A stretch of DNA of 64,000 bases from Brevinema andersonii. GTDB lineage: Bacteria > Spirochaetota > Brevinematia > Brevinematales > Brevinemataceae. The position numbers were made by a program, and so were the translations under genes. Of this stretch, positions 1 through 64,000 are shown piece after piece (within the stretch, counting starts at the first letter, position 1; every line of letters starts with the position of its first letter). The stretch spans positions 1-64,000 of the forward strand of contig NZ_FOKY01000003.1 in assembly GCF_900112165.1 (NCBI RefSeq), written 5' to 3'. The notes beneath the pieces were generated by a model, which worked only from the letters and a program-made list of their open reading frames with translations, was not told where the DNA came from and searched no databases.

Positions 1-121
1 TCTTTAAATTTCCGAGGGTATTAGGAGGATTTTGGAAGCCTAAACCTCCTTTCTTATAACTATAAGTATTGATAAATACAGTAGTTAAACATTTTCTAAA
101 CATTTTCAGAAAGGAGAAAAT

Positions 122-239
122 CTATGTCGTCGGTTATGAAGTTAAATTTTCATAAAATTTCTCTTCGTGTATAGGTATATTCTACTCTTAGAGTATTTAA
201 GAAGAATAAGAGGGATGAAAATATCCTATGTCGTCGGTT
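122..239. repeat. two copies of a 14-bp direct repeat
   Basis: The sequence CTATGTCGTCGGTT occurs at 122-135 and again at 226-239. Each copy is preceded by GAAAAT within about 10 bases. Each contains an ATG that opens a very short frame (MSSVMKLNF... and MSSVSILFF...). The first ATG has a good AAAGGAG ribosome site. I cannot assign a function; a decayed duplication is possible. Confidence 0.5.
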
Positions 240-288
240 TCTATCTTGTTTTTCCCTCCTAATACTGTTATATATTATATCCTTTAAG

Positions 289-332
289 TCTCAAACTAAA
301 CTTTAAATAATCTCATACTAAACTTTACATAA
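289..332. repeat. tandem 22-bp repeat, two units
   Basis: Positions 289-310 and 311-332 are adjacent direct copies of a 22-bp unit with core ACTAAACTTTA. They differ at two positions. Tandem terminal repeats of about 20 bp are found at the ends of IS21-type elements, so this could be a relic of such an end, but no transposase is visible nearby. The rest of 1-561 holds no gene I can support. Confidence 0.6.
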
Positions 333-561
333 CAACCAGGAAAAATTAAATATAATCCTTTTAGAATTGTTTTGTTGCTTTAAAATTTTTCATAAAATTA
401 TTTTTTGGAATAATTAGAACGATAGCTTCTAATATGTTATTTATATTAGTCTTTATTAAAACAAACTTTATCCCACTACCCTAATAAACAATATCCTTAC
501 CCATACCTTTATACAAAACAATATTTCTTCTCAAAAACAAGAACACAGATATAATATCTTA

Positions 562-590
562 TTGACAATAAAAATTTTTAGAAATATCTT
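562..590 (+). promoter_or_regulatory. promoter of the NADP-binding dehydrogenase gene
   Basis: TTGACA at 562-567, a 17-bp spacer, then TATCTT at 585-590. The predicted transcript start falls just before the AAAGGAGG ribosome site at 597-604. This argues that translation starts at 610, not upstream. Confidence 0.5.
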
Positions 591-609
591 ATATATAAAG
601 GAGGCAAAT

Positions 610-1686
610 ATGAAACCTAAATTAAAAGTAGCTCAATACGGATGTGGAAAAATGTCTGTTTATTCTATGAGATATGTCATAGAAAAAGGTGGAGAAATTG
701 TTTGTGCTTTCGACAGAAATCCTGAAATTATTGGAAAAGATATTGGTGATATTTGCGGGATGCCTAAAACAGGAGTATATGTATCTGATATTAAAGATAT
801 CAATAATATTTTTCAACAAACAAAACCACAAATCTGTATGATCATGACTATGAGTTTAATGCAAGATGTTAAAGATACATTTTTAGCTTGTGCAAAAAAT
901 GGAATTAATGCTATTTCAACATGCGAAGAAGCAATTTATCCATGGAATTCTTCGTATCAAATTACCAAAGAACTCGATGAAATTGCTAAAAAAAATAATT
1001 GTACACTATGTGGTTCAGGATATCAAGATGTATTTTGGGGCAACTTAATTACAATATTGACAGGGGCTACTCACAAAATTAACAAAATCAAAGGTTCTTC
1101 TAGTTATAATGTTGAAGATTATGGTATTGCTTTAGCTAAAGCTCATGGAGCAGGATTGTCATTAGAACAATTTGCAAAAGAAATTGCTGCTGCAGACAAT
1201 ATTTCTGATGCAGAAAGAGAAATGTTGATTCAAAAAGGAGAGTTTTTGCCTTCGTATATGTGGAACCAAAACGGCTGGCTTTGTTCTCAACTAGGACTTA
1301 CAGTCAAACGGCAAACACAAAAATGCATTCCTCAAATCTACCCTAAAGAATTAAAATCAGCAACCTTGCACATGAATATTCCTGCAGGATTTGCTACAGG
1401 AATGTCTGCCGTAGTGACAACAGAAACAGAAGAAGGAATCATTATCAAATCGGAATGCATTGGAAAAGTTTATGCTCCGGAAGAATTTGACAAAAACGAA
1501 TGGACTGTTTACGGAGAGCCTGATACACATGTTGTAATTTCGAAACCTGCAACTGTAGAACTTACTTGTGCAACCATAGTAAATAGGCTTCCTGATGTAA
1601 TTAACGCACCTGCTGGTTACTATACAACAGAAAAAATGCCTCCTGTACATTATAAAATTAAAGACTTACCAGAATATATTAAATAA
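610..1686 (+). CDS. NAD(P)-binding dihydrodipicolinate reductase-like dehydrogenase
   Basis: A 358-residue protein with an N-terminal Rossmann fold (KVAQYGCGKMSVYSMRY near residues 6-22) of the DapB N-terminal / 2,4-diaminopentanoate dehydrogenase type. The remainder lacks the classic DapB tetramerisation signature. The length matches the diaminopentanoate dehydrogenase-like family (about 340-360) better than true DapB (about 240-270). The start at 610 has the strong site AAAGGAGG six bases upstream, and a TTGACA promoter lies just before it. It stands alone; no lysine or ornithine pathway gene is adjacent. The likely role is NAD(P)H-dependent oxidation or reduction of an amino acid or imine, with substrate unknown. 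The family call is fairly safe; the substrate is inference. Confidence 0.7.
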   Translation: MKPKLKVAQYGCGKMSVYSMRYVIEKGGEIVCAFDRNPEIIGKDIGDICGMPKTGVYVSDIKDINNIFQQTKPQICMIMTMSLMQDVKDTFLACAKNGINAISTCEEAIYPWNSSYQITKELDEIAKKNNCTLCGSGYQDVFWGNLITILTGATHKINKIKGSSSYNVEDYGIALAKAHGAGLSLEQFAKEIAAADNISDAEREMLIQKGEFLPSYMWNQNGWLCSQLGLTVKRQTQKCIPQIYPKELKSATLHMNIPAGFATGMSAVVTTETEEGIIIKSECIGKVYAPEEFDKNEWTVYGEPDTHVVISKPATVELTCATIVNRLPDVINAPAGYYTTEKMPPVHYKIKDLPEYIK

Positions 1687-1689
1687 CAA

Positions 1690-2265
1690 ATATTTTTTAG
1701 ATATTTTTGAAATCTTGGGGAATCAAAAGCTATATCAACAGAATTAAGAATATCTATTAACTGATGTAATTCTGCATATTTTTGTGCTTCCTACATACGG
1801 GGGCCAGTTAGAACAAGCATAGTAACAGATCTCACATTCCCTAACAAAATTTTCCATTTGTTCAATCAAATTCACCAACAGGAATTAAAAGATAGTTTAG
1901 ATGGTAAAAATAAATATCAATATAATCAGTTCCTATTTTGGATAAACTGTTATTTAAATCTTTTTGCATTTCTTGTTTAGACATGAGGTTTATATTCATG
2001 GTATTAAGATTCGGATACCCACCTTTTGTCATAAAGGATCAGTTGGTCTCTTTTCCTATGTAGAGAAAAAGCCAACCACCAATAAAACGTTCCACTTCTA
2101 TTGAGTTCTGAACTAGTCCAATTAGAATATACACTAGCCGTATCAATACAATTTCCACCAGCATCAATAAATGGATCCAGCAATCTAAAGTCTTCTTGAC
2201 CATTCTATGATAATCCCGTATTACGGTACCTAAAATTTAAAGAAGAAATTTTCAAATAGTACTCC
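1690..2265 (-). pseudogene. aldo/keto reductase remnant
   Basis: Read on the minus strand, successive frames give DPFIDAGGNCIDTASVYSNW, then NLNTMNINLMSKQEMQKDL, then LSKIGTDYIDIYFYHL. These are the characteristic N-terminal and central blocks of aldo/keto reductases, including the conserved D...Y of the active site region. Several frameshifts and stops separate them, and the C-terminal third is missing. It is a clear pseudogene with no intact frame. Confidence 0.8.
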
Positions 2266-2274
2266 ACCATACGT

Positions 2275-2466
2275 CTATTTCACTATAACAATATAAAATA
2301 CATTAGGATTATTTTTAAAAGTATTTTGAATAAATAAAAACTCTTTTTGAAGAGATTTTTTATCATAATGGAGCCAAACAGTATCATCTTCTTTAAAAAT
2401 AGTATTGATAAGGTGGATTACTAATTCAAAATTCTGGTAAGCATGTACCATCCAAACATTTTTCAT
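2275..2466 (-). pseudogene. truncated branching (core-2/I type) glycosyltransferase start
   Basis: A 63-residue frame opens with VWMVHAYQNFELVIHLINTI and then DDTVWLHYDKKS. This resembles the first 50 residues of Branch-domain N-acetylglucosaminyltransferases (GT14), which normally run to about 280-320 residues. The remaining catalytic part is absent and the aldo/keto reductase remnant follows directly. It is probably a deletion relic; a functional 63-residue product is unlikely. The stretch 2467-2611 shows nothing further. Confidence 0.55.
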
Positions 2467-2611
2467 AAAAATCTCACTATTTGCTTATTTAATCTGAAGC
2501 TTCAAAGAAATTTTATTTTATTATATTTTTTCGCTGTGTCAATCCATCAAAAGGTCTGGATAACTTAAATAAAATTTTAAAAACGTTTATCAAGATCAAT
2601 TAGTAAGAAAT

Positions 2612-2640
2612 TTGCAAAATAATATTTAATATGATATATT
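2612..2640 (+). promoter_or_regulatory. promoter of nadV
   Basis: TTGCAA at 2612-2617, 17-bp spacer, TATATT at 2635-2640 with a TGA just before it (an extended -10). Transcription would start about 20 bases before the ATG at 2665. Confidence 0.5.
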
Positions 2641-2664
2641 ATACAAAATTATGAAAGAGAATTT

Positions 2665-4089
2665 ATGCCCAATATTATTCATCGTGAAAATATACTATCA
2701 TCCTTTGCTGTTGATGCTTATAAAGCAGGTCATTATCTTCAGCTACCTGCTAATGCTCAAGCAGCACGTTTATATTTGGCTCCGCGGTGTGCATTGTCTG
2801 ATTATTCAGCTCAGTATATTGTATTTGGAGTTAAATATTTCATAGAAAAATATCTACTTACCCCTATCACAAAAAAAGATATTATAAATTCCTTAAAAAT
2901 ATGGAATCACTTTAATATCAATAATACAACATATCCCTTTCCTGAAGACGGTTTTGAACATATTATAGAACATTATAATGGATATTTACCGATCACTATC
3001 CATGGCGTAAAAGAAGGACAAATTTTGGATCAGTATAATATACCGCTATTTACGATCAGTATAGATGATTCCCGATTAGTTTGGCTTCCTGGCTTCATTG
3101 AAACGGCATTTCAAAGGGCTATCTGGTATCCTTCAACTGTAGCTAGTATTTCTTTTACTGTAAGAAATCTTATATATAAAGCATACAAAAAAAGTGTTGA
3201 TCCAGAAGTTTATGGAAGTCTAGATTATAGTCTTCATGATTTTGGAGCACGAGGAGCTTCTTCAGGAGAAAGTGCATCTATCGGTGGTTTGGCCCACCTA
3301 CTGAATTTTAATGGTACCGATACTATGGAAGCTATCTTATTAGGACATTATTTATATAATATTCCGGTAGAGGAATTAGCATGCTCTATTCCTGCTTCCG
3401 AACATAGTACGGTAACCAGTTGGGGAAATGATATCCATGCCGAAAAAAAATCTCTGCTCAACCTTATTGACGTATGTCATCACTCTCAAAGCAAAGTATT
3501 TTCTTTTGTCTCTGATTCCTACAATTTTTATGAACTTATCGATCAAGTTTGGGGGGATCCTTACATTATCTCTTTGATTCAAAATTATGGCTTAACACCA
3601 GTTGTTCGTCCGGATTCCGGAGATCCTCAAGATGTTATACTATATGCACTAGAATCTCTGAGTAAAAGCTGGGGATACAGTATTAACAGTAAAGGTTACA
3701 AAGTATTAAACCATATCCGCATTATTCAAGGTGATGGAATGAATCTTGATAAAATAAATAAATTAATTAATGCTATCTTAACATATGGATTCTCTATAGA
3801 AAATCTAACCTTTGGTATGGGAGGTGGCTTGTTGCAAAAACATGATCGTGATACTATGAGCTGGTCAATGAAGATGTATAAAATAAAAATCGATAATGTT
3901 TGGCATGATGTTCAAAAAAGGCCATTGACTCAAGATAATAAAAAAGCTTTCAATCCTGCTAATATTGTTGATGATCAAGATTGGGTTATCCATTATAAAT
4001 ATGATTCTATATCTGCTCAACCAAAAATATATCAAGAATCATTTCAGCAGATTCGTTTGAGAGCAAGAAAAAACAGCCTCTTAAATTAG
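2665..4089 (+). CDS. nadV: nicotinamide phosphoribosyltransferase
   Basis: A 474-residue protein of the NAMPT/NadV type, which makes nicotinamide mononucleotide from nicotinamide and PRPP for NAD salvage. Recognisable blocks are AYKAGHYLQLP near the N-terminus, HDFGARGASSGESA (about 192-205), IPASEHSTV, VRPDSGDP (the phosphate/ribose-binding loop) and LTFGMGGGLLQKHDRDTM near the C-terminus. Length fits the family (about 460-490) and exceeds PncB-type nicotinate enzymes. It is a single gene between pseudogene tracts, with its own promoter. No NadM/NMN adenylyltransferase or NadR is adjacent, so the second salvage step must be encoded elsewhere. An intact gene in a decayed neighbourhood suggests selection for salvage of host nicotinamide (inference). 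Confidence 0.88.
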   Translation: MPNIIHRENILSSFAVDAYKAGHYLQLPANAQAARLYLAPRCALSDYSAQYIVFGVKYFIEKYLLTPITKKDIINSLKIWNHFNINNTTYPFPEDGFEHIIEHYNGYLPITIHGVKEGQILDQYNIPLFTISIDDSRLVWLPGFIETAFQRAIWYPSTVASISFTVRNLIYKAYKKSVDPEVYGSLDYSLHDFGARGASSGESASIGGLAHLLNFNGTDTMEAILLGHYLYNIPVEELACSIPASEHSTVTSWGNDIHAEKKSLLNLIDVCHHSQSKVFSFVSDSYNFYELIDQVWGDPYIISLIQNYGLTPVVRPDSGDPQDVILYALESLSKSWGYSINSKGYKVLNHIRIIQGDGMNLDKINKLINAILTYGFSIENLTFGMGGGLLQKHDRDTMSWSMKMYKIKIDNVWHDVQKRPLTQDNKKAFNPANIVDDQDWVIHYKYDSISAQPKIYQESFQQIRLRARKNSLLN

Positions 4090-4135
4090 TAAGGACTATT
4101 TTTCTATTTTTAAAGTACTAATTTACGTTTGAACT

Positions 4136-5229
4136 TTATATATGATCACAAATACTTAATGTAGAATGTCGGTGTGATACCAAAATAATAGTTTTATCCT
4201 TACAATGTTCCTTTAAAGACCAAAGAATAACACTTTCATTCAAACTGTCTAAATTACTCGTTGGTTCATCAAGTAATAAAATCTCACTGCTATGTAAAAA
4301 TGCACGAGCAATCCCTAATCCTTGTTGTTCGCCTCCAGAAAGCATTTCACCTAGTTCTCCTACTTTACTCTGATAAGCATTAAATAAATAAGTATCTTGG
4401 AGTTACATAAGCAATATGTTGCCTTAAAGAATTAGTATTAATATCTTTTACAGGTATCGTTCCTATTGAAACTTTACCCAGCTGTGGATCATAAAAACGC
4501 ATAATCAATTTAAGTAATGTCGATTTGCCACTACCACTTTTACCTTCAACTCCAAAAACCCTAGCTTGTTGTATTTTCAAATTGAAATTCTCTAAACATT
4601 TTCAGTATTATAGGCAAAATACATATTCTCAATATCGATATCAAACGAACCCAAATTTAATCCATTGGATTTTTCTGCAATCAAAGGTTTTTCTTCAATA
4701 AGATCAAAAACACGTTCCCCACTGGCAAATATTTGTAGAAGATTGTTGGATAAATTGCTTAAAAGTAACTACCATACAAAAAGAACTAATCAAACACACT
4801 AAGAATACCAAAAATCCTGTCAATGATAATTGATCAGATATATTAAGATAAACACCACTAAATAACATAACCATCGAGAAAAATAATACTGCAGTTTATG
4901 GAAATGCTTTAGTTAAACCTTGATGTTCTTTTATTTTTTCGACGCTTTTATTAGCAATCTTACCTTCTGCCTATTAGCAGCTTGGCCAAAAAGAATAATT
5001 TCACTCAACCATATAAACTTTCAAGAAAAGCAGAATTAATATCTCCGATATTTTCCTGATATTTTCTCCCAAAACCACGGGATGCTTTTGCAGTAAAATA
5101 AGCGATAATAGGCTTTAAAGGAGCTACAAATTTTAATAAACTAATCATTATATTTAAGCCATTTCGTTTAATAGGGGTGAACTGAAATTGGTAATTCCCC
5201 TTTGAATAGATAATTCTTATGCTTGACAA
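4136..5229 (-). pseudogene. ABC exporter (permease-ATPase fusion) pseudogene, second of a pair
   Basis: Minus-strand pieces in different frames are, in order: RNGLNIMISLLKFVAPLKP (N-terminus, near 5160), then SRGFGRKYQENIGDINSAF, then LTGFLVFLVCLISSF (membrane), then GKSGSGKSTLLKLIMRFYDP (Walker A, near 4520), then LSGGEQQGLGIARAFL and ILLLDEPTSNLDS (signature and Walker B, near 4270-4340). Roughly 150 residues of the membrane domain appear to be deleted after the N-terminus, and several stops and frameshifts follow. It belonged to a heterodimeric exporter with the adjacent pseudogene at 5230-6417. Its original substrate cannot be told. Confidence 0.85.
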
Positions 5230-6417
5230 TAGAAAAATGCTTCATCATTAATTCCTTATCCATAGATTTTAATTCATAGTCATTGACTAAAATAGACCCA
5301 TCTTTATAAGGATAAAATCCCATAACAAGAGAAGCAATTGTTGATCTTCCGCAGCGGGTTCCCCAACAAGTGAAATAAATAACCCATTAGGAATTGTCAA
5401 ATTAATATCCTTAAGAATAGAACGGTCTTCTGTATATGAAAAATTAATATTTTTAAGATTGATATTTATCTTCCCGAGAGAGCATGATATATTTTGTTTT
5501 TCTTCTACAGGCATATCAATAACTTGATAAATTTTACTAGCTGCTGGTAACTCCATTCATTGCCACATGAAAATATATTAACCTAACAAACGTAAAGGAA
5601 TAAAAAATTTCCCCTGATAATAGTATAAATTACTGCTTGAGACAAACTGATATGTCCAGCTTGGAACTCTAGAAGAGCAAAAATAATACCTATTGCCGTA
5701 CCTAAATCAGAAATTAAATCCATGACAGTAAATGAATTAAGTTGCATAGTTAACTTTTATAGTAATTCTTCGGAAATGTTCTGCATCTTGATTTATTTCT
5801 TGATTTTTGTAGGCATCATCTTGATATATCTTAAGTGTTGTTAATGCCTTCAGATATTTAGCTAGTAAACGCTTGGCAATTTTGTTTACTGCAATAATAG
5901 ATAAAGGGATAAAGGAACACAAATAAGTAAAATAATCAATACCTTAATACTGAAAAACGAAAGAAAAATAAATAAAATAATAGACGCTAATAAACTATAA
6001 AAAAGCTGAGGTAGGTATAAACTGAAATAAATTTCAATTTGTTCGATACCTTCGCTGGCTATCTGAGTAATTTGTGAAGTAGACACTTTACTATTATGTC
6101 CAAGACCAAAATTCAATAACTTTTCGTAAATTTGATACCTGAGCAATGTTTTGATTTCTATACTAGCATGATAGGAATATTTTGTTCCTTTTATACTCAT
6201 CATATAACGTACCGCAATAGACAAACAGATAAGAGTTAACGTCAAAAGAATATCTTTTTCCGTGATTGTTCTCATATATAATTTTTTGAATGAGAAAACA
6301 TATGGAAAATACCACAGTAATATTAAATACCAAACTAACACAACTCATCAAAACTGATAAACAGACACATTTCATAACTTGCGGTGATGATTTATCAAAC
6401 GTCTGTCCATCATAAAA
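5230..6417 (-). pseudogene. ABC exporter (permease-ATPase fusion) pseudogene, first of a pair
   Basis: The remains start near 6417 with MMDRRLINHH, then VSLVFNITVVFSICFLI. Next comes a membrane block ending LLASIILFIFLSFFSIKVL (about 5950), a linker with ALTTLKIYQDDAYKNQ, and an ATPase block INLKNINFSYTEDRSILKDI (about 5430). The Walker A region reads LVGEPAAEDQQ in the current frame; a shift there restores something close to a GxGKST loop. At least four frame changes are needed to join the parts. Gene order and orientation match the two-gene heterodimeric exporters of Firmicutes-like type. Non-functional as read. Confidence 0.85.
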
Positions 6418-6651
6418 AACTCCTTTAAATAATTTTCTTTATTTAACAACTAAATAATATTTGTATGATTTGGTTATAATATATTGTAAAAAATATATTT
6501 TTTCGAAATCAAGAAAAAAATAAAAATATTTACCTGTAAGTAATTAAAATAAATTCGAATAGTAAAAATATTATTTTATGCTTAAACTGCCTATTAAGAC
6601 TAATCTATACTTCTATAAGCATCAGCCATTAGAGAGTCTTTATGATTCAGA

Positions 6652-6810
6652 TTTTATTTATTATATTAAGGTACTTTATCTTTAGAATTAGGAATTTTAG
6701 GGATTTTTCTACCTATTTTACCGACAACTCCTTTCTTGCTATTGACTGCATATTGCTATGCTTGCAGTTCAATGAGATTTTATCATTGGTTCATTAAAAC
6801 CAAAATTTGA
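6652..6810 (+). pseudogene. DUF454 (YbaN-like) membrane protein remnant
   Basis: The frame at 6682-6810 reads LELGILGIFLPILPTTPFLL and then AYCYACSSMRFYHWF. This is the hallmark block of the DUF454/YbaN inner-membrane family (LGxxGIFLPxLPTTPFLLLA...). An in-frame TAA at 6667 interrupts the preceding LLY-GTLS block, and no start codon with a ribosome site is visible. The rest of 6418-6880 shows no other gene. Confidence 0.8.
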
Positions 6811-6885
6811 ATATATTGCAATTTACATATTAGCAAAAAAAAAGATATAGAACATTTAAAAAACTAGTTTCAAGACTTTATAAAA

Positions 6886-6905
6886 AATACCCCTTTTGGG
6901 GTATT
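6886..6905 (-). terminator. Rho-independent terminator of sodA
   Basis: An eight-base stem AATACCCC / GGGGTATT with a TTTT loop. On the minus strand it is followed by a T-rich run. It sits 5 bases after the sodA stop codon. Confidence 0.8.
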
Positions 6906-6909
6906 CTAA

Positions 6910-7539
6910 TTAATGATGATTACAACCACAACCGCAAGATCCATTCATCCTAGAAGATACAATATCCCAATCAATAATATTCCAGAACTCTTTAATATAA
7001 TCGGGTCGACGATTTTGATATTTCAAATAATAAGCATGTTCCCAAACATCCAGTCCTAAAAGGGGGAAAAATCCATCCATAATAGGAGAATCCTGATTAG
7101 GTGTACTAATAATACTTAATTTCCCATTTTTGTCCATCATAAGCCATGCCCAACCTGATCCAAATCTAGTTTTAGCTGCAGTTTCAAACATTTCTTGAAA
7201 TTTTTCAAAAGAACCAAAATCTCTTTCAATTAATTTTAAAAGTTCACCTGTAGGTTTAGCTCCGTTATTTTTTTTAAGAAGCTTCCAAAATAAAGTATGA
7301 TTATGGTGACCTCCAGCATTATTGCGCACTGCCATCCGAATATCTTCAGGAACACTTTCTATATTAGCCAATATCTCTTTAAGAGATTTATCTGCCCATT
7401 CAGGATGCTTCTCCAAGGCCGCATTTAAATTATCTATATAACCTTTATGATGCTTCGTATGATGTATTTCCATAGTTTTTGCATCAATATACGGTTCAAG
7501 AGCATCATAAGAATAACCTAATTCTGGTAATGTAAACAT
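6910..7539 (-). CDS. sodA: superoxide dismutase, Mn-type
   Basis: A 209-residue iron/manganese superoxide dismutase that converts superoxide to peroxide and oxygen in the cytoplasm. Metal ligands are visible: His in [12 protein letters not shown] (about 23-34), His in [11 protein letters not shown], and Asp and His in DVWEHAYY. The GGHHNH context and Gln in TPNQDSP point to a Mn-type or cambialistic enzyme. The protein ends in an unusual tail, [11 protein letters not shown], with three Cys and two His beyond the normal fold. The start has GGAGG upstream. The gene is monocistronic, with a promoter at 7571-7599 and a terminator directly after it. Confidence 0.92.
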
Positions 7540-7570
7540 AAAATATCCTCCAATATTTTAATATATCCTT

Positions 7571-7599
7571 ATTATAATAGAAATAAATAAATGAATCAA
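7571..7599 (-). promoter_or_regulatory. promoter of sodA
   Basis: On the minus strand: TTGATT (7594-7599), 17-bp spacer, TATAAT (7571-7576). It lies about 35 bases before the sodA start. No clear operator dyad is seen. Confidence 0.6.
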
Positions 7600-7624
7600 G
7601 ATTTTTCTATTATTTTCTATATTT

Positions 7625-7652
7625 TTGAAAAAAATATTTTATCAGCTATAAT
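7625..7652 (+). promoter_or_regulatory. promoter of pepT
   Basis: TTGAAA (7625-7630), 16-bp spacer, TATAAT (7647-7652), 20 bases before the pepT ATG. It is back to back with, and partly overlaps, the sodA promoter region. Confidence 0.55.
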
Positions 7653-7671
7653 ATACAATTATGGAGATAAC

Positions 7672-8937
7672 ATGATTAATTATCAACAAAAACTTATTAA
7701 TTATTTTTTTGAATACCTGCAGTTCAACACCCAAAGCAATGAAACAGCAAAAACTATACCCTCAACAAGTGGGCAAATGGAATTAGCACGTTATATTTTC
7801 AAGCAGCTGCGTGATTTCGGTATACAGGATGTGTCTTTAGATGATCAAGCAGTACTAATTGTAAGAATAGATGGTTCTATTCCAGGACCTACTATTGCCT
7901 TTTTATCCCACTTGGACACAGCTGATATTGGTATGAATCCAGAAATACAAGCTCAAAAAATTCATTTTACAGGTAATGAAATTATCCTTAACTCTGAAAA
8001 AAATATTATTATGTCTCCTGAACTTTTTCCTGAATTATTGCAATATTTAGGAGAAGATATCATTTTCAGTACCGGCACAAGTATATTAGGATGCGACAAT
8101 AAAGCTGGTTTAGCTGTACTGACCACACTAGGAGAATACCTTATTCGAGAAAAACCTGAACATAGTACTGTTATTTTGATCTATGTGCCCGATGAAGAAA
8201 TAGGATTATTAGGATCTCAATTATTAGATACAAAAAAAATTAATGCTGATTTTGCTTACACTATTGATGGCGGACCTTTGGGAGAATTTGGATACGAAAC
8301 ATTTAATGCAGCAAGTGCAGAAATTACGATACAAGGCATCTCTATACATCCTGGATCAGGAAAAGATAAATTAGTAAATCCTATTCTTATTGCTAATGAT
8401 CTTATTAATCAGTTTGATCCTTTGAATACACCAGAGCATTCGGAAGGCAGAGAAGGTTTTTTTTGGATTCATGATATTACAGGCAATCCCACACAAGCAA
8501 AAATCGAACTGATTATCAGAGATTTTGATCTGAAAGAATTTGAAAATAAAAAACAATGGCTTCGATCTGCCATCAAAGATATATCTCTCCGCTATCCTAA
8601 AGCAAAAATTGATTATCAAATTACAGACAATTATGCTAATATTGCTAACACGCTACCGTCAGACCGTCGATGCATTGACTTGGCGATGCAAGCCATGGAA
8701 AATCTAGGAATAACAGTTTATACTGAACCTATTCGAGGAGGTACAGATGGCTCTATTCTATCAGCAAATGGTTTAATTACTCCTAATCTTTTCACGGGTG
8801 GGCACAATTTTCATTCTATCTATGAATTTCTGCCTATTCGATCGTTTCAACAATCTTTTGAAACAGCAGTGGAAATTGTCAAACTGGCAAAATACTATAC
8901 AAAGGTAGAAAATGATCCAAATTTCAAAACTCAGTAA
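7672..8937 (+). CDS. pepT: peptidase T (tripeptide aminopeptidase)
   Basis: A 421-residue M20-family zinc metallopeptidase that removes the N-terminal residue from tripeptides in the cytoplasm. Visible metal-site motifs are SHLDTADIGMNP (about 84-95), STGTSILGCDNKAGLA (Asp ligand), VPDEEIG (catalytic Glu pair) and the C-terminal TGGHNFHS. The length fits PepT (about 408). An in-frame ATG at 7591 lies upstream, but 7672 has GGAGA and a promoter just before it, so I use 7672. The 3' end overlaps the next gene by 26 bases, suggesting co-transcription. Peptide use fits a host-associated, amino-acid-scavenging lifestyle (inference). Confidence 0.92.
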   Translation: MINYQQKLINYFFEYLQFNTQSNETAKTIPSTSGQMELARYIFKQLRDFGIQDVSLDDQAVLIVRIDGSIPGPTIAFLSHLDTADIGMNPEIQAQKIHFTGNEIILNSEKNIIMSPELFPELLQYLGEDIIFSTGTSILGCDNKAGLAVLTTLGEYLIREKPEHSTVILIYVPDEEIGLLGSQLLDTKKINADFAYTIDGGPLGEFGYETFNAASAEITIQGISIHPGSGKDKLVNPILIANDLINQFDPLNTPEHSEGREGFFWIHDITGNPTQAKIELIIRDFDLKEFENKKQWLRSAIKDISLRYPKAKIDYQITDNYANIANTLPSDRRCIDLAMQAMENLGITVYTEPIRGGTDGSILSANGLITPNLFTGGHNFHSIYEFLPIRSFQQSFETAVEIVKLAKYYTKVENDPNFKTQ

Positions 8938-10679
8938 AAGTTACGCCCATCAAGAAATTTTATCGGATATATCTTTTACAATACATAAAGGGGAAAAAAT
9001 CGGATTAATCGGACGTAATGGGCATGGAAAAACTACATTAATCCGTCTTCTAACCGGTATAGAATCTCCGGATTCAGGAAATATTCTATTTCCAAAAGAT
9101 TATAAAATATCCTATTTGAAACAAGAGCTTAATTTTACAGAAGATACAATTCTCAATGAAGTATTATCCGCAATGCCTGATAATGAATCTAAAGAAATCT
9201 GGAAAGCAGAAAAACTCTTATTCGGATTGGATTTTTCCGAAGATTTGTTATTCCAACCACCTAAAGTTTTGTCAGGCGGTTGGATGAATCGTTTAAATCT
9301 TGCTAAAGTTCTAATCAGCAATGCAGATATGCTTTTACTAGATGAGCCTACAAATCATCTGGATATTGTGACTTTGCATTGGCTGATTGATTTCCTCAAG
9401 TCTTGGCGAAAAGAACTCATTATCATTTCCCATGACAAATCTTTCATCAATGCCGTCACCAACCATACTCTTGCAATTCATCGAAAAAAAATAAAAAAAA
9501 TGAAAGGCAGTGTCGAAAAAATGTATGAACAAATCACTTTGGAAGAGGAAGTACACGAAAAAACACGACTGAATAATGAAAAAAAACGTCAGAGTATGGA
9601 AGATTTCATTGATCGCTTTCGAGCAAATTCCAATATGAGCGGCAGAGTTCAATCACGTATAAAATCATTGAAAAAACAAGAAAATATCAAACAATTAGAA
9701 AAAATACACAATTTGGAATTCAAATTTAATTTCCAACCGTTTGAATATAAAAACATAGGCAAAGTTACCGATTTAACATTCGGTTATGATGATACCTTGC
9801 TTATTAAAGATTTATCGTTTGAAATCGAAAAAGGAGATAAAATTGCCATCATAGGTAAAAATGGAAAAGGAAAATCCACTTTATTAAAACTATTAGCTGG
9901 ACACTTACAGCCGATTTCAGGAGCTATTAAGCTTCATCCTAAATTACTATCAGGATATTACGGACAATTGGGAGAACTAGAACTTCATTCTGGCAACACG
10001 ATTGAAGAAGAAATTTTATTATCCATGAAGTCAGGGGATAAAAAAATAGCACGATCTCTAGCAGGTATTATGCAGTTTGAAGGGCCTCTTGCTTTAAAAA
10101 AAATTCATGTACTATCAGGTGGAGAAAAAAGCTCGTGTCCTCCTAGCGAAACTTATAGCTACACCAGTTCAATGTTTATTTTTAGATGAGCCTTCGAATC
10201 ATCTGGATATGCAGTCAATAGATTCATTAATTGAAGCGTTAGAGATTTTTCCAGGAACTTCTATTTTCGTATCTCATAATAGATCAATCCTCAATATAGC
10301 AACAAAATTAATCGTATTTGATAATAATATGCCTTATGTTTATCGAGGAACATATCCTGATTTTTTAGCAAATCATGGATTTGAATCAGAAAAATCTAGT
10401 AATAAAATAAAAGACAAGAAAAAAAAGAAAATACCACAAAATTCTAAAGAATCAAAAAAAATATTAAAACAAGAAATTCAAGCATTAGAAATGGATATTC
10501 ATCAAAAAGAAATAGAAACTGGAATTCTCCAAACACAATTAGTTGAAGCCAGTGTAACAAATAAAAGTGAAATGATCAAAACTATTACTAATAAAATAAA
10601 TATAATTAATGCAGAATTAGAAAAAAATTATATTTTATTATCTCAAAAATATGATACCTTAGAAAAATTTCAAGAATAA
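8912..10679 (+). pseudogene. ABC-F family ATPase with a single-base frameshift
   Basis: A soluble twin-ATPase ABC-F protein of Uup/YdiF type, acting on ribosomes. The first frame (8912-10189) carries Walker A GRNGHGKTT, signature LSGGWMNR, Walker B MLLLDEPTNHLD, the inter-domain helix with SGRVQSRIKSLKK, and second Walker A GKNGKGKST. It fails inside the second signature, LSGGEK. The rest (ARVLLAKLIA, CLFLDEPSNHLD, HNRSI and a lysine-rich coiled-coil tail) continues in another frame to 10679. The break is in a six-A run at 10125-10130; five A would restore LSGGEKARVLL. Joined, it would be about 589 residues, normal for the family. It may be a real mutation, a sequencing error in a homopolymer, or a gene rescued by slippage. 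The start overlaps pepT. Confidence 0.85.
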
Positions 10680-10682
10680 AAT

Positions 10683-11210
10683 TTATTCTAACAAAAAAAT
10701 ACCAATTTTCTCTAACGACAAAGAAGGGGTTTTTTTTATTTCTTCAAAAGAACCAGCCATATGAATTGCTAGTAAATTAGGCATGACCAGTCGAATATAC
10801 ATAAATGATAGAGTTCCTTGATAATCATAAGAAAATATTGCCTCATTAGGATTGAGAGCTTGTATAAGGGTAAGACGATAAGTATAATGTTTTTCATTTT
10901 GAGTATTTTTATTATAAGGATATATTGAAATAGAAATATTATTGCTAATAAATGAAGCAGTAATTTTTTCAATAACTCCCTTACCTGTATGTTTATAAAA
11001 TTTCAAACGCCAAAATGTATTATTGAGATTGGATAAAAGACTAATAGAATTTACTAAGTCAGGAATATGAGAAGATTTATATGTAGTAATGAAACTAATA
11101 TTATTGGTAGTATCTATTTCTGGATTATTATTTTGAACAGTAGCCTCATACCCCATACTATATCCATATAACGGTAATATACTTAATAAAAAAAAGCATT
11201 GTATCTTCAT
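10683..11210 (-). CDS. hypothetical exported protein
   Basis: A 175-residue protein not recognised from any family. Residues 1-19 (KIQCFFLLSILPLYGYSMG) look like a signal peptide. The mature part is rich in Asn, Ser, Thr and Ile, with alternating hydrophobic residues that suggest beta structure, and no Cys for lipidation at the cleavage site. It converges with the ABC-F gene, with only 3 bases between the stop codons. It may form a small group of envelope genes with the beta-barrel protein upstream on the same strand (11312-11896). The stretch 11211-11311 is empty. Confidence 0.65.
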   Translation of the reverse strand: MKIQCFFLLSILPLYGYSMGYEATVQNNNPEIDTTNNISFITTYKSSHIPDLVNSISLLSNLNNTFWRLKFYKHTGKGVIEKITASFISNNISISIYPYNKNTQNEKHYTYRLTLIQALNPNEAIFSYDYQGTLSFMYIRLVMPNLLAIHMAGSFEEIKKTPSLSLEKIGIFLLE

Positions 11211-11311
11211 TGTTATTCCAAGTTTAAAATTCTATTTTATATTATATATTATTTTTAATTTTTAAGCTAATATTTTATTATTGCCTACAAAATCAGGCTA
11301 CTTATAAAAAA

Positions 11312-11896
11312 TTAAAATGTACCTCCTAAATTGAAACCATAGTATAATGCTTGTTTAGAGGCTCTTGTATAAAAAGTTCCAAAATTAAAACTGAGCGAAA
11401 TAGAATTTTCAAACTTATAATGATATCGAAATCCCATATTCGCCTCGAAAGAATATCCAAAATGATTTCTCAAAAAGGCAGAAGTATCGGTATTATTTTT
11501 GAGAGGATCTGTATAACTGTCTACATGAATACTACTGATGACTATCCCTGAAGCTATATTCATATTGCCCGTCCAGCCCATACCGATATGATCTTTACGC
11601 TTATCGAACATATAAAAACCGAATCCTACTTGGGAAAGATATGCAAAAGATGAATCTTGAAATCCAGAAATCGGCATATCGAGTTTCATAGATAACAGCA
11701 TTTTATTTCTGAAATAAAAATATACAGAGCTACCGGCAAAAGTTTCAATATCCAATACTAAAACTGGAATAGTCCCGCCTCCTAAAGAAGTAATCCCACC
11801 TACTCCCATAGTCAACGCCATTTTCGGCATAGGCTTGTACGCCCCTATGGAGTAACCCATCGTAGGTATTAATAAAAATAACCATACTCTTTTCAT
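11312..11896 (-). CDS. putative outer-membrane beta-barrel protein
   Basis: A 194-residue protein with a signal peptide (MKRVWLFLLIPTMGYSIGA). It then has repeated amphipathic strands rich in Gly, Tyr and Phe (for example GFGFYMFDKRKDHIGMGW and FENSISLSFNFGTFYTR) and ends in Phe (YYGFNLGGTF). A terminal aromatic after alternating residues is the usual signal for BAM-dependent barrel assembly. It is most likely a small outer-membrane protein of 8 or so strands, function unknown. The start is supported by AAGGAGG five bases upstream. A perfect 15-bp inverted repeat lies in its leader. Confidence 0.7.
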   Translation of the reverse strand: MKRVWLFLLIPTMGYSIGAYKPMPKMALTMGVGGITSLGGGTIPVLVLDIETFAGSSVYFYFRNKMLLSMKLDMPISGFQDSSFAYLSQVGFGFYMFDKRKDHIGMGWTGNMNIASGIVISSIHVDSYTDPLKNNTDTSAFLRNHFGYSFEANMGFRYHYKFENSISLSFNFGTFYTRASKQALYYGFNLGGTF

Positions 11897-11924
11897 GCAG
11901 CCTCCTTAAGTCTAGACTTTATAA

Positions 11925-11960
11925 AAACAGCATTAAGAAGGGATATCTTAATGCTGTTTT
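11925..11960 (-). promoter_or_regulatory. 15-bp perfect inverted repeat in the leader of the barrel gene
   Basis: AAAACAGCATTAAGA and its exact complement, separated by a six-base loop, lie 29-64 bases upstream of the barrel protein start. On the minus strand the stem ends in five T, so it could act as an attenuator-type terminator. It could also be an operator. No gene ends just before it on either strand. Confidence 0.5.
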
Positions 11961-12121
11961 ATGAAAAGTGCATTAAATTATGCTCATTATACTAAAAATA
12001 AAGTTCAATGTCAACCCTATTTTAATAGCAAAGCTATCTTGCACTTAATCAAGGCATTGGCAAAATTTAAATGAGATGTTATAATTTTAAGCATAAATTT
12101 TCAAGCTCAAGGAGCTTAATA

Positions 12122-13075
12122 ATGTTCCAAAAACTCAAAAATATGACAATTGGAGCTGTAGCTACTTCTTTAGGAGCTGCTACCCTAGCACAAGTTTATT
12201 ACTTAACAGGCGGATTTTCCTGGTTACGTCATTTTTTTATGTGTTTTGCCGGTTTTATGGCATCTCTTGCAATGTTAAGAGTATTACTTTTTTTTCCCAG
12301 TTAAAGAAGAGAATATAAAAATCCTATTTTAGCCAGTCTATATGCAACAATTACTATGTGTTTGATGTTGTTTGCATCCTATCTACAACTTTATTTCCCA
12401 TGGTTTTCTACGTTGTTATTTTTTTTGCTGTATGTGTCTATATCATGCTAATTATTATTTTTATTTTTTATCATTTTATCCATAATTTTAATATAGATAA
12501 ATTTTTGCCAAGTACTTATGTAACTCCCTTAGGGCTTCTTGTATCAACAGTAGTAGGGTATGCCTTTTTTCCCGATTTTTGGTACGCTCCATATTCATCT
12601 ATGGTATTATTATGTATTTTTTTATGTTGATGCTCTTAATTTACAGACTTGTAACAAGACCTGTTCCTGTATCACTTATCCACACCAAAACTATATTATT
12701 AGCACCATGTTCACTTTGTGTTCTTACTTATCTTAATTTTATTTCCATTGATAATCTAAAAAATGCAGTTAATTCAGAATTTGTTCTCATTCTATACGGT
12801 CTCGTATTTTTATCTCTTGTTTATATTTTGACCCATCTTTTCGATTTTTTTCTATTGCGTTTACTCCAGGATTTGCAGGATTAACATTTCCTATGGCTAT
12901 TGGCACTTTAGCTTCAAGAAATGTTGCTTTATATTTTATGAACATTGAAAACAGTTCAACCTTGGGAAACATTATCATGAACATTATGGGAATTCAAATG
13001 TTTATTTCAACAGCTTTCATTGGCATAGTACTTTTCAATTTCAAAAAGATTTTTCTTGATTCTTTAAAATCCTAA
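12122..13075 (+). pseudogene. TDT/TehA-SLAC1 family transporter pseudogene
   Basis: The start is good (AAGGAG then ATG at 12122) and reads MFQKLKNMTIGAVATSLGAA before a stop at 12304. Membrane segments continue in other frames, for example MLMLLIYRLVTRPVPVSLIH near 12625. Near 12862-12900 a shifted frame gives IAFTPGFAGLTFPMAIGTLA, the conserved block of the tellurite-resistance/dicarboxylate transporter (TDT) family. At least three frame changes are needed. Originally about 310 residues and ten membrane helices, as usual for the family. Non-functional as read. Confidence 0.8.
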
Positions 13076-13101
13076 AGCAGTATATTATTTTACTGGATTA
13101 A

Positions 13102-13130
13102 TTGACAAAAATAAAATAATATATTATATT
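13102..13130 (+). promoter_or_regulatory. promoter of the exported protein gene at 13165
   Basis: TTGACA (13102-13107), 17-bp spacer, TATATT (13125-13130). About 35 bases separate it from the ATG, with AAGGAG in between. Confidence 0.65.
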
Positions 13131-13164
13131 ATATTAATAAGTACCCTTACTTAAGGAGCATTTA

Positions 13165-13623
13165 ATGCTTAGAATATTAATATTGCTATTTTTTGCTATG
13201 CCAATCTATTCTCAAGCTGATTTATCAGGATATATATTCAGCAATCAGACTGTGACTTATGAGATTTCAAATACTACTTGGAAATTAAGTATTCATGATC
13301 CAGTTACTAGGTCCATTAGTAATGTCAGAATGGTTATAGGATATCGTGATTCTAAGCTTACAAATATTAACAATATAGAGTTTACTATATTGACGCCTAG
13401 TAATCAGGTATGTCCTTATTTGTTAGTGTTTAATACAACAAACGGAACAAAATCATTTGTAAATGTTGTTGGTAGTAGTAGATTACAAAGTAAGTTTTTA
13501 GTTTTTGAATTAATGACAATGATGTCTAATACTAATAATTATCTAGATTACATTAATACTAAGATAACAAATACAGATATTGCTGATTTAACTACTCAAG
13601 AAGAATATGCTACAGAATATTAA
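13165..13623 (+). CDS. hypothetical exported protein
   Basis: A 152-residue protein with a signal peptide (MLRILILLFFAMPIYSQA, cleavage near 18) followed by a beta-rich domain (SNQTVTYEISNTTWKLSI) and an Asn/Thr-rich C-terminus. No family recognised. It resembles the exported protein at 10683-11210 in general style (Asn-rich, beta-type, same size class), but I cannot show homology by eye. It has its own promoter and a strong ribosome site. It converges with ribBA, with 9 bases between the stops. Confidence 0.7.
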   Translation: MLRILILLFFAMPIYSQADLSGYIFSNQTVTYEISNTTWKLSIHDPVTRSISNVRMVIGYRDSKLTNINNIEFTILTPSNQVCPYLLVFNTTNGTKSFVNVVGSSRLQSKFLVFELMTMMSNTNNYLDYINTKITNTDIADLTTQEEYATEY

Positions 13624-13632
13624 TTATAAAAA

Positions 13633-14811
13633 CTACAAAGAAATATGTCCCATTTTCTCTTTTTTAGTTTTCAAATATTTTTTATTATGTTCATTTATTG
13701 TGCTATGCAGAGCTATTGGAACCACAGGAATTTTCATATTTTTTATATATTCAATTTTCTTAGGATTATTACTGAGTAAACGAATAGAATTAATATTAAA
13801 ATATTTTAAAAACTGATAAGCTATCTCATAAGATCTCAAATCATCAGAATAGCCAACAATATGATTAGCTTCAATTGTATCAAATCCTTTTTCTTGTTCT
13901 GCATAAGCTTTTATTTTATTGAATAATCCAATACCTCTGCCTTCCTGGCGTAAATAAATTAACAAACCCTCACCCTCTTCTTGAATTTTCTGTAAAGCAT
14001 GATGCAACTGCTCTTTACAATCACAGCGTAAAGAATGCATAATATCACCTGTAAAACACTCCGAATGAATGCGCACAAGAAGATTTTCTTTATTTTGAAT
14101 ATTGCCCTTACTTAATATGATATGTTCTCTATTATCTATGGCATTACTAAAAGCCCAAATTTTAAAATCTCCAAACTCCGTTGGAAGTTTTGCTAGAGAT
14201 TCTAATGTAATTAATGTCTCATTTTCTACTCTATATTTAACTAAATCTTCAATAGAAATAAGCGGTATTTCCAAATCCCGTGACAAAATTTCCAGTTGAG
14301 GCAATCGTGACATTGTTCCATCAGCATTAATAATTTCACAAATAACTCCAACTTCACTAAACCCACAAATACGACATAAATCAATAACAGCCTCAGTATG
14401 CCCGCGCCGTTCTAAAACCCCATTCTCTTTAGCAATCAAAGGGAAAACATGCCCCGGACTATAAAAATCAGATGCTTGAGAAGAAGCAGAAACCATTTTT
14501 TTTATGGTTGCTGTCCTTTCAAAAGCACTAATGCCTGTCGTAGAACCAATCATATCAATACTTTGGGTAAATGCGGTCATATGGGGATCTGTATTTGACA
14601 ATAATGTCAGTCCTAATTGTTCTGCCTTATTTTTAGACACAGGAGTACATACTAAGCCTTTCCCTTTTGTGATAAACAAATTCATAATTTCCGGAGTTAA
14701 TATATCCGCAGGAATAACAAAATCCCCTTCATTTTCACGATTTTCATCATCTACAATAATAATCGGACGACCTAATTTAAGAGCACTAAGAGCACTTTCT
14801 ATTGTATCCAT
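13633..14811 (-). CDS. ribBA: bifunctional DHBP synthase / GTP cyclohydrolase II
   Basis: A 392-residue fusion supplying both starting branches of riboflavin synthesis. Residues 1-200 are DHBP synthase: DDENRENEGD (about 21-30), STTGISA and RRGHTEA (about 136-142) are kept. Residues 205-392 are GTP cyclohydrolase II, with the zinc Cys set CFTGDIMHSLRCDC and RQEGRGIGL. Two arginines that are usual in the DHBP synthase half are replaced: the block normally written RPGH[VI]FPL[RK]A reads SPGHVFPLIA at 118-127. This could weaken the first activity. Last gene of ribH-ribD-ribE-ribBA. The start has AAGGAAA upstream. Confidence 0.92.
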   Translation of the reverse strand: MDTIESALSALKLGRPIIIVDDENRENEGDFVIPADILTPEIMNLFITKGKGLVCTPVSKNKAEQLGLTLLSNTDPHMTAFTQSIDMIGSTTGISAFERTATIKKMVSASSQASDFYSPGHVFPLIAKENGVLERRGHTEAVIDLCRICGFSEVGVICEIINADGTMSRLPQLEILSRDLEIPLISIEDLVKYRVENETLITLESLAKLPTEFGDFKIWAFSNAIDNREHIILSKGNIQNKENLLVRIHSECFTGDIMHSLRCDCKEQLHHALQKIQEEGEGLLIYLRQEGRGIGLFNKIKAYAEQEKGFDTIEANHIVGYSDDLRSYEIAYQFLKYFNINSIRLLSNNPKKIEYIKNMKIPVVPIALHSTINEHNKKYLKTKKEKMGHISL

Positions 14812-14826
14812 AATTATTTCCTTAAT

Positions 14827-15462
14827 TTATATAAATCCATGTTTTATTAATGACTCCTTAGTTAAAGAAGTATTATTGTAAGATATTAATTTTTCTAACT
14901 GCTTGGCAATGATATCTGTTTCAATATTTACTGAATCACCTATTTTTTTCAATCCTAAAGTAATATTCTTTAATGTATGTGGAATAACAGATATCGAAAA
15001 TAAATTTTTTTCTTCTGAAATCACCGTTAAACTCGCTCCATCGACAGCAATTCGCCCTTTTTCAGTGATATATTTTCCATAGGGGCTAGGAACAGAAATC
15101 TGAAACACAGACGCTATACCATGTATTTCCATTTTTTGAATAATACCCGTACAATCTACATCTCCAAGTACTAGATGCCCTCCTAAAAAGTCTTCCATAG
15201 TTAATGATTTTTCTAAATTTACCCAATCACCTGTACAAGCATTCTTAAAAGTGCTGCGGTTGAGGGTTTCAAACATCAAATCTGCAGAAAATGAAACATT
15301 ATCAAACGAAATAACAGTTAAGCAGACACCAGATGTAGAAATACTATCTCCTATTTGGATTCGCTCCAAAATTTTAGATGCAGTAATAGTTAATTGTAAT
15401 CCTTGATTAAGATGCTGAATTTGAGTAATTTGACCCATTTCTTGAACTAATCCGGTAAACAT
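14827..15462 (-). CDS. ribE: riboflavin synthase alpha chain
   Basis: A 211-residue protein catalysing dismutation of two 6,7-dimethyl-8-ribityllumazines to riboflavin. It shows the two tandem lumazine-binding repeats: MFTGLVQEMG start, SISTSGVCLTV (about 38-48), NLEKSLTMEDFLGGHLVLGD joining the halves, and IAVDGASLTV in the second repeat. Length fits the family (about 200-215). The start has GGAGAG upstream and overlaps the end of ribD by 16 bases, implying translational coupling. Confidence 0.93.
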   Translation of the reverse strand: MFTGLVQEMGQITQIQHLNQGLQLTITASKILERIQIGDSISTSGVCLTVISFDNVSFSADLMFETLNRSTFKNACTGDWVNLEKSLTMEDFLGGHLVLGDVDCTGIIQKMEIHGIASVFQISVPSPYGKYITEKGRIAVDGASLTVISEEKNLFSISVIPHTLKNITLGLKKIGDSVNIETDIIAKQLEKLISYNNTSLTKESLIKHGFI

Positions 15463-16571
15463 AGTTTCTCTCCAAAAAATAATGCCATATTATCTTCATC
15501 GCCAGGAAATAGTTTCCATAGAACATTATTCAGTTTTAAACTCTGATTCATTTCAGAACAATTTTGTCCAGACATCAAAGTATATGCTTTATTATCGCCT
15601 AGAATTCGGGGAGCAATAAAAAATACACCACCATCCGCATAATTACCTCTTAAAATCCTCGATATTAACCCTGTACCAGCTTCAACCAGCAAGGAATCAA
15701 TACCTAGTTCTGCACATTTCGCAAGAATAAAATCAACAGGAATTTCTTGATCATGATAACGGATAACTTGAGCCCCTGCATTTATACACTGAACAATATT
15801 GATATTATTTGTATATTTTTCACAGATAAAAAGAATAATCTTATCAGGATTTTCCTGAAAAACCCTGTATTCTATGGAACATTCACCTAATGGATCAATA
15901 ATAACCTTAAAAGGTTGATTAATAGCAGTTTTTGATGGCAAACGCACATTCAATTGAGGATTGTCATACTTTATCGTACCGATTGCAGTAAGAATCCCAC
16001 TCATACGGTAACGGAGTTTATGCACATACTCCTGAGCCATTTTATTACTAATCCACTGCGAATGTCCAGTTTTGCATGCTATTTTACCATCTATTGTAAT
16101 AGCATTTTTTACATACAAAAATGATTTTTGTTCCGTAACATATTTAAAAAAAGGAGCATTTAACGACCTACATTTGTCATTAAGAATTCCTATTTCCACC
16201 TCTATGTTAGCATCACGTAATTTTTGTACACTTTGACCTGCAACTAAGGGATTAGGATCCAGACAAGCAATAAATACCTTTTTTATTTTATTCTCTATAA
16301 TCAAATCAACACAAGGTGGAGTTTTACCATAATGAGTACAAGGTTCTAAAGTGACATAGAGATCCGCTCCGGTTATACTTTGATTGGCACTAGCAATTGC
16401 ATGAACTTCGGCATGAGGACCACCAAATTTTTGATGATATCCTTCACCAATTATGTTGTTATTCTTAACAAGAACAGCACCAACTAAAGGATTAGGAGAA
16501 GTTTTATTAATTCCCTTAAGAGCTAAATCAAAAGCTTTTTGCATATAATAAGAGCAAGAAAAAGATGTCAT
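15447..16571 (-). CDS. ribD: bifunctional pyrimidine deaminase/reductase
   Basis: A 374-residue riboflavin enzyme that deaminates and then reduces the pyrimidine from GTP. N-terminal zinc deaminase domain: GGPHAEVHA (about 46-54) and LEPCTHYGKTPPC (about 75-87). C-terminal reductase domain from about residue 145: KNAITIDGKIA and SLLVEAGTGL. No good ribosome site precedes the ATG at 16571, and the gap to ribH is only 2 bases, so it is probably translated by coupling. An internal ATG at codon 10 is an alternative start. Confidence 0.92.
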   Translation of the reverse strand: MTSFSCSYYMQKAFDLALKGINKTSPNPLVGAVLVKNNNIIGEGYHQKFGGPHAEVHAIASANQSITGADLYVTLEPCTHYGKTPPCVDLIIENKIKKVFIACLDPNPLVAGQSVQKLRDANIEVEIGILNDKCRSLNAPFFKYVTEQKSFLYVKNAITIDGKIACKTGHSQWISNKMAQEYVHKLRYRMSGILTAIGTIKYDNPQLNVRLPSKTAINQPFKVIIDPLGECSIEYRVFQENPDKIILFICEKYTNNINIVQCINAGAQVIRYHDQEIPVDFILAKCAELGIDSLLVEAGTGLISRILRGNYADGGVFFIAPRILGDNKAYTLMSGQNCSEMNQSLKLNNVLWKLFPGDEDNMALFFGEKLCLPD

Positions 16572-16573
16572 AA

Positions 16574-17038
16574 TTATTTTATTTTACTAAGCAAAGACAT
16601 CATTTCTAATAAACCTAATGCCGTATCAAATCCTTTATTTCCTGCTTTGGTGCCGGCACGTTCTACAGCTTGTTCGATTGTATTTGTAGTTAACACACCA
16701 AACATAATAGGCATTTGATGTTCCAAAGAAAGCGATGCAATCCCTTTAGAAACTTCAGCACATACATAGTCGAAATGCGGTGTACTGCCACGAATAACAG
16801 CACCTAACGTAATAATTCCATCATACTTTTTAGTTTGTGCTAAACATTTAGCAGCTAAAGGAATTTCAAATGCGCCTGGTACCCAGACAATATCAATATT
16901 TTCTTTAGAAACATCATGACGAATTAAAGCATCTTTTGCACCCTCAAGAAGCTTTGTACCAATAAAATCATTGAAACGTGATACAATAATGCCTATTTTT
17001 ACTGTTTTACTTACTACAAATTCACCCGAAAATACCAT
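16574..17038 (-). CDS. ribH: 6,7-dimethyl-8-ribityllumazine synthase
   Basis: A 154-residue lumazine synthase condensing DHBP with the ribityl-pyrimidine, usually as an icosahedral or pentameric assembly. Motifs: IVSRFND near the N-terminus, [24 protein letters not shown] (with the active-site His) and [10 protein letters not shown] chose the ATG at 17038, which has GAGGA just upstream. The ATG at 17050 lies on that ribosome site. First gene of the operon. Its roughly 30-base leader from the predicted promoter is too short for an FMN riboswitch. Confidence 0.92.
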
Positions 17039-17066
17039 ATCATTCCTCATAAATTAATAATATGAT

Positions 17067-17095
17067 ATTATATATTAATACAAAATAAATAGCAA
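17067..17095 (-). promoter_or_regulatory. promoter of the riboflavin operon
   Basis: Minus strand: TTGCTA (17090-17095), 17-bp spacer, TATAAT (17067-17072), about 30 bases before ribH. It is divergent to the promoter at 17101-17130. Confidence 0.55.
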
Positions 17096-17100
17096 ATAAT

Positions 17101-17130
17101 TTGACAAAACTACCATAAATCTATCATAAT
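17101..17130 (+). promoter_or_regulatory. promoter of the 17136 gene
   Basis: TTGACA (17101-17106), 18-bp spacer, CATAAT (17125-17130). The -10 box ends only five bases before the ATG at 17136, so the transcript may be leaderless. Confidence 0.5.
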
Positions 17131-17135
17131 ATACA

Positions 17136-17693
17136 ATGCGATATACAAATCTCGTTTTTTTAAATATTTTCATTTTTACTGTATTTTGGGCACAAAATAA
17201 TATGGATCATTTTTCTCAGATAAGAAGAAATTTACTGGGAACAAAATATCAATATATTTTATCTTTCGAAAAAAAACAAAATGAATATTTTTTAGATGAA
17301 AAGGCAAGTACAGAAGATCGATTGGTATATAGAGGAAATGTCTTAGATGAAAATGCAAAAATTATTTATTTATTTCGTTTTCAGCGACTAATCGGGTTTA
17401 TGTACATATGGGAAATTAACAAACAAAACAATTTTTTTATAGAACAACTGCAAATACTATTAAAAAGTAAATATCAAAATAATGGATCGAAAACTATAAA
17501 AACTAGTCAAGGTGAAATTTTTTATTACTTTTATTCCACTGCTGAACAGAAAGAAAAACACGAAATGATACACATTAATTTAGAACACATTTTATTTTCT
17601 GATGCGAATAATAAAAAAATTATTATTTTAGAATTCCAACCTTATGATGCAGATTCACTATTAAAAAATAAAATTTTAAATGAAGATATATAG
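17136..17693 (+). CDS. hypothetical exported protein
   Basis: A 185-residue protein of unknown family. The first 20 residues (MRYTNLVFLNIFIFTVFWAQ) form a signal peptide ending in an A-Q junction. The mature part is charged and aromatic, with several beta-like segments (FRFQRLIGFMYIWEI, EIFYYFYST). There is no ribosome site before the ATG, but the signal peptide supports this start. The stop lies 10 bases before trigger factor, so the two are probably co-transcribed. A role linked to folding or export is possible only by position. Confidence 0.65.
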   Translation: MRYTNLVFLNIFIFTVFWAQNNMDHFSQIRRNLLGTKYQYILSFEKKQNEYFLDEKASTEDRLVYRGNVLDENAKIIYLFRFQRLIGFMYIWEINKQNNFFIEQLQILLKSKYQNNGSKTIKTSQGEIFYYFYSTAEQKEKHEMIHINLEHILFSDANNKKIIILEFQPYDADSLLKNKILNEDI

Positions 17694-17703
17694 GAGTTAA
17701 TCA

Positions 17704-18996
17704 ATGACTTTTTATTTAAAATCATACCCAGATGCATTACATCAATTATTTGTTTCAACAACTGTAGAGGAAACAAATAATGCTTTTTCCAAAGCTATCC
17801 AAAAGATTCAAAAAAATTTTCAATTGCCAGGTTATCGAAAAGGAAAAGTTCCAGCGGAAATTATTATTAAGCATAATCCTCCGGAATTGCCTTCCTTAGT
17901 TTCAGAAGTATTTACAGAAAATGCAGTTGAACATCTACAAAAAAACGGAACGAAATTTTATGGACGTCCTCGTTTTACACCGCTAAGCGGTTTAGATCGC
18001 AATAAAGAATTTATGTTCAGCCTCGTTTACGAAATATATCCTCATATCATTTCTTATCCAGATATTAACAATGAAATCTTCGAATACGAAGAGTGTACGG
18101 TCAGTAAAGAATTTATAGAAAAAACTATTTGCAAGCAAGCAGGCCTTACTCAAAAAACAACAGGAATTATTTTAGAAGATGATTTAATAACTGTCGAAAT
18201 AAAAAATCCTGAATATACAGGAGATAAAAAAATTGCTATCTTTGATGTTCAGAAACTTTCTATACTAGCCGGTCACAAAACAGGAGATACTATAGAAATA
18301 CCATTCGATGAATTGAGCGGTTATCTACCTGAATTTTTAGGAAAATTAAATGATCCATTAAAGGTAGAATTAAAAGACATTTCCCGTGTCAAAGCATGGG
18401 ATCAAGTAACAGATACAGAAATCGGAGAAAAAAGTCCCTTTAAAACCAAAAATGAATATTTCAATACAGCAAAAGAACAATTAGAAAATATTGCTAAGCA
18501 ATATAATAACACTCAGAAAACCGAATCATTATCAAAAAAAATCAGTGAAAAAATAACTATAGACCTACCCAAAAGCTTGTGGCTGAACAATTTAAAAGAA
18601 TTAACCATTAAATTAGCAGAACAAGAAGTTATCAGAAAAGATATGCCATTGAATTTTATTTACCAAGATAAAGAAATCCAACAAAAATTTCAAAATTTAC
18701 CTATTCAAGCAGAGCAAGGATTAGCATTTATACTTTGGTTGGATGAAATGATCATAAAAGAAAAAATTTCTCTTAATAATGAAGAATTAAATTATTACTT
18801 TTATCGTCATGCTCAAAATCAAAATCTATCCATTGAAGAATTTAAGAAAAAATTACACTTTGAAGATAAAAAATCAATAGAATTAGAAGCTTTACGCGAA
18901 AAAATGGTTAGTTATTTGTTAAAAAAACTGAAATTTCAAAGATCATCTTCAATAGAACTATCAGAAATATGGAAAAAAGAAAAAAACTATAGATAA
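17704..18996 (+). CDS. tig: trigger factor
   Basis: A 430-residue ribosome-associated chaperone with peptidyl-prolyl isomerase activity. The N-terminal ribosome-docking signature appears as LPGYRKGKVPAEII (about 41-54; the family has GFRxGKxP). A central FKBP-like domain spans roughly 150-235 and is rather divergent. A long helical C-terminal domain (about 260-430) is rich in Lys, Glu and Gln. Length is normal (about 430-450). AGGAG precedes the ATG by seven bases. It is not next to clpP/clpX/lon as in many genomes. Confidence 0.88.
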   Translation: MTFYLKSYPDALHQLFVSTTVEETNNAFSKAIQKIQKNFQLPGYRKGKVPAEIIIKHNPPELPSLVSEVFTENAVEHLQKNGTKFYGRPRFTPLSGLDRNKEFMFSLVYEIYPHIISYPDINNEIFEYEECTVSKEFIEKTICKQAGLTQKTTGIILEDDLITVEIKNPEYTGDKKIAIFDVQKLSILAGHKTGDTIEIPFDELSGYLPEFLGKLNDPLKVELKDISRVKAWDQVTDTEIGEKSPFKTKNEYFNTAKEQLENIAKQYNNTQKTESLSKKISEKITIDLPKSLWLNNLKELTIKLAEQEVIRKDMPLNFIYQDKEIQQKFQNLPIQAEQGLAFILWLDEMIIKEKISLNNEELNYYFYRHAQNQNLSIEEFKKKLHFEDKKSIELEALREKMVSYLLKKLKFQRSSSIELSEIWKKEKNYR

Positions 18997-19003
18997 ATAA
19001 TCA

Positions 19004-19471
19004 TTAATTATTACTTTTTTCCATTTCTAATAAAAATGATTTTATTTCGAGACCGCCACGATACCCTACAAGACCACCATCATTACCAATGACACGATGA
19101 CATGGTAAGAAAATAGGTAGAGGATTGCAGTTATTTGCAGCACCCACAGCACGATATGCTTGTTTTTTTCCAATCTGATAAGCTATGTCTTTATAACTTC
19201 TTGTTTCTCCATATGGGATCTCAGTTAAAGCAAACCATACATCTTTCATGAAGCTTGACCCATGAAAGTATAAAGGCAAAGAAAAATTCTTAAGTTTTTT
19301 ATCTAAGAATTCATTTAGTTGAACACTAGCTTGCCATAGTAATTCTGTTTCCTGAACATCACAATCTAATGAAGGCAGATCATTATGAAAATTCAAATTG
19401 ATGATCATACCATTATTTTCTACGATGCCTATCTTTCCAATTAATGTATTATAATACCATAATTTTTTCAT
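19004..19471 (-). CDS. ogt: methylated-DNA-protein-cysteine methyltransferase
   Basis: A 155-residue suicide enzyme repairing O6-methylguanine by transfer of the alkyl group to its own Cys. The active site LPCHRVIGNDGGLVGYRGG is near residues 125-143, and the helix-turn-helix region is IPYGETRSYKDIAYQIG. N-terminal domain is short, as in Ogt, and lacks the Ada regulatory half. Start taken at the ATG at 19471; an in-frame TTG lies nine bases upstream. It lies between ulaF and the convergent trigger factor gene. Confidence 0.9.
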   Translation of the reverse strand: MKKLWYYNTLIGKIGIVENNGMIINLNFHNDLPSLDCDVQETELLWQASVQLNEFLDKKLKNFSLPLYFHGSSFMKDVWFALTEIPYGETRSYKDIAYQIGKKQAYRAVGAANNCNPLPIFLPCHRVIGNDGGLVGYRGGLEIKSFLLEMEKSNN

Positions 19472-19503
19472 TTTATTCAACTTACAGAATTTTCATGCGA
19501 AAA

Positions 19504-20196
19504 TCATTGGCCATAGTAAGCATTTTTACCATGCTTTCTTAAATAATGCTTGTCAAGAATATACTCGGGAAGTTTAATATTACGATTCAATAACAGAGTA
19601 GAAAAGCCCATTTTTGCTACTGTTTCTAACACTATAGCATTTTCAACGGCTTTATCTATATTTCCCCCCCAAGTAAACGGGCCATGACCTGCTAATAAGC
19701 ACGCCCCCATTTTTAAGGGATCAATTTTTTTCTTTTCAAACTCTGAAACAATTTTTACTCCTGTATAATATTCATAATTTTCTTCTACTTCTTTTTTAGT
19801 TAAGAAGCTCAAACAGGGAATATCTCCATAAAAATAATCCGCATGCGTAGTGCCTTGAACAGGTATATCCAAACCTGATTGAGCCCATGCTGTGGCATAT
19901 ATCGAATGTGTATGCACTACCCCTTGCACTTTATTTCCCCACTTTTTGTAGATTTCTAAATGAGTAGGCATATCTGAGGAAGGTTTTAATTTTCCTTCGA
20001 CAACCTTTCCATCCAGGCCTACAATTACCATATCTTCACTTTTCATGGTATCATAAGGGATACCGCTGGGTTTAATGACAAGGAGTTCGGATTTCTGATC
20101 AAAAGCGCTCGCATTCCCCCAGGTGAGAATAACCAAATTCTCCTGTACTATTTTTTTGTTTGCCAAATAGACTCTTTCTTTTAATTCTTTAAGCAT
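19504..20196 (-). CDS. ulaF: L-ribulose-5-phosphate 4-epimerase
   Basis: A 230-residue class II aldolase-fold epimerase making D-xylulose 5-phosphate from L-ribulose 5-phosphate, the last step of ascorbate breakdown. Zinc-ligand motif VVHTHSIYATAWAQ (His-x-His, about 94-107), the third His in LLAGHGPFTWG, and GNASAFD near the N-terminus. The family also includes AraD and SgbE; the neighbouring ula genes favour UlaF. GGGAGGAA precedes the start. It is transcribed divergently from ulaG, with about 200 bases between. Confidence 0.88.
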   Translation of the reverse strand: MLKELKERVYLANKKIVQENLVILTWGNASAFDQKSELLVIKPSGIPYDTMKSEDMVIVGLDGKVVEGKLKPSSDMPTHLEIYKKWGNKVQGVVHTHSIYATAWAQSGLDIPVQGTTHADYFYGDIPCLSFLTKKEVEENYEYYTGVKIVSEFEKKKIDPLKMGACLLAGHGPFTWGGNIDKAVENAIVLETVAKMGFSTLLLNRNIKLPEYILDKHYLRKHGKNAYYGQ

Positions 20197-20397
20197 AAAG
20201 GTTCCTCCCAGAGAAAATTTTTCACATTATAACTTTACTTTTCAAAAATTTCAACGATAAATAATAAATAAAACATAATTATATAAACAGCATAAAATTA
20301 AAAAAATAATATCAAAATAAAAGAAATCACTTTTAATTTTTGAGATTCAAGATATAATTACTAATTAATATGAAAAATAGTATCATTGGAGGACAAA

Positions 20398-21462
20398 ATG
20401 GCCAAAATAGATGAAATCACAAGAGAATCTTGGATTTTAAATACATTTCCCGAATGGGGTACATGGCTCAATGAAGAAATTGAGCAGGAAAAAGTCATGC
20501 CTAATACTTTCGCTATGTGGTGGCTAGGGTGCACAGGAATATGGATAAAATCTGAACATAATACAAATTTATGTATAGATTTTTGGTGCGGAACAGGCAA
20601 ACAAAGTCATGATGGTGGAAAAATGAAAAAAAGACATCAAATGCAACGTATGTCCGGATGCCAAGAAATTCAACCTAACCTTAGGAATCAGCCTTTTGTT
20701 TTGGATCCCTTTGCTATCAAAGAACTTGATGCTGTTTTAGCTACACATATCCATTCAGATCATATTGATCCTAACTTAGCAGCAGCAGTAATGCAAAATT
20801 GTGATTCTTCCGTAAAATTTATTGGGCCAAAAGGATGTGTGGAATTATGGACTAGTTGGGGAGTACCTGCAGAACGTTGTATTACTGTCAAACCTGGAGA
20901 TACAATAAAAATAAAAGACATTGAAATCATGGCTCTTGATGCTTTTGATCGCACATGCCTTGTTACTGCTCCCGCTAATGTAGAATTGGCAGGCAAACCT
21001 GTGTTGGAAATGGATGATATGGCTGTTAATTATTTGATTAAAACAACAGGTGGCAATATTTATCATTCTGGAGATTCACATTATTCCAACTTTTTTGCAA
21101 AACATGGAAATGAACATAAAATTCATGTTGCATTAGGAGCATTTGGAGAAAATCCAAGAGGCATCACAGATAAAATGACCTCATCAGATATTCTTCGCAT
21201 GGGAGAAAGCTTAAATACGGATGTTATTATTCCTGTTCACCATGATATTTGGACTAATTTCCAAGCAGATACCGAAGAAATTGTTGTTCTTTGGAAGATG
21301 AAAAAAGATCGATTACAATATAAATTTCATCCCTTTATATGGCAAGTTGGAGGCAAGTTTGTTTACCCGAATGACAAAGATAAAATATATTTTCAGTATT
21401 ACAGAGGCTTTAGGGATGTATTTTCTGTAGATACAGATGTTCCCTTTACATCCTTTTTATAA
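20398..21462 (+). CDS. ulaG: L-ascorbate-6-phosphate lactonase
   Basis: A 354-residue metallo-beta-lactamase-fold enzyme opening the lactone of L-ascorbate 6-phosphate to 3-keto-L-gulonate 6-phosphate in the cytoplasm. The metal motif is [12 protein letters not shown] (about 118-129), with further ligands in [10 protein letters not shown] and VHHDIW. The length equals E. coli UlaG (354). I use the ATG at 20398, with GGAGG eight bases upstream; an ATG at 20386 precedes that site. First gene of ulaG-A-B-D-E. A possible TATAAT lies at 20353-20358 without a clear -35, which may mean activator-dependent expression. Confidence 0.93.
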
Positions 21463-21474
21463 AAGGAGGTTATT

Positions 21475-22893
21475 ATGAATATAATATTAAATATTTTTTC
21501 ATTTTTTACTAACAATATCCTTACGAAACCTGAATTCTTTATTGGCTTGATTGTACTTATTGGTTATATATTATTAGACAAACCCTGGTACGAGTCATTA
21601 AGCGGTTTTATTAAAGCAACAGTTGGTTACATGATTTTAAATGTAGGAGCTGGAGGTTTAGTAGTAACATTTCGACCTATTCTTGCAGGATTAAACGACC
21701 GTTTCAATCTAAATGCTGCTGTTATCGACCCATATTTTGGTTTAAATGCCGTTAACGCAGCTTTAGAAAGTGTTGGGGTCGTTACTTCGTATACTCTTAT
21801 TGCTTTACTTTTTGGATTTTTTTGGAATATTTTCCTAGTTGCTATGAGAAAATATACTAAATTAAGAGTCCTTTTTGTAACAGGGCATATTATGGTCCAG
21901 CAAGCAACTACAATAACTTGGTTAGTATTTTTTGCTGCTCCATCCCTTAGAAACACAACAGGCGCTGCTCTTGTAGGTTTATTAGTAGGAACTTATTGGG
22001 CTGTATTTTCAAATCTTACAGTAGAACCAACCGAAAATTTAACTGATAATGCTGGATTTGCGCTAGGTCATCAACAAATGCTGGCAGTCTGGGTAACAGA
22101 CAGAATTGCTGCAAAAATGGGAAATCCCGAAAAAAATCTCGAGAATATAAAATTACCTGGCTGGCTGCATATTTTTAATGACAGTATAGTTTCTTCAAGC
22201 ATTATTATGGTACTTTTCTTTGGAGTTATTATGAGTATTCTTGGTGAAGATTATATGCGACAGCTAGATAAAAATTTTGCTAACACAGTTTCTTTCCCTA
22301 TTTACATTCTATCCAAATCTCTCCTATTTGCTGTATATTTGCATATTCTGAGGGAGGGAGTACGAATGTTTGTTGCTGAAATGACTGAATCATTCCATGG
22401 TATTTCTAGTAAACTGCTTCCTGGTGTTATGCCTGGTGTTGATTGTGCTGCTACTTATGGTTTTACAACACCAAATACCATTTTATGGGGATTCATCTTA
22501 GGAGCTTCTGGTCAATTTATTGCAATTGCTGGTCTTTTAATATTCAAATCTCCTATCATGATCATACCAGGATTTGTACCGTTATTTTTTGACAATGCAA
22601 CCATTGCCGTGTATGCTAATAAAAGAGGAGGAATCCGTGCAGCAACTTTATTACCTTTATTTACAGGGATTTTCCAAGTTTTAGGAGGAGCATTTTGTGC
22701 TTGGTATTTCGAGCTCTATAAATATGGAGGTTGGCATGGTAATATTGACTTTTCAACTCTTTGGCTCGTTGCAGGAATATTTATTAAAGTAGCTCCCATA
22801 GCCGGATCTGTTACTTTAATTCTACTAATGCTTATTATTCCTCAGATTCAATACAAAATTTATAAAAACACTTACTGGAAACATGGAGAATAA
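21475..22893 (+). CDS. ulaA: ascorbate PTS permease, EIIC component
   Basis: A 472-residue polytopic inner-membrane protein of the PTS ascorbate-galactitol (UlaA/SgaT) family that carries L-ascorbate into the cell while it is phosphorylated. About ten to eleven hydrophobic segments are visible. Recognisable pieces are EFFIGLIVLIGYILL at the N-terminus, VGYMILNVGAGGLV, and DNATIAVYANKRGG. Length matches family (about 465). AAAGGAGG precedes the ATG. The stop precedes ulaB by about 20 bases. Confidence 0.93.
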   Translation: MNIILNIFSFFTNNILTKPEFFIGLIVLIGYILLDKPWYESLSGFIKATVGYMILNVGAGGLVVTFRPILAGLNDRFNLNAAVIDPYFGLNAVNAALESVGVVTSYTLIALLFGFFWNIFLVAMRKYTKLRVLFVTGHIMVQQATTITWLVFFAAPSLRNTTGAALVGLLVGTYWAVFSNLTVEPTENLTDNAGFALGHQQMLAVWVTDRIAAKMGNPEKNLENIKLPGWLHIFNDSIVSSSIIMVLFFGVIMSILGEDYMRQLDKNFANTVSFPIYILSKSLLFAVYLHILREGVRMFVAEMTESFHGISSKLLPGVMPGVDCAATYGFTTPNTILWGFILGASGQFIAIAGLLIFKSPIMIIPGFVPLFFDNATIAVYANKRGGIRAATLLPLFTGIFQVLGGAFCAWYFELYKYGGWHGNIDFSTLWLVAGIFIKVAPIAGSVTLILLMLIIPQIQYKIYKNTYWKHGE

Positions 22894-22912
22894 ACCATTT
22901 AAGGAGTATGTT

Positions 22913-23200
22913 ATGAAAATTTTAGTTTCTTGTATTAGTGGTATGGGATCAAGTCAAATGATTAAAATGAAAATTAACAATGTGTTAAAAAAATTAAACT
23001 TAACTGCCTCTGTGGATCACATGGCAATCGGAGAAGCTAAATCTGCAGCCAATAATTATGATGCTGTTTTTTGTTCACAGGCTTTAGTGGATAATTTTAA
23101 AGTATCAGGAAAAACTAAAATTGTAGGGCTTAAAAATCTACTTTCAGAAACAGAAATTGAAGAAGCTTTTAATAAAGCCGGATTAATACAGGGAGAATAA
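22913..23200 (+). CDS. ulaB: ascorbate PTS EIIB component
   Basis: A 95-residue cytoplasmic phosphotransfer protein. The phospho-cysteine P-loop appears as VSCISGMGSSQMIKM (Cys at residue 7), the place where UlaB/SgaB has C-G-x-G-x-GSS. AAGGAG lies just before the ATG at 22913; an upstream in-frame ATG at 22883 is inside ulaA and less likely. It would receive phosphate from an EIIA (UlaC), which is not encoded in this cluster. Confidence 0.9.
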   Translation: MKILVSCISGMGSSQMIKMKINNVLKKLNLTASVDHMAIGEAKSAANNYDAVFCSQALVDNFKVSGKTKIVGLKNLLSETEIEEAFNKAGLIQGE

Positions 23201-23201
23201 C

Positions 23202-23858
23202 ATGTCTATACCATTATTACAATTAGCTTTAGATAATACATCTCTTGAAGATGCATTAACAAGTACCCGAATTCTTGCTACAGAATTAGATATTATCGAA
23301 GCTGGTACGGTACTTATGACTACTGCAGGAACTCAAGCATTAAAAGCTTTACGTGCATTATATCCGGACCATATTATTGTTTCGGATATTAAAGTAGCAG
23401 ATGCTGGAGCTTTGTTGTCAAAAGTTATGATTGGAGAATCGGGAGCAAATTGGATGACGGTTATTTGTGCTGCACCATTAGCCACCTTTGAGACAGCACT
23501 AAAAGAAGCTAAAAAATATCCTAAAGGTGATATTCAAGCTGAATTATTTGGCAATTGGACATTTGAAGAGGCTGCAGAATGGAGAAAAATAGGCATTAAA
23601 CAGGCTATTTATCACAGAGGAAGAGACGCCCAAGCAGCAGGTCAAACATGGGGAGAAGATGATATCAAAAAAGTTTCCCAGTTGGCGGATATGGGATTTG
23701 AAATGTCCATAACAGGAGGCTTAGAAATAACTGACTTAAAATTATTTAAAGGAATACCAATTAAAGCATTCATTGCCGGAAGAACTCTAAGAGATGCACC
23801 TGATCCCATAAAGGCAGCCCAGAGTTTTAAAGAAGAAATGCATAAATGGTGGTCTTAA
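23202..23858 (+). CDS. ulaD: 3-keto-L-gulonate-6-phosphate decarboxylase
   Basis: A 218-residue TIM-barrel enzyme of the orotidine-phosphate decarboxylase superfamily, forming L-xylulose 5-phosphate and CO2. The Mg/catalytic motif is SDIKVADAGAL (about 60-70), with IEAGTVLM near residue 31 and the phosphate loop SITGGLEI and FIAGRTLRDA near the C-terminus. Length fits UlaD (216). It begins one base after ulaB ends and abuts ulaE, so it is tightly coupled. Confidence 0.93.
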   Translation: MSIPLLQLALDNTSLEDALTSTRILATELDIIEAGTVLMTTAGTQALKALRALYPDHIIVSDIKVADAGALLSKVMIGESGANWMTVICAAPLATFETALKEAKKYPKGDIQAELFGNWTFEEAAEWRKIGIKQAIYHRGRDAQAAGQTWGEDDIKKVSQLADMGFEMSITGGLEITDLKLFKGIPIKAFIAGRTLRDAPDPIKAAQSFKEEMHKWWS

Positions 23859-24728
23859 ATGTCTTGGATTGGATTATATGAAAAAGCTCTTCCTGATGAA
23901 TTTTCATGGAAAGAAAAATTATTAAAAACAAAAGAATTAGGATTCGATTTTATCGAGATATCAATTGATGAAAGTGATGAACGTTTAAGCAGATTAGATT
24001 GGTCTCTTGAGCAAAAAAGAGACTTAGTTTATTTATCTCAAGATATTGGAATTCCCATAATTTCTATGTGTCTTAGTGGCCATCGACGTTTTCCTTTTGG
24101 CTCAAAAAATCCTGATATTGTTGCTAAAGCTCGTGAAATTATGAATAAAGCATTTGATTTTTCTTTACATTGTGGAATTAGAAATATCCAAATGGCAGGA
24201 TACGATGTATATTATGAAGAAAGTACTATTCAATCCAAACAGCAATTTAAAGACGAATTAGCTCTTGCAGCAATAAAGGCTGCAGAACGGCAAATAATGA
24301 TTTCTATCGAAATTATGGATTATCCGTTCATGAATTCCATTACAAAATTTGATGAAATTACAGAACACATTCACTCACCTTGGCTCACTGTTTATCCCGA
24401 TGTAGGAAATTTAACAGCATGGTGGAATAATGTAGCTAAAGAATTAAAAACTTACATTTCAAGAATTTCTGCAATTCATCTGAAAGATACATTACCAATC
24501 GGACCAAATAATTTAGGTCAATTTAGAGATTTAGCTTTAGGTCAAGGAAAAGTAGATTTTATAGAAGTATTTCAAATTTTAAAAGAAGTAAATTATCAGG
24601 GAGCTTTTGTCATCGAACTATGGGCAAACGATGCTACACAATATCAAAAACAAATCATTGACTCTTTGAATCTCATCAAAAAAGCTATGCAAAATGCCGA
24701 TTATGTTCCTTATAGCTCGAAAAATTAA
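23859..24728 (+). CDS. ulaE: L-xylulose-5-phosphate 3-epimerase
   Basis: A 289-residue xylose-isomerase-like TIM barrel making L-ribulose 5-phosphate. Recognised by LGFDFIEISIDESDERLSRL (about 28-47), MCLSGHRRFPFGS, and AIHLKDT followed by ALGQGKVDF, where metal-binding residues lie. Length fits UlaE (284). It follows ulaD directly. It converges with a glycosyltransferase gene with 8 bases between the stops and no clear terminator hairpin. Confidence 0.92.
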   Translation: MSWIGLYEKALPDEFSWKEKLLKTKELGFDFIEISIDESDERLSRLDWSLEQKRDLVYLSQDIGIPIISMCLSGHRRFPFGSKNPDIVAKAREIMNKAFDFSLHCGIRNIQMAGYDVYYEESTIQSKQQFKDELALAAIKAAERQIMISIEIMDYPFMNSITKFDEITEHIHSPWLTVYPDVGNLTAWWNNVAKELKTYISRISAIHLKDTLPIGPNNLGQFRDLALGQGKVDFIEVFQILKEVNYQGAFVIELWANDATQYQKQIIDSLNLIKKAMQNADYVPYSSKN

Positions 24729-24736
24729 ATTTTATA

Positions 24737-25522
24737 TCATACTTTTTTTGAAAAACTTAATAAAAAAATCAATCTTAATAAATTCAGATGATGAGATAGA
24801 GACGTAATTTTACTGGGCACACTATCCTTCGGATACGCTCTTACGGTAGGAATTTCAATAATTTTATATCCTAAATGTTTAGCTTGTACAAGAGGATAAT
24901 AACAATATTCATAACTCTGATAAAAATCACTAAACCAGTTCATTTTAGGATCAAGAATAAATCTCCTTGAAAATGCTTTATAACCATTACAAGGATCTGA
25001 ATACCATCGCTTAGCACCTAAACTCACCATAGGGGAAGCAACAAATTTAATAGCTAATTCACGAAGAATAGGAGTATTAATCCCATACCCTCCTTTACGA
25101 TAACGCGTACCTTGGACCAAATCAAATCCTTGGCTAAGAGCATCTAAAAATAACGCCAAAGTATCTGTTATATTATCTTTATCATTACCATCAACCATAA
25201 TAACACCATGATATTTTTCCTTCATTGTTTCATAAAACCCAATTTTTAATTGAACAGCTTGACCTTGTTTTTTCTCATCTTTTTTAATAATCAAACCACG
25301 CGCACCATAAGATTTGACAATTTCAGGATTTGAAGAATCATCAATACTATTACCATCACAAATAAAAACATCACATAATTCAAAAATATTGGCTTCTTTC
25401 ATCTTTCTCATTTGAGAATGAAATCTCTCTGCTTCATTAAGCACAGGAATAATACAAGCATATATATTTCTTTTAGGAAAAAATATATGTTTTTCATAAT
25501 TTGCTAAAAATACATTCATCAT
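24737..25522 (-). CDS. family 2 glycosyltransferase
   Basis: A 261-residue GT-A protein resembling dolichyl-phosphate mannose synthase-type enzymes but without the membrane tail. The donor site shows IIPVLNEAERF near residue 25, FICDGNSIDDS, and VMVDGNDKDN as the metal-binding DxD-like element. Further on are QGTRYRKGG and DPCNGYKAFSR. It probably adds a sugar to a polyprenyl-phosphate carrier or a surface glycan (inference). The start codon overlaps the stop of the upstream membrane protein (ATGATGA), so translation is coupled. Confidence 0.8.
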   Translation of the reverse strand: MMNVFLANYEKHIFFPKRNIYACIIPVLNEAERFHSQMRKMKEANIFELCDVFICDGNSIDDSSNPEIVKSYGARGLIIKKDEKKQGQAVQLKIGFYETMKEKYHGVIMVDGNDKDNITDTLALFLDALSQGFDLVQGTRYRKGGYGINTPILRELAIKFVASPMVSLGAKRWYSDPCNGYKAFSRRFILDPKMNWFSDFYQSYEYCYYPLVQAKHLGYKIIEIPTVRAYPKDSVPSKITSLSHHLNLLRLIFLLSFSKKV

Positions 25523-27177
25523 GACACCCTTTTATTCTGCATTAGTGTGAGTGGAATGGATATTACACCTAAAAAAATACCCATCCAAAAATAACGATAA
25601 TCGGTAGAAGGAGATACCCAAAATAACAAAAAATTATTTACTACCCAAGGAAATAAAATAATAAGATTTTTCCAATCACCATAAATAATCCAATAAATAC
25701 TACAAAAAATAAGAAATAAAGTGTTCATCCAGAGAGGAAAAATTATTAAATTAATATCATTTAATCTACCAAAAATATTTCTTATTTTATTTATAATAGG
25801 ATTATCAAAACGAGAAATTATACCAGCACTTTTAGGCATTCCTATAAAAGGTGTTAAAAACATTTGAGTTTGACTGTTCCAAAAAGGATCCCAAAAATTC
25901 AATCTTGTTCTAAAATGTATCAGAGGAGATCCTGCCCATAATTGCCAATAATATTCAAAATACTGCTTTTTGGAAGCAACTCCTTTTTCTAAAGTAGCTA
26001 AAGATTCAGGGGATGCTTCCCTGACTTCCCAAAAAAAATTATTCACAAAAGATGTTCCATAATTTTTCCATATACCTTCATTAATAGTTTGAGCAAATTT
26101 TCTTACATTCGGATGCAAATGATCTTGCACGCCATACAAATATGCTGTATTAATAGGCATAAAAATCATATTATTTCTGTTATTCGTTACAGAACTCTTA
26201 TGAACATTTAATACCCTATAAAGCATGCCATAATTTAGTAACAGCACCAACATACAAGCAAACAGCGGAAGCCAAAAAATTTTAAAAGACCGATGAACAA
26301 AAGCAAAACATAAAAGTATTAGAATTCCTATGAAGCTTATTACAATACCATTAATTCTAAAAACCGTAGATAATCCAAATAAAATTCCTATATTTACAAG
26401 TATATAAGTTTTTGTACGGTATCTCGGATAAAGTATAAAATTTAACATAAAATAAACAAGCCCAAGAATAACAATAGTAAAAGGAATGTCCTTCCAAAGC
26501 GTTACAATCATAATACCAGTATTGGGCATGGCAACTATCGCCCCAAACAGACTTTTAATGAATTTACCAGACAGTCCTTGCTGATAGAAAAAATTCATCC
26601 AAACAGCCATAATCCATGAAAACATAATAAGTTGAACCAGACTAATAATAGCAGGAGTATCCCATATTTTTATTAATATTTTCTGAATAAAAGTGTAGGC
26701 AATACTATGATAATCTGTTATATAATTATTCTTTATTTCTTCCCATGTCTCAAAAGAATCAGCAGACATATTTGCCGGAAAAAAAATGATCCAATAGACA
26801 AGTCCAATCATCAGTATCAAAAAAAATGATTGCCAAAAGAACTTAGGAGATGGTGATATACGAGGACTATAAAAAAATTGAGTCAGCAACTGATGTGTCA
26901 CAATGAAAAGTCCAATATAAGGAATAATTAATGACGACCATAACATAATAAACAAAATGAGATTCTTAATGGAAAATATAACAAGTTTATTTACAGGAAA
27001 AAATAGTTCCGTCAAGCTCAATGAACATGCTGTACAAAAAGATAAAAAAACTACTAACCAAAATACATACTTAGAAGGATCATAAATATTTACATAAGTT
27101 TGAAGAGAATGATATTTTATTAATAAAAAAATAGTGATAGAAATAATACTAAAAATAGTAATTAATAGATATATCAT
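25519..27177 (-). CDS. polytopic membrane protein, DUF6020-like
   Basis: A 552-residue protein with about twelve hydrophobic segments. A conserved loop after the third to fifth helix reads FFPANMSADSFETWEEI followed by DYHSIAYTFIQKIL. That arrangement (FPG/A..S.DS, then an H in a short loop) resembles DUF6020 and other GT-C-like membrane proteins that use polyprenyl-phosphate sugars. A long extracytoplasmic stretch of about 100 residues lies near 335-440, where it contains RFAQTINEGIWKNYG. It forms a cluster with GT2 genes and a paralogue upstream. Function inferred: sugar transfer in surface glycan assembly. Confidence 0.65.
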   Translation of the reverse strand: MIYLLITIFSIISITIFLLIKYHSLQTYVNIYDPSKYVFWLVVFLSFCTACSLSLTELFFPVNKLVIFSIKNLILFIMLWSSLIIPYIGLFIVTHQLLTQFFYSPRISPSPKFFWQSFFLILMIGLVYWIIFFPANMSADSFETWEEIKNNYITDYHSIAYTFIQKILIKIWDTPAIISLVQLIMFSWIMAVWMNFFYQQGLSGKFIKSLFGAIVAMPNTGIMIVTLWKDIPFTIVILGLVYFMLNFILYPRYRTKTYILVNIGILFGLSTVFRINGIVISFIGILILLCFAFVHRSFKIFWLPLFACMLVLLLNYGMLYRVLNVHKSSVTNNRNNMIFMPINTAYLYGVQDHLHPNVRKFAQTINEGIWKNYGTSFVNNFFWEVREASPESLATLEKGVASKKQYFEYYWQLWAGSPLIHFRTRLNFWDPFWNSQTQMFLTPFIGMPKSAGIISRFDNPIINKIRNIFGRLNDINLIIFPLWMNTLFLIFCSIYWIIYGDWKNLIILFPWVVNNFLLFWVSPSTDYRYFWMGIFLGVISIPLTLMQNKRVS

Positions 27178-27194
27178 AAAAATTTTTCCTACTA

Positions 27195-28847
27195 TTAGTT
27201 TTTTTTATTATGAATAAAAACCATACCTACCATGATAATAAGCATTGGCAACCCGATCCAAATATACCTATATTGAACCGCTGTTGAAGCAGCAAAAAGT
27301 GATAAAAAATTACAAAACCATGGCACTAATAGCCATAATTTTTGTTTATTTTGATAACACAAAATGTATAAAATGATGATCAATAACAAGAATGTATAAA
27401 ATCCACCTCCTATAAAGTATAAGATCGATTTTGTTTGTAAAAAATGATGAATTTTCATGATAAAATCAGGACGTCTGAAATGTATGTTAATATTAGGAGT
27501 TTCATAATTATTTGTTTTATCCAAAGTAGATACTAAATATAAACCAATTGCAGAATCAGGAATATTAATACTCCAAAAGTTGGCTATAAGATTCAAACGT
27601 GTTCTTAAATTCAATTTAAAATCATAGCGCCATAACGAAAAATATGTTAACATGATATCCTTTTTACTCATCTCATGATAAACTACAGAATTCCATCGTT
27701 CATTGGTTGAATTAAGTAAAAATAATGGTACATTATGAAAAGGATTAACAGGGCAGGATTCATTCGAAGTACTTATCCATTGGACTGTATTACCACTCTT
27801 TTCCACCCAATCCCGAGCAGCTGGAGAATGCAATCCTGATCGATAAATATAAGAATTACTAATAGCCGTTACCACAAGAGAAGGCAAATTTTTACTTCTA
27901 TCTGGCCCTGTTTTTGTTAAAGTCCATATTGTCTGATAAGCGGTATAAGATATAATCAATCCTAAAAAAAAGTATAAAATTTTACGTTTAGTTGGACGGT
28001 AAAATAAAATAAAAATAATGATCCCTACAACAACTATTATGCCGTTTTGCCTGAAAAAATGTACTAATGGTGTCACTAGGCCAAATATAAAAATTAATCT
28101 TCGATCGTAACGGTCATTAAAAACAATCTGATAAATAAAATATACTAACCAAACAATAACAAGGCTATAAGGAACATCACGGAAAAGATTGACTATAAAA
28201 ATCGCTACAGGAGGATATAAAGCAAATAATCCTGATGTAATCCATATAATTTTTCTTGAAATTTTTTTTCGATAAAACTCAGTAGTCCATAAACTAAATA
28301 CCCAAGCGGCAAATAATACTTGACTTAAAATAGGGAAAAAAGGATTAGGAATAATTTTATAAAATATATTTAAAATCCATAAGAAAAAAGCAGAAAAATA
28401 ATTATTAAATTTTTTATATACAATAGAATGCAATAAGAAGAAAGAATCAACATTAAAAATTCCCGGAAATACAAGAATCAAAAAAACAGTCCAAATAATC
28501 GCAAACATTATAAAAGATTGACAAAAAAAAATTTTTATGTGTATCGAATCTATTTTTTCTTTACCCTGAATCAAACGGCTTTTTAGTAAATCAATTAAAA
28601 TAAAAATACTAATAATAAATGCAGACATTAATATTGTCATGATAACAAAAACTAAAATTCCTAGCGGACTAACCATAAAAATTGCATCTTTTGGTAGAAA
28701 AAAATTATATCCTAAAACAGAGAATGATCCATACATCCCTAACAACAATATCCATAAAATTTGACGACGATAATTTAATATAGCATCTTTATTCAACAAT
28801 AGGATAAAACCAGAAAATAATATAATATATAATATAAATACTTCCAT
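27195..28847 (-). CDS. polytopic membrane protein, DUF6020-like, paralogue
   Basis: A 550-residue protein with the same plan as its downstream neighbour: about twelve membrane segments, the loop LVFPGIFNVDSFFLLHSIV, a helix-rich core with NLFRDVPYSLVIVWLVYF (compare TLWKDIPFTIVILGLVYF in the neighbour), and a large outer loop near 330-440. The shared R/KD-[IV]P block shows common ancestry. It starts in a TAATG overlap with the GT2 gene upstream. Likely a GT-C-type glycosyltransferase or glycan-handling protein; no acceptor can be named. Confidence 0.65.
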   Translation of the reverse strand: MEVFILYIILFSGFILLLNKDAILNYRRQILWILLLGMYGSFSVLGYNFFLPKDAIFMVSPLGILVFVIMTILMSAFIISIFILIDLLKSRLIQGKEKIDSIHIKIFFCQSFIMFAIIWTVFLILVFPGIFNVDSFFLLHSIVYKKFNNYFSAFFLWILNIFYKIIPNPFFPILSQVLFAAWVFSLWTTEFYRKKISRKIIWITSGLFALYPPVAIFIVNLFRDVPYSLVIVWLVYFIYQIVFNDRYDRRLIFIFGLVTPLVHFFRQNGIIVVVGIIIFILFYRPTKRKILYFFLGLIISYTAYQTIWTLTKTGPDRSKNLPSLVVTAISNSYIYRSGLHSPAARDWVEKSGNTVQWISTSNESCPVNPFHNVPLFLLNSTNERWNSVVYHEMSKKDIMLTYFSLWRYDFKLNLRTRLNLIANFWSINIPDSAIGLYLVSTLDKTNNYETPNINIHFRRPDFIMKIHHFLQTKSILYFIGGGFYTFLLLIIILYILCYQNKQKLWLLVPWFCNFLSLFAASTAVQYRYIWIGLPMLIIMVGMVFIHNKKN

Positions 28848-29770
28848 TAATTTTTTTCCTCTACATTGAGATAAGCATAACGACGTTGTTCAAAAGTATT
28901 CCGTTGAATATAGTGGATCATCAATCCTGTAGTTAATAAAAGTAAAGATAACAAAAGAAAAGTCACAGCAAAAATCAATGTAGGAAAACGAGGAACAGCT
29001 GATATCTTAAGAAATTCAATCCAAATATCTATAATCCAATATAGTCCTAATATCCCAAATATTGAAGCAATACCTCCGAAAAAGGTGATTGGTTTTTCGT
29101 TTGTGAAGAGATAAATTATTGTTAATAGGATTCTTATCCCATCTTTTATTGTATGAAGCTTGGATACAGAACCTATCGGTCTCGCTCGATAAGGTATTTG
29201 AATTTCACTTGTGGGCAACCTCATTTGATAAGCAAAAATACTCAATTCAATTTCTATTTCAAATCCTTTTGAATGTCCCGGAAAACTTTTCGCATATCGT
29301 TTTGAAAATAAACGATATCCGCCAAGAATATCCGAACATTTATTTTGAAACAAAAAATTTGCCAAACCAGTAAGAATTTTATTTCCCCAAGCATGCCCAT
29401 ATCGATACGAACTTTGCGAATCCGCCACTCTTATTAAATTTAACATATCTAAATCTTCAGAAATAAATTTTTTCAGTGCATCAGGAATAACTTTCATATC
29501 ACATTGATCATCCCCATCAGCAATAATATAAATGTCCGCATCAATTTTTGTAAAAGCATAACGAATTACATTCCCTTTGCCTTGATAAGTACAATTATAA
29601 ACCGTTGCTCCAGCCTTTTCAGCCAACTCAGCTGAATTATCCGTACTATTATTATTAATAACATAAATAACAGCATTAGGAATAGTAGATTTACAATCTT
29701 TTACCACCTTTACAATTGTCAATTCCTCATTATAACACGGAATAATAACAGCAATACGCCTTGGTTGCAC
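28847..29770 (-). CDS. family 2 glycosyltransferase with C-terminal membrane segments
   Basis: A 307-residue protein resembling polyprenyl-phosphate glucose/mannose synthases. Motifs: VIIPCYNEELTIVKVV (about 8-23), VINNNSTDNS, YIIADGDDQCDM (the DxD metal site), and the acceptor region LGGYRLFSKRY. Two or more hydrophobic helices follow after residue 225 (FGGIASIFGILGLYWI and TFLLLSLLLLTTGLMI), anchoring it in the inner membrane. GTG start with a GGGGG ribosome site. It would supply a lipid-linked sugar to the two GT-C-like proteins downstream (inference). Confidence 0.82.
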   Translation of the reverse strand: MQPRRIAVIIPCYNEELTIVKVVKDCKSTIPNAVIYVINNNSTDNSAELAEKAGATVYNCTYQGKGNVIRYAFTKIDADIYIIADGDDQCDMKVIPDALKKFISEDLDMLNLIRVADSQSSYRYGHAWGNKILTGLANFLFQNKCSDILGGYRLFSKRYAKSFPGHSKGFEIEIELSIFAYQMRLPTSEIQIPYRARPIGSVSKLHTIKDGIRILLTIIYLFTNEKPITFFGGIASIFGILGLYWIIDIWIEFLKISAVPRFPTLIFAVTFLLLSLLLLTTGLMIHYIQRNTFEQRRYAYLNVEEKN

Positions 29771-29827
29771 ACTGCAGCCCCCTTTTGCCTTTTTGTCAAA
29801 TTTTTATGCTATCTTTTTTACATGATC

Positions 29828-31093
29828 TTATCGAAGATCACTGAGAAAAATAACATTTTCACCTAATAGTCCTCTTTCATACATTTCTGGTAACGGAGCA
29901 TACATTTCATTAACATCATTATAGAAAAAAAACTTTTTTAAATTAGTTGAAGTCGTCATGTATAATGATGAAGCGTAGCCACCTATTACAGATATTTTAT
30001 CAGAATAAAACCATAATATTGCTTCCATAGGAAGAACACCAGGCAATGTAATAACGTCAGGAGGGCTTTGGTTATACGCTGGATGAGGTTTGAAAAAATA
30101 AGCATATGTGGGACCATAATATTTTTTCACCAAAGCTACATATTGATCTGTTTCATCTCCATAAGGATTTTTCCCAGTAATAATAACATTACTTCGACCG
30201 GTATCAGTAAAAGCCTGGTCTATTGTTTTCCCGCCTAGTTGCTGATAGGTTTGAGTTAGTTTAAGCATATTCTTTAAAGAATTCTGTTCTGCCACAGGTA
30301 AAGCTGTATATAACTTATAAGGATTTAATTTCCAAATATTTTTATTATGCTGAACGGAAAGATTTTTAAAAAGAGACAAACTTTTTGTACCCAATAACTC
30401 AGGCCACTGCAGAACTAAAACTGCATTTTGTGAAACAAAAGGAACAACCGGAAAACTATAGCACCAAGAATCGATAAAGGAGCTCCCCCCTATTTTTTTA
30501 TATTGTTGGTAGATATTACTAATAGCTTTTACATCACGGTTCCAAACTGTTTCGCCATTAGCAGCTCCATAAGAATTTTTAAAAGTCACATATGTTTGTG
30601 TCCCATCAGATAATAATCTTAAAAATACATTATCTTCACTTACTCCATTTTCAAAAAATAAAGAAACAATAAGATCCGCACGTATATCATCAACAAAAAA
30701 CGTATAAGTCGCATCAGGATGACTCGCTTGAAGCTCCTTAACTTTATTTTTAAATATTTGAATAGCGTCTTCATACGAAGATCCTAAAGCCAACATTTGT
30801 ACATGTGCAGGAAGATAATTAGTATCATAAGTAGCTTTGCGTTCTGAATATAGAAATGATTCTTGAGTATGAGAAAACATATTAAGAGCTATATAAAGTG
30901 CTGGAAGTGTTGCTCTCGTAAAATAGAAAACATAATCAGAATTTGGAACCCATGCGGATCTTTCAGGTTCAATACCAGTAATAGGATAATATGTCTTTAT
31001 ATTACCTTTATTAGGATTATTTACTTCATTTTTTGCCGAGCATCCAGATAAAAATAACAATAATATACTATATGCGATATAACGTTTTAACAT
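29828..31093 (-). CDS. lipoprotein resembling GT80 sialyltransferases
   Basis: A 421-residue protein with a lipoprotein signal (LLLFLSGC, Cys at 18). The body matches the layout of GT80 bacterial sialyltransferases. VFYFTRATLPALY (about 55-67) corresponds to the D/T-R/H-A-[ST]LP block. LLSDGTQTYV (SDG at 162-164) aligns with their YDDGSxEYV motif. FKPHPAY (335-341) matches the KGHP motif, and YASSLYMTTS (373-382) the SS motif. The ending GENVIFLSDL also fits. Spacings between the three motifs are close to those of Pasteurella multocida PmST1. Photobacterium GT80 enzymes are also lipoproteins. The first acidic residue of D/E-D/E-G is Ser here, so the donor may differ from CMP-sialic acid. No neuA/neuB in this window. 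Confidence 0.65.
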   Translation of the reverse strand: MLKRYIAYSILLLFLSGCSAKNEVNNPNKGNIKTYYPITGIEPERSAWVPNSDYVFYFTRATLPALYIALNMFSHTQESFLYSERKATYDTNYLPAHVQMLALGSSYEDAIQIFKNKVKELQASHPDATYTFFVDDIRADLIVSLFFENGVSEDNVFLRLLSDGTQTYVTFKNSYGAANGETVWNRDVKAISNIYQQYKKIGGSSFIDSWCYSFPVVPFVSQNAVLVLQWPELLGTKSLSLFKNLSVQHNKNIWKLNPYKLYTALPVAEQNSLKNMLKLTQTYQQLGGKTIDQAFTDTGRSNVIITGKNPYGDETDQYVALVKKYYGPTYAYFFKPHPAYNQSPPDVITLPGVLPMEAILWFYSDKISVIGGYASSLYMTTSTNLKKFFFYNDVNEMYAPLPEMYERGLLGENVIFLSDLR

Positions 31094-31118
31094 ATACCAT
31101 TCTCAAATTATTTTTTAT

Positions 31119-31147
31119 ATTATATATTATTTTTCATTGTTTGTCTA
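31119..31147 (-). promoter_or_regulatory. promoter of the GT80-like lipoprotein gene
   Basis: Minus strand: TAGACA (31142-31147), 17-bp spacer, TATAAT (31119-31124). It is divergent from the promoter at 31162-31190. Confidence 0.55.
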
Positions 31148-31161
31148 CAGTATATTAACCA

Positions 31162-31190
31162 TTGACACATTATTTTTTCTATGATATAAT
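31162..31190 (+). promoter_or_regulatory. perfect consensus promoter of the 31267 glycosyltransferase gene
   Basis: TTGACA (31162-31167), 17-bp spacer, TATAAT (31185-31190), preceded by TGA for an extended -10. Both hexamers are exact. About 75 bases of leader follow, including a small reading frame. Confidence 0.75.
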
Positions 31191-31231
31191 AAAAAATAGT
31201 TTGGAAACTTGATAAAATAGAGGGGTATGTT

Positions 31232-31261
31232 ATGATATTACTTACTGACCTGGCCGGTTAA
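31232..31261 (+). CDS. possible nine-codon leader peptide
   Basis: ATG at 31232 opens MILLTDLAG and stops at 31261. GAGGGG lies upstream at 31220-31225. The glycosyltransferase ATG follows after five bases and has no ribosome site of its own. It may serve translational coupling or attenuation. It could also be chance. Confidence 0.3.
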   Translation: MILLTDLAG

Positions 31262-31266
31262 AATCA

Positions 31267-32217
31267 ATGTTAAGTATTGTAGTTCCGGTTTATAACACAC
31301 AAAAATATCTTCGAGAATGTTTAAATAGTTTGGTCAATCAGACTTTAAAAGATATCAAAATCATTATTGTGAATGACTGTACTTTGGATAATAGTGAAAA
31401 AATAATTCTAGAATATGCTTATAAAGATTCTAGAATCACTTATATCAAACATAAAGTAAATCTCGGGTTAGGAGGAGCTAGAAATACTGGTATTAAAGCA
31501 ACAAAAACACCCTATATCACATTTGTTGATAGTGATGATTTCTTGTCTCTTGACTGCTATCAAAATATGATAGATCTAATAAAAAGCAATAATGCCGATT
31601 GCGGCGTATTTTCTGCAGAGAATTTTGACGATGAAACAGGAGAAATATTAGATAATCCTTATTTCGACCTAGCTGACAAAGTAGAATACTGCACAGAAAG
31701 GAATATTTTTTCTTTTACTTCTACCGCTTGGAATAAAATTTTCAAAACAGATGATATCACAAAAAATAATATATGGTTTCCTAACCACCTCTACCATGAA
31801 GATGAAGAATTTTGGTTTAAATATGCAGTAAAAGTACAACCACTTATTGTTTCTAGCAATACACCTTATTACTATTATCGTAAACGCAGCAATTCAATTA
31901 CCAGTAATAATCTTGTTTCGTGGAAAGACCTTCCTGAAATTTTATCGAACACTTATAATTTTTTGATAGAAGAAAATTTATTTCAGCAATATAAATATGC
32001 ATTTTTAGTAATGCTTCAAGGATTTTATTTGCACAAAGCCTGTTTCAAAAAAAGTGATTTAAAAAAATTCGAACATAAGTTTCATTTTTTGCTCAAAGAA
32101 TTGAATTTAAAAGAAGAGAAAAGTACAAAAGAAAAATTAATCATTACCATGAAAAAACTTAAAATCTATCCTATCATTCATGCAGCATATCACATACTGA
32201 AAAAATGCAAGGATTAG
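31267..32217 (+). CDS. family 2 glycosyltransferase
   Basis: A 316-residue soluble GT-A enzyme. MLSIVVPVYNTQKYLRECL forms the nucleotide-sugar fold start, IIVNDCTLDNS the second strand, LGGARNTGIKAT the conserved loop, and FVDSDDF (about 88-94) the metal-binding DxD motif. YHEDEEFWFKYA near 180 carries the likely catalytic acid (ED pair). This type is common in capsule, LOS and glycoprotein clusters. A Lys-rich C-terminus may associate with the membrane. It has a perfect promoter and pairs with the next gene. Confidence 0.85.
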   Translation: MLSIVVPVYNTQKYLRECLNSLVNQTLKDIKIIIVNDCTLDNSEKIILEYAYKDSRITYIKHKVNLGLGGARNTGIKATKTPYITFVDSDDFLSLDCYQNMIDLIKSNNADCGVFSAENFDDETGEILDNPYFDLADKVEYCTERNIFSFTSTAWNKIFKTDDITKNNIWFPNHLYHEDEEFWFKYAVKVQPLIVSSNTPYYYYRKRSNSITSNNLVSWKDLPEILSNTYNFLIEENLFQQYKYAFLVMLQGFYLHKACFKKSDLKKFEHKFHFLLKELNLKEEKSTKEKLIITMKKLKIYPIIHAAYHILKKCKD

Positions 32218-32220
32218 ATT

Positions 32221-33267
32221 ATGGCTCCGATTATTTCTGTTATTATTCCTTTATATAATAAAGAACAAGATCTACCAAGATGCATAGAAAGTATTCTTTC
32301 ATACACCAGACATCCGATAGAAATCATTATTATTGATGACGATTCAACCGATAAAAGTTGGAATCTGGCACAGACTTATTGTCAACAGGATCCTAGAGTC
32401 CGAGCTTTAAAACACCAGTATAATAAAGGTACATATGCTACACGCGAAACCGGTATCAGAGCAGCATCCGGACAATATATATTTTGCGTAGATCCTGATG
32501 ATTGGATTAATAATAAAAGTTTTGATGCAGCTATACCTTATATCAAGAAAAATATCGATATTATTGTTACTGAATGCGTCTTTCTCTATCCCTATCACAA
32601 AAAATATTATAAACATGAGGACCAATTTCTCAAAAATGAAGAAATTCTTAACGCTTACACTTCACTTCGAATAGAATTATGGAATATGATACCAAAATTT
32701 ATCAAAACAGAACTAGCTTTGCACGCACTTAATGAGTTAAATATTAATAAATATTTAACCATGAGTGAAGATTTGTTATTATTCTTAACAATTTGTATTT
32801 TTGCCAAAACATGGTGTAGTATTAAGATTAAAGCTTATTACTATTGGATTAAAGGTGAAGACAGCGCTACTACAGGCAAGAAAAAAATGGATAAAATATT
32901 ACAATATATCGAACAAACTAAATATATACTATGCTGTTTGGAAGAAATTTTTGAAAAATATGGACATCCAGCGGATCAGCTTATCCCTATAAAGATGGCA
33001 CTATTTAATTTTTACCGTAATCAAATGGAAACATCAGAATTAGATGATAAATCACAAACTATTATTATAAAACATATGTTTGATTGTGTAGGAATACTGA
33101 ATGCATATAAATCGATGCTCACCTATGGAGTCAATACAGATTTTACAAGCTCCATCCGAATGCTCAATCAATTATTACCTGCTGGTTCTATAAGAAGAAA
33201 AATCATAAAAACAATTACAAAAAAAATATGGTCTTTTTGTCGTTTTTTAAACTCATTCAAGAATTAA
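32221..33267 (+). CDS. family 2 glycosyltransferase
   Basis: A 348-residue GT-A enzyme starting 3 bases after its neighbour. Motifs: SVIIPLYNKEQDLPRCI, IIDDDSTDKSW, ATRETGIRAASG, CVDPDDW (the DxD motif, about 90-96). MSEDLLLFLTI near 180 supplies the likely ED catalytic pair. It shares the general plan with the preceding gene but little detailed similarity by eye, so different linkages are likely. The C-terminal 100 residues are basic and helical. Confidence 0.85.
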   Translation: MAPIISVIIPLYNKEQDLPRCIESILSYTRHPIEIIIIDDDSTDKSWNLAQTYCQQDPRVRALKHQYNKGTYATRETGIRAASGQYIFCVDPDDWINNKSFDAAIPYIKKNIDIIVTECVFLYPYHKKYYKHEDQFLKNEEILNAYTSLRIELWNMIPKFIKTELALHALNELNINKYLTMSEDLLLFLTICIFAKTWCSIKIKAYYYWIKGEDSATTGKKKMDKILQYIEQTKYILCCLEEIFEKYGHPADQLIPIKMALFNFYRNQMETSELDDKSQTIIIKHMFDCVGILNAYKSMLTYGVNTDFTSSIRMLNQLLPAGSIRRKIIKTITKKIWSFCRFLNSFKN

Positions 33268-33318
33268 TCAAAAGCAATTAAAATCTACTCTATATTTATA
33301 CCCTAAGGAGATTAAATA

Positions 33319-33832
33319 ATAAAAAAAAATTTTTTCCCATTAATAAGATATTTTGTGCTTTTTATTGAGATGCTCTATTCAGAAAACAATACCAATAATA
33401 CTAACAATATCGAAATTGGAGATGCTGTTTTTTCGACATTTCCAAAACAGAAAAAGCTACAACCGGAATTGTACAGGAAATCGGTAGCAGAGATTTGAGT
33501 GTTTTGTATGCTGATAAAACAGATATTCTACACGTTATTATGAAATACCCAAGGAAGTTGTTATTCTCAAGAAACATAAGGAGTAAAAAGGTTCAAACAA
33601 TAAAAATACGAAAATGTTAGAGGCAGCAATGATATTTATCACGGAAAATCGGCACAAATTTCTGTTGATCATTAAGAAAATAAATTTATTGGGCAAAAAT
33701 AAGAAATTACAAAGTTTAATGCATTTTTGGCAAAGGACTATTCATATGAGATTAAACTTTAGATATGGACATTTAGGTAAAAGAAATAGCATCTTACCTA
33801 TGGTTTCGTTTTTTAACTATCCTTTAAACTAA
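33319..33832 (+). pseudogene. remnant of an exported protein gene
   Basis: AAGGAG at 33305-33310 is followed by ATA instead of ATG at 33319, and the frame then gives KKNFFPLIRYFVLFIEMLYS, a signal-peptide-like start. It continues as NNTNNIEIGDAVFSTF. After a frameshift near 33446 it reads TEKATTGIVQEIGSRDLSVL. Later shifted pieces (YHGKSAQISVDH near 33640) may be from the same gene. The lost start codon and several frame changes mark it as dead. The parent family is not recognised. Confidence 0.6.
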
Positions 33833-33926
33833 AAGATTTTAGCTTTAGAATCGTATCAAGTTAATCTTTTTTGAATAAATACTAATCTAATTATCAATAT
33901 CATTTTATTAAAAATAAAAATATATT

Positions 33927-33955
33927 TTGACAATAAATTGCAAATATGCTATAAT
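33927..33955 (+). promoter_or_regulatory. perfect extended -10 promoter of mcsA-mcsB-mrdA-rodA
   Basis: TTGACA (33927-33932), 17-bp spacer, TATAAT (33950-33955) with TG at 33947-33948 for an extended -10. Both hexamers match the vegetative consensus exactly. No CtsR-type tandem heptad operator is seen. Confidence 0.8.
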
Positions 33956-33991
33956 TTTAAAGGATATAAAATCAATATTAAGGAGAGTGTA

Positions 33992-34546
33992 ATGTCAGAA
34001 GATATTTTCTCAAAGTCTTGTGATATTTGTGGAATACAGCCAGCAGTTCTCCTTTTTAGAGTTTTTGATGGTAAAGAAGTATTTCATCAAGGACTATGCC
34101 CTCAATGCGCATTAAAAAAATTTTCATCTACAGATATTTCTGAATTGAATGCTAATTATCCCAATATGTTACAAGCAATAAACGAAATGAAAAATATCCT
34201 ATCCGCTATAGTAGGACATATTGGAAAATTAACAGAAAATGAAGAACCTACTACAAAAGTATGCCGTGTATGTGGACATCCTGCAGAAGAAATTAAACGT
34301 TTTGGAAATGTTGGTTGTTCTATATGTTATGATGAGTTTCATGATATCATTAAAGAACGTCTTATCAAAAATAGTTATGGATCAAAACATAAGGGACATA
34401 TTCCACAAAGATATCGCAAGCAACATTTTGAAATGTTGGAATTAGAAAAATTACAATTAAAACTTCAAGCTCTTTTAAGAAAAGAAAATTATGAAGAAGC
34501 TGCAAAAATTAGAAATCGCATAAAAAAAATACAAAAAATAAAATAG
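33992..34546 (+). CDS. mcsA: McsA, activator of the McsB arginine kinase
   Basis: A 184-residue zinc-binding protein with four CxxC pairs: CDIC near 9, CPQC near 36, CRVC near 92 and CSIC near 110. A C-terminal UVR-type helix follows (LQALLRKENYEEAAKIRNRI). It normally binds and activates McsB and links it to ClpC. All Cys pairs and the UVR motif look intact, in contrast to the neighbouring McsB. AAGGAGAG precedes the ATG at 33992; an ATG at 33938 lies inside the promoter. First gene of the operon. Confidence 0.9.
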   Translation: MSEDIFSKSCDICGIQPAVLLFRVFDGKEVFHQGLCPQCALKKFSSTDISELNANYPNMLQAINEMKNILSAIVGHIGKLTENEEPTTKVCRVCGHPAEEIKRFGNVGCSICYDEFHDIIKERLIKNSYGSKHKGHIPQRYRKQHFEMLELEKLQLKLQALLRKENYEEAAKIRNRIKKIQKIK

Positions 34547-34549
34547 AAC

Positions 34550-35581
34550 ATGGAAAAAATTATCCTTCCAAAAATACGTTCTCATGCATTCTCAGCATTA
34601 GATAATATAGTATTTTCTACACGTGTGCGGCTTGCTAGGAATATAGAGGCGTTACCTTTTCCTGCTTATCTTCCACAGGCACAAAAAATACAAATCGAAG
34701 ATCAGTTTTCTGATATCCTATCAAAAACAGATTCTTATACGTCTATTAATAGCATAAATATATCAAAATATAATAAAAAACAAATCCTTAATATGGAAAA
34801 GGATTTGATTATTACAGAAGAATTTACTGAATTTGGAGACATTTTTTTCTTCGACAAAAATGCTGAATGGATCTTTCTACCTAATGAGAAAGATCATATT
34901 AGAATTTTCGGTATTGATTTTGGCTCCAAGGCAAAACCCATCTATAAAAGAATATCTGAAATAGTTAATTCAATAGAAGAAGAAATTCATTTTTCCTATC
35001 ATTCGGAATTCGGTTATACAACTGCTTATGCTAATAACGCAGGAAATGCATTATCTGTTTCGTATTTACTAAATTTAGCGGCATTAGAAATGGCTAATCT
35101 TACATCATCACTAGCAACTTTATGCCAGGAAAGCGGTTATCAACTTCAACCTTTCCATGGACTAAAAAATTCCCAACTTTATTTTTTTAAAAATATAAGT
35201 AGCTTTGGTATCAGTGAGCTAGAATTAATCGATAAAATGCAAGAATTTTTGAATAAAATACATTATAAAGAGCAGGAAGTAAAAGAAGAATTACTTTCTA
35301 AAAATGGAGATCATGAATTCCTGATTGAACATTTACTCCATATGATCAATCAAAAAAATATCAATCAAACAGAAGTTATAGAAGTTATTGCTTTGGCAGA
35401 AATGTTATGCGGGGTTTCTACCAAAATATCCAACCGTGACGAATGGAGAGCATTAATATTTCGCCTTCATTCAAATAGCAGTATTTTTAATTCACTCTCT
35501 TCCAATATTGAAGAAATAGCTGAATACAGAGCTCAGTTATTACAACAAAATTTTAAAAAGTTAATTAAAATAACAACATAG
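34550..35581 (+). CDS. mcsB: McsB-family protein arginine kinase homologue, active site degenerate
   Basis: A 343-residue guanidino-kinase-fold protein. Kept: STRVRLARN (23-31) and NEKDHIRI (112-119). Lost: the conserved block with catalytic Cys, B. subtilis CPTNVGTGLRASV, reads AYANNAGNALSVS (159-171) here, so the Cys, the TG and the Arg are gone. The RGIYGEGSEA block reads QPFHGLKNS (200-208). The EKHLIS block reads EKDLII (83-88). The phosphoarginine-sensing RDxxRA element near the C-terminus reads IEEIAEYRA. Yet the frame is full length without stops. It is probably catalytically dead and kept as a scaffold or adaptor, or an early pseudogene. It begins 3 bases after mcsA. Confidence 0.82.
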   Translation: MEKIILPKIRSHAFSALDNIVFSTRVRLARNIEALPFPAYLPQAQKIQIEDQFSDILSKTDSYTSINSINISKYNKKQILNMEKDLIITEEFTEFGDIFFFDKNAEWIFLPNEKDHIRIFGIDFGSKAKPIYKRISEIVNSIEEEIHFSYHSEFGYTTAYANNAGNALSVSYLLNLAALEMANLTSSLATLCQESGYQLQPFHGLKNSQLYFFKNISSFGISELELIDKMQEFLNKIHYKEQEVKEELLSKNGDHEFLIEHLLHMINQKNINQTEVIEVIALAEMLCGVSTKISNRDEWRALIFRLHSNSSIFNSLSSNIEEIAEYRAQLLQQNFKKLIKITT

Positions 35582-35602
35582 CTTAAAATGAGGAAACAAA
35601 AT

Positions 35603-37426
35603 ATGCAAGATATTTCTCAAATTTTGAAAACGCGATTAACCATGTTTGCAGTTATTATCTATACATTACTGTCTATATTCACAGTAAGATTGATATATCT
35701 TCAATTGTTCAAAGGTTCTATTTTTAAAGATAGAGCAGAAAAAAATCAAACCCGCAGTTTACGTATACCTTCTTACCGCAGTATTCTTTATGACAGAACC
35801 AAAGAATTAAAATTGGCATACAATGAGCGATCATTAGCACTAACAGTGATTGAAGCTAATTTACCAAAAGATCCGATCGAACGCACTGTATTATTCACTA
35901 AAATGAGCCAAATATTAAACGAACCTGTTGAAAAAATTACTGCTACAATTCATGATGAATTTATTGATCCTTACACTCCTATTGTGATAAAAACACAAAT
36001 TTCACCGGATATTATTTCACGTTTTGCCGAAAAAATTGACGAATTTCCCGGAATCTTCTGGGAAAATCGTCCTAAAAGAGTCTACCCATTCAATATGTCA
36101 AGTTTTCATGTGATTGGATATACTGGAATTATTAATAAAAACGAGTACAGCTCGTTAAATGCTGTAGACGAATATTATTTAGGTAGCATCATAGGCAAAA
36201 GAGGTATTGAAAAACAATATGACAAAAATATTCGTGGCAATTCGGGGACTTTATTGAGATCCGTAGATGTTCGAGGCAATGTTTTACAACAAGATGTTTT
36301 CAAAGAACCTATACAAGGAGATCATCTAGTTTTAACCATCGATGCCAAATTACAAGCTAAAGCTCAGGAATTACTGCAAGAAAAAGTTGGTGTTGTAGTC
36401 ATTAGTCGTGTTACTACTGGAGAAATCTTGGTACTATTAAGTACTCCTTCCGTAGATCCTAGTATTTTTGCTCCTGATTCCATAGAAGGTAAAAAGCGTT
36501 TTCAAGAACTATCGATTGATACACAATATCCATTTTTAAACAGAGCAATACAAGGAACTTATTCACCAGCTTCTACTTTCAAATTGATATCAGCAGCGGC
36601 ATTTATCAAAGCAGGAATTGATCCTTATAGAAAGCATGTATGCACTGGATCTTACCAAATAGGAAACCGTGTATTTCGTTGCACTGGCGTACATGGAGCT
36701 GTAGATATGCGTAGTGCTATTGCTTATTCATGCAATAGTTATTTTTATTATTTTTCGCAAATTGTCGGACATAAACCAATCTTAGAGATGGCCAAAGAAT
36801 TTGGCATTACAGAAAAAACTTATATTGATCTGCCTGATGAAAAAAATGGCTTTCTACCAAATGATGCTTGGTTCAAAAAAATACATAAAAGAAACTGGTC
36901 ACAAGGCGATTCAGCAAATATCGTAATTGGTCAAGGAGATGTTCTCGTAACACCTTTAGCACTCAATCAAATGACTGCTATCATTGCCAATGGAGGCACT
37001 ATTTTTCGTCCTTATATCCTTAAAGAACAGCTAAATTTACGTGATCGCAGTGTTATTTGGTCGCAAACTCCAGAAGCACGAAAAACGGTAAATATTCCCC
37101 CAGAAACAATTAATATCCTTCAAGAAGGAATGGCTCGAGTCACTAAAAGCGGTGGGACAGCAGGTTGGATCAATACTCCTTATCTGCAAGTTCCTATTGC
37201 TGGAAAAACTGGAACAGCTCAAACAGGTAATATAAAAAATAATGGTCTTTTCACAGCTTATGGACCCTATGGTCAAGAAAATGTATCTAATGCTATTGCA
37301 ATTACAGTACTGTTAGAGCAAGATCGAACAGGAGCCGCGGTTTCTATTGCTGCAAATCTATTTAACTACTATTTTGGAACTCTTTACCCTGAATTAAAAA
37401 GCAAGATCAACAGGAGAATATCTTGA
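35603..37426 (+). CDS. mrdA: penicillin-binding protein 2, cell-elongation transpeptidase
   Basis: A 607-residue class B PBP with one N-terminal membrane helix (LTMFAVIIYTLLSIFTVRLIY). A dimerisation domain follows, with RIPSYRSILYDRT, and then the transpeptidase domain. The active-site Ser is in SPASTFKLIS (about 322-331), the second motif is SCNSYF, and the third is AGKTGTAQTG near 540. It cross-links peptidoglycan in the elongasome with RodA and MreB. I use the ATG at 35603 with GAGGA upstream; the ATG at 35588 has none. The stop overlaps the TTG start of rodA. Confidence 0.92.
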   Translation: MQDISQILKTRLTMFAVIIYTLLSIFTVRLIYLQLFKGSIFKDRAEKNQTRSLRIPSYRSILYDRTKELKLAYNERSLALTVIEANLPKDPIERTVLFTKMSQILNEPVEKITATIHDEFIDPYTPIVIKTQISPDIISRFAEKIDEFPGIFWENRPKRVYPFNMSSFHVIGYTGIINKNEYSSLNAVDEYYLGSIIGKRGIEKQYDKNIRGNSGTLLRSVDVRGNVLQQDVFKEPIQGDHLVLTIDAKLQAKAQELLQEKVGVVVISRVTTGEILVLLSTPSVDPSIFAPDSIEGKKRFQELSIDTQYPFLNRAIQGTYSPASTFKLISAAAFIKAGIDPYRKHVCTGSYQIGNRVFRCTGVHGAVDMRSAIAYSCNSYFYYFSQIVGHKPILEMAKEFGITEKTYIDLPDEKNGFLPNDAWFKKIHKRNWSQGDSANIVIGQGDVLVTPLALNQMTAIIANGGTIFRPYILKEQLNLRDRSVIWSQTPEARKTVNIPPETINILQEGMARVTKSGGTAGWINTPYLQVPIAGKTGTAQTGNIKNNGLFTAYGPYGQENVSNAIAITVLLEQDRTGAAVSIAANLFNYYFGTLYPELKSKINRRIS

Positions 37427-38742
37427 AAAATATTTTAAAAAAAGGTAGTATCTTATATGTTATTATACCTTTGATCCTTTCTTTTATTGGTATTTTGTTT
37501 ATTTTTAGTACAGGGCAATTGGAGCACGGAAATAATACTAATTTATATCTAAAACAGCTTTTGTGGGTAGGTTTAGGAATTATCTTTGCACTCTTCATTG
37601 TATCTATTGACTATTATTATATTGTAGAAACATCGTTTATCTATTATATTTTAGGCATTATTCTATTGGTTTTCACGTTGTTAGTCGGCAAAGAAATAAA
37701 AGGAGCAAAAAGCTGGTTGGGTATGGCTGGATTAGGGATCCAAGCATCAGAAGTCATGAAAATTTGTTATATTCTTTTCTATGCTAAATTTTTAAGTAGT
37801 AAATCGAATACCGAATCTAACTTCCGCACTTTAATTTTTGCCTTAGGGATTTTAATCATTCCTCTAAGTTTGGTATTATTACAACCTGATTTAGGTACTA
37901 GTATTGTTTTCATATCTATTTTTATAACAATGACAATGGTAAGCACTAAAAATATTTCAATTATTCTTCAAGGATTAATTACAGGTTTATTAATGGTAAT
38001 TCTTACATTATGTTATGCCTATTATCAATTCTATTACTTAGCTAATTCTAACAATTCTCCTATTGCTATCCTTGATATTTTATTATTACCTAATACTTTT
38101 TTTGCTATAGCTACTATTTTATTGGTTTATACTATTATTACTTTTGTTATAGAATTATTTCAACCTATTACTTGGATCAATAAATTTACTACTGGATCAT
38201 TTATTATAGGAATTAGTTTTCTTATGTCAGGAATTGCTACAAAAATTCTCAAACCTTACCAATGGAGCAGATTATTGGTCTTTATCAATCCTGAATTTGA
38301 TCGTTTAGGAGCTGGATATAATATTATTCAAGCACAAATAGCTATTGGATCTGGAGGTTTTTCCGGACAAGGATTTTTTAATGGAACACAAAATTTAAGA
38401 CGTTTCCTGCCGGAAAAACATACAGATTTTATCTATGCTATTATCGCAGAAGAAACAGGCTTTATAGGAAGCTTTTTAGTGGTATTTCTTTATATTATTT
38501 ATTTTAGCATGATGATTAAAATTATTTTTTCTGCCAAAGATATAGAAGGATCTTTTATCGCTACCGGTATTTTTACAATGTTTGCTATCCATACTATTAT
38601 CAATATTGGTATGAATTTAGGAATTGCACCTGTTACGGGATTACCATTACCTTTTATCAGTTATGGAGGTTCTTCATATATTACTTTTATTATTGCTGCA
38701 GCATTATTACTAAATATTTATAATAGGAGATTTATCCATTAA
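37423..38742 (+). CDS. rodA: RodA, peptidoglycan glycosyltransferase
   Basis: A 439-residue SEDS-family membrane protein that polymerises glycan strands from lipid II together with PBP2. About ten hydrophobic segments. Family landmarks: GAKSWLGMAGLGIQASEVMK (about 89-108), LLQPDLGTSIVF, the functional outer loop IGSGGFSGQGFFNG, EKHTDFIYAIIAEETGFIG, and the C-terminal GLPLPFISYGGSS. Length is on the long side for RodA (about 370-420) because of extra hydrophobic sequence in the middle. TTG start overlapping the mrdA stop (TTGA), with AGGAG upstream. Confidence 0.92.
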   Translation: MKNILKKGSILYVIIPLILSFIGILFIFSTGQLEHGNNTNLYLKQLLWVGLGIIFALFIVSIDYYYIVETSFIYYILGIILLVFTLLVGKEIKGAKSWLGMAGLGIQASEVMKICYILFYAKFLSSKSNTESNFRTLIFALGILIIPLSLVLLQPDLGTSIVFISIFITMTMVSTKNISIILQGLITGLLMVILTLCYAYYQFYYLANSNNSPIAILDILLLPNTFFAIATILLVYTIITFVIELFQPITWINKFTTGSFIIGISFLMSGIATKILKPYQWSRLLVFINPEFDRLGAGYNIIQAQIAIGSGGFSGQGFFNGTQNLRRFLPEKHTDFIYAIIAEETGFIGSFLVVFLYIIYFSMMIKIIFSAKDIEGSFIATGIFTMFAIHTIINIGMNLGIAPVTGLPLPFISYGGSSYITFIIAAALLLNIYNRRFIH

Positions 38743-38755
38743 TATATTACAAATA

Positions 38756-39832
38756 TTACAACTTTTCTCCTATTGCTTTTCCAAACTCTTTTAATATAGT
38801 TTTAGCTTTATTATTAATATTTTTGGGAACTTCAATAGTTGCTTCATAAAATAAATTTCCTCGTTTATGAGCACGTAAATCAGGTAACCCTTCTCCTTCT
38901 AGCTTTATTTTTTGACCTGGTTGAACACCTTCTGGAAGTTTTACTTTTTTCTTTGATTCTAATGTATGGACTTCTACTTCTCCTCCCAACACAGCTTTAG
39001 CGAAACTTAAAGGTAATTTTGCATACAAATTAGAACCTTCACGCACAAATTGCGTATTGTTACGAACATTCAAATGTATATATAAATCTCCACGTGGACC
39101 ATTTAAAGGAGCAGCACTTCCTTCCCCACTAACACGCAATCTCATACCATCTTCTACACCTGCAGGGATAACTACTGATACTTTACTATTTTTTTGTTGA
39201 ATACCCTCACCATGACACACAGGACAAGGATCTTTTACTGTCTTACCTAAACCATGACATGTTGGACATGGCTGCGTAATCGCAAAAAAACCTTGGCTTA
39301 CTTGAATACGTCCTGACCCATGACATGCAGCACATATTTCTGGCTGGCTCTTAGATTTCGAGCCAGTACCATCACATGTAGAACATATTTCCATTCTTTT
39401 AATTTTTAAATCGACCGTTTGTTTACGTAATATATCTTTCAATTCTAGGGATACAGAAGCTTCCAGATCTGCACCTCGAACTTCTGGAGTTTGATGAGAA
39501 GCCCGTCCTCCAAAAAAACTTTCAAAAATATCTTCAAATCCGCCACCAAAACCACCACTGCCTGTAAAACCACGAAAAATATCTTCAAATCCACCAGGAC
39601 CGGCTCCTCCTGTTTGAAATGCAGCTTCTCCGAATTGATCATACATTTTTTTCTTTTCCGGATCGGACAATACTTCATAAGCTTTTCCGATTTCTTTAAA
39701 CCTTTCTTCCGCATCTTTATTACCCGGATTTCTATCAGGATGATACTTCATTGCTTGTTTACGGAATGCTTTTTTTATTTCTTCCTGACTGGCACCACGG
39801 CTAATCCCTAATAATTCATAATAATCTGCCAT
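38756..39832 (-). CDS. dnaJ: chaperone DnaJ
   Basis: A 358-residue class A J-protein delivering clients to DnaK and stimulating its ATPase. J domain residues 1-70 with the HPD triad in [11 protein letters not shown]. Gly/Phe-rich linker about 75-110. Four zinc-finger repeats: [24 protein letters not shown] and CPVCHGEG. Two C-terminal beta domains with [12 protein letters not shown]. Start taken at the ATG at 39832 with AAGGTG upstream. It has its own promoter and follows a terminator after dnaK. Confidence 0.94.
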
Positions 39833-39863
39833 ACACACCTTTTTATTTTATTATTTTATATGT

Positions 39864-39892
39864 ATCATGCACAACAATATTTCGATGGTCAA
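39864..39892 (-). promoter_or_regulatory. possible promoter of dnaJ
   Basis: Minus strand: TTGACC (39887-39892), 17-bp spacer, CATGAT (39864-39869), about 30 bases before dnaJ. It lies after the dnaK terminator hairpin. Confidence 0.45.
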
Positions 39893-39902
39893 GTTTAAAA
39901 AT

Positions 39903-39927
39903 CAAGGAGTAGTTATTTTACTCCTTG
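39903..39927 (-). terminator. terminator after dnaK
   Basis: Nine-base perfect stem CAAGGAGTA / TACTCCTTG with a seven-base loop, followed on the minus strand by ATTTTT. It separates dnaK from dnaJ and may be partial, letting some transcription through. Confidence 0.75.
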
Positions 39928-39947
39928 GTGTTAGAAAAAATAAATCA

Positions 39948-41822
39948 TTATTCCTTATCTTTATCAATTACCTCTGCATCGATAACATCATCTTCTCGTT
40001 CATCTGATTTATGGGAAGAATTTTGTTGAGCTGCTGCCGCCATTTGCTGATATACTCTAGCTGAAACCGGTTCTAACGCTTTCATAGCCGCTTCAATAGT
40101 ATTCATATCATCGCCTTCGATTGCTTTTTTCAAATCTGCATTCTTTTCTTCCAACTCTTTTTTATCTGTATCTGAAATTTTATCTCCTTCTTCTCTGAGA
40201 AGTTTTTCAATTCCATAAGAAACAGAATTAGCCTGATTTTTTAATTCAATATTCTCTCGCACTTTTTTATCATCTTCTGCATTGACTTCTGCTTCTTTTT
40301 GCATGCGTTCAATTTCATCTGCCGATAACGTGCCCGTAGATTCAATTCTGATTTTCTGTTCCTTGCCAGATCCACTGTCTTTAGCAGAAACATGCAGAAT
40401 TCCGTTAGCATCGATATCAAATGTTACTTCAATTTGAGGAATTCCTCGAGGAGCAGGTTGTATACCTTCCAAATTAAAGTTGCCTAAGGTACGATTATCT
40501 TTAGCCATAGGGCGTTCGCCTTGCAACACTTGAATTGTAACTGCAGTTTGATTATCTGCAGCAGTAGAAAAAATTTGAGACTTAGATGCCGGAATAGTCG
40601 TATTTCTCGGAATTAAAACAGTATTTACATCTCCTAATGTCACAATACCTAAAGAAAGAGGTGTAACATCAAGCAATAAAATATCATTTACTTCTTTATT
40701 TAAAACACCAGCTTGAATAGCTGCCCCCAAAGAAACAACTTCATCAGGATTGACACCTTTAGATGGTTCTTTTCCAAAGAAATTCTTAACTAAATCAACG
40801 ATCAAAGGCATTCTTGTTTGTCCGCCAACCAAAATGATCTCATTAATATCTGATTTGGAAATACCAGCATCTTTTAAAACCTGCTCACAAGGAGAAATAG
40901 AACGTTCTACAATAGGACGAACAATATTCTCTAGTTCGCCGCGAGTCATATTCATTTGAAGGTGTTTGGGACCAGATGCATCAGCTGTAATAAATGGTAA
41001 ATTTATTTGTGTATCAGCTTTGCTGGAAAGTTCTATTTTTGCTTTTTCTGCAGCTTCCTTCAACCGCTGCATTGCCATAGGATCTTTGGATAAATCAATT
41101 CCCGACTCTTTTTGATATGTAGTAATAATATGTTTAATTATAGCATTATCAAGATCATCGCCTCCCAAATGCGTATCACCATTGGTTGCTTTTACTTCAA
41201 AAACGCCATCACCGATCTCTAAGATAGAGATATCAAACGTTCCACCACCAAAATCATATACAGCAACAATTCCTTCCTTATTTTTGTCAAGACCGTAAGC
41301 CAAAGCTGCTGCAGTAGGTTCGTTAATAATACGTTCTACTTCTAAACCAGCGATTGTCCCAGCATCCTTGGTGGATTGGCGTTGTGAATCATTAAAATAT
41401 GCCGGCACTGTAATCACAGCCTTATGGATTTTGCCACCAAGATAAGATTCTGCAGCCTCTTTCAATTTAGTCAAAATGAAAGCACTGATTTGTTCAGGAG
41501 TCTGATCACCAATACGTGTTTGAAATACCACATTATCATGAGGTCCCTTTTTGATTACATAAGGCATATGTTCGTTACTTACTTCTTCAAAACGATGACC
41601 AATAAATCGTTTTGCAGAATAAATAGTATTTTCAGGATTTGTAACCATTTGATTTTTCGCAGGAGCACCAACTAAAATATCTCCTTTCTCGGTAAAAGCC
41701 ACAATAGAAGGCATTGTACGAGCACCTTCTTGGTTTGCAATCACTACAGGTTTACCGTTCTCTATCACAGAAACAACAGAATTTGTTGTTCCCAAATCGA
41801 TCCCTATAATTTTTCCAGACAT
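39948..41822 (-). CDS. dnaK: chaperone DnaK (Hsp70)
   Basis: A 624-residue Hsp70. The ATPase domain opens [17 protein letters not shown] and contains [26 protein letters not shown] and [11 protein letters not shown]. The linker and substrate domain carry [12 protein letters not shown]. The lid helices end in an acidic tail, [17 protein letters not shown]. It refolds and protects proteins with GrpE and DnaJ. Located 26 bases after grpE on the same strand. No HrcA gene and no inverted CIRCE element are seen in the window. Confidence 0.96.
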
Positions 41823-41848
41823 GATTTCATCTCCTTGATAAATTTTTA

Positions 41849-42409
41849 TTATTGTTGTTTTTTCTTAGCAACTTTTACTTTAGCGCTTCTCAGGACAACG
41901 CCACCTAATTTTCTTCCTGTTTCGAAAACTTCAGTTACAGTCATTGGATGTTGTCCATCATCCGTTTCTTCGATCATTAGTGCCTCGCTTACTTGAGGAT
42001 CAAATTCATCTCCCACTTGAATTTCTATTTTTTCTAGTCCAGTATTCTTAAGTATATCTTCAAACTGAGCTAACACTATAGAAATGCCTTGCTTTAAGGA
42101 TTCAAGATTATCAGATGAATCAGCAGCTTTCAAGCTTCGTTCTAAATTATCAACTACAGGAAGTAAATTTTCTATCAAACCGCGGACAGCATACTTTTGG
42201 AATTCTTCTTTTTCTTTTTGTATACGTTTTCTATAATTATCAGTTTCTGCAGAAAGACGCAAATATGCTTCTTTAAGCTCTTGTTTTTCCTTCTCTAAAA
42301 TACTTAAAAGATCTGTATCTTCTTGTTCTGAAATACTTTCTGATGTTTGTTCTTCTGGTTGTGCTGATGATCCGTTATTTTCTTCAATAATATTTTCTTG
42401 TTCGGGCAC
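41849..42409 (-). CDS. grpE: nucleotide exchange factor GrpE
   Basis: A 186-residue GrpE. Acidic N-terminal tail, then a long coiled coil (about 30-95, with [20 protein letters not shown]). The beta domain has the signature [18 protein letters not shown] and ends [14 protein letters not shown]. It releases ADP from DnaK. GTG start with AGGAGG six bases upstream. First gene of grpE-dnaK(-dnaJ). Confidence 0.93.
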
Positions 42410-42442
42410 AAATGCCTCCTCAAAAATTTTCCTTTCATCAAA

Positions 42443-42471
42443 AATATAGCAATTCTTATGCCAATTGACAA
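42443..42471 (-). promoter_or_regulatory. promoter of grpE-dnaK
   Basis: Minus strand: TTGTCA (42466-42471), 17-bp spacer, TATATT (42443-42448). It looks like a vegetative promoter. No TTAGCACTC-N9-GAGTGCTAA operator is visible between it and grpE. Confidence 0.6.
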
Positions 42472-42546
42472 ATTTATTTATAATATCATCACCTTAATGA
42501 AAAATATTCCGATATTTCTATTAAGATTTCTATTGAGGTGAATAAG

Positions 42547-43524
42547 ATGATACAAATTATTTTTATTTTTTTGCTATTTCCAATAACAATTTTTACACAA
42601 ACTAATGCTGACAATACTACCGCAACAAATAATAGTAAACAAACTCAGCTAGACCAATGGAAAGAAACATTAAACTTTGGAATTTCTACTCAAAGATTAA
42701 ACACCGTTAAACAGATCCGTTCCTCTAAAGCGACAAATAGTATAGAAATATTACAAGAACAATTTCTCAAAGACGATAATCGGACCGTAAAGGAAGAAAT
42801 AATCTATACATTCATCGATTTAACTAACGATAATTCTGAATTTTGGAAAAAAGTTTTCAGTAAGGAAAAAGATTTAATTGTACTTCAACGCGCAGCTTTT
42901 GCGATAGAAAAATTAAAAATTGGATCAGCAGGACCTGAAATTTTTTCTAATTTAAGTATCCAACTCTCTAACACTGAAGCAATACGCTTCAATGCTTCAG
43001 CTGTAAGAGCTCTAGGAGAAATAAAATTTCAAGAAGCATTGCCAATTATCATTGAAATAGCAACAAATAAAGATCTTCATCAAGATCTAAGAGGTTCGGC
43101 TGTTGTAGCTGTTGGTATGTATCAAGATGCAGCACAAATCCCATTACTTGAAAGCATTCTTACAGATAGTTTTGAATCTCAATTCATCAGACGTTATGCC
43201 GCCTTAGGTATAGGACGTACAGAAAGCACAAATGCTGTTGCTATTCTTAGTCCTATTGCCGTGAATGAAAAAGAAGCTCAATCGGTTCGCTTGAATGCTG
43301 TTTCCGGATTAGGATATATTGCTAACGATGAAACCATTACCATTATGGAACAACTCACCAAAAGTGATGACACAGCTTTAAGAACTGAAGCTATTAAAAG
43401 TTTAGGAAAAATGAAAGCAACAAATGCACAAGAAATACTAAAATATAAAGCAATGAAAGATCCCGAAGCTATTGTACGCAGAGAAGCCAAAAAAGCTCTT
43501 CAGGAAATGGGAATTAATTTATAG
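42547..43524 (+). CDS. exported HEAT-repeat protein
   Basis: A 325-residue protein with a signal peptide (MIQIIFIFLLFPITIFTQ) and then a series of about six or seven HEAT/PBS-lyase-type helical repeats. They show in the recurring A-x-x-A-L-G-x-I pattern: ASAVRALGEIKFQEA, GSAVVAVGMYQDAA, YAALGIGRTESTNA, LNAVSGLGYIANDE and TEAIKSLGKMKATNA. It is probably a periplasmic scaffold for protein interaction. ATG at 42547 with GAGGTG upstream; an in-frame GTG lies at 42538 within that site. It is divergent from grpE. Confidence 0.8.
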   Translation: MIQIIFIFLLFPITIFTQTNADNTTATNNSKQTQLDQWKETLNFGISTQRLNTVKQIRSSKATNSIEILQEQFLKDDNRTVKEEIIYTFIDLTNDNSEFWKKVFSKEKDLIVLQRAAFAIEKLKIGSAGPEIFSNLSIQLSNTEAIRFNASAVRALGEIKFQEALPIIIEIATNKDLHQDLRGSAVVAVGMYQDAAQIPLLESILTDSFESQFIRRYAALGIGRTESTNAVAILSPIAVNEKEAQSVRLNAVSGLGYIANDETITIMEQLTKSDDTALRTEAIKSLGKMKATNAQEILKYKAMKDPEAIVRREAKKALQEMGINL

Positions 43525-43540
43525 TATCATTTAAAAATTC

Positions 43541-43569
43541 TTTACAAAAAGGCAACAGTATAGTATACT
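43541..43569 (+). promoter_or_regulatory. promoter of rlmN
   Basis: TTTACA (43541-43546), 17-bp spacer, TATACT (43564-43569), about 28 bases before the rlmN ATG. It may drive rlmN, trpS and the following membrane protein. Confidence 0.6.
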
Positions 43570-43596
43570 ATTTATATTTTATATATAGGTATTATT

Positions 43597-44661
43597 ATGC
43601 AGTCATCTGTTTTACGACATAATTTAAAAGAGCTTCAAGATATATTAATTGCTTTATCCTACCCTCGTCATAAAGCTGGAAGTATTTTCAAATGGATTTA
43701 CAAGAAAAGCATTTTTGATTTTGAACAAATGACAGATCTTTCTAAATCAGAACGTCAAAATCTCAAAGAACAATTCAATATTCTTGTACTTCAAACAATT
43801 GTTATTAATGAATCTCAAGATGGCACTTTAAAATTTCTTTTCAAAGCTCAAGATGGAGCTCGAATCGAAAGTGTCATGATTCATAATGAAGGTGATTCTC
43901 GTTATACTATTTGCGTTTCTTCCCAAGTTGGATGTGCACTTCGTTGTTCTTTTTGTGCAACAGGTCAATTAGGATTTTCACGACACCTCTCAAGAGAAGA
44001 AATAATTTCACAAGTTCTATTAGTAGATGCTGAAATAAAAAAACGTTATAAACTTGATCCTTACTCGCGAGCCCTTGATAATATTGTATTTATGGGCATG
44101 GGAGAACCAATGCTGAATTACGAGGAAGTTCTCAAGTCTATTGAAATTCTTAATAATCAAGCTGGTTTTGATATTGGTACAAGAAGAATCACTATATCAA
44201 CTGCAGGAATTATCAACGGTATAGAAAAATTTATTCAAGCTCCTGGTCAAATTAGATTAGCATTATCTCTACACGCTGCAAATCACGAAAAACGAAAAAA
44301 TATTATGCCGATTGCTCGTAAAGAAAATACAAGACAAGTACTTGATATTATAAGATTATATCAAAAAGAAACAGGTCGGCGTATTACTATTGAATATATC
44401 TTAATCGAAGGATTTAATGATTCTGAAAAGGATGTCCTTGCACTTAAACATGAGTTAACAAATATAAAATATAATCTAAATGTTATTCCGTTAAACCCAG
44501 TTGACAATCTTCCTTATGACGCCCCTAGTTTTAGGGGAATTCAAGAATTTACCAAAAAATTGAAACATCATTCTATTCCTTTTGTGCTAAGAACTCCAAA
44601 AGGTCAAGATATTAATGCAGCTTGTGGTCAACTAGCCTTGAAAAATATATCTATGAGGTAA
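43597..44661 (+). CDS. rlmN: 23S rRNA / tRNA adenine C2-methyltransferase
   Basis: A 354-residue radical-SAM enzyme methylating A2503 of 23S rRNA and A37 of some tRNAs. The iron-sulfur motif CALRCSFCATG (CxxxCxxC) is near residues 112-122. Other blocks are NIVFMGMGEPMLNYE, RRITISTAGI and LALSLHAANHEKR. The C-terminal Cys is in INAACGQLA. The C-terminal half of the motif set separates it from Cfr only weakly; the housekeeping context favours RlmN. Confidence 0.92.
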   Translation: MQSSVLRHNLKELQDILIALSYPRHKAGSIFKWIYKKSIFDFEQMTDLSKSERQNLKEQFNILVLQTIVINESQDGTLKFLFKAQDGARIESVMIHNEGDSRYTICVSSQVGCALRCSFCATGQLGFSRHLSREEIISQVLLVDAEIKKRYKLDPYSRALDNIVFMGMGEPMLNYEEVLKSIEILNNQAGFDIGTRRITISTAGIINGIEKFIQAPGQIRLALSLHAANHEKRKNIMPIARKENTRQVLDIIRLYQKETGRRITIEYILIEGFNDSEKDVLALKHELTNIKYNLNVIPLNPVDNLPYDAPSFRGIQEFTKKLKHHSIPFVLRTPKGQDINAACGQLALKNISMR

Positions 44662-44663
44662 TC

Positions 44664-45641
44664 ATGAATAAAAAACGTGCATTATCAGGTATCAAGCCTA
44701 CCGGTGATATTCATTTAGGTAATTATTTTGGCGCTTTTCAAGAATTCTTAGCATTACAAAACAATAAAAATATTGAAAATTTATATTTTATTGCCGATTA
44801 TCATGCTTTAAATGAAATTCCGGATCCTAAATTATTAAAAGAACGAACTATTAATATTTTTAAAGCATTTATAGCATTAGGATTAGATCCAGAAAAAAGT
44901 ATTATTTTTGTTCAGAGTGATGTTCCTGAACATACAGAACTTTGCTGGCTTCTATCAGGAGTGACCCCCATGGGACTTTTAGAACGCGCCCATGCATACA
45001 AAGATGCTATCACTAAACAAAAAAACGTTAATATGGGATTATTTAATTACCCTTTGCTGCAAGCTGCAGATATTCTGATTTATGATGCTGATTTAGTACC
45101 GGTTGGTGCCGATCAAAAGCAACATGTAGAAATCACACGAGATATTGCGGAAAAATTCAATCGGGAATATGGTGATATTTTTACTATACCTGAACCTTTA
45201 ATACAAAATGCTGTTGCTATTGTACCAGGTACCGATGGACAAAAAATGAGTAAATCAAAAAATAATACTATTCCAATTTTTGCTTCAGAAAAAGAAATAA
45301 AAAAAAGTATTATGAATATTACTACAGATTCTACTCCTCTAGAAAATCCCAAAGATCCTAATAATTGCTCCATTTTTCTTTTATACAAAATGTTTGCCTC
45401 TTCAGAGCAAATAGAAAAAATGAGGCAGAATTATTTAAATGGTGGATATGGGTATGGGCATGCAAAAACAGAGTTATTCGAAATTATTATGCATTGCTTC
45501 GAATCAGCACGAAAAAAAATGTTGGAATTAAACTCTTCTCCTGATGAAGTTTTTCATTTAATGAAATTAGGAGCCGAAAAAGCTAGAATTATCGCCCACT
45601 CTAAGATAGACAAAGTTAAAAAAGTTATGGGACTAGGATAG
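44664..45641 (+). CDS. trpS: tryptophanyl-tRNA synthetase
   Basis: A 325-residue class I aminoacyl-tRNA synthetase. The HIGH-type motif is TGDIHLGNYFG (about 11-21), and the KMSKS motif is DGQKMSKSKNN (about 191-201). NYPLLQAADILIYDADLVPVG is the tryptophan-site block. Length is normal (about 325-340). I use the ATG at 44664, preceded by GAGG inside the rlmN stop region; frames further upstream run inside rlmN. It follows rlmN by 2 bases. Confidence 0.94.
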   Translation: MNKKRALSGIKPTGDIHLGNYFGAFQEFLALQNNKNIENLYFIADYHALNEIPDPKLLKERTINIFKAFIALGLDPEKSIIFVQSDVPEHTELCWLLSGVTPMGLLERAHAYKDAITKQKNVNMGLFNYPLLQAADILIYDADLVPVGADQKQHVEITRDIAEKFNREYGDIFTIPEPLIQNAVAIVPGTDGQKMSKSKNNTIPIFASEKEIKKSIMNITTDSTPLENPKDPNNCSIFLLYKMFASSEQIEKMRQNYLNGGYGYGHAKTELFEIIMHCFESARKKMLELNSSPDEVFHLMKLGAEKARIIAHSKIDKVKKVMGLG

Positions 45642-45645
45642 AATT

Positions 45646-47211
45646 ATGGTTAATTCTTCTCACTCTTCACTACAAAAAATCAGTTCTTTTCTATCACTAG
45701 CTATACCAATATGTACTGCTTTATGGTTTACTTTACTATGTTATGCTGGTTACCTATCACCCAATAATACAGGACAACTTCCTCAGAATATTCGAATATT
45801 GCATTTAATAAGCCTAATTTTTAGGCAAGACTATTTTTATTTTCCTTTGTCTCTCACTAGGTTAATTGCTCCTCCTTATGGAATTCCACTATCATTAACT
45901 GATACCATACCATTAGGAGCCCTTATTTTTAAAATCTTCGAGATGAATGATATGCAATATTTTGGCATATGGATTATTCTATCAGTATTACTTACTACTT
46001 TTTTTGCGTACCGCATTTGTCGTGAAATTTGTTCTGACCTTTTATCCACAACACTAACTACACTTTTATTTATTTCTATGCCATTTTTTTGGTATCATAC
46101 TTTTTTTCATCCATGGCTTGCAGGACAATGGACAATTCTTTGGGGATTATCATTATTTTTTCAAAAACGCAGTTACTTATCCATTGAATGGTATGGAATT
46201 ATCGTTATTTCAGCTTTTATTCATCCCTATTTTATTTTTATTAACTTTTTTATCATGATAGCAGATACCGTACGTCTTTATCTTTACGAACATCAAATTT
46301 CTGTAATGCAAGCTGCTAATTTTTTTGCTTATTCATTAGGGATTTGTATCGGATCATTAAGCATCATTGGGATGTTTTACCTTCCTAGTTTTTCCGTTCC
46401 TAAATTGCCTATTGCACCTATACAACCAAGTTTATTTATCATGCCCAATATTATTAATATAACACAACAATATAATATTTCGTACATTTATCCCGGATTA
46501 GGAATTATAATTGGTTTGTTAGTATTTTTGATTACATTTTCTATTTATCCCCAGATTAATCATATAAAAAAGTATACCCCCATTTTTTTTTCAGTTTTTA
46601 TATTTTTTTTATGCTCTATTGCTGGTGGTGTAAGTTCCTATAATAAAACTTTCAAGATATATAACAATGCGTGGATAGAAAATAGAATATTATTACTACT
46701 TACATCTGGTCCTCGATTTATATTTCCATTACTATGGATGATACCTATCATGATTGCTCATACAGCAGAATTTTTATATCTAAGAAAAAAATTTTTATGT
46801 ATTATTTATTTATTTTGTTTACTTAGTATACAATTTTTTACTGTCAAACTATCATTTAATTACGAATACTCTGTTTATGTGCCTCTTTCTCAAGAAATTG
46901 AACAGTTTTTAAATGAAACATCTCATATTATATGGATTGGTACAGAATCACTAGATGATATCCCACAATTTGAACAAATTGCGTCCTATGCATTACACTA
47001 CAAAAAAACAATCAATTTATCCCCTGTTTTAAGATATCCTAGTTATTATTTAGAATCTCTAGAAAAAGAAACTATGCAATTTTTATCACAAAGTTTTATG
47101 GACAATACTACTTATATTATTCCCCAAAATTTAACTATACCTTTCAATTTATCTCAATTTGGAAAACTTATTCCCTTTGAAGATGTGATTTTTTTTAAAC
47201 CAGATAATTAG
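45646..47211 (+). CDS. polytopic membrane protein, DUF6311-like
   Basis: A 521-residue protein with about ten hydrophobic segments. The first outer loop has FYFPLSLTRLIAPPYGIPLS then LTDTIPLGALIFKIF and MQYFGIWIIL. This matches the pattern of DUF6311 membrane proteins (a lipid-linked sugar or teichoic-type GT-C fold is suspected). A HPWLAGQWTILWG block follows. The last 110 residues form a soluble domain. It begins 4 bases after trpS, so is likely co-transcribed, but no functional link is clear. The stretch 47212-47468 holds no gene. It does contain a ten-base palindrome AGTTATAACT (47290-47299) and a TATAAT at 47347. Confidence 0.6.
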   Translation: MVNSSHSSLQKISSFLSLAIPICTALWFTLLCYAGYLSPNNTGQLPQNIRILHLISLIFRQDYFYFPLSLTRLIAPPYGIPLSLTDTIPLGALIFKIFEMNDMQYFGIWIILSVLLTTFFAYRICREICSDLLSTTLTTLLFISMPFFWYHTFFHPWLAGQWTILWGLSLFFQKRSYLSIEWYGIIVISAFIHPYFIFINFFIMIADTVRLYLYEHQISVMQAANFFAYSLGICIGSLSIIGMFYLPSFSVPKLPIAPIQPSLFIMPNIINITQQYNISYIYPGLGIIIGLLVFLITFSIYPQINHIKKYTPIFFSVFIFFLCSIAGGVSSYNKTFKIYNNAWIENRILLLLTSGPRFIFPLLWMIPIMIAHTAEFLYLRKKFLCIIYLFCLLSIQFFTVKLSFNYEYSVYVPLSQEIEQFLNETSHIIWIGTESLDDIPQFEQIASYALHYKKTINLSPVLRYPSYYLESLEKETMQFLSQSFMDNTTYIIPQNLTIPFNLSQFGKLIPFEDVIFFKPDN

Positions 47212-47468
47212 TTGATTATTTAAATATAATATTCTATACTAAATTATAAACTCTTATAAAAAGTTACAATTTTATATCCATATTCACAGAGTTATAACTT
47301 ATCAGTTTTATTTTTATGCTATTATTTGCGATACTAACTTATTAGTTATAATACTTTCTCACACTTCCTTAAATTAGAAAAAAGCAAAAGAATTTAAAAA
47401 AATATCCGACTAATAGAATAAACTTGTTCCCTAATAAATAAAAATAATAAAATAAGAAGGAAGAATTT

Positions 47469-49991
47469 ATGTATGATTTTACAGGCTTTACTCATAGGGC
47501 TCAACGTGTTGTATCTATCCTAGCTCAACAAGAAGCACGACGTTTATTTGGTGAAGAACTTACTCCGGAACATATATTTTTAGGCATCCTGAGGGAATCA
47601 GAAGGTTCAGCGGTACGTACCTTGCAAAATCTGGGTCTCAATATCGAAGAACTGCAAATGGCTGTAGAATTTGCTTTAAGAGGCCAAGGTAGTGATACTC
47701 TAACATTAGGTGGTATTCCTATTTCAAAAAGAGTCCATCAAGTAATTGAAATTGCACGACAAGAAGCTAAATTAATTGGACATAATTATATTGGTACAGA
47801 ACACCTCCTTTTAGGGATTTACAATGAAAATAATTCAAATGCTATTGTACCTTTTATCATTGAAAATCATGGAATTGATATCCATCAGTTAAGAAATGCC
47901 GTTATTAGCATTGTTGGTTATGGAGAATTGCGCACTTGGAACAAAAAGAAAAAACAAATCAAAACCCCTTTTTTGGACAAGTTTTGTCGAAATGTAACTA
48001 ATGAAGCAGCAGAAGGTAAATTAGATCCTGTTGTAGGCCGTAAAAAAGAAATTAACCGCGTAATGCAAATTCTATGCCGCCGCACAAAAAATAATCCAAT
48101 TCTTATCGGAGAACCAGGAGTTGGAAAAACATCGATTATTGAAGGAATTTCTCAACTAATTGTATCGAATTCCGTTCCAGAAATGCTCATTGGAAAGAAA
48201 ATTCTACTTTTAGACATGGGAGCTTTAGTTGCGGGAACAAAATACCGAGGCGAATTTGAGGAACGTTTAAAAAATCTTATGCAAGAAGCTGAAAAAGATA
48301 AAGATGTAATTCTTTTTATTGATGAAATCCATACTATTTTAGGAGCAGGTAATGCAGAAGGTGCTCTAGACGCTTCCAATATGCTTAAACCAGCCTTGGC
48401 ACGTGGATTAATTCGAACAATAGGAGCAACAACATTTGACGAATATAAAAAGCGTATTGAAAAAGATAAAGCCTTAGTAAGAAGATTTCAAGTTGTTCGT
48501 ATTGATGAACCTTCCTTAGAAGAAACAATTACTATTCTAACACGCCTAAAAAATAAATATGAAGAATTCCATAATGTCAATTTTACACCACAAGCTCTTA
48601 AAACCATCGTACAGTTAGCTTCACGTTACATGATGGATCGGTATTTTCCAGATAAGGCTATTGATATTATGGATGAAGCAGGTGCTCAAGCATCAAGTAT
48701 TTTATCCGATAAGCCAGATCAACTAGCAGAATTAGAATTGGAATTATCTCGCTTGGAAAATTTAAAAAACGATTTAGTAAAAAAACAGCAATATGAAAAT
48801 GCAGCAGAACTAAGAGATACTCTAAGAGAAAAACGTGAAGAATTAGCATCCTTACGTGAGCAGTGGCTATCAGACACTAAAAAAGAAGAAATTATTATCG
48901 ATAGCAATGAAATCTATAAAGTAATTTCTAAAATGACAGATATTCCCATACAGCAATTACACGTTGATGGCGAATATACGCGTTTTCTGGAGTTAGAAAA
49001 CATACTGACTGAAAGTGTAAAAGGACAGCCGCATGCTATTAAAGCTATTAGTCAAGCTGTTAAGAAAAATATTGTTGGAATTAGAGATTTTAATAAACCA
49101 TTAGGTAGTTTTATATTTTTAGGACCGACTGGGGTAGGAAAAACTGAATTAGCAAAAGCAATTACTAAATTTTTATTTGGCACAGAAGATGCTCTAGTAC
49201 GCATTGATATGAGTGAATTTATGGAAAAGCATAACTCATCAAGATTATTAGGAGCACCTCCAGGATATGTAGGCTATGAAAATGGAGGCGAACTTACCGA
49301 AAAAATTAAACGTCACCCCTATTCTGTTGTACTTTTTGATGAAATAGAAAAAGCCAATCCCGATATATTCAATATGTTTCTTCAAATACTAGATGAAGGA
49401 CACATTACAGATTCACTAGGTGAAAAAATTAGTTTCAAAAATACATTGATTATCTTTACTTCTAATTTAGGCACACAGCGTTTAACTCAGAAATCCTCCT
49501 TGGGCTTTTCTGAATTCCAAACAGAATATGAAAAACGAAAAGAAATGGTATTATCTGATCTAAAAAATTATTTTCGTCCTGAATTTTTAAACCGCATTGA
49601 TGAAACTATTATTTTTAATCCTCTCGATGAAGATATGTTAATTTCAATTTGTGAACGTATGATTTATGAATTAAACGAACAAATTAAACCTCAAGGCATT
49701 AAATTTGATATAACAAAAGATGTGATTCATTACCTCACGAAACAAGGATTTGATAAAAAATATGGAGCTCGTTCACTACGTAGAAGTATTACAAAATATA
49801 TTGAAATTCCAGCATCGGAACTGATTTTACAAAATGGAAAACCTCACAATCCAGAAATAGAAATCTTGACAATTAGGGTTAATCTGGATAAAGATCAGCT
49901 AAATTTTCAAATAAAACATCATCCACTAATAGAATTAACAAATAATTCTGCAAAAAAAAGAAATTCTAGAAAAATAATACAAAACAATTAA
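47469..49991 (+). CDS. clpC: ATP-dependent unfoldase ClpC
   Basis: An 840-residue Hsp100 protein that feeds substrates to ClpP. Two N-terminal Clp repeats (1-145, e.g. [20 protein letters not shown]). First ATPase with GEPGVGKTS (about 217-225) and [13 protein letters not shown]. Middle domain with a UVR-like helix pair ([15 protein letters not shown]), typical of ClpC rather than ClpB. Second ATPase with [13 protein letters not shown] and VLFDEIEKA, and C-terminal D2 region [12 protein letters not shown]. It has AGGAAG upstream. McsA/McsB are encoded 13 kb away instead of adjacent. Confidence 0.95.
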
Positions 49992-50015
49992 TAGCTCCTA
50001 TTAAGGAGCTATTTT
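49990..50015 (+). terminator. terminator between clpC and the WG-repeat gene
   Basis: Nine-base stem AATAGCTCC / GGAGCTATT with a six-base loop and a short T run, overlapping the clpC stop. Convergent genes meet here and it could serve both strands. Confidence 0.75.
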
Positions 50016-50022
50016 CCGTTAT

Positions 50023-52098
50023 CTAATTATTAGATTCTATGGTGGTGCTAGATAATACTATCTCATCTTTTTCTTCGACAATAATACTTTGATGATCAGT
50101 ATATTCAGAACTACTAACATTAGATAATACTTCATTTGTTTCTAATACTGCTTTATTGTCTATTTTGGTATCTGATTTGAAGATAGGATCAACAATTTCT
50201 GGCACAACAACTTTAATAGAAGAGGGTTTAGGATAATCATGAATCATTATAAGACCATTGTTTTGATTACTAACTATAATTTTTTCGGATCCTATATTGA
50301 TAGAAAACATTGTTGGCTTATTCTCATTGTCATTTTTCCCATAAAACCGAGCTTCATAATGATTCCCTAAATAATTAGGCAATGTTCCATTTTTATTAGG
50401 ATATTCTGATACTGGATAACCTAATGCAGATGAAAATAAAAAAAATGCTTCATTTAATTTCATAAATGGAATAACATAAGTATCTTGAATCATATTTTTA
50501 TTAATTATACGAGTCATCACTACCCCATTAAAAAATGCAGCATTTATGCTTGTTGTGAAAGTATAGGGAGAGCCAGTTTCCGAAATAATCCCAAAATGAT
50601 CTCGAAAATAGGGATAAATTCCCATTCCAGGTTTAGGAGGAGGGTAGAAAGAAACCGCTTCTGAAAATACAAAACCTGGTCTAGAATAAAATTTCGCAGT
50701 ATACAACAATCCAGATAGTCCATGTCCAATAACAGGTACTGCAGTTCTTTGAAAAGTTTTTTCTAATTCTGCCCCATAATCCATTCTTATAATAACACGA
50801 GAAGCTGGATCACTCTCTTTATAAAATGGAATACTAGGATAAGCAATAACATATAAAATATCCCGATCTTGCGGGACTGGCTTAGAAACTATATTCCATG
50901 ATTTCACAGGAATTCCTTGCTTATTGATATAAGCAGTCCTAAATCCACCAGGAATTGCTGATAATGTTATTGCCAATTCACCTTTAAAATCAGAAGCTTG
51001 TAAAAAAGAGGGCTTGATGACTACTTTTGCCAAATTATCAAAATAACCTATATATTTATCCACTTTCATTCTAGCTCTGTTATAAAAAAAGGATCCTATG
51101 GATGATATTTTATCAGTCAAATTATATTTACCCTCTGCATTCATAAATCCATGTTGATTATTTTGAGAAACACGTGCAAAAGTACCATCAAAACGAGCGG
51201 CACGAGTAAAAATAAACGGTGCAATTAGCTCGCCTTGTGTATTAATATAGCCAAATAAATTATTTTGAGAAACAATAGCAAGACCATGATAGAAATCATC
51301 AGCATTTTTATAAATGGTAGGAATTACTAATTCACCATTTTTATTGATATAACCCCATGAATTTCCACGCTTTACTCTAGCTAATCCATTTTTAAAATCT
51401 CCGATATAATCATAAGATTTCGTTGTAATCACTGTTCCTGATTTATCAATCACAAACCATGATCTTCCATCTGATACTGCTGCAATGTTTTCTGAAAAGG
51501 AGCGAGCATTTTTATATTGTGGATCTATTGTAAAAATACCTTTTTTATCAATGTATCCATATAAAGCATTTCGACCAACCAATGTCTTTACTAATGCTAG
51601 GCCATTTTGAAAATCATAAGCATCTAAAAAAGCAGCAGGAATTATTTCTTTTCCTTGAGAAGAAGCATATCCAAATAAATCATCTCTCTTAAATCTTGAT
51701 ACAGACTCAACTATAGGAAAAATAGCATCATATACTGCACTACTAGCAATAGTCCCTGAAGGCAAAAGATAAGCAAATTTCCCACGGATATTGACCTGTG
51801 CAACACCACCATTAAAATCAGAAACAGATAAAAATTTAGGAGGAATAATTTCTCGTCCCTGTATATTAATAAATCCATATAATAGTTCACGTTTATCATC
51901 ATAAGTACTAATTTTTGCAAGCCCTTCAGAAAAATCTGTAGCAGATTCATACTTCGGAGGAACAATGATTTTTCCTGCAGAATTTATATATCCCCATTTC
52001 CCATTTTGAGGAAAAGGATATAATTTACTATCCTCCTGCCCAAAAATATTAATAGAAATAAATAAAATCATCATATTAACTTTCAAAAACAAGTGCAT
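50023..52098 (-). CDS. exported WG-repeat protein
   Basis: A 691-residue protein with a signal peptide (MMILFISINIFGQ) and a long array of WG/KWG beta repeats from about residue 30 to 400. The repeating unit is GYIN..G..IIPP.(Y/F)..A.DF..GLA.V, for example GKWGYINSAGKIIVPPKY and NSWGYINKNGELVIPTIY. About ten repeats are seen. The C-terminal half is a different, unrecognised domain that ends in a Ser/Glu-rich tail. WG proteins act as surface or periplasmic interaction scaffolds. I choose the ATG at 52098 because AAAGGAGAAGAGG lies just upstream; a longer frame would put the signal peptide inside. Confidence 0.82.
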   Translation of the reverse strand: MHLFLKVNMMILFISINIFGQEDSKLYPFPQNGKWGYINSAGKIIVPPKYESATDFSEGLAKISTYDDKRELLYGFINIQGREIIPPKFLSVSDFNGGVAQVNIRGKFAYLLPSGTIASSAVYDAIFPIVESVSRFKRDDLFGYASSQGKEIIPAAFLDAYDFQNGLALVKTLVGRNALYGYIDKKGIFTIDPQYKNARSFSENIAAVSDGRSWFVIDKSGTVITTKSYDYIGDFKNGLARVKRGNSWGYINKNGELVIPTIYKNADDFYHGLAIVSQNNLFGYINTQGELIAPFIFTRAARFDGTFARVSQNNQHGFMNAEGKYNLTDKISSIGSFFYNRARMKVDKYIGYFDNLAKVVIKPSFLQASDFKGELAITLSAIPGGFRTAYINKQGIPVKSWNIVSKPVPQDRDILYVIAYPSIPFYKESDPASRVIIRMDYGAELEKTFQRTAVPVIGHGLSGLLYTAKFYSRPGFVFSEAVSFYPPPKPGMGIYPYFRDHFGIISETGSPYTFTTSINAAFFNGVVMTRIINKNMIQDTYVIPFMKLNEAFFLFSSALGYPVSEYPNKNGTLPNYLGNHYEARFYGKNDNENKPTMFSINIGSEKIIVSNQNNGLIMIHDYPKPSSIKVVVPEIVDPIFKSDTKIDNKAVLETNEVLSNVSSSEYTDHQSIIVEEKDEIVLSSTTIESNN

Positions 52099-52130
52099 AA
52101 AATCCTCTTCTCCTTTAGAAAATATATATA

Positions 52131-52158
52131 AGTATAACATAAAATAAGGAAAAATCAA
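52131..52158 (-). promoter_or_regulatory. promoter of the WG-repeat gene
   Basis: Minus strand: TTGATT (52153-52158), 16-bp spacer, TATACT (52131-52136), about 33 bases before the chosen start. Confidence 0.45.
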
Positions 52159-52243
52159 TAATTTAATACAAATTTCTAGTACTAAAAAGTAAAGCATTTA
52201 CTAAAGACTCCGAAAATTTATTATATGATACAGAAGAAATTTT

Positions 52244-52606
52244 ATGGAAACCTATTTATCTAAAAAACAATTAGGCCAAAAAGCAGAAATCGAAGCTAAA
52301 CAGTTTTTATTGGAACAAAACTGGCAATTTATTACACAAAATTATTTTACAAAATTCGGAGAAATTGATTTAATTTTTATCAATAATACCACTTTAGTAT
52401 TCATAGAAGTTAAAATGCGTACCCCAAAAAGTGATTTTGATATTTCGATAAATCCCAAAAAGGTGAAAAATATTAGAAAGACAGCAGAAATTTTTTTAGA
52501 AAAAGAAAATATTAATTTTACAGAAATTCGTTTTGATGTGATTTTTGTAAATTATAATAAAAGAGGAGATGTTGTGGAGATTGGGCACAGACCAAATTTT
52601 TTTTAA
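52244..52606 (+). CDS. yraN: YraN family endonuclease-fold protein
   Basis: A 120-residue UPF0102 protein with a restriction-endonuclease-like core: LGQKAEIEAKQFL (about 11-23), KFGEIDLIFIN (GEIDLI, the Asp of the nuclease motif) and LVFIEVKMRT (ExK). The family is often near ribosomal or flagellar housekeeping genes; its cellular role is not settled. Start ATG at 52244. The stop overlaps the next start (TAATG), so the two are coupled. Confidence 0.88.
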   Translation: METYLSKKQLGQKAEIEAKQFLLEQNWQFITQNYFTKFGEIDLIFINNTTLVFIEVKMRTPKSDFDISINPKKVKNIRKTAEIFLEKENINFTEIRFDVIFVNYNKRGDVVEIGHRPNFF

Positions 52607-52821
52607 TGAGGTTAACCGTGTCCGAACTATCTTTCGACCGAAAACGTAATTTCCGGCGTCTTATTGTTAAGACCAATTCAGGTTCCTTAACCCCGGAAAG
52701 AACTGAATCTCTAAGACGAAAAATTAATGATCCGACCTATTTATCCTTTACAATTGATCGCTTAGCAGATAATCTCAGCAAAGTCTTTACAGAAAGCTAT
52801 TCTGCTACTGGTAAAGACTAA
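52606..52821 (+). CDS. small FlgM-like protein
   Basis: A 71-residue basic protein whose C-terminal half, RTESLRRKINDPTYLSFTID followed by RLADNLSKVF, has the helix pattern of FlgM anti-sigma-28 factors (VxxLRxxIxxGxYxxDxxxxAxxLL). The N-terminus (SELSFDRKRNFRRLIVK) is shorter and more basic than usual. ATG at 52606 overlaps the yraN stop. A GTG at 52618 with GAGGTT upstream is an alternative start. The MAF gene at 53591-55219 gives weak motility context. FlgM is a hypothesis; it may be an unrelated small protein. Confidence 0.45.
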   Translation: MRLTVSELSFDRKRNFRRLIVKTNSGSLTPERTESLRRKINDPTYLSFTIDRLADNLSKVFTESYSATGKD

Positions 52822-52825
52822 AAAT

Positions 52826-52860
52826 ATCAAAATAAAAACTGGTTCCGTTTTTATTTTGAT
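52826..52860 (+). terminator. hairpin after the FlgM-like gene, first of two
   Basis: Fourteen-base perfect stem ATCAAAATAAAAAC / GTTTTTATTTTGAT with a seven-base loop, 4 bases after the stop. AT-rich, so weaker than the second hairpin. Confidence 0.55.
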
Positions 52861-52876
52861 CAACACTCCTACTTTA

Positions 52877-52907
52877 AATAATCCCCTAATTTAGGGGATT
52901 ATTTTTA
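52877..52907 (+). terminator. terminator, second hairpin after the FlgM-like gene
   Basis: Ten-base stem AATAATCCCC / GGGGATTATT, seven-base loop and a TTT run. Likely shared by the convergent BatE-like gene ending at 52932, since A-rich sequence flanks the other side. Confidence 0.75.
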
Positions 52908-52931
52908 TGAGCAGATAAAACTTATACTCTT

Positions 52932-53594
52932 TTATTCCCATAAAGGAGGTACAAATTCTTCTTGAACCCAAGCTTCTCTTTTATCAAGAGTTTTTACAAG
53001 TAAAAATTCACCTATTTGATCTACCACCCTCAATTCCGATCCTGCCGGTAAAGTAATATTTTTTTTACTTTTCACATCAGGTTCCTCATAAAGGTCAATA
53101 ATATGTGTTGCTATCCTATCCGGCACATTAAAAAAAATATAATAACGAATTAAGCCAACACTTAAAAGAACAACAGAAGTGCTAAACATACCTATTATAT
53201 ACAAAATATATTTTTTCTTTTTTACTGGCAAAAATACTATTAAAGAAACAATTAATAACAAAAAGGATCCTAAAATTGCATTCCATTGAGGAGGAACCGC
53301 ATTAAAAAAAACAGCAAACATCCTACTAATCACATTATCTTGAGTAAATACTACCGGTAATCCTATTTCTCTTCTTAATTGATAAAATAAAGTTCTAATT
53401 TGTTTATTATTGGGAGCAAGAAGCATAGCTTTTTTGATACATTTCATTGCTGGCCCATATTCACTATTATAATAAAATTGTAAACCATTATTATAAAGAT
53501 TATTCGGATGAGTAAATTGATCTACTCTATCTTTTGCCATAATAGGTGTTATTAAAAATAACATTTTAATTAAGAAAAAAGTACATTTTTTCAT
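52932..53594 (-). CDS. BatE-like TPR and SH3-type membrane protein
   Basis: A 220-residue protein: signal peptide (MLFLITPIMA), a TPR-type helix pair (YNNGLQFYYNSEYGPAMKCI then AMLLAPNN, about 33-63), and two membrane helices (AILGSFLLLIVSLIVFL, about 105-121; IGMFSTSVVLLSVGLI, about 133-148). A C-terminal bacterial SH3 domain (TLPAGSELRVVDQIGEFLLV and REAWVQEEFV, about 180-215) closes it. This order matches BatE of the aerotolerance (Bat) operons of spirochaetes and Bacteroidetes, but no batA/B/D genes are nearby. It starts in a TGATG-type overlap with the MAF gene. Confidence 0.65.
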   Translation of the reverse strand: MKKCTFFLIKMLFLITPIMAKDRVDQFTHPNNLYNNGLQFYYNSEYGPAMKCIKKAMLLAPNNKQIRTLFYQLRREIGLPVVFTQDNVISRMFAVFFNAVPPQWNAILGSFLLLIVSLIVFLPVKKKKYILYIIGMFSTSVVLLSVGLIRYYIFFNVPDRIATHIIDLYEEPDVKSKKNITLPAGSELRVVDQIGEFLLVKTLDKREAWVQEEFVPPLWE

Positions 53595-55219
53595 ATTTTT
53601 GTTCCTTGAAAGTGATATTGAGCTATTATTTTTTTCAATCTGTTATATTTTCTATTATAAAGAAATTCATTATAAACTTCTCCCTTTAACAATTGAGTAT
53701 ATTCTGAGTAAAAATACTCATGTAATAGGCTTTTTTGATGAGAATCCAAAACAAAATTGATCCACTCAATATATAATTTTTCAAACAACACAGTCAAATT
53801 TATTATTGGATTCAAGGAAAAATCAAATATTTTATCGATATGAATATTATCATTTTTTCCTATCACTGATAATTTTTCATGACTCCAAGAATCAAAAAAT
53901 GCTCCGCTTTCTGATCCGTTTATTACTCTATTATGCAGATTTTCTTCTTTACAAAATGCTATGGACATTTCAAACCAATGTCGAAATTGTTCTAATAATG
54001 GATCTACTAATACAAGTTGGTTATCTATTCCCTGAGCATAAAAATCAGGCAATTTATGCACATGAATGGTCTCTAAAGTTTTTAATCGATTGGCATTGCT
54101 TCTATATTGACGGTCGTAAGTTGTTCCTACTGCATGACCTCTATAATTCGTATAAGCAAGGTCTTGACCTATCATAATGATCTTTTCAGCTCCGTGGGAC
54201 ACAGCATAATGAAAAGCAGAGGTCGCAACAGAACCTCCTGTTTGCAGCTCGGGAAACTTTATCCCATAAGACATCAAAAAATTTATCAACTCAATCCGGT
54301 GAATATATAGGCCTTTTTTAGGATGATTCACTGGGTGTCCTGTAGACACAAAAGAAATTGCCTTCCACGGCTGATTGACAATAATTGGATGTACAGAAAT
54401 ATCAGCAATAAGTATCATTTTATTAAAAATAGAATGTTCAATAGAAACGAAATCCGTAACATTATGAATCTTCGCGTCAACAGCATGAACAAAATCAGGT
54501 ACTATCCCATACTCTAATAAAGAACTCAATGCTGTATCAACTGCTATAATCACATAAGAATGATGTATTTTTTCTAAGTATGGGAGACTTTCCTTCAAGG
54601 AAGGCCCAGCAGAACAAATAATAACCTTCTTTCCGCAAAATACAGTAGTAGGAATTATACTAATACTCTGGGAATTTAATAATTGAATATTCTGTAAAAT
54701 ATTACAATACCAAGATTCCATAAGATGAAAATGTATATTATGAGTCGAACGTAATACATGTTTTCCTTTTTCGGTATATGAGGTCCACACTTGATCCTTG
54801 AATGTAATATTTCTCATAGACAAGTCAACAAAATTTAAAGATTGATATGCAGGAAGAGATACAATAGCATCAAAAATCTTTTGTGGATCGTCAACATCAA
54901 TAAATGCATGCAATTTTTCAATAGGAAATACCATTTTAAAGATTTCTGCTATTTCTCTTCTCAATTCTACAGCAATGATAGTAAATCCTTGTTGAACCAG
55001 CAGTTCTGTATGATACCCTAATCCCACACCCCATAAAATAATTATTGTAGCAGATTGATCACAATATTTAAGAGGCTCAATAAAACGTTGAGCTTCTAAA
55101 ACAGGAAACTTACTGCTATGCAAATAAAGACCGTCATATTTTATCGTATAATTATTATCTTGTGCTTTAATAAGAGAAAATTGATTAGCATATTTATTCA
55201 AACTTTCTAACAAGTTCAT
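53591..55219 (-). CDS. MAF / DUF115 motility-associated glycosyltransferase-like protein
   Basis: A 542-residue protein of the MAF_flag10/DUF115 family. The core shows KVIICSAGPSLKESLPYLEK (about 195-214), IIAVDTALSSLLEYGIVPDF, VHAVDAK and a later GGSVATSAFHYAVSHGAEKI then MIGQDLAYT block. MAF proteins transfer pseudaminic or legionaminic-type sugars to flagellin and affect motility. The N-terminal 180 residues (VLEAQRFIEPL and FTIIAVELRREIAEI) form a separate Rossmann-like part. The start ATG at 55219 overlaps the PAP2 stop (ATGA). Confidence 0.8.
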   Translation of the reverse strand: MNLLESLNKYANQFSLIKAQDNNYTIKYDGLYLHSSKFPVLEAQRFIEPLKYCDQSATIIILWGVGLGYHTELLVQQGFTIIAVELRREIAEIFKMVFPIEKLHAFIDVDDPQKIFDAIVSLPAYQSLNFVDLSMRNITFKDQVWTSYTEKGKHVLRSTHNIHFHLMESWYCNILQNIQLLNSQSISIIPTTVFCGKKVIICSAGPSLKESLPYLEKIHHSYVIIAVDTALSSLLEYGIVPDFVHAVDAKIHNVTDFVSIEHSIFNKMILIADISVHPIIVNQPWKAISFVSTGHPVNHPKKGLYIHRIELINFLMSYGIKFPELQTGGSVATSAFHYAVSHGAEKIIMIGQDLAYTNYRGHAVGTTYDRQYRSNANRLKTLETIHVHKLPDFYAQGIDNQLVLVDPLLEQFRHWFEMSIAFCKEENLHNRVINGSESGAFFDSWSHEKLSVIGKNDNIHIDKIFDFSLNPIINLTVLFEKLYIEWINFVLDSHQKSLLHEYFYSEYTQLLKGEVYNEFLYNRKYNRLKKIIAQYHFQGTKI

Positions 55220-55800
55220 ATCATGATTCCTGTCACAATTTGAGATAGAAACGTCCCACACTTAGCAGAAAAATATGCAAGAATGATACCTGCAAAAATA
55301 TCCGAAGGATAATGCACAGCTAAATAAACCCTTGAAAATGCAATAATAAGCGCGATTATTAAAAAAAAAGGCCATGCAACTGGAAAAACCAATTTTGCCG
55401 TAAATGCCATAGTAAATGCAGCTGCTGTATGACCCGATGGAAAAGAAAAAGGATCAGGTGGAGCATACAAATAATCAAGATCTTGATATACTAAATAAGG
55501 ACGTGTCCGTTTGACTAAATTCTTTAAAAATATTTGACCATAAAGCTGCAATAAAGCAGAAATATGAAAAGATACACCAATAGGCACGCTATATAGCATA
55601 ATAATTAAAGAAAATAATAACCAAGCTTGTCCATTACCTAATTTTGTAAAGAGAATTGCAATCCGTGTTAGAAATTGACGCCTCGTTTTTGTAAATACCA
55701 ATAATAACAAGCGATCAGGATTATATTTTTCTGATAAAGACAAAGAATGAGATGTATGTAATTTTTTAGGAGTATTATTTCTATGGCGAAATAAGTTCAA
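55216..55800 (-). CDS. PAP2-family membrane phosphatase
   Basis: A 194-residue polytopic protein with all three phosphatase motifs: KNLVKRTRPY (motif 1, about 82-91), FPSGHTAAAF (motif 2) and SRVYLAVHYPSDIFAG (motif 3). Members dephosphorylate undecaprenyl pyrophosphate, phosphatidate or lipid A. A lipid-carrier recycling role is plausible. TTG start with AGAGGT upstream. Coupled to the MAF gene by overlap. Confidence 0.85.
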   Translation of the reverse strand: MNLFRHRNNTPKKLHTSHSLSLSEKYNPDRLLLLVFTKTRRQFLTRIAILFTKLGNGQAWLLFSLIIMLYSVPIGVSFHISALLQLYGQIFLKNLVKRTRPYLVYQDLDYLYAPPDPFSFPSGHTAAAFTMAFTAKLVFPVAWPFFLIIALIIAFSRVYLAVHYPSDIFAGIILAYFSAKCGTFLSQIVTGIMI

Positions 55801-55811
55801 AATAACCTCTA

Positions 55812-56234
55812 TTACATTTGTTGAAATTCAGGATGAAAATATAAAGTAAAATCAGTTAATAGTTCTTGATCAATACGCATAGGCTTTCTGAATTCAGCAT
55901 TCGTAAATATATGCTTAGAAAATCCAATTACACAAAGTTCTGAGTCATTACGAAGAATTTGATAATCCAATCGAAGACGACGATTGTCTAAATGTGTAAC
56001 AGCACTTAATATAGTAATTTTATCTTCAAAAAAGGTAGGAGCTTTGTAACGAAATCCTAATTCCGTTACTGGTAACACGATACCTAGAGCCTCTATTTCA
56101 GAATAAGAAATACCCATATCTCTCATTAATTGTGTTCGTGAAAATTCCGCCCAAATAGGATAAACAGCATGATGAACTATTCCCATCATATCTGTTTCTG
56201 CATATCTTACTATGACATTGCTTTCATGGATCAT
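55812..56234 (-). CDS. acyl-CoA thioesterase, YbgC/4HBT family
   Basis: A 140-residue hotdog-fold thioesterase. VRYAETDMMGIVHHAVYPIW (about 9-28) contains the catalytic Asp and the family signature. The rest, VLPVTELGFRYKAPTFFEDK then RRLRLDYQIL, is typical. It hydrolyses short acyl-CoAs; the physiological substrate is not certain. ATG overlaps the rsgA stop (ATGA), with AGAGGA upstream. Confidence 0.88.
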   Translation of the reverse strand: MIHESNVIVRYAETDMMGIVHHAVYPIWAEFSRTQLMRDMGISYSEIEALGIVLPVTELGFRYKAPTFFEDKITILSAVTHLDNRRLRLDYQILRNDSELCVIGFSKHIFTNAEFRKPMRIDQELLTDFTLYFHPEFQQM

Positions 56235-57313
56235 ATTTTCCTCTTTTTATCGAAAATCGCTCTGGGGGAATTTTTTCTTTTTTTATATTTTGATAGTATA
56301 TAAGATTGTTGTTTATGAATTTTCTGTCCTGCTTCCTGTCTTTTTGAAAGAAGTTCCAATGTCTCTGATTTTAATTTTCTCCAATTTTCCAAACGTCCGG
56401 AATCTAATTGGCCATTTCGTATTGCATCACGAACAGCACAATTTGGTTCATGCAAATGAACACAATTACGGAATTGACATTGCAAACTTAACTGTTGAAT
56501 ATCGCTAAAACTTTCTGATAATGATTCGCAATCATCCAGCCAAACATATAGTTCTCTAATGCCAGGATTATCAATAATAATCCCTCCATTTTCAAGAAAA
56601 AACATATCTCTCGAACTTGTTGTATGCTTTCCTTTATTATTTTTACCTACCGATCTGGTCATTTGAACATTCTGACCTAACAAAGTGTTCACTATTGTGG
56701 ATTTTCCAACTCCAGAAGATCCTAAAAATACTGCTGTTTTTCCTGCACTTAGATATTTTAAAAGCACATCGACAATTAGCGGATCATGAGCATTAGTCAA
56801 TAGAATAGGAATATTTGGAGCTAATTTCCGCGTTTCAAGAAGAAACTGTTCAGCATTTTCTATGCAATCAATTTTATTAAGTAGGATAATGAAATCAATA
56901 TGATTTTCTGCAGATAATGTCAAATAACGCTCAATTTTTCTAGGATTAAAACCTTCGAGAAGAGACACCACTAAAAATATAATATCTGCATTAGCAGTAA
57001 TTACTTGCTCAACTGAAGTTTTCCCAGAAGTTTTACGTGAAATTTTATTTCTTCGTGGAAGAATTACTTCAACAATAGCTTTCTCATTATTGAAACTCAC
57101 CATAACCCAATCACCGACAACTGGCCATTGTTCTTTTAATAATGATTTTCTTAAAGAGCCTCTTAACCGTGCCGAAAAATGCCCTGATTCCGTTATAATA
57201 TTATACCCAAAACTATGCTTTTGTGTTATTCGTGCAGGAACAAGTTCCGGATATCTGCTAGAAAAATTTTTAAAATATTCATCCCAGCCAAGATTATATA
57301 ATAATTTAAGCAA
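56231..57313 (-). CDS. rsgA: ribosome small-subunit-dependent GTPase RsgA
   Basis: A 360-residue circularly permuted GTPase that checks late 30S assembly. N-terminal OB fold (VVGDWVMVSFNNEKAIVEVI). GTPase motifs in permuted order: LLNKIDCIE (G4), LGSSGVGKSTIVNTL (G1), DNPGIREL (G3). C-terminal zinc finger with CQFRNCVHLHEPNC. The tail is Lys/Arg-rich (YKKRKNSPRAIFDKKRK), about 20 residues longer than usual. TTG start just 2 bases after atpI, with AAGGAT as ribosome site; no in-frame ATG would preserve the OB fold. Confidence 0.92.
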   Translation of the reverse strand: MLKLLYNLGWDEYFKNFSSRYPELVPARITQKHSFGYNIITESGHFSARLRGSLRKSLLKEQWPVVGDWVMVSFNNEKAIVEVILPRRNKISRKTSGKTSVEQVITANADIIFLVVSLLEGFNPRKIERYLTLSAENHIDFIILLNKIDCIENAEQFLLETRKLAPNIPILLTNAHDPLIVDVLLKYLSAGKTAVFLGSSGVGKSTIVNTLLGQNVQMTRSVGKNNKGKHTTSSRDMFFLENGGIIIDNPGIRELYVWLDDCESLSESFSDIQQLSLQCQFRNCVHLHEPNCAVRDAIRNGQLDSGRLENWRKLKSETLELLSKRQEAGQKIHKQQSYILSKYKKRKNSPRAIFDKKRKI

Positions 57314-57315
57314 TT

Positions 57316-59244
57316 TTATACATCCTTATTCAGATTTATAGGTTTAAATAGCCTACCCGAACCCTTAAAAAACCGGACAAAAAATTCATAATATTCTAAT
57401 CTTAATGTTTGAATCCCAACAATAAATCCTTCAAAGAAAATAACAAAAATATTGCCTAATAACAAAATAATATTACCAACTATCGGATTCGAAGCAAGAT
57501 CTTTTAAAGCAAAAATAGCTAACATTAAAGCAGCATGCGTTAAAGCAAAAGCTCCAATACGCACAAAAGAAATAGTATTTGAAAGTAACGACAAATAAAA
57601 TTCAAACATATCAAAGATACCCATCCACCATTCTGACAATTTTCCATGCCCATAGAATAAAACATCCCAAACTCTCTCAAAACCTAGAAAAATACTCAAA
57701 ATAATAATAGATATCACTAGCCATAACGAAATTGTTTCACCTTTTATTATTCTATAACATACTGTTAAAAACATCAGATAAATAACAAAAGCAATAATCC
57801 CTTTATGAGAAAAAATTAACATTTGCCAATCTTTAATTTTGATCGCGTTAATAATACCTAACAAATAACCTAGAATAATCACCCCTATTCCGAAACAAAC
57901 TGAATAGGTTAATAGTGTCGTAGTTTGATGCATTGGACTAAGCCATAAATGAGGAATAATATTTTCATATCCAAAAATAGAACCATAAAAAAATCCAAAA
58001 ATAGTCGCTGAAATACCTACCCAAACCATTAAAGAAAAAATTAAACGAAAAGCAGATTTTTTAAACAATAGTCCAATTAAACCAACACTTAACAGCACCA
58101 ATCCCTGTCCAACATCGCCAAACATCGCACCATACATCACAACATATAAAATAGCTACAAGAAGTGTTGGATCAATCTCTCGATAGCCAGGGATACCAAA
58201 AAGAGTAACAAGGGTTTCAAATGGCTTAAAAATACGAGGATTTCCTAATTTTGTAGGAACATCGGTTCCTGTAGAGAAATAATCTGTATTCGTAATATGC
58301 ATTTCATATTTTTGTCCACATAATTTTTCTAATTCTATTTTAAAATTTTTAAATTCTTTTGCAGCTATCCAACCTGAAAATACAACAAAATGACCCGCTT
58401 GACGTACAGAATTATTAACTTCTGAAATTTTATTGTATAAAGATATTGAATAAAAAATCTGTCTTAATTCTTGTAAAATTTCAGGAGCTATTTTCTGACA
58501 TTCATTCTCTAATAACAATTCCTTATCACATAGTATAGTAAATTCTAGACCTAATTCCATCATATTTACCACCCCCCTCCCGAAAAATTCGTCAGGAAGG
58601 CCATAATTAATAAAGTACACTTTCTCTAGCAAAGAATTTAGTTCATGCATATGCTCCCTAGATACTGCCAAAAATACAATTTCAGAATCATTAATATGCC
58701 CTTCTGTCAATATTTCGCCATTAAAACGGGCAAATTCATGTTTTAATAATTCCAAATTACCAATACTAATAACTCCCAAAACAGAATATAATTCTTCAGG
58801 ATCTTTAAGTTGTTCAGCATGACGTACCGACTGATTATACATCCTAAGTCCTGCCATTTTAACAGCAACTTCTTCCTTTTTTTTTCTCACTGCCATAAAT
58901 TTATCTTGGAAATAAGCAACTTTATTTTGGTCAGACCTAAGGATATCGCCAATAGCAGGGATTGAAAGTTGTGATTTATAATGAAGTAAATCCGTACTAT
59001 TTTTTCTATTAGAAGCATACTTTTCAAAAAAATTTTTAATTTCTATAGCATAACGTTCATAATCAGTTATAATTTTCTTTTTATCTGAATTTTGCTCCTT
59101 CACCCATTTTTCTGGATCATTAACAAAAAATGAAAGACTTGAAGGTTCAAAGATACCTGACTCTACAACAAACTGCGATACTTTATTTTCATCTTTTTTT
59201 AACACAAGAAGATCTATCAAAAACATTTTTTGTGACGTAAACAT
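57316..59244 (-). CDS. atpI: V-type ATPase subunit I (a subunit)
   Basis: A 642-residue rotary-ATPase stator subunit with the ion half-channels. N-terminal cytoplasmic domain (1-340) with coiled-coil stretches. C-terminal membrane domain with about seven helices from DPTLLVAILYVVMYGAMFGD. Conserved FVRIGAFALTHAALMLAIF near residues 565-583 contains the essential Arg. Length fits bacterial V-type I subunits (about 600-660). Normally followed by the proteolipid K gene, but here rsgA follows after 2 bases. Confidence 0.9.
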   Translation of the reverse strand: MFTSQKMFLIDLLVLKKDENKVSQFVVESGIFEPSSLSFFVNDPEKWVKEQNSDKKKIITDYERYAIEIKNFFEKYASNRKNSTDLLHYKSQLSIPAIGDILRSDQNKVAYFQDKFMAVRKKKEEVAVKMAGLRMYNQSVRHAEQLKDPEELYSVLGVISIGNLELLKHEFARFNGEILTEGHINDSEIVFLAVSREHMHELNSLLEKVYFINYGLPDEFFGRGVVNMMELGLEFTILCDKELLLENECQKIAPEILQELRQIFYSISLYNKISEVNNSVRQAGHFVVFSGWIAAKEFKNFKIELEKLCGQKYEMHITNTDYFSTGTDVPTKLGNPRIFKPFETLVTLFGIPGYREIDPTLLVAILYVVMYGAMFGDVGQGLVLLSVGLIGLLFKKSAFRLIFSLMVWVGISATIFGFFYGSIFGYENIIPHLWLSPMHQTTTLLTYSVCFGIGVIILGYLLGIINAIKIKDWQMLIFSHKGIIAFVIYLMFLTVCYRIIKGETISLWLVISIIILSIFLGFERVWDVLFYGHGKLSEWWMGIFDMFEFYLSLLSNTISFVRIGAFALTHAALMLAIFALKDLASNPIVGNIILLLGNIFVIFFEGFIVGIQTLRLEYYEFFVRFFKGSGRLFKPINLNKDV

Positions 59245-59260
59245 AAATTCACCTGTAAAA

Positions 59261-60253
59261 TTATAAAAAATCCATCACTTCTTCTTTTTCCATATGAAGT
59301 GATTTCGCTTCAATAATCGTAGATAACTGAGAAAATTGTATTTTTTTCAATTGTAAAAAGGCCAAGAACGATGAAATACTTGTCAAACTTCCATGCAGTT
59401 CTTTACGGCATATCTTTTCTATTCTCGAACGCATAGACATCCTGATTGTAGATGCATTATTATGGCAGTCAACATCTATATAACGGTCCTCTTTCAGCAT
59501 ATCACAAAATTCCTGACTCGTCACTACCACAATATAATGTTGCCATCGTTCTGACGATAAAATATGTGTAACATTAGGGAGATAAAGCCATGCTTCCTTA
59601 GCATCAAGTCCATAATGAAATTTATAACGGTACAAATTTAACAAACGTTCCATATCTATAGGCAACAAAACAATCTTTTTTGCATTTAACTTCCCATGAG
59701 TATCTAATCTTTTAGAAACAGTGAAAATCCGATTCGCATAAAACGTATCCAATGCCGATTCCCAATAAAAAGTATTTTTTTCTGTTTCTACTTTATCAAG
59801 AGAGTTAGTAAGCATTTCATAAGCTGTCCCAATCAAAAACTGACGTAACTCCTGAAATGTTCTAATTTCACGATATTTATTCAATGATAATTGAGGAGTA
59901 AATACATATTGGTAAAAATTATCAGAAAAACGATCAGAAACGAGCATTTGTACTAAAATTTTTAAATTTTCTATTTCAAATTCACGTAACAATTCTTTTA
60001 CAAATGCTTTACCTTCACCTGATAAAGCACTAGAAGCCGTATATCCAAAATATATCAATTTCTCTTTAAGTTTTTTTAGAAAAAAATGAGAATCTAAAGG
60101 TTCTGATAAAATTATATTTTCTTTTTGTGCAATATATTGTAATATTTGCATAAGATCAAAAGAAAGTATTTTTTCCATCTCTTTTTTAGACAAAAAAGAT
60201 AAGCTCCAATTTTTTACACGTACAGATAAAGGAATATACTGAGCTGATATCAT
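59261..60253 (-). CDS. atpC: V-type ATPase subunit C (d subunit)
   Basis: A 330-residue protein of the AC39 family that joins the central rotor to the proteolipid ring. Recognised by YIPLSVRVKNWSLSFLSKKE, the repeated all-helical pattern, LREFEIENLKILVQML (about 115-130) and IDMERLLNLYRYKFHYGLD (about 200-220). Start at the ATG at 60253, 2 bases after the coiled-coil gene; a TTG lies further upstream. Its position after D is unusual, as C commonly precedes A. Confidence 0.78.
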   Translation of the reverse strand: MISAQYIPLSVRVKNWSLSFLSKKEMEKILSFDLMQILQYIAQKENIILSEPLDSHFFLKKLKEKLIYFGYTASSALSGEGKAFVKELLREFEIENLKILVQMLVSDRFSDNFYQYVFTPQLSLNKYREIRTFQELRQFLIGTAYEMLTNSLDKVETEKNTFYWESALDTFYANRIFTVSKRLDTHGKLNAKKIVLLPIDMERLLNLYRYKFHYGLDAKEAWLYLPNVTHILSSERWQHYIVVVTSQEFCDMLKEDRYIDVDCHNNASTIRMSMRSRIEKICRKELHGSLTSISSFLAFLQLKKIQFSQLSTIIEAKSLHMEKEEVMDFL

Positions 60254-60255
60254 CG

Positions 60256-60567
60256 TTATTCCAACCAAAATTCATGTGATAAAGATAACAAAATATTATC
60301 TTTCTTTTTTTCCCACAATTCTTGCAGTAGATTTTTTTTATTTTGGAATGTACTTTGCAATTCTTGATCATATAATTGAACACGATTCAGCATTTCTTCT
60401 TCTTGAAGTTTTTCATATTGTAAATATTCATCTAAAAAAGATTGTTCCATAATTTTAATTTTTTTGTCGATGGAATCGTAAATTTCTTTTATTTCTTTAT
60501 TTCCGTTTTCTTTAAGCTGTGCTATATGTTCTTCGATATCATAAATTTGATCTATCATTGATTTCAT
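60256..60567 (-). CDS. coiled-coil protein, probable V-ATPase peripheral stalk subunit
   Basis: A 103-residue, fully helical, highly charged protein (IEEHIAQLKENGNKEIKEIY then EEMLNRVQLYDQELQSTFQN). The heptad-like spacing and place in the operon suggest subunit G/H, which pairs with E in the peripheral stalk. There is no sequence signature strong enough for certainty. GGAGAATAAT precedes the ATG within the end of the Usp gene. No second stalk gene is visible in the window; E could lie upstream of atpA. Confidence 0.6.
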   Translation of the reverse strand: MKSMIDQIYDIEEHIAQLKENGNKEIKEIYDSIDKKIKIMEQSFLDEYLQYEKLQEEEMLNRVQLYDQELQSTFQNKKNLLQELWEKKKDNILLSLSHEFWLE

Positions 60568-60568
60568 A

Positions 60569-61015
60569 TTATTCTCCAGCTATCATTATTCCTAATCCGG
60601 AACGTAACATTTTTTTTTCTAAGCTACCAAAAGAATCAATAAAATTCTCACTATTCGGTACTTTGGCAATCATAACAAATTTATGCTGTGCAGGATTTTT
60701 CTTAATAAAATTTTTAATTTCTAAAAAAGGATCTCCTTCTAACAAAACAGTCTCAATATCAATATGGTATGAGGAAGCAATTCGTTTAGCATATTCTAAA
60801 TATTTTTCTGCATCACGCCTCAAATTATCTCCAAAAACTGAAGATTCTTCTTCTATAAAAATTTTATAACGTTGAAGTTTAGCTAATGATTCTTTATCCA
60901 AAACATAAATTGCCGTCACTTTGGCGTTGAGAAATACTGCTGTTTCAATAGCTTTTTCTGTTGCTATTTTACTTTCATCAGTTCCTGTAATCGGAACAAA
61001 AATTCTAGTAATCAT
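60569..61015 (-). CDS. universal stress protein-like protein inside the V-ATPase operon
   Basis: A 148-residue protein with the UspA fold: ITRIFVPITGTDESKIATEK at the start, AVFLNAKVTAIYVLD (second strand), LLEGDPFLEIKNFIKK (third), and FVMIAKVPNSENFIDSFGSL at the end. The usual ATP-binding C-terminal block G-x2-G-x9-G(S/T) is only partly kept: SFGSLEKKMLRSGLGIMIAG. It may not bind ATP. ATG at 61015 with GAGGTG upstream. The start region abuts the end of atpD. It sits between rotor subunit D and the stalk genes, so it is probably transcribed with the ATPase. Confidence 0.75.
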   Translation of the reverse strand: MITRIFVPITGTDESKIATEKAIETAVFLNAKVTAIYVLDKESLAKLQRYKIFIEEESSVFGDNLRRDAEKYLEYAKRIASSYHIDIETVLLEGDPFLEIKNFIKKNPAQHKFVMIAKVPNSENFIDSFGSLEKKMLRSGLGIMIAGE

Positions 61016-61667
61016 GATTCTCACCTCTCATGATAACCACTTTTTTTCTTTCTTTTATTCGTTTCATTTGGAAAAGAGTCTCCCTATCTTTTTCTTCCAT
61101 TGTATCCTTAATATACGCTAAAGTAACTGAAGTATCTGGTATCATAAAATTTTCTAAAGCATTAACTCTCCGTTGGATTTTTTTCACTTCATGAGCTAAT
61201 TTCCAAGCAGCACTTTCCAAACCGGCCACTTCAACGAGCAAATTTTTAATATTTGCTACTCCTTTAAAAAGCTCATCGAAAGCAGGACTTGTATTGGAAA
61301 TTCCCATAGGAATTTTTGATAAATTTTCTCCCGTATCCCTAATAATCAATTGTGGTACAGGTACTCCCATGATAGAACGGAAAATCATATCTACTACAAA
61401 ATCCTGTGGCATATTCTTCATCATCAAATCAAAAGTAAACCCATAAGTTTCTAACTTCACTAAAGCAAGTTGCCGATAAATTTTCTGTAATTGCTTATCT
61501 AAAAGTGTTCGTTTTTCTTTAATATTCGCTACTAAATTAGACAAATGCATAATAAAAACTTCACGTTTTTGCTCCAGAAGGCTATGTCCTTCTTTTGCCA
61601 AAGATAATTCCGCTTTCAAGATAGAATAATTACTTTTAGTGGGAGTAACATTCCGTTTGTTAGCCAT
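61005..61667 (-). CDS. atpD: V-type ATPase subunit D
   Basis: A 220-residue central rotor shaft subunit, a long antiparallel coiled coil. N-terminus NVTPTKSNYSILKAELSLAK (about 6-25) and C-terminal EVKKIQRRVNALENFMIPDT are signature blocks of the family. Length is normal (about 200-220). It follows atpB by 1 base and its stop overlaps the Usp gene slightly. Confidence 0.92.
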   Translation of the reverse strand: MANKRNVTPTKSNYSILKAELSLAKEGHSLLEQKREVFIMHLSNLVANIKEKRTLLDKQLQKIYRQLALVKLETYGFTFDLMMKNMPQDFVVDMIFRSIMGVPVPQLIIRDTGENLSKIPMGISNTSPAFDELFKGVANIKNLLVEVAGLESAAWKLAHEVKKIQRRVNALENFMIPDTSVTLAYIKDTMEEKDRETLFQMKRIKERKKVVIMRGENHDY

Positions 61668-61668
61668 G

Positions 61669-63057
61669 CTATTCTTCTTTTCCTTGATAATGGCGTAATA
61701 ATTCTTGAGTACTCATATTAGTTAATTCGCTTCTGGGAAGAATTGACAAAATTTTCCATGCTAAATCCAAACTTTCATCAATTGATCTGTTTTCATCAAA
61801 ACGCTGATTAATAAATTCTTCTTCAAACACTTTCCCAAATTTTAAATAATCCTGATCGATAGGGGTCATTTCCTCTTCGGAAACAATAGCAGCAATAGCT
61901 CTCACTTCTAAGGCTCGCGCATATGAAGAATATAACTGCATAAATAATTTTGGATGATCCTCACGCGTCAATCCTTGACCTATCGCATCTTTCATCAAGC
62001 GTGATAATGAAGGCAATAATTCAATAGGAGGTACAATACCTTGTCCAAAAAGATGTCGCCCCAAAACTACCTGTCCTTCCGTAATAAAACCAGTCAAATC
62101 TGGTACAGGATGAGTAATATCGTCACCAGGCATTGTAAGTATAGGAATTTGAGTAACAGATCCAGGGCAACCTTTCACACGTCCTGCTCTTTCATATATT
62201 GTAGAAAAATCAGAATACATATATCCCGGAAATCCTTTTCTAGAAGGTACTTCACCTCGTGCAGCAGCAATTTCACGCAATGATTCGGCATAAGCAGTCA
62301 TATCAGTGAGAATAACTAACACATCCATCCCCTTATCATAAGCAAAATATTCAGCCAACGTTAAGGCAACTCTCGGAGTAATTAATCGTTCAATTGTCGG
62401 ATCATCCGCTAAATTAAGAAACAATGCTGTATTTTTTAATGCTCCTGTAGATTTAAAAGAATCAATAAAAAATGCTGCATCATCATGTCTAATACCCATG
62501 GCAGCAAAAACAACAACAAAGGGATTACCACTTTTGGAGGTCGTCTGTGACACAATTTGCGCAGCTAACTGATTATGAGGTAGCCCTGCTCCCGAAAATA
62601 TAGGTAATTTTTGCCCTCGTACTAGAGTATTCATAACATCAATCGCTGAAATCCCCGTTTGGATACAATCATGAGGATATTCTCGTTCTACTGGATTTAA
62701 AACTAACCCATTAACATCTCGCTCAAATTCAGGATTAGGAGCACGAAGACCATCAATAGGACACCCTAATCCATCAAAAATTCGGCCTAACATTTCAGTA
62801 GATACACCAATATGATATGTTTCACCCCAAAATTTTACAGAAACTTTTTTAGGATCTATCCCTGCTGAACTTCCATAAAGTTGTAAAACAGTAAATTTTT
62901 CGTTTACTTCAATAACGCGAGCTAATTTAACATCGCCTGTTTGGGTTGTTAAGGATGCAATTTCACCATATGCTGCATTTGCGATAGCATTAACAATCAC
63001 CAAAGGTCCAACTACAGAATAAACACCTTCATAACTTTTTTGTATCTTAATATGCAT
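61669..63057 (-). CDS. atpB: V-type ATPase subunit B
   Basis: A 462-residue non-catalytic nucleotide-site subunit of the V1 ring. The phosphate-loop position reads [15 protein letters not shown], which lacks the GKT of a true Walker A, as expected for B. Further blocks are [20 protein letters not shown] (about 249-268) and [20 protein letters not shown]. The start at 63057 has AGGAG upstream and overlaps the atpA end by 11 bases. Confidence 0.95.
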
Positions 63058-64000
63058 TTTTTGCTCCTATAGATTGAGGAACATTTTCATATTTTATCAA
63101 CAAAGCACTCATTTCGTCATTAACAAAATTTTCTAATTTGACAAATGCAGCTTCATCATCATTTGGTATTTCAAGCCTTGCTCTTATAAGCATCGGTACC
63201 GATTCCAAACTCCTAATTTCAAAAATTGGAGCCCCCATATTAATGATTTCTTCTGCTTTATGATAAAAATTCATCATCAATTTTAACAACCACATTTGTT
63301 TCTGGGGAGAAGAATACATATCGATTGCATCATAAGCATTTTGCTTAAGAAATCCTTCTTTTATAATTCTAGCCGCTTCTAATACCAATCGCTCAACATC
63401 AGGCAGAGCATCAGGACCAATCAATCGAACAATTTTTTGTAATTTATTTTCCCTTAGTAGCAGATCATATGCTTCTCTCCTAAGCACAACAGTATCGGAA
63501 TTAACATGTTTTTCCCACCATTCTGAAACTAAATCGGCATATTCACTGTAACTTTGTACCCAATTAATAGAAGGATAATGTCGTGCTGACGCCAACGCTT
63601 TATCAAGCTCCCAAAATGCACGTACAAATCTTTTTGTATTTTGCGTGACAGGTTCCGAAAAATCCCCACCTGGAGGCGAAACTGCAGCAATCATCGTCAC
63701 AGAACCTTTATTGCCATTACGCAATTCAACACTTCCTGCTCTTTCATAAAACGATGCCAATTTTGACCCCAAATATGCTGGAAATCCTTCCTCAGCTGGA
63801 ATTTCTTCTAAGCGACCAGATAATTCTCGCAACGCTTCTGCCCAACGTGATGACGAATCAGCCATAACAGCAATATCATATCCCATATCACGATAATATT
63901 CTGCAATAGTAATGCCTGTATATATAGATGCCTCACGAGCTGTAACAGGCATATTAGATGTATTTGCTATCATAACAGTTCTATCAAATAATGGAGCTCC
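63047..64000 (-). CDS. atpA: V-type ATPase subunit A, C-terminal part (cut by window end)
   Basis: The frame is open to the window edge: the first visible codons read [19 protein letters not shown], which is well inside the catalytic A subunit, so the true start lies beyond 64000. Visible blocks: [38 protein letters not shown], and [20 protein letters not shown], the region that distinguishes A from B. The phosphate loop itself is outside the window. About 318 C-terminal residues of a normal 580-590 are present. Confidence 0.93.

What the first reader, a model, noticed from the sequence alone, without database searches (positions are those of the whole stretch)
29828..31093. Lipoprotein with the three motifs of GT80 sialyltransferases
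The protein has a lipobox and, in order, SDG, KPHP and ASSLY motifs, with spacing close to PmST1-type GT80 enzymes and matching flanking blocks (TRATLPALY; GENVIFLSDL). Photobacterium GT80 enzymes are also lipoproteins. The first acidic residue of the D/E-D/E-G motif is Ser, so donor choice may differ. It sits in a glycosyltransferase cluster, suggesting a lipid-anchored glycan-capping enzyme on the envelope.
Basis: partly seen in the sequence, partly recalled or inferred. Interest (0 to 1): 0.68.

Follow-up and report, generated by a model that had tools for sequence, protein, structure and literature searches.

The report
Surface-anchored relative of bacterial sialyltransferases
This gene encodes a lipid-anchored protein from a largely unannotated branch of the bacterial (GT80) sialyltransferase group whose members almost all sit outside the cell membrane, where the CMP-sugar that such enzymes need is not normally found, so either these bacteria decorate glycans with sugars picked up outside or the enzyme works in a way not yet described.

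Summary
Window 29828-31093 is on the MINUS strand: an intact 421-aa lipoprotein (lipobox LSG-C18) with S162-D163-G164, K335-P-H337-P338, E357 and S375-S376. Alone it matches no Pfam or NCBIfam model, and the three motifs are weak evidence (51 of 20,000 shuffles reproduce them). A profile from it and two relatives finds, in the whole PDB, only GT80 sialyltransferases as significant hits (E=5e-9); a six-member profile hits eleven PDB sequences at E<=1, all GT80. The AlphaFold model (pLDDT 77, pTM 0.78) is GT-B, with GT80 enzymes as its four best PDB matches. The GT80 relationship is real but distant. 'SDG' is not an oddity: Ser/Thr stands there in nearly all 41 family sequences, and the catalytic base (second position) is kept. 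K, H, P and E are invariant. The surprise is location: 38 of 40 members with a visible N-terminus, from Spirochaete-like, Bacillota and Actinomycetota genomes, carry an export signal, several with surface-anchor domains. Most Gram-positive carriers lack a NeuA-like gene. The window's genome has NeuA, NeuB and a normal cytosolic GT80, but no NeuC. Most likely: an extracytoplasmic, cytidine-nucleotide-dependent glycosyltransferase; sialic acid as donor sugar is plausible but unproven.

The parts
29828..31093 (-). GT80-related lipoprotein, 421 aa (P0001); ATG start, AGAATGG upstream of the start
31040..31093 (-). Lipoprotein signal peptide MLKRYIAYSILLLFLSGC, lipobox L-S-G-C18
   Evidence: read from the sequence; same pattern in the orthologue L003 and many relatives
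30602..30610 (-). S162-D163-G164: D163 corresponds to the PmST1 catalytic base D141; [ST]DG is the family signature
30080..30091 (-). K335-P-H337-P338 (HP motif; H337 corresponds to PmST1 H311)
   Evidence: K 41/41, H and P 40/40 in the family; residue roles from PMC4202792 and PMC5517516
30023..30025 (-). E357: corresponds to PmST1 E338 / MhPST E323 (ribose of CMP)
   Evidence: 40/40 in the family; role
29966..29971 (-). S375-S376 (SS motif, phosphate of CMP)
   Evidence: S376 in 37/40
28847..29770 (-). GT2 polyprenyl-phosphate sugar synthase-like protein (AglJ/GtrB type) with C-terminal membrane segments; starts 57 bases after the lipoprotein gene
   Evidence: Pfam Glycos_transf_2 2.8e-21, NCBIfam AglJ 9.9e-46 below cut-off; TM segments
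27195..28847 (-). Polytopic membrane protein, weak DUF6020 match; possible GT-C enzyme
   Evidence: 15.7 bits, below cut-off; 10 TM-like segments
25519..27177 (-). Second polytopic membrane protein, possible GT-C enzyme
   Evidence: no family match; 11 TM-like segments
24737..25522 (-). GT2-type glycosyltransferase (weak AglJ-like match), last gene of the same-strand run
   Evidence: NCBIfam 3.1e-09 below cut-off
31267..33267 (+). Two divergent GT2 glycosyltransferases (31267-32217, 32221-33267)
   Evidence: Pfam Glycos_transf_2 9.9e-37 and 8e-33

Best explanation
The gene encodes an envelope-anchored, GT80-related glycosyltransferase. Shown by sequence: export signal and lipobox; intact reading frame; distant but specific homology to GT80; conservation of the residues that bind CMP and catalyse transfer in GT80. 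Inferred: outside the cytoplasmic membrane it binds a cytidine nucleotide-sugar through K335/H337/P338, E357 and S375/S376, and D163 deprotonates the acceptor for an inverting transfer onto a glycan of the envelope or of a neighbouring or host cell. A nonulosonic acid (sialic-acid type) is the first candidate sugar, because the genome carries NeuA- and NeuB-like genes. The weakest step is how a CMP-sugar reaches the outside: it may be scavenged, or the enzyme may run the CMP-dependent reverse reaction known for GT80 (removing sialic acid with CMP and passing it on). Its operon partners (polyprenyl-phosphate sugar synthase plus polytopic membrane proteins) point to a surface glycan assembled on the outer side of the membrane.
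For: Three-sequence profile hits only GT80 in the PDB as significant (4r9v 5.1e-9, 4r83 6.2e-8). Six-sequence profile: 11 hits at E<=1, all GT80. hhalign with the genome's own bona fide GT80 protein: full length, 97.5% probability, E 7.9e-12. AlphaFold pLDDT 77 / pTM 0.78; the four best PDB matches are GT80 (2zwi 8e-14, TM 0.66-0.74). K 41/41, H/P/E 40/40, D base 39/41 across the family; roles of these residues. Export signals in 38 of 40 members with a visible N-terminus; surface-anchor domains. Own-genome PF11477 protein, NeuA-like nearest PpNeuA 1e-39 and a CMP-Neu5Ac synthetase 3e-36, NeuB-like. CMP-stimulated sialidase activity of GT80 enzymes (PMC4521712).
Against: No external CMP-sugar pool is known for such a cell. 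NeuC (PF02350) was not found in the genome, so full de novo Neu5Ac synthesis is not shown. The acceptor-side Trp270 region of PmST1 is not conserved (own reading; Trp270 recalled from memory). Most Gram-positive carriers lack a strong NeuA-like gene. The paralogue on contig C18 and L071 lack a signal peptide. The good model came from an alignment that included one true GT80 row, which may have pulled it towards GT80; the model without it was GT-B-like but poor.
Confidence: 0.6

Rival explanations
1. The family uses another cytidine donor (CDP-ribitol or CDP-glycerol type, or CMP-Kdo) rather than a CMP-sialic acid.
For: An IspD/TarI-type cytidylyltransferase lies beside the family gene in three distant genomes: L007 (same cluster), L071/L084 and L082 (adjacent); a TagF-type enzyme is also in the cluster in L007 and L082. 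Strong NeuA-like matches in only 2 of 30 mostly Gram-positive carriers. Gonococcal Lst, a CMP-sialate enzyme, can also use CMP-Kdo (PMC8092323).
Against: Sequence links are to GT80, not to TagF or Kdo transferases. Only 3 of the 28 neighbourhoods examined show this partner, and TarI may serve the TagF neighbours. The window's own genome does have NeuA and NeuB.
Confidence: 0.2
2. The protein is a surface lectin or pseudo-enzyme that kept the nucleotide/sugar cleft but no longer transfers sugars.
For: Extracytoplasmic location without obvious donor; lectin and cell-wall-binding domains in relatives; some members (L074, L076) have lost SDG (SEG, HAG).
Against: The residues needed for CMP binding and catalysis are the most conserved ones of the family, which a mere glycan-binding role would not require.
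Confidence: 0.12
3. The protein is an ordinary sialyltransferase that works in the cytoplasm; the N-terminal segment is only a membrane anchor or is not processed.
For: Lst, once reported as surface exposed, was later assigned to the cytoplasm (PMC8092323); the C18 paralogue lacks the segment.
Against: Clear lipobox here and in the orthologue; 38 of 40 relatives have export signals of different kinds, several with SLH, ChW or choline-binding anchors that make sense only outside.
Confidence: 0.08

Closest known systems
GT80 sialyltransferases (PmST1/PM0188; Photobacterium ST 0160, PDB 4r9v/4r83; Pfam PF11477)
   Same: GT-B fold, order and spacing of D-G, K-x-H-P, E, SS; conserved C-terminal blocks; significant profile match over the C-terminal half, weak N-terminal match
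   Different: No family member tested reaches PF11477 alone; first acidic residue is Ser/Thr; almost all members are exported; other acceptor-side residues
GT52 (Neisseria Lst) and GT38 polysialyltransferases (MhPST)
   Same: HP and D/E-G logic; shared CMP-binding contacts; structural matches to 2yk6 and 5wcn; one relative (L044) has a sub-threshold polyST match (0.0015)
   Different: No significant sequence match in the PDB; weaker structural scores than GT80
TagF-type CDP-glycerol glycerophosphotransferases (PF04464)
   Same: GT-B enzymes with an HP and an SS element using a cytidine donor (own knowledge); neighbours of the family gene in L007 and L082
   Different: No sequence match between the two families in any search

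Membership tests
GT80 / PF11477 | Significant sequence similarity to characterised GT80 enzymes | tested here: met
   Only with a family profile: E 5.1e-9, 5e-8; single sequence: none
GT80 / PF11477 | Match to PF11477 above its gathering score (25 bits) | tested here: not met
   No match at E<=1 for P0001; none for the relatives tested; the genome's other GT80 scores 102 bits
GT80 / PF11477 | [DE]-[DE]-G motif with catalytic Asp | tested here: not met
   S-D-G: first position not acidic, catalytic second Asp present; functionally the base is kept
GT80 / PF11477 | HP motif, ribose-binding Glu, SS motif | tested here: met
   H337, P338, E357, S375, S376; near-invariant in the family
GT80 / PF11477 | GT-B fold like PmST1 | tested here: met
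   Predicted model, four best PDB matches GT80; prediction only
GT80 / PF11477 | Transfer of sialic acid from CMP-sialic acid | not testable with these tools
   needs an assay
GT52 / GT38 | Significant sequence match to family members of known structure | tested here: not met
   No GT52 or GT38 chain at E<=1; structure matches weaker
Bacterial lipoprotein | N-terminal positive residues, hydrophobic stretch, lipobox ending in Cys within the first 40 residues | tested here: met
   MLKRYIAYSILLLFLSGC; acylation itself not testable

The most novel reading that the evidence does not exclude
An exported family of GT80-like enzymes, spread over Spirochaete-like, Bacillota and Coriobacteria genomes and mostly uncoupled from the cell's own CMP-sialate synthesis, performs glycan remodelling outside the cell, for example CMP-dependent trans-sialylation of host or neighbour glycans or use of scavenged CMP-sugars.
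Probability: 0.3. Interest if true: 0.82.

Novelty: new variant of a known kind. Interest (0 to 1): 0.56.

Why it matters
Leloir glycosyltransferases are expected where their nucleotide-sugar donors are, in the cytoplasm. A widespread family with a preserved CMP-type active site but exported and fixed to the surface raises a sharp, testable question: what is its donor outside the cell? If it acts on host or microbial glycans it would be a new route of surface sialylation or desialylation in gut and host-associated bacteria, and a source of new enzymes for glycan synthesis. It also exposes an annotation gap: the members tested match no Pfam or NCBIfam model for this domain.

Tried and rejected
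Single-sequence searches in Pfam, NCBIfam and PDB gave only noise. A first genome-contig scan with the single protein and a viral-contig scan found nothing. The first AlphaFold model (3 rows) was too poor to use: pLDDT 53, best matches NeuC-type epimerases. The BFVD search gave only generic GT-B hits. The profile of the Gram-positive members alone does not reach GT80 in the PDB; the link goes through the window's group. Repeat tracts near the gene were looked for in the window and not found. The tree joins GT80 with a long-branch member; that join is unreliable, so I do not claim monophyly of the exported group. Literature searches for secreted or surface sialyltransferases of bacteria of this type returned nothing relevant among the papers listed. 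The species could not be named with the tools; 'Spirochaete-like' is my inference from gene content.

Full report
Observation. The ORF lies exactly at 29828-31093 but on the minus strand. It has 421 codons, an ATG start preceded by AGAATGG, and an N-terminus MLKRYIAYSILLLFLSGC with a lipobox. The motif triple with PmST1-like spacing occurs in 51 of 20,000 shuffles of the same residues, so the motifs alone would not carry the claim.

Single-sequence tests. P0001 has no meaningful match in Pfam, NCBIfam or the PDB.

Family tests. The same genome holds a paralogue (contig C18, 33% identity), and a genome of the same family holds an orthologue that is also a lipoprotein (38%). A profile of these three finds in the whole PDB only Photobacterium GT80 sialyltransferase as significant (E 5.1e-9 and 6.2e-8; next hit 0.14). 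Adding three distant relatives (L006 Coriobacteriaceae, L007 Bacillales, L008 Ruminococcaceae MAGs) gives 11 hits at E<=1, all GT80, among them PmST1 entries. The profile of the window's group aligns over the full length with the genome's own bona fide GT80 protein (hhalign E 7.9e-12) and with the Gram-positive group (E 1.7e-27). The Gram-positive group alone does not reach GT80, so for it the relationship rests on the link through the window's group.

Fold. AlphaFold with seven rows gives pLDDT 77 and pTM 0.78. Foldseek's four best PDB matches are GT80 enzymes (E 8e-14 to 3e-12, TM up to 0.74), then generic GT-B proteins at 5e-7 and weaker. One of the seven rows is a true GT80, which may favour this outcome; the model without it was GT-B-like but poor.

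Active site. In PmST1, Asp141, His311, Glu338, Ser355 and Ser356 matter for catalysis (PMC4202792). In MhPST, E153 is the base, E152A is about 300-fold worse, E323 holds the ribose, H291 and S339/T340 the phosphate (PMC5517516). The same paper equates PmST1 S143 with MhPST T155, which puts D141 at the second position of the motif. In P0001 the counterparts are D163 (base), T165, K335, H337, E357 and S375/S376. Over 41 family sequences K335 is 41/41, H337, P338 and E357 40/40, D163 39/41, S376 37/40. The position before the base is Ser or Thr in nearly all of them, so SDG is a family signature, not a peculiarity of this protein. Two members (L074, L076) have lost the canonical motif and may be inactive.

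Location. Profile searches found relatives in 24 of 397 genomes of the order of L006, 5 of 394 of the order of L008, and 13 of 393 of the window's phylum. Of 40 members whose N-terminus is in hand, 38 carry a signal peptide, lipobox or membrane anchor by a simple heuristic; the exceptions are the C18 paralogue and L071. The heuristic's split between lipobox and ordinary signal peptide is rough, and a few of the 40 are near-identical sequences of close relatives. Anchor or binding domains include ChW repeats, SLH, choline-binding repeats and ricin-type lectin domains.

Donor supply. The window's genome has an intact NeuA-like gene (G000:C2, L025:7532-8221; nearest solved relatives PpNeuA and a CMP-Neu5Ac synthetase), a NeuB-like gene (C12, L020:8120-9124), a second NeuB-like gene (C11), and a GT80 without a signal peptide scoring 102 bits on PF11477 (C1, L018:10498-11634). 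No NeuC-type epimerase was found, so complete Neu5Ac synthesis is not shown; the assembly is 95% complete. Among 30 mostly Gram-positive carriers only two have a strong NeuA-like match (131 and 97 bits); the others are weak and mostly in frames of other lengths, typical of other nucleotidyltransferases (my reading). So the exported enzyme is mostly not paired with home-made CMP-sialate.

Neighbourhood. In the window the gene starts a five-gene same-strand run: polyprenyl-phosphate sugar synthase-like GT2, two polytopic membrane proteins, and another GT2. GT2 proteins similar to the window's one lie near the family gene in at least five Coriobacteria loci (L096, L098, L101, L104, L105); no enrichment test was made. 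An IspD/TarI-type cytidylyltransferase is beside the family gene in L007, L082 and L084, which keeps CDP-alditol donors in play. In G001 the orthologue is followed by a decayed C-terminal remnant of a PF11477 GT80 gene.

Mechanism. Best supported: an anchored, extracytoplasmic inverting glycosyltransferase with a cytidine-nucleotide donor site. Shown: export signal, homology, conserved residues. Inferred: activity, donor, acceptor. The donor problem could be solved by scavenging or by the CMP-dependent reverse reaction: Photobacterium GT80 enzymes have sialidase activity strongly raised by CMP (PMC4521712), and certain GT80 enzymes are reported as trans-sialidases (PMC4202792). A caution: the claim that Neisseria Lst is surface exposed was later contradicted (PMC8092323), so location needs direct proof.

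Verdict. It works like a GT80 by fold and active site, but should not be filed as a plain GT80 member, because PF11477 and the acidic first motif position are not met. It is a new variant of a known kind, interesting mainly for the exported family.

Noticed in passing
L022 (G000:C1:196000-214000), about 4.4-13 kb: A nonulosonate/heptose-type sugar cluster (neuA-, neuB-, gmhA-, hddA-, gmhB-like and GT pieces) broken into many short frames; looks like a decaying gene cluster.
   Followed up: partly
L021 6649-7815 and 9111-10208 (minus strand); L022 14673-15314: Reading frames ending in long RERERERE runs, i.e. (GA)n dinucleotide tracts, in or beside sugar genes; probable phase-variable switches of surface glycans.
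   Followed up: no
L004 about 9700-9940 (minus strand): Remnant of a PF11477-type GT80 gene with an internal stop directly downstream of the P0001 orthologue in G001.
   Followed up: partly
L079 8101-8640, L080 6289-6822, L082 7976-8530: A small secreted protein of about 180 aa sits directly upstream of the GT80-like gene in several genomes of family f49 of the same phylum; function unknown, perhaps a partner.
   Followed up: no
L082 10336-11049, L084 8436-9149, L007 984-1694: IspD/TarI-type cytidylyltransferases next to GT80-like genes in three distant genomes.
   Followed up: partly
L086 8255-11106 (same genome as L074): Tandem GT80-like genes with altered catalytic motif (SEG in one); possible pseudo-enzymes or enzymes with another donor.
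   Followed up: no
window 21475-24728: Ascorbate-type PTS and sugar-phosphate genes (UlaA/UlaB/UlaD/UlaE-like by eye), ordinary carbohydrate uptake operon.
   Followed up: no
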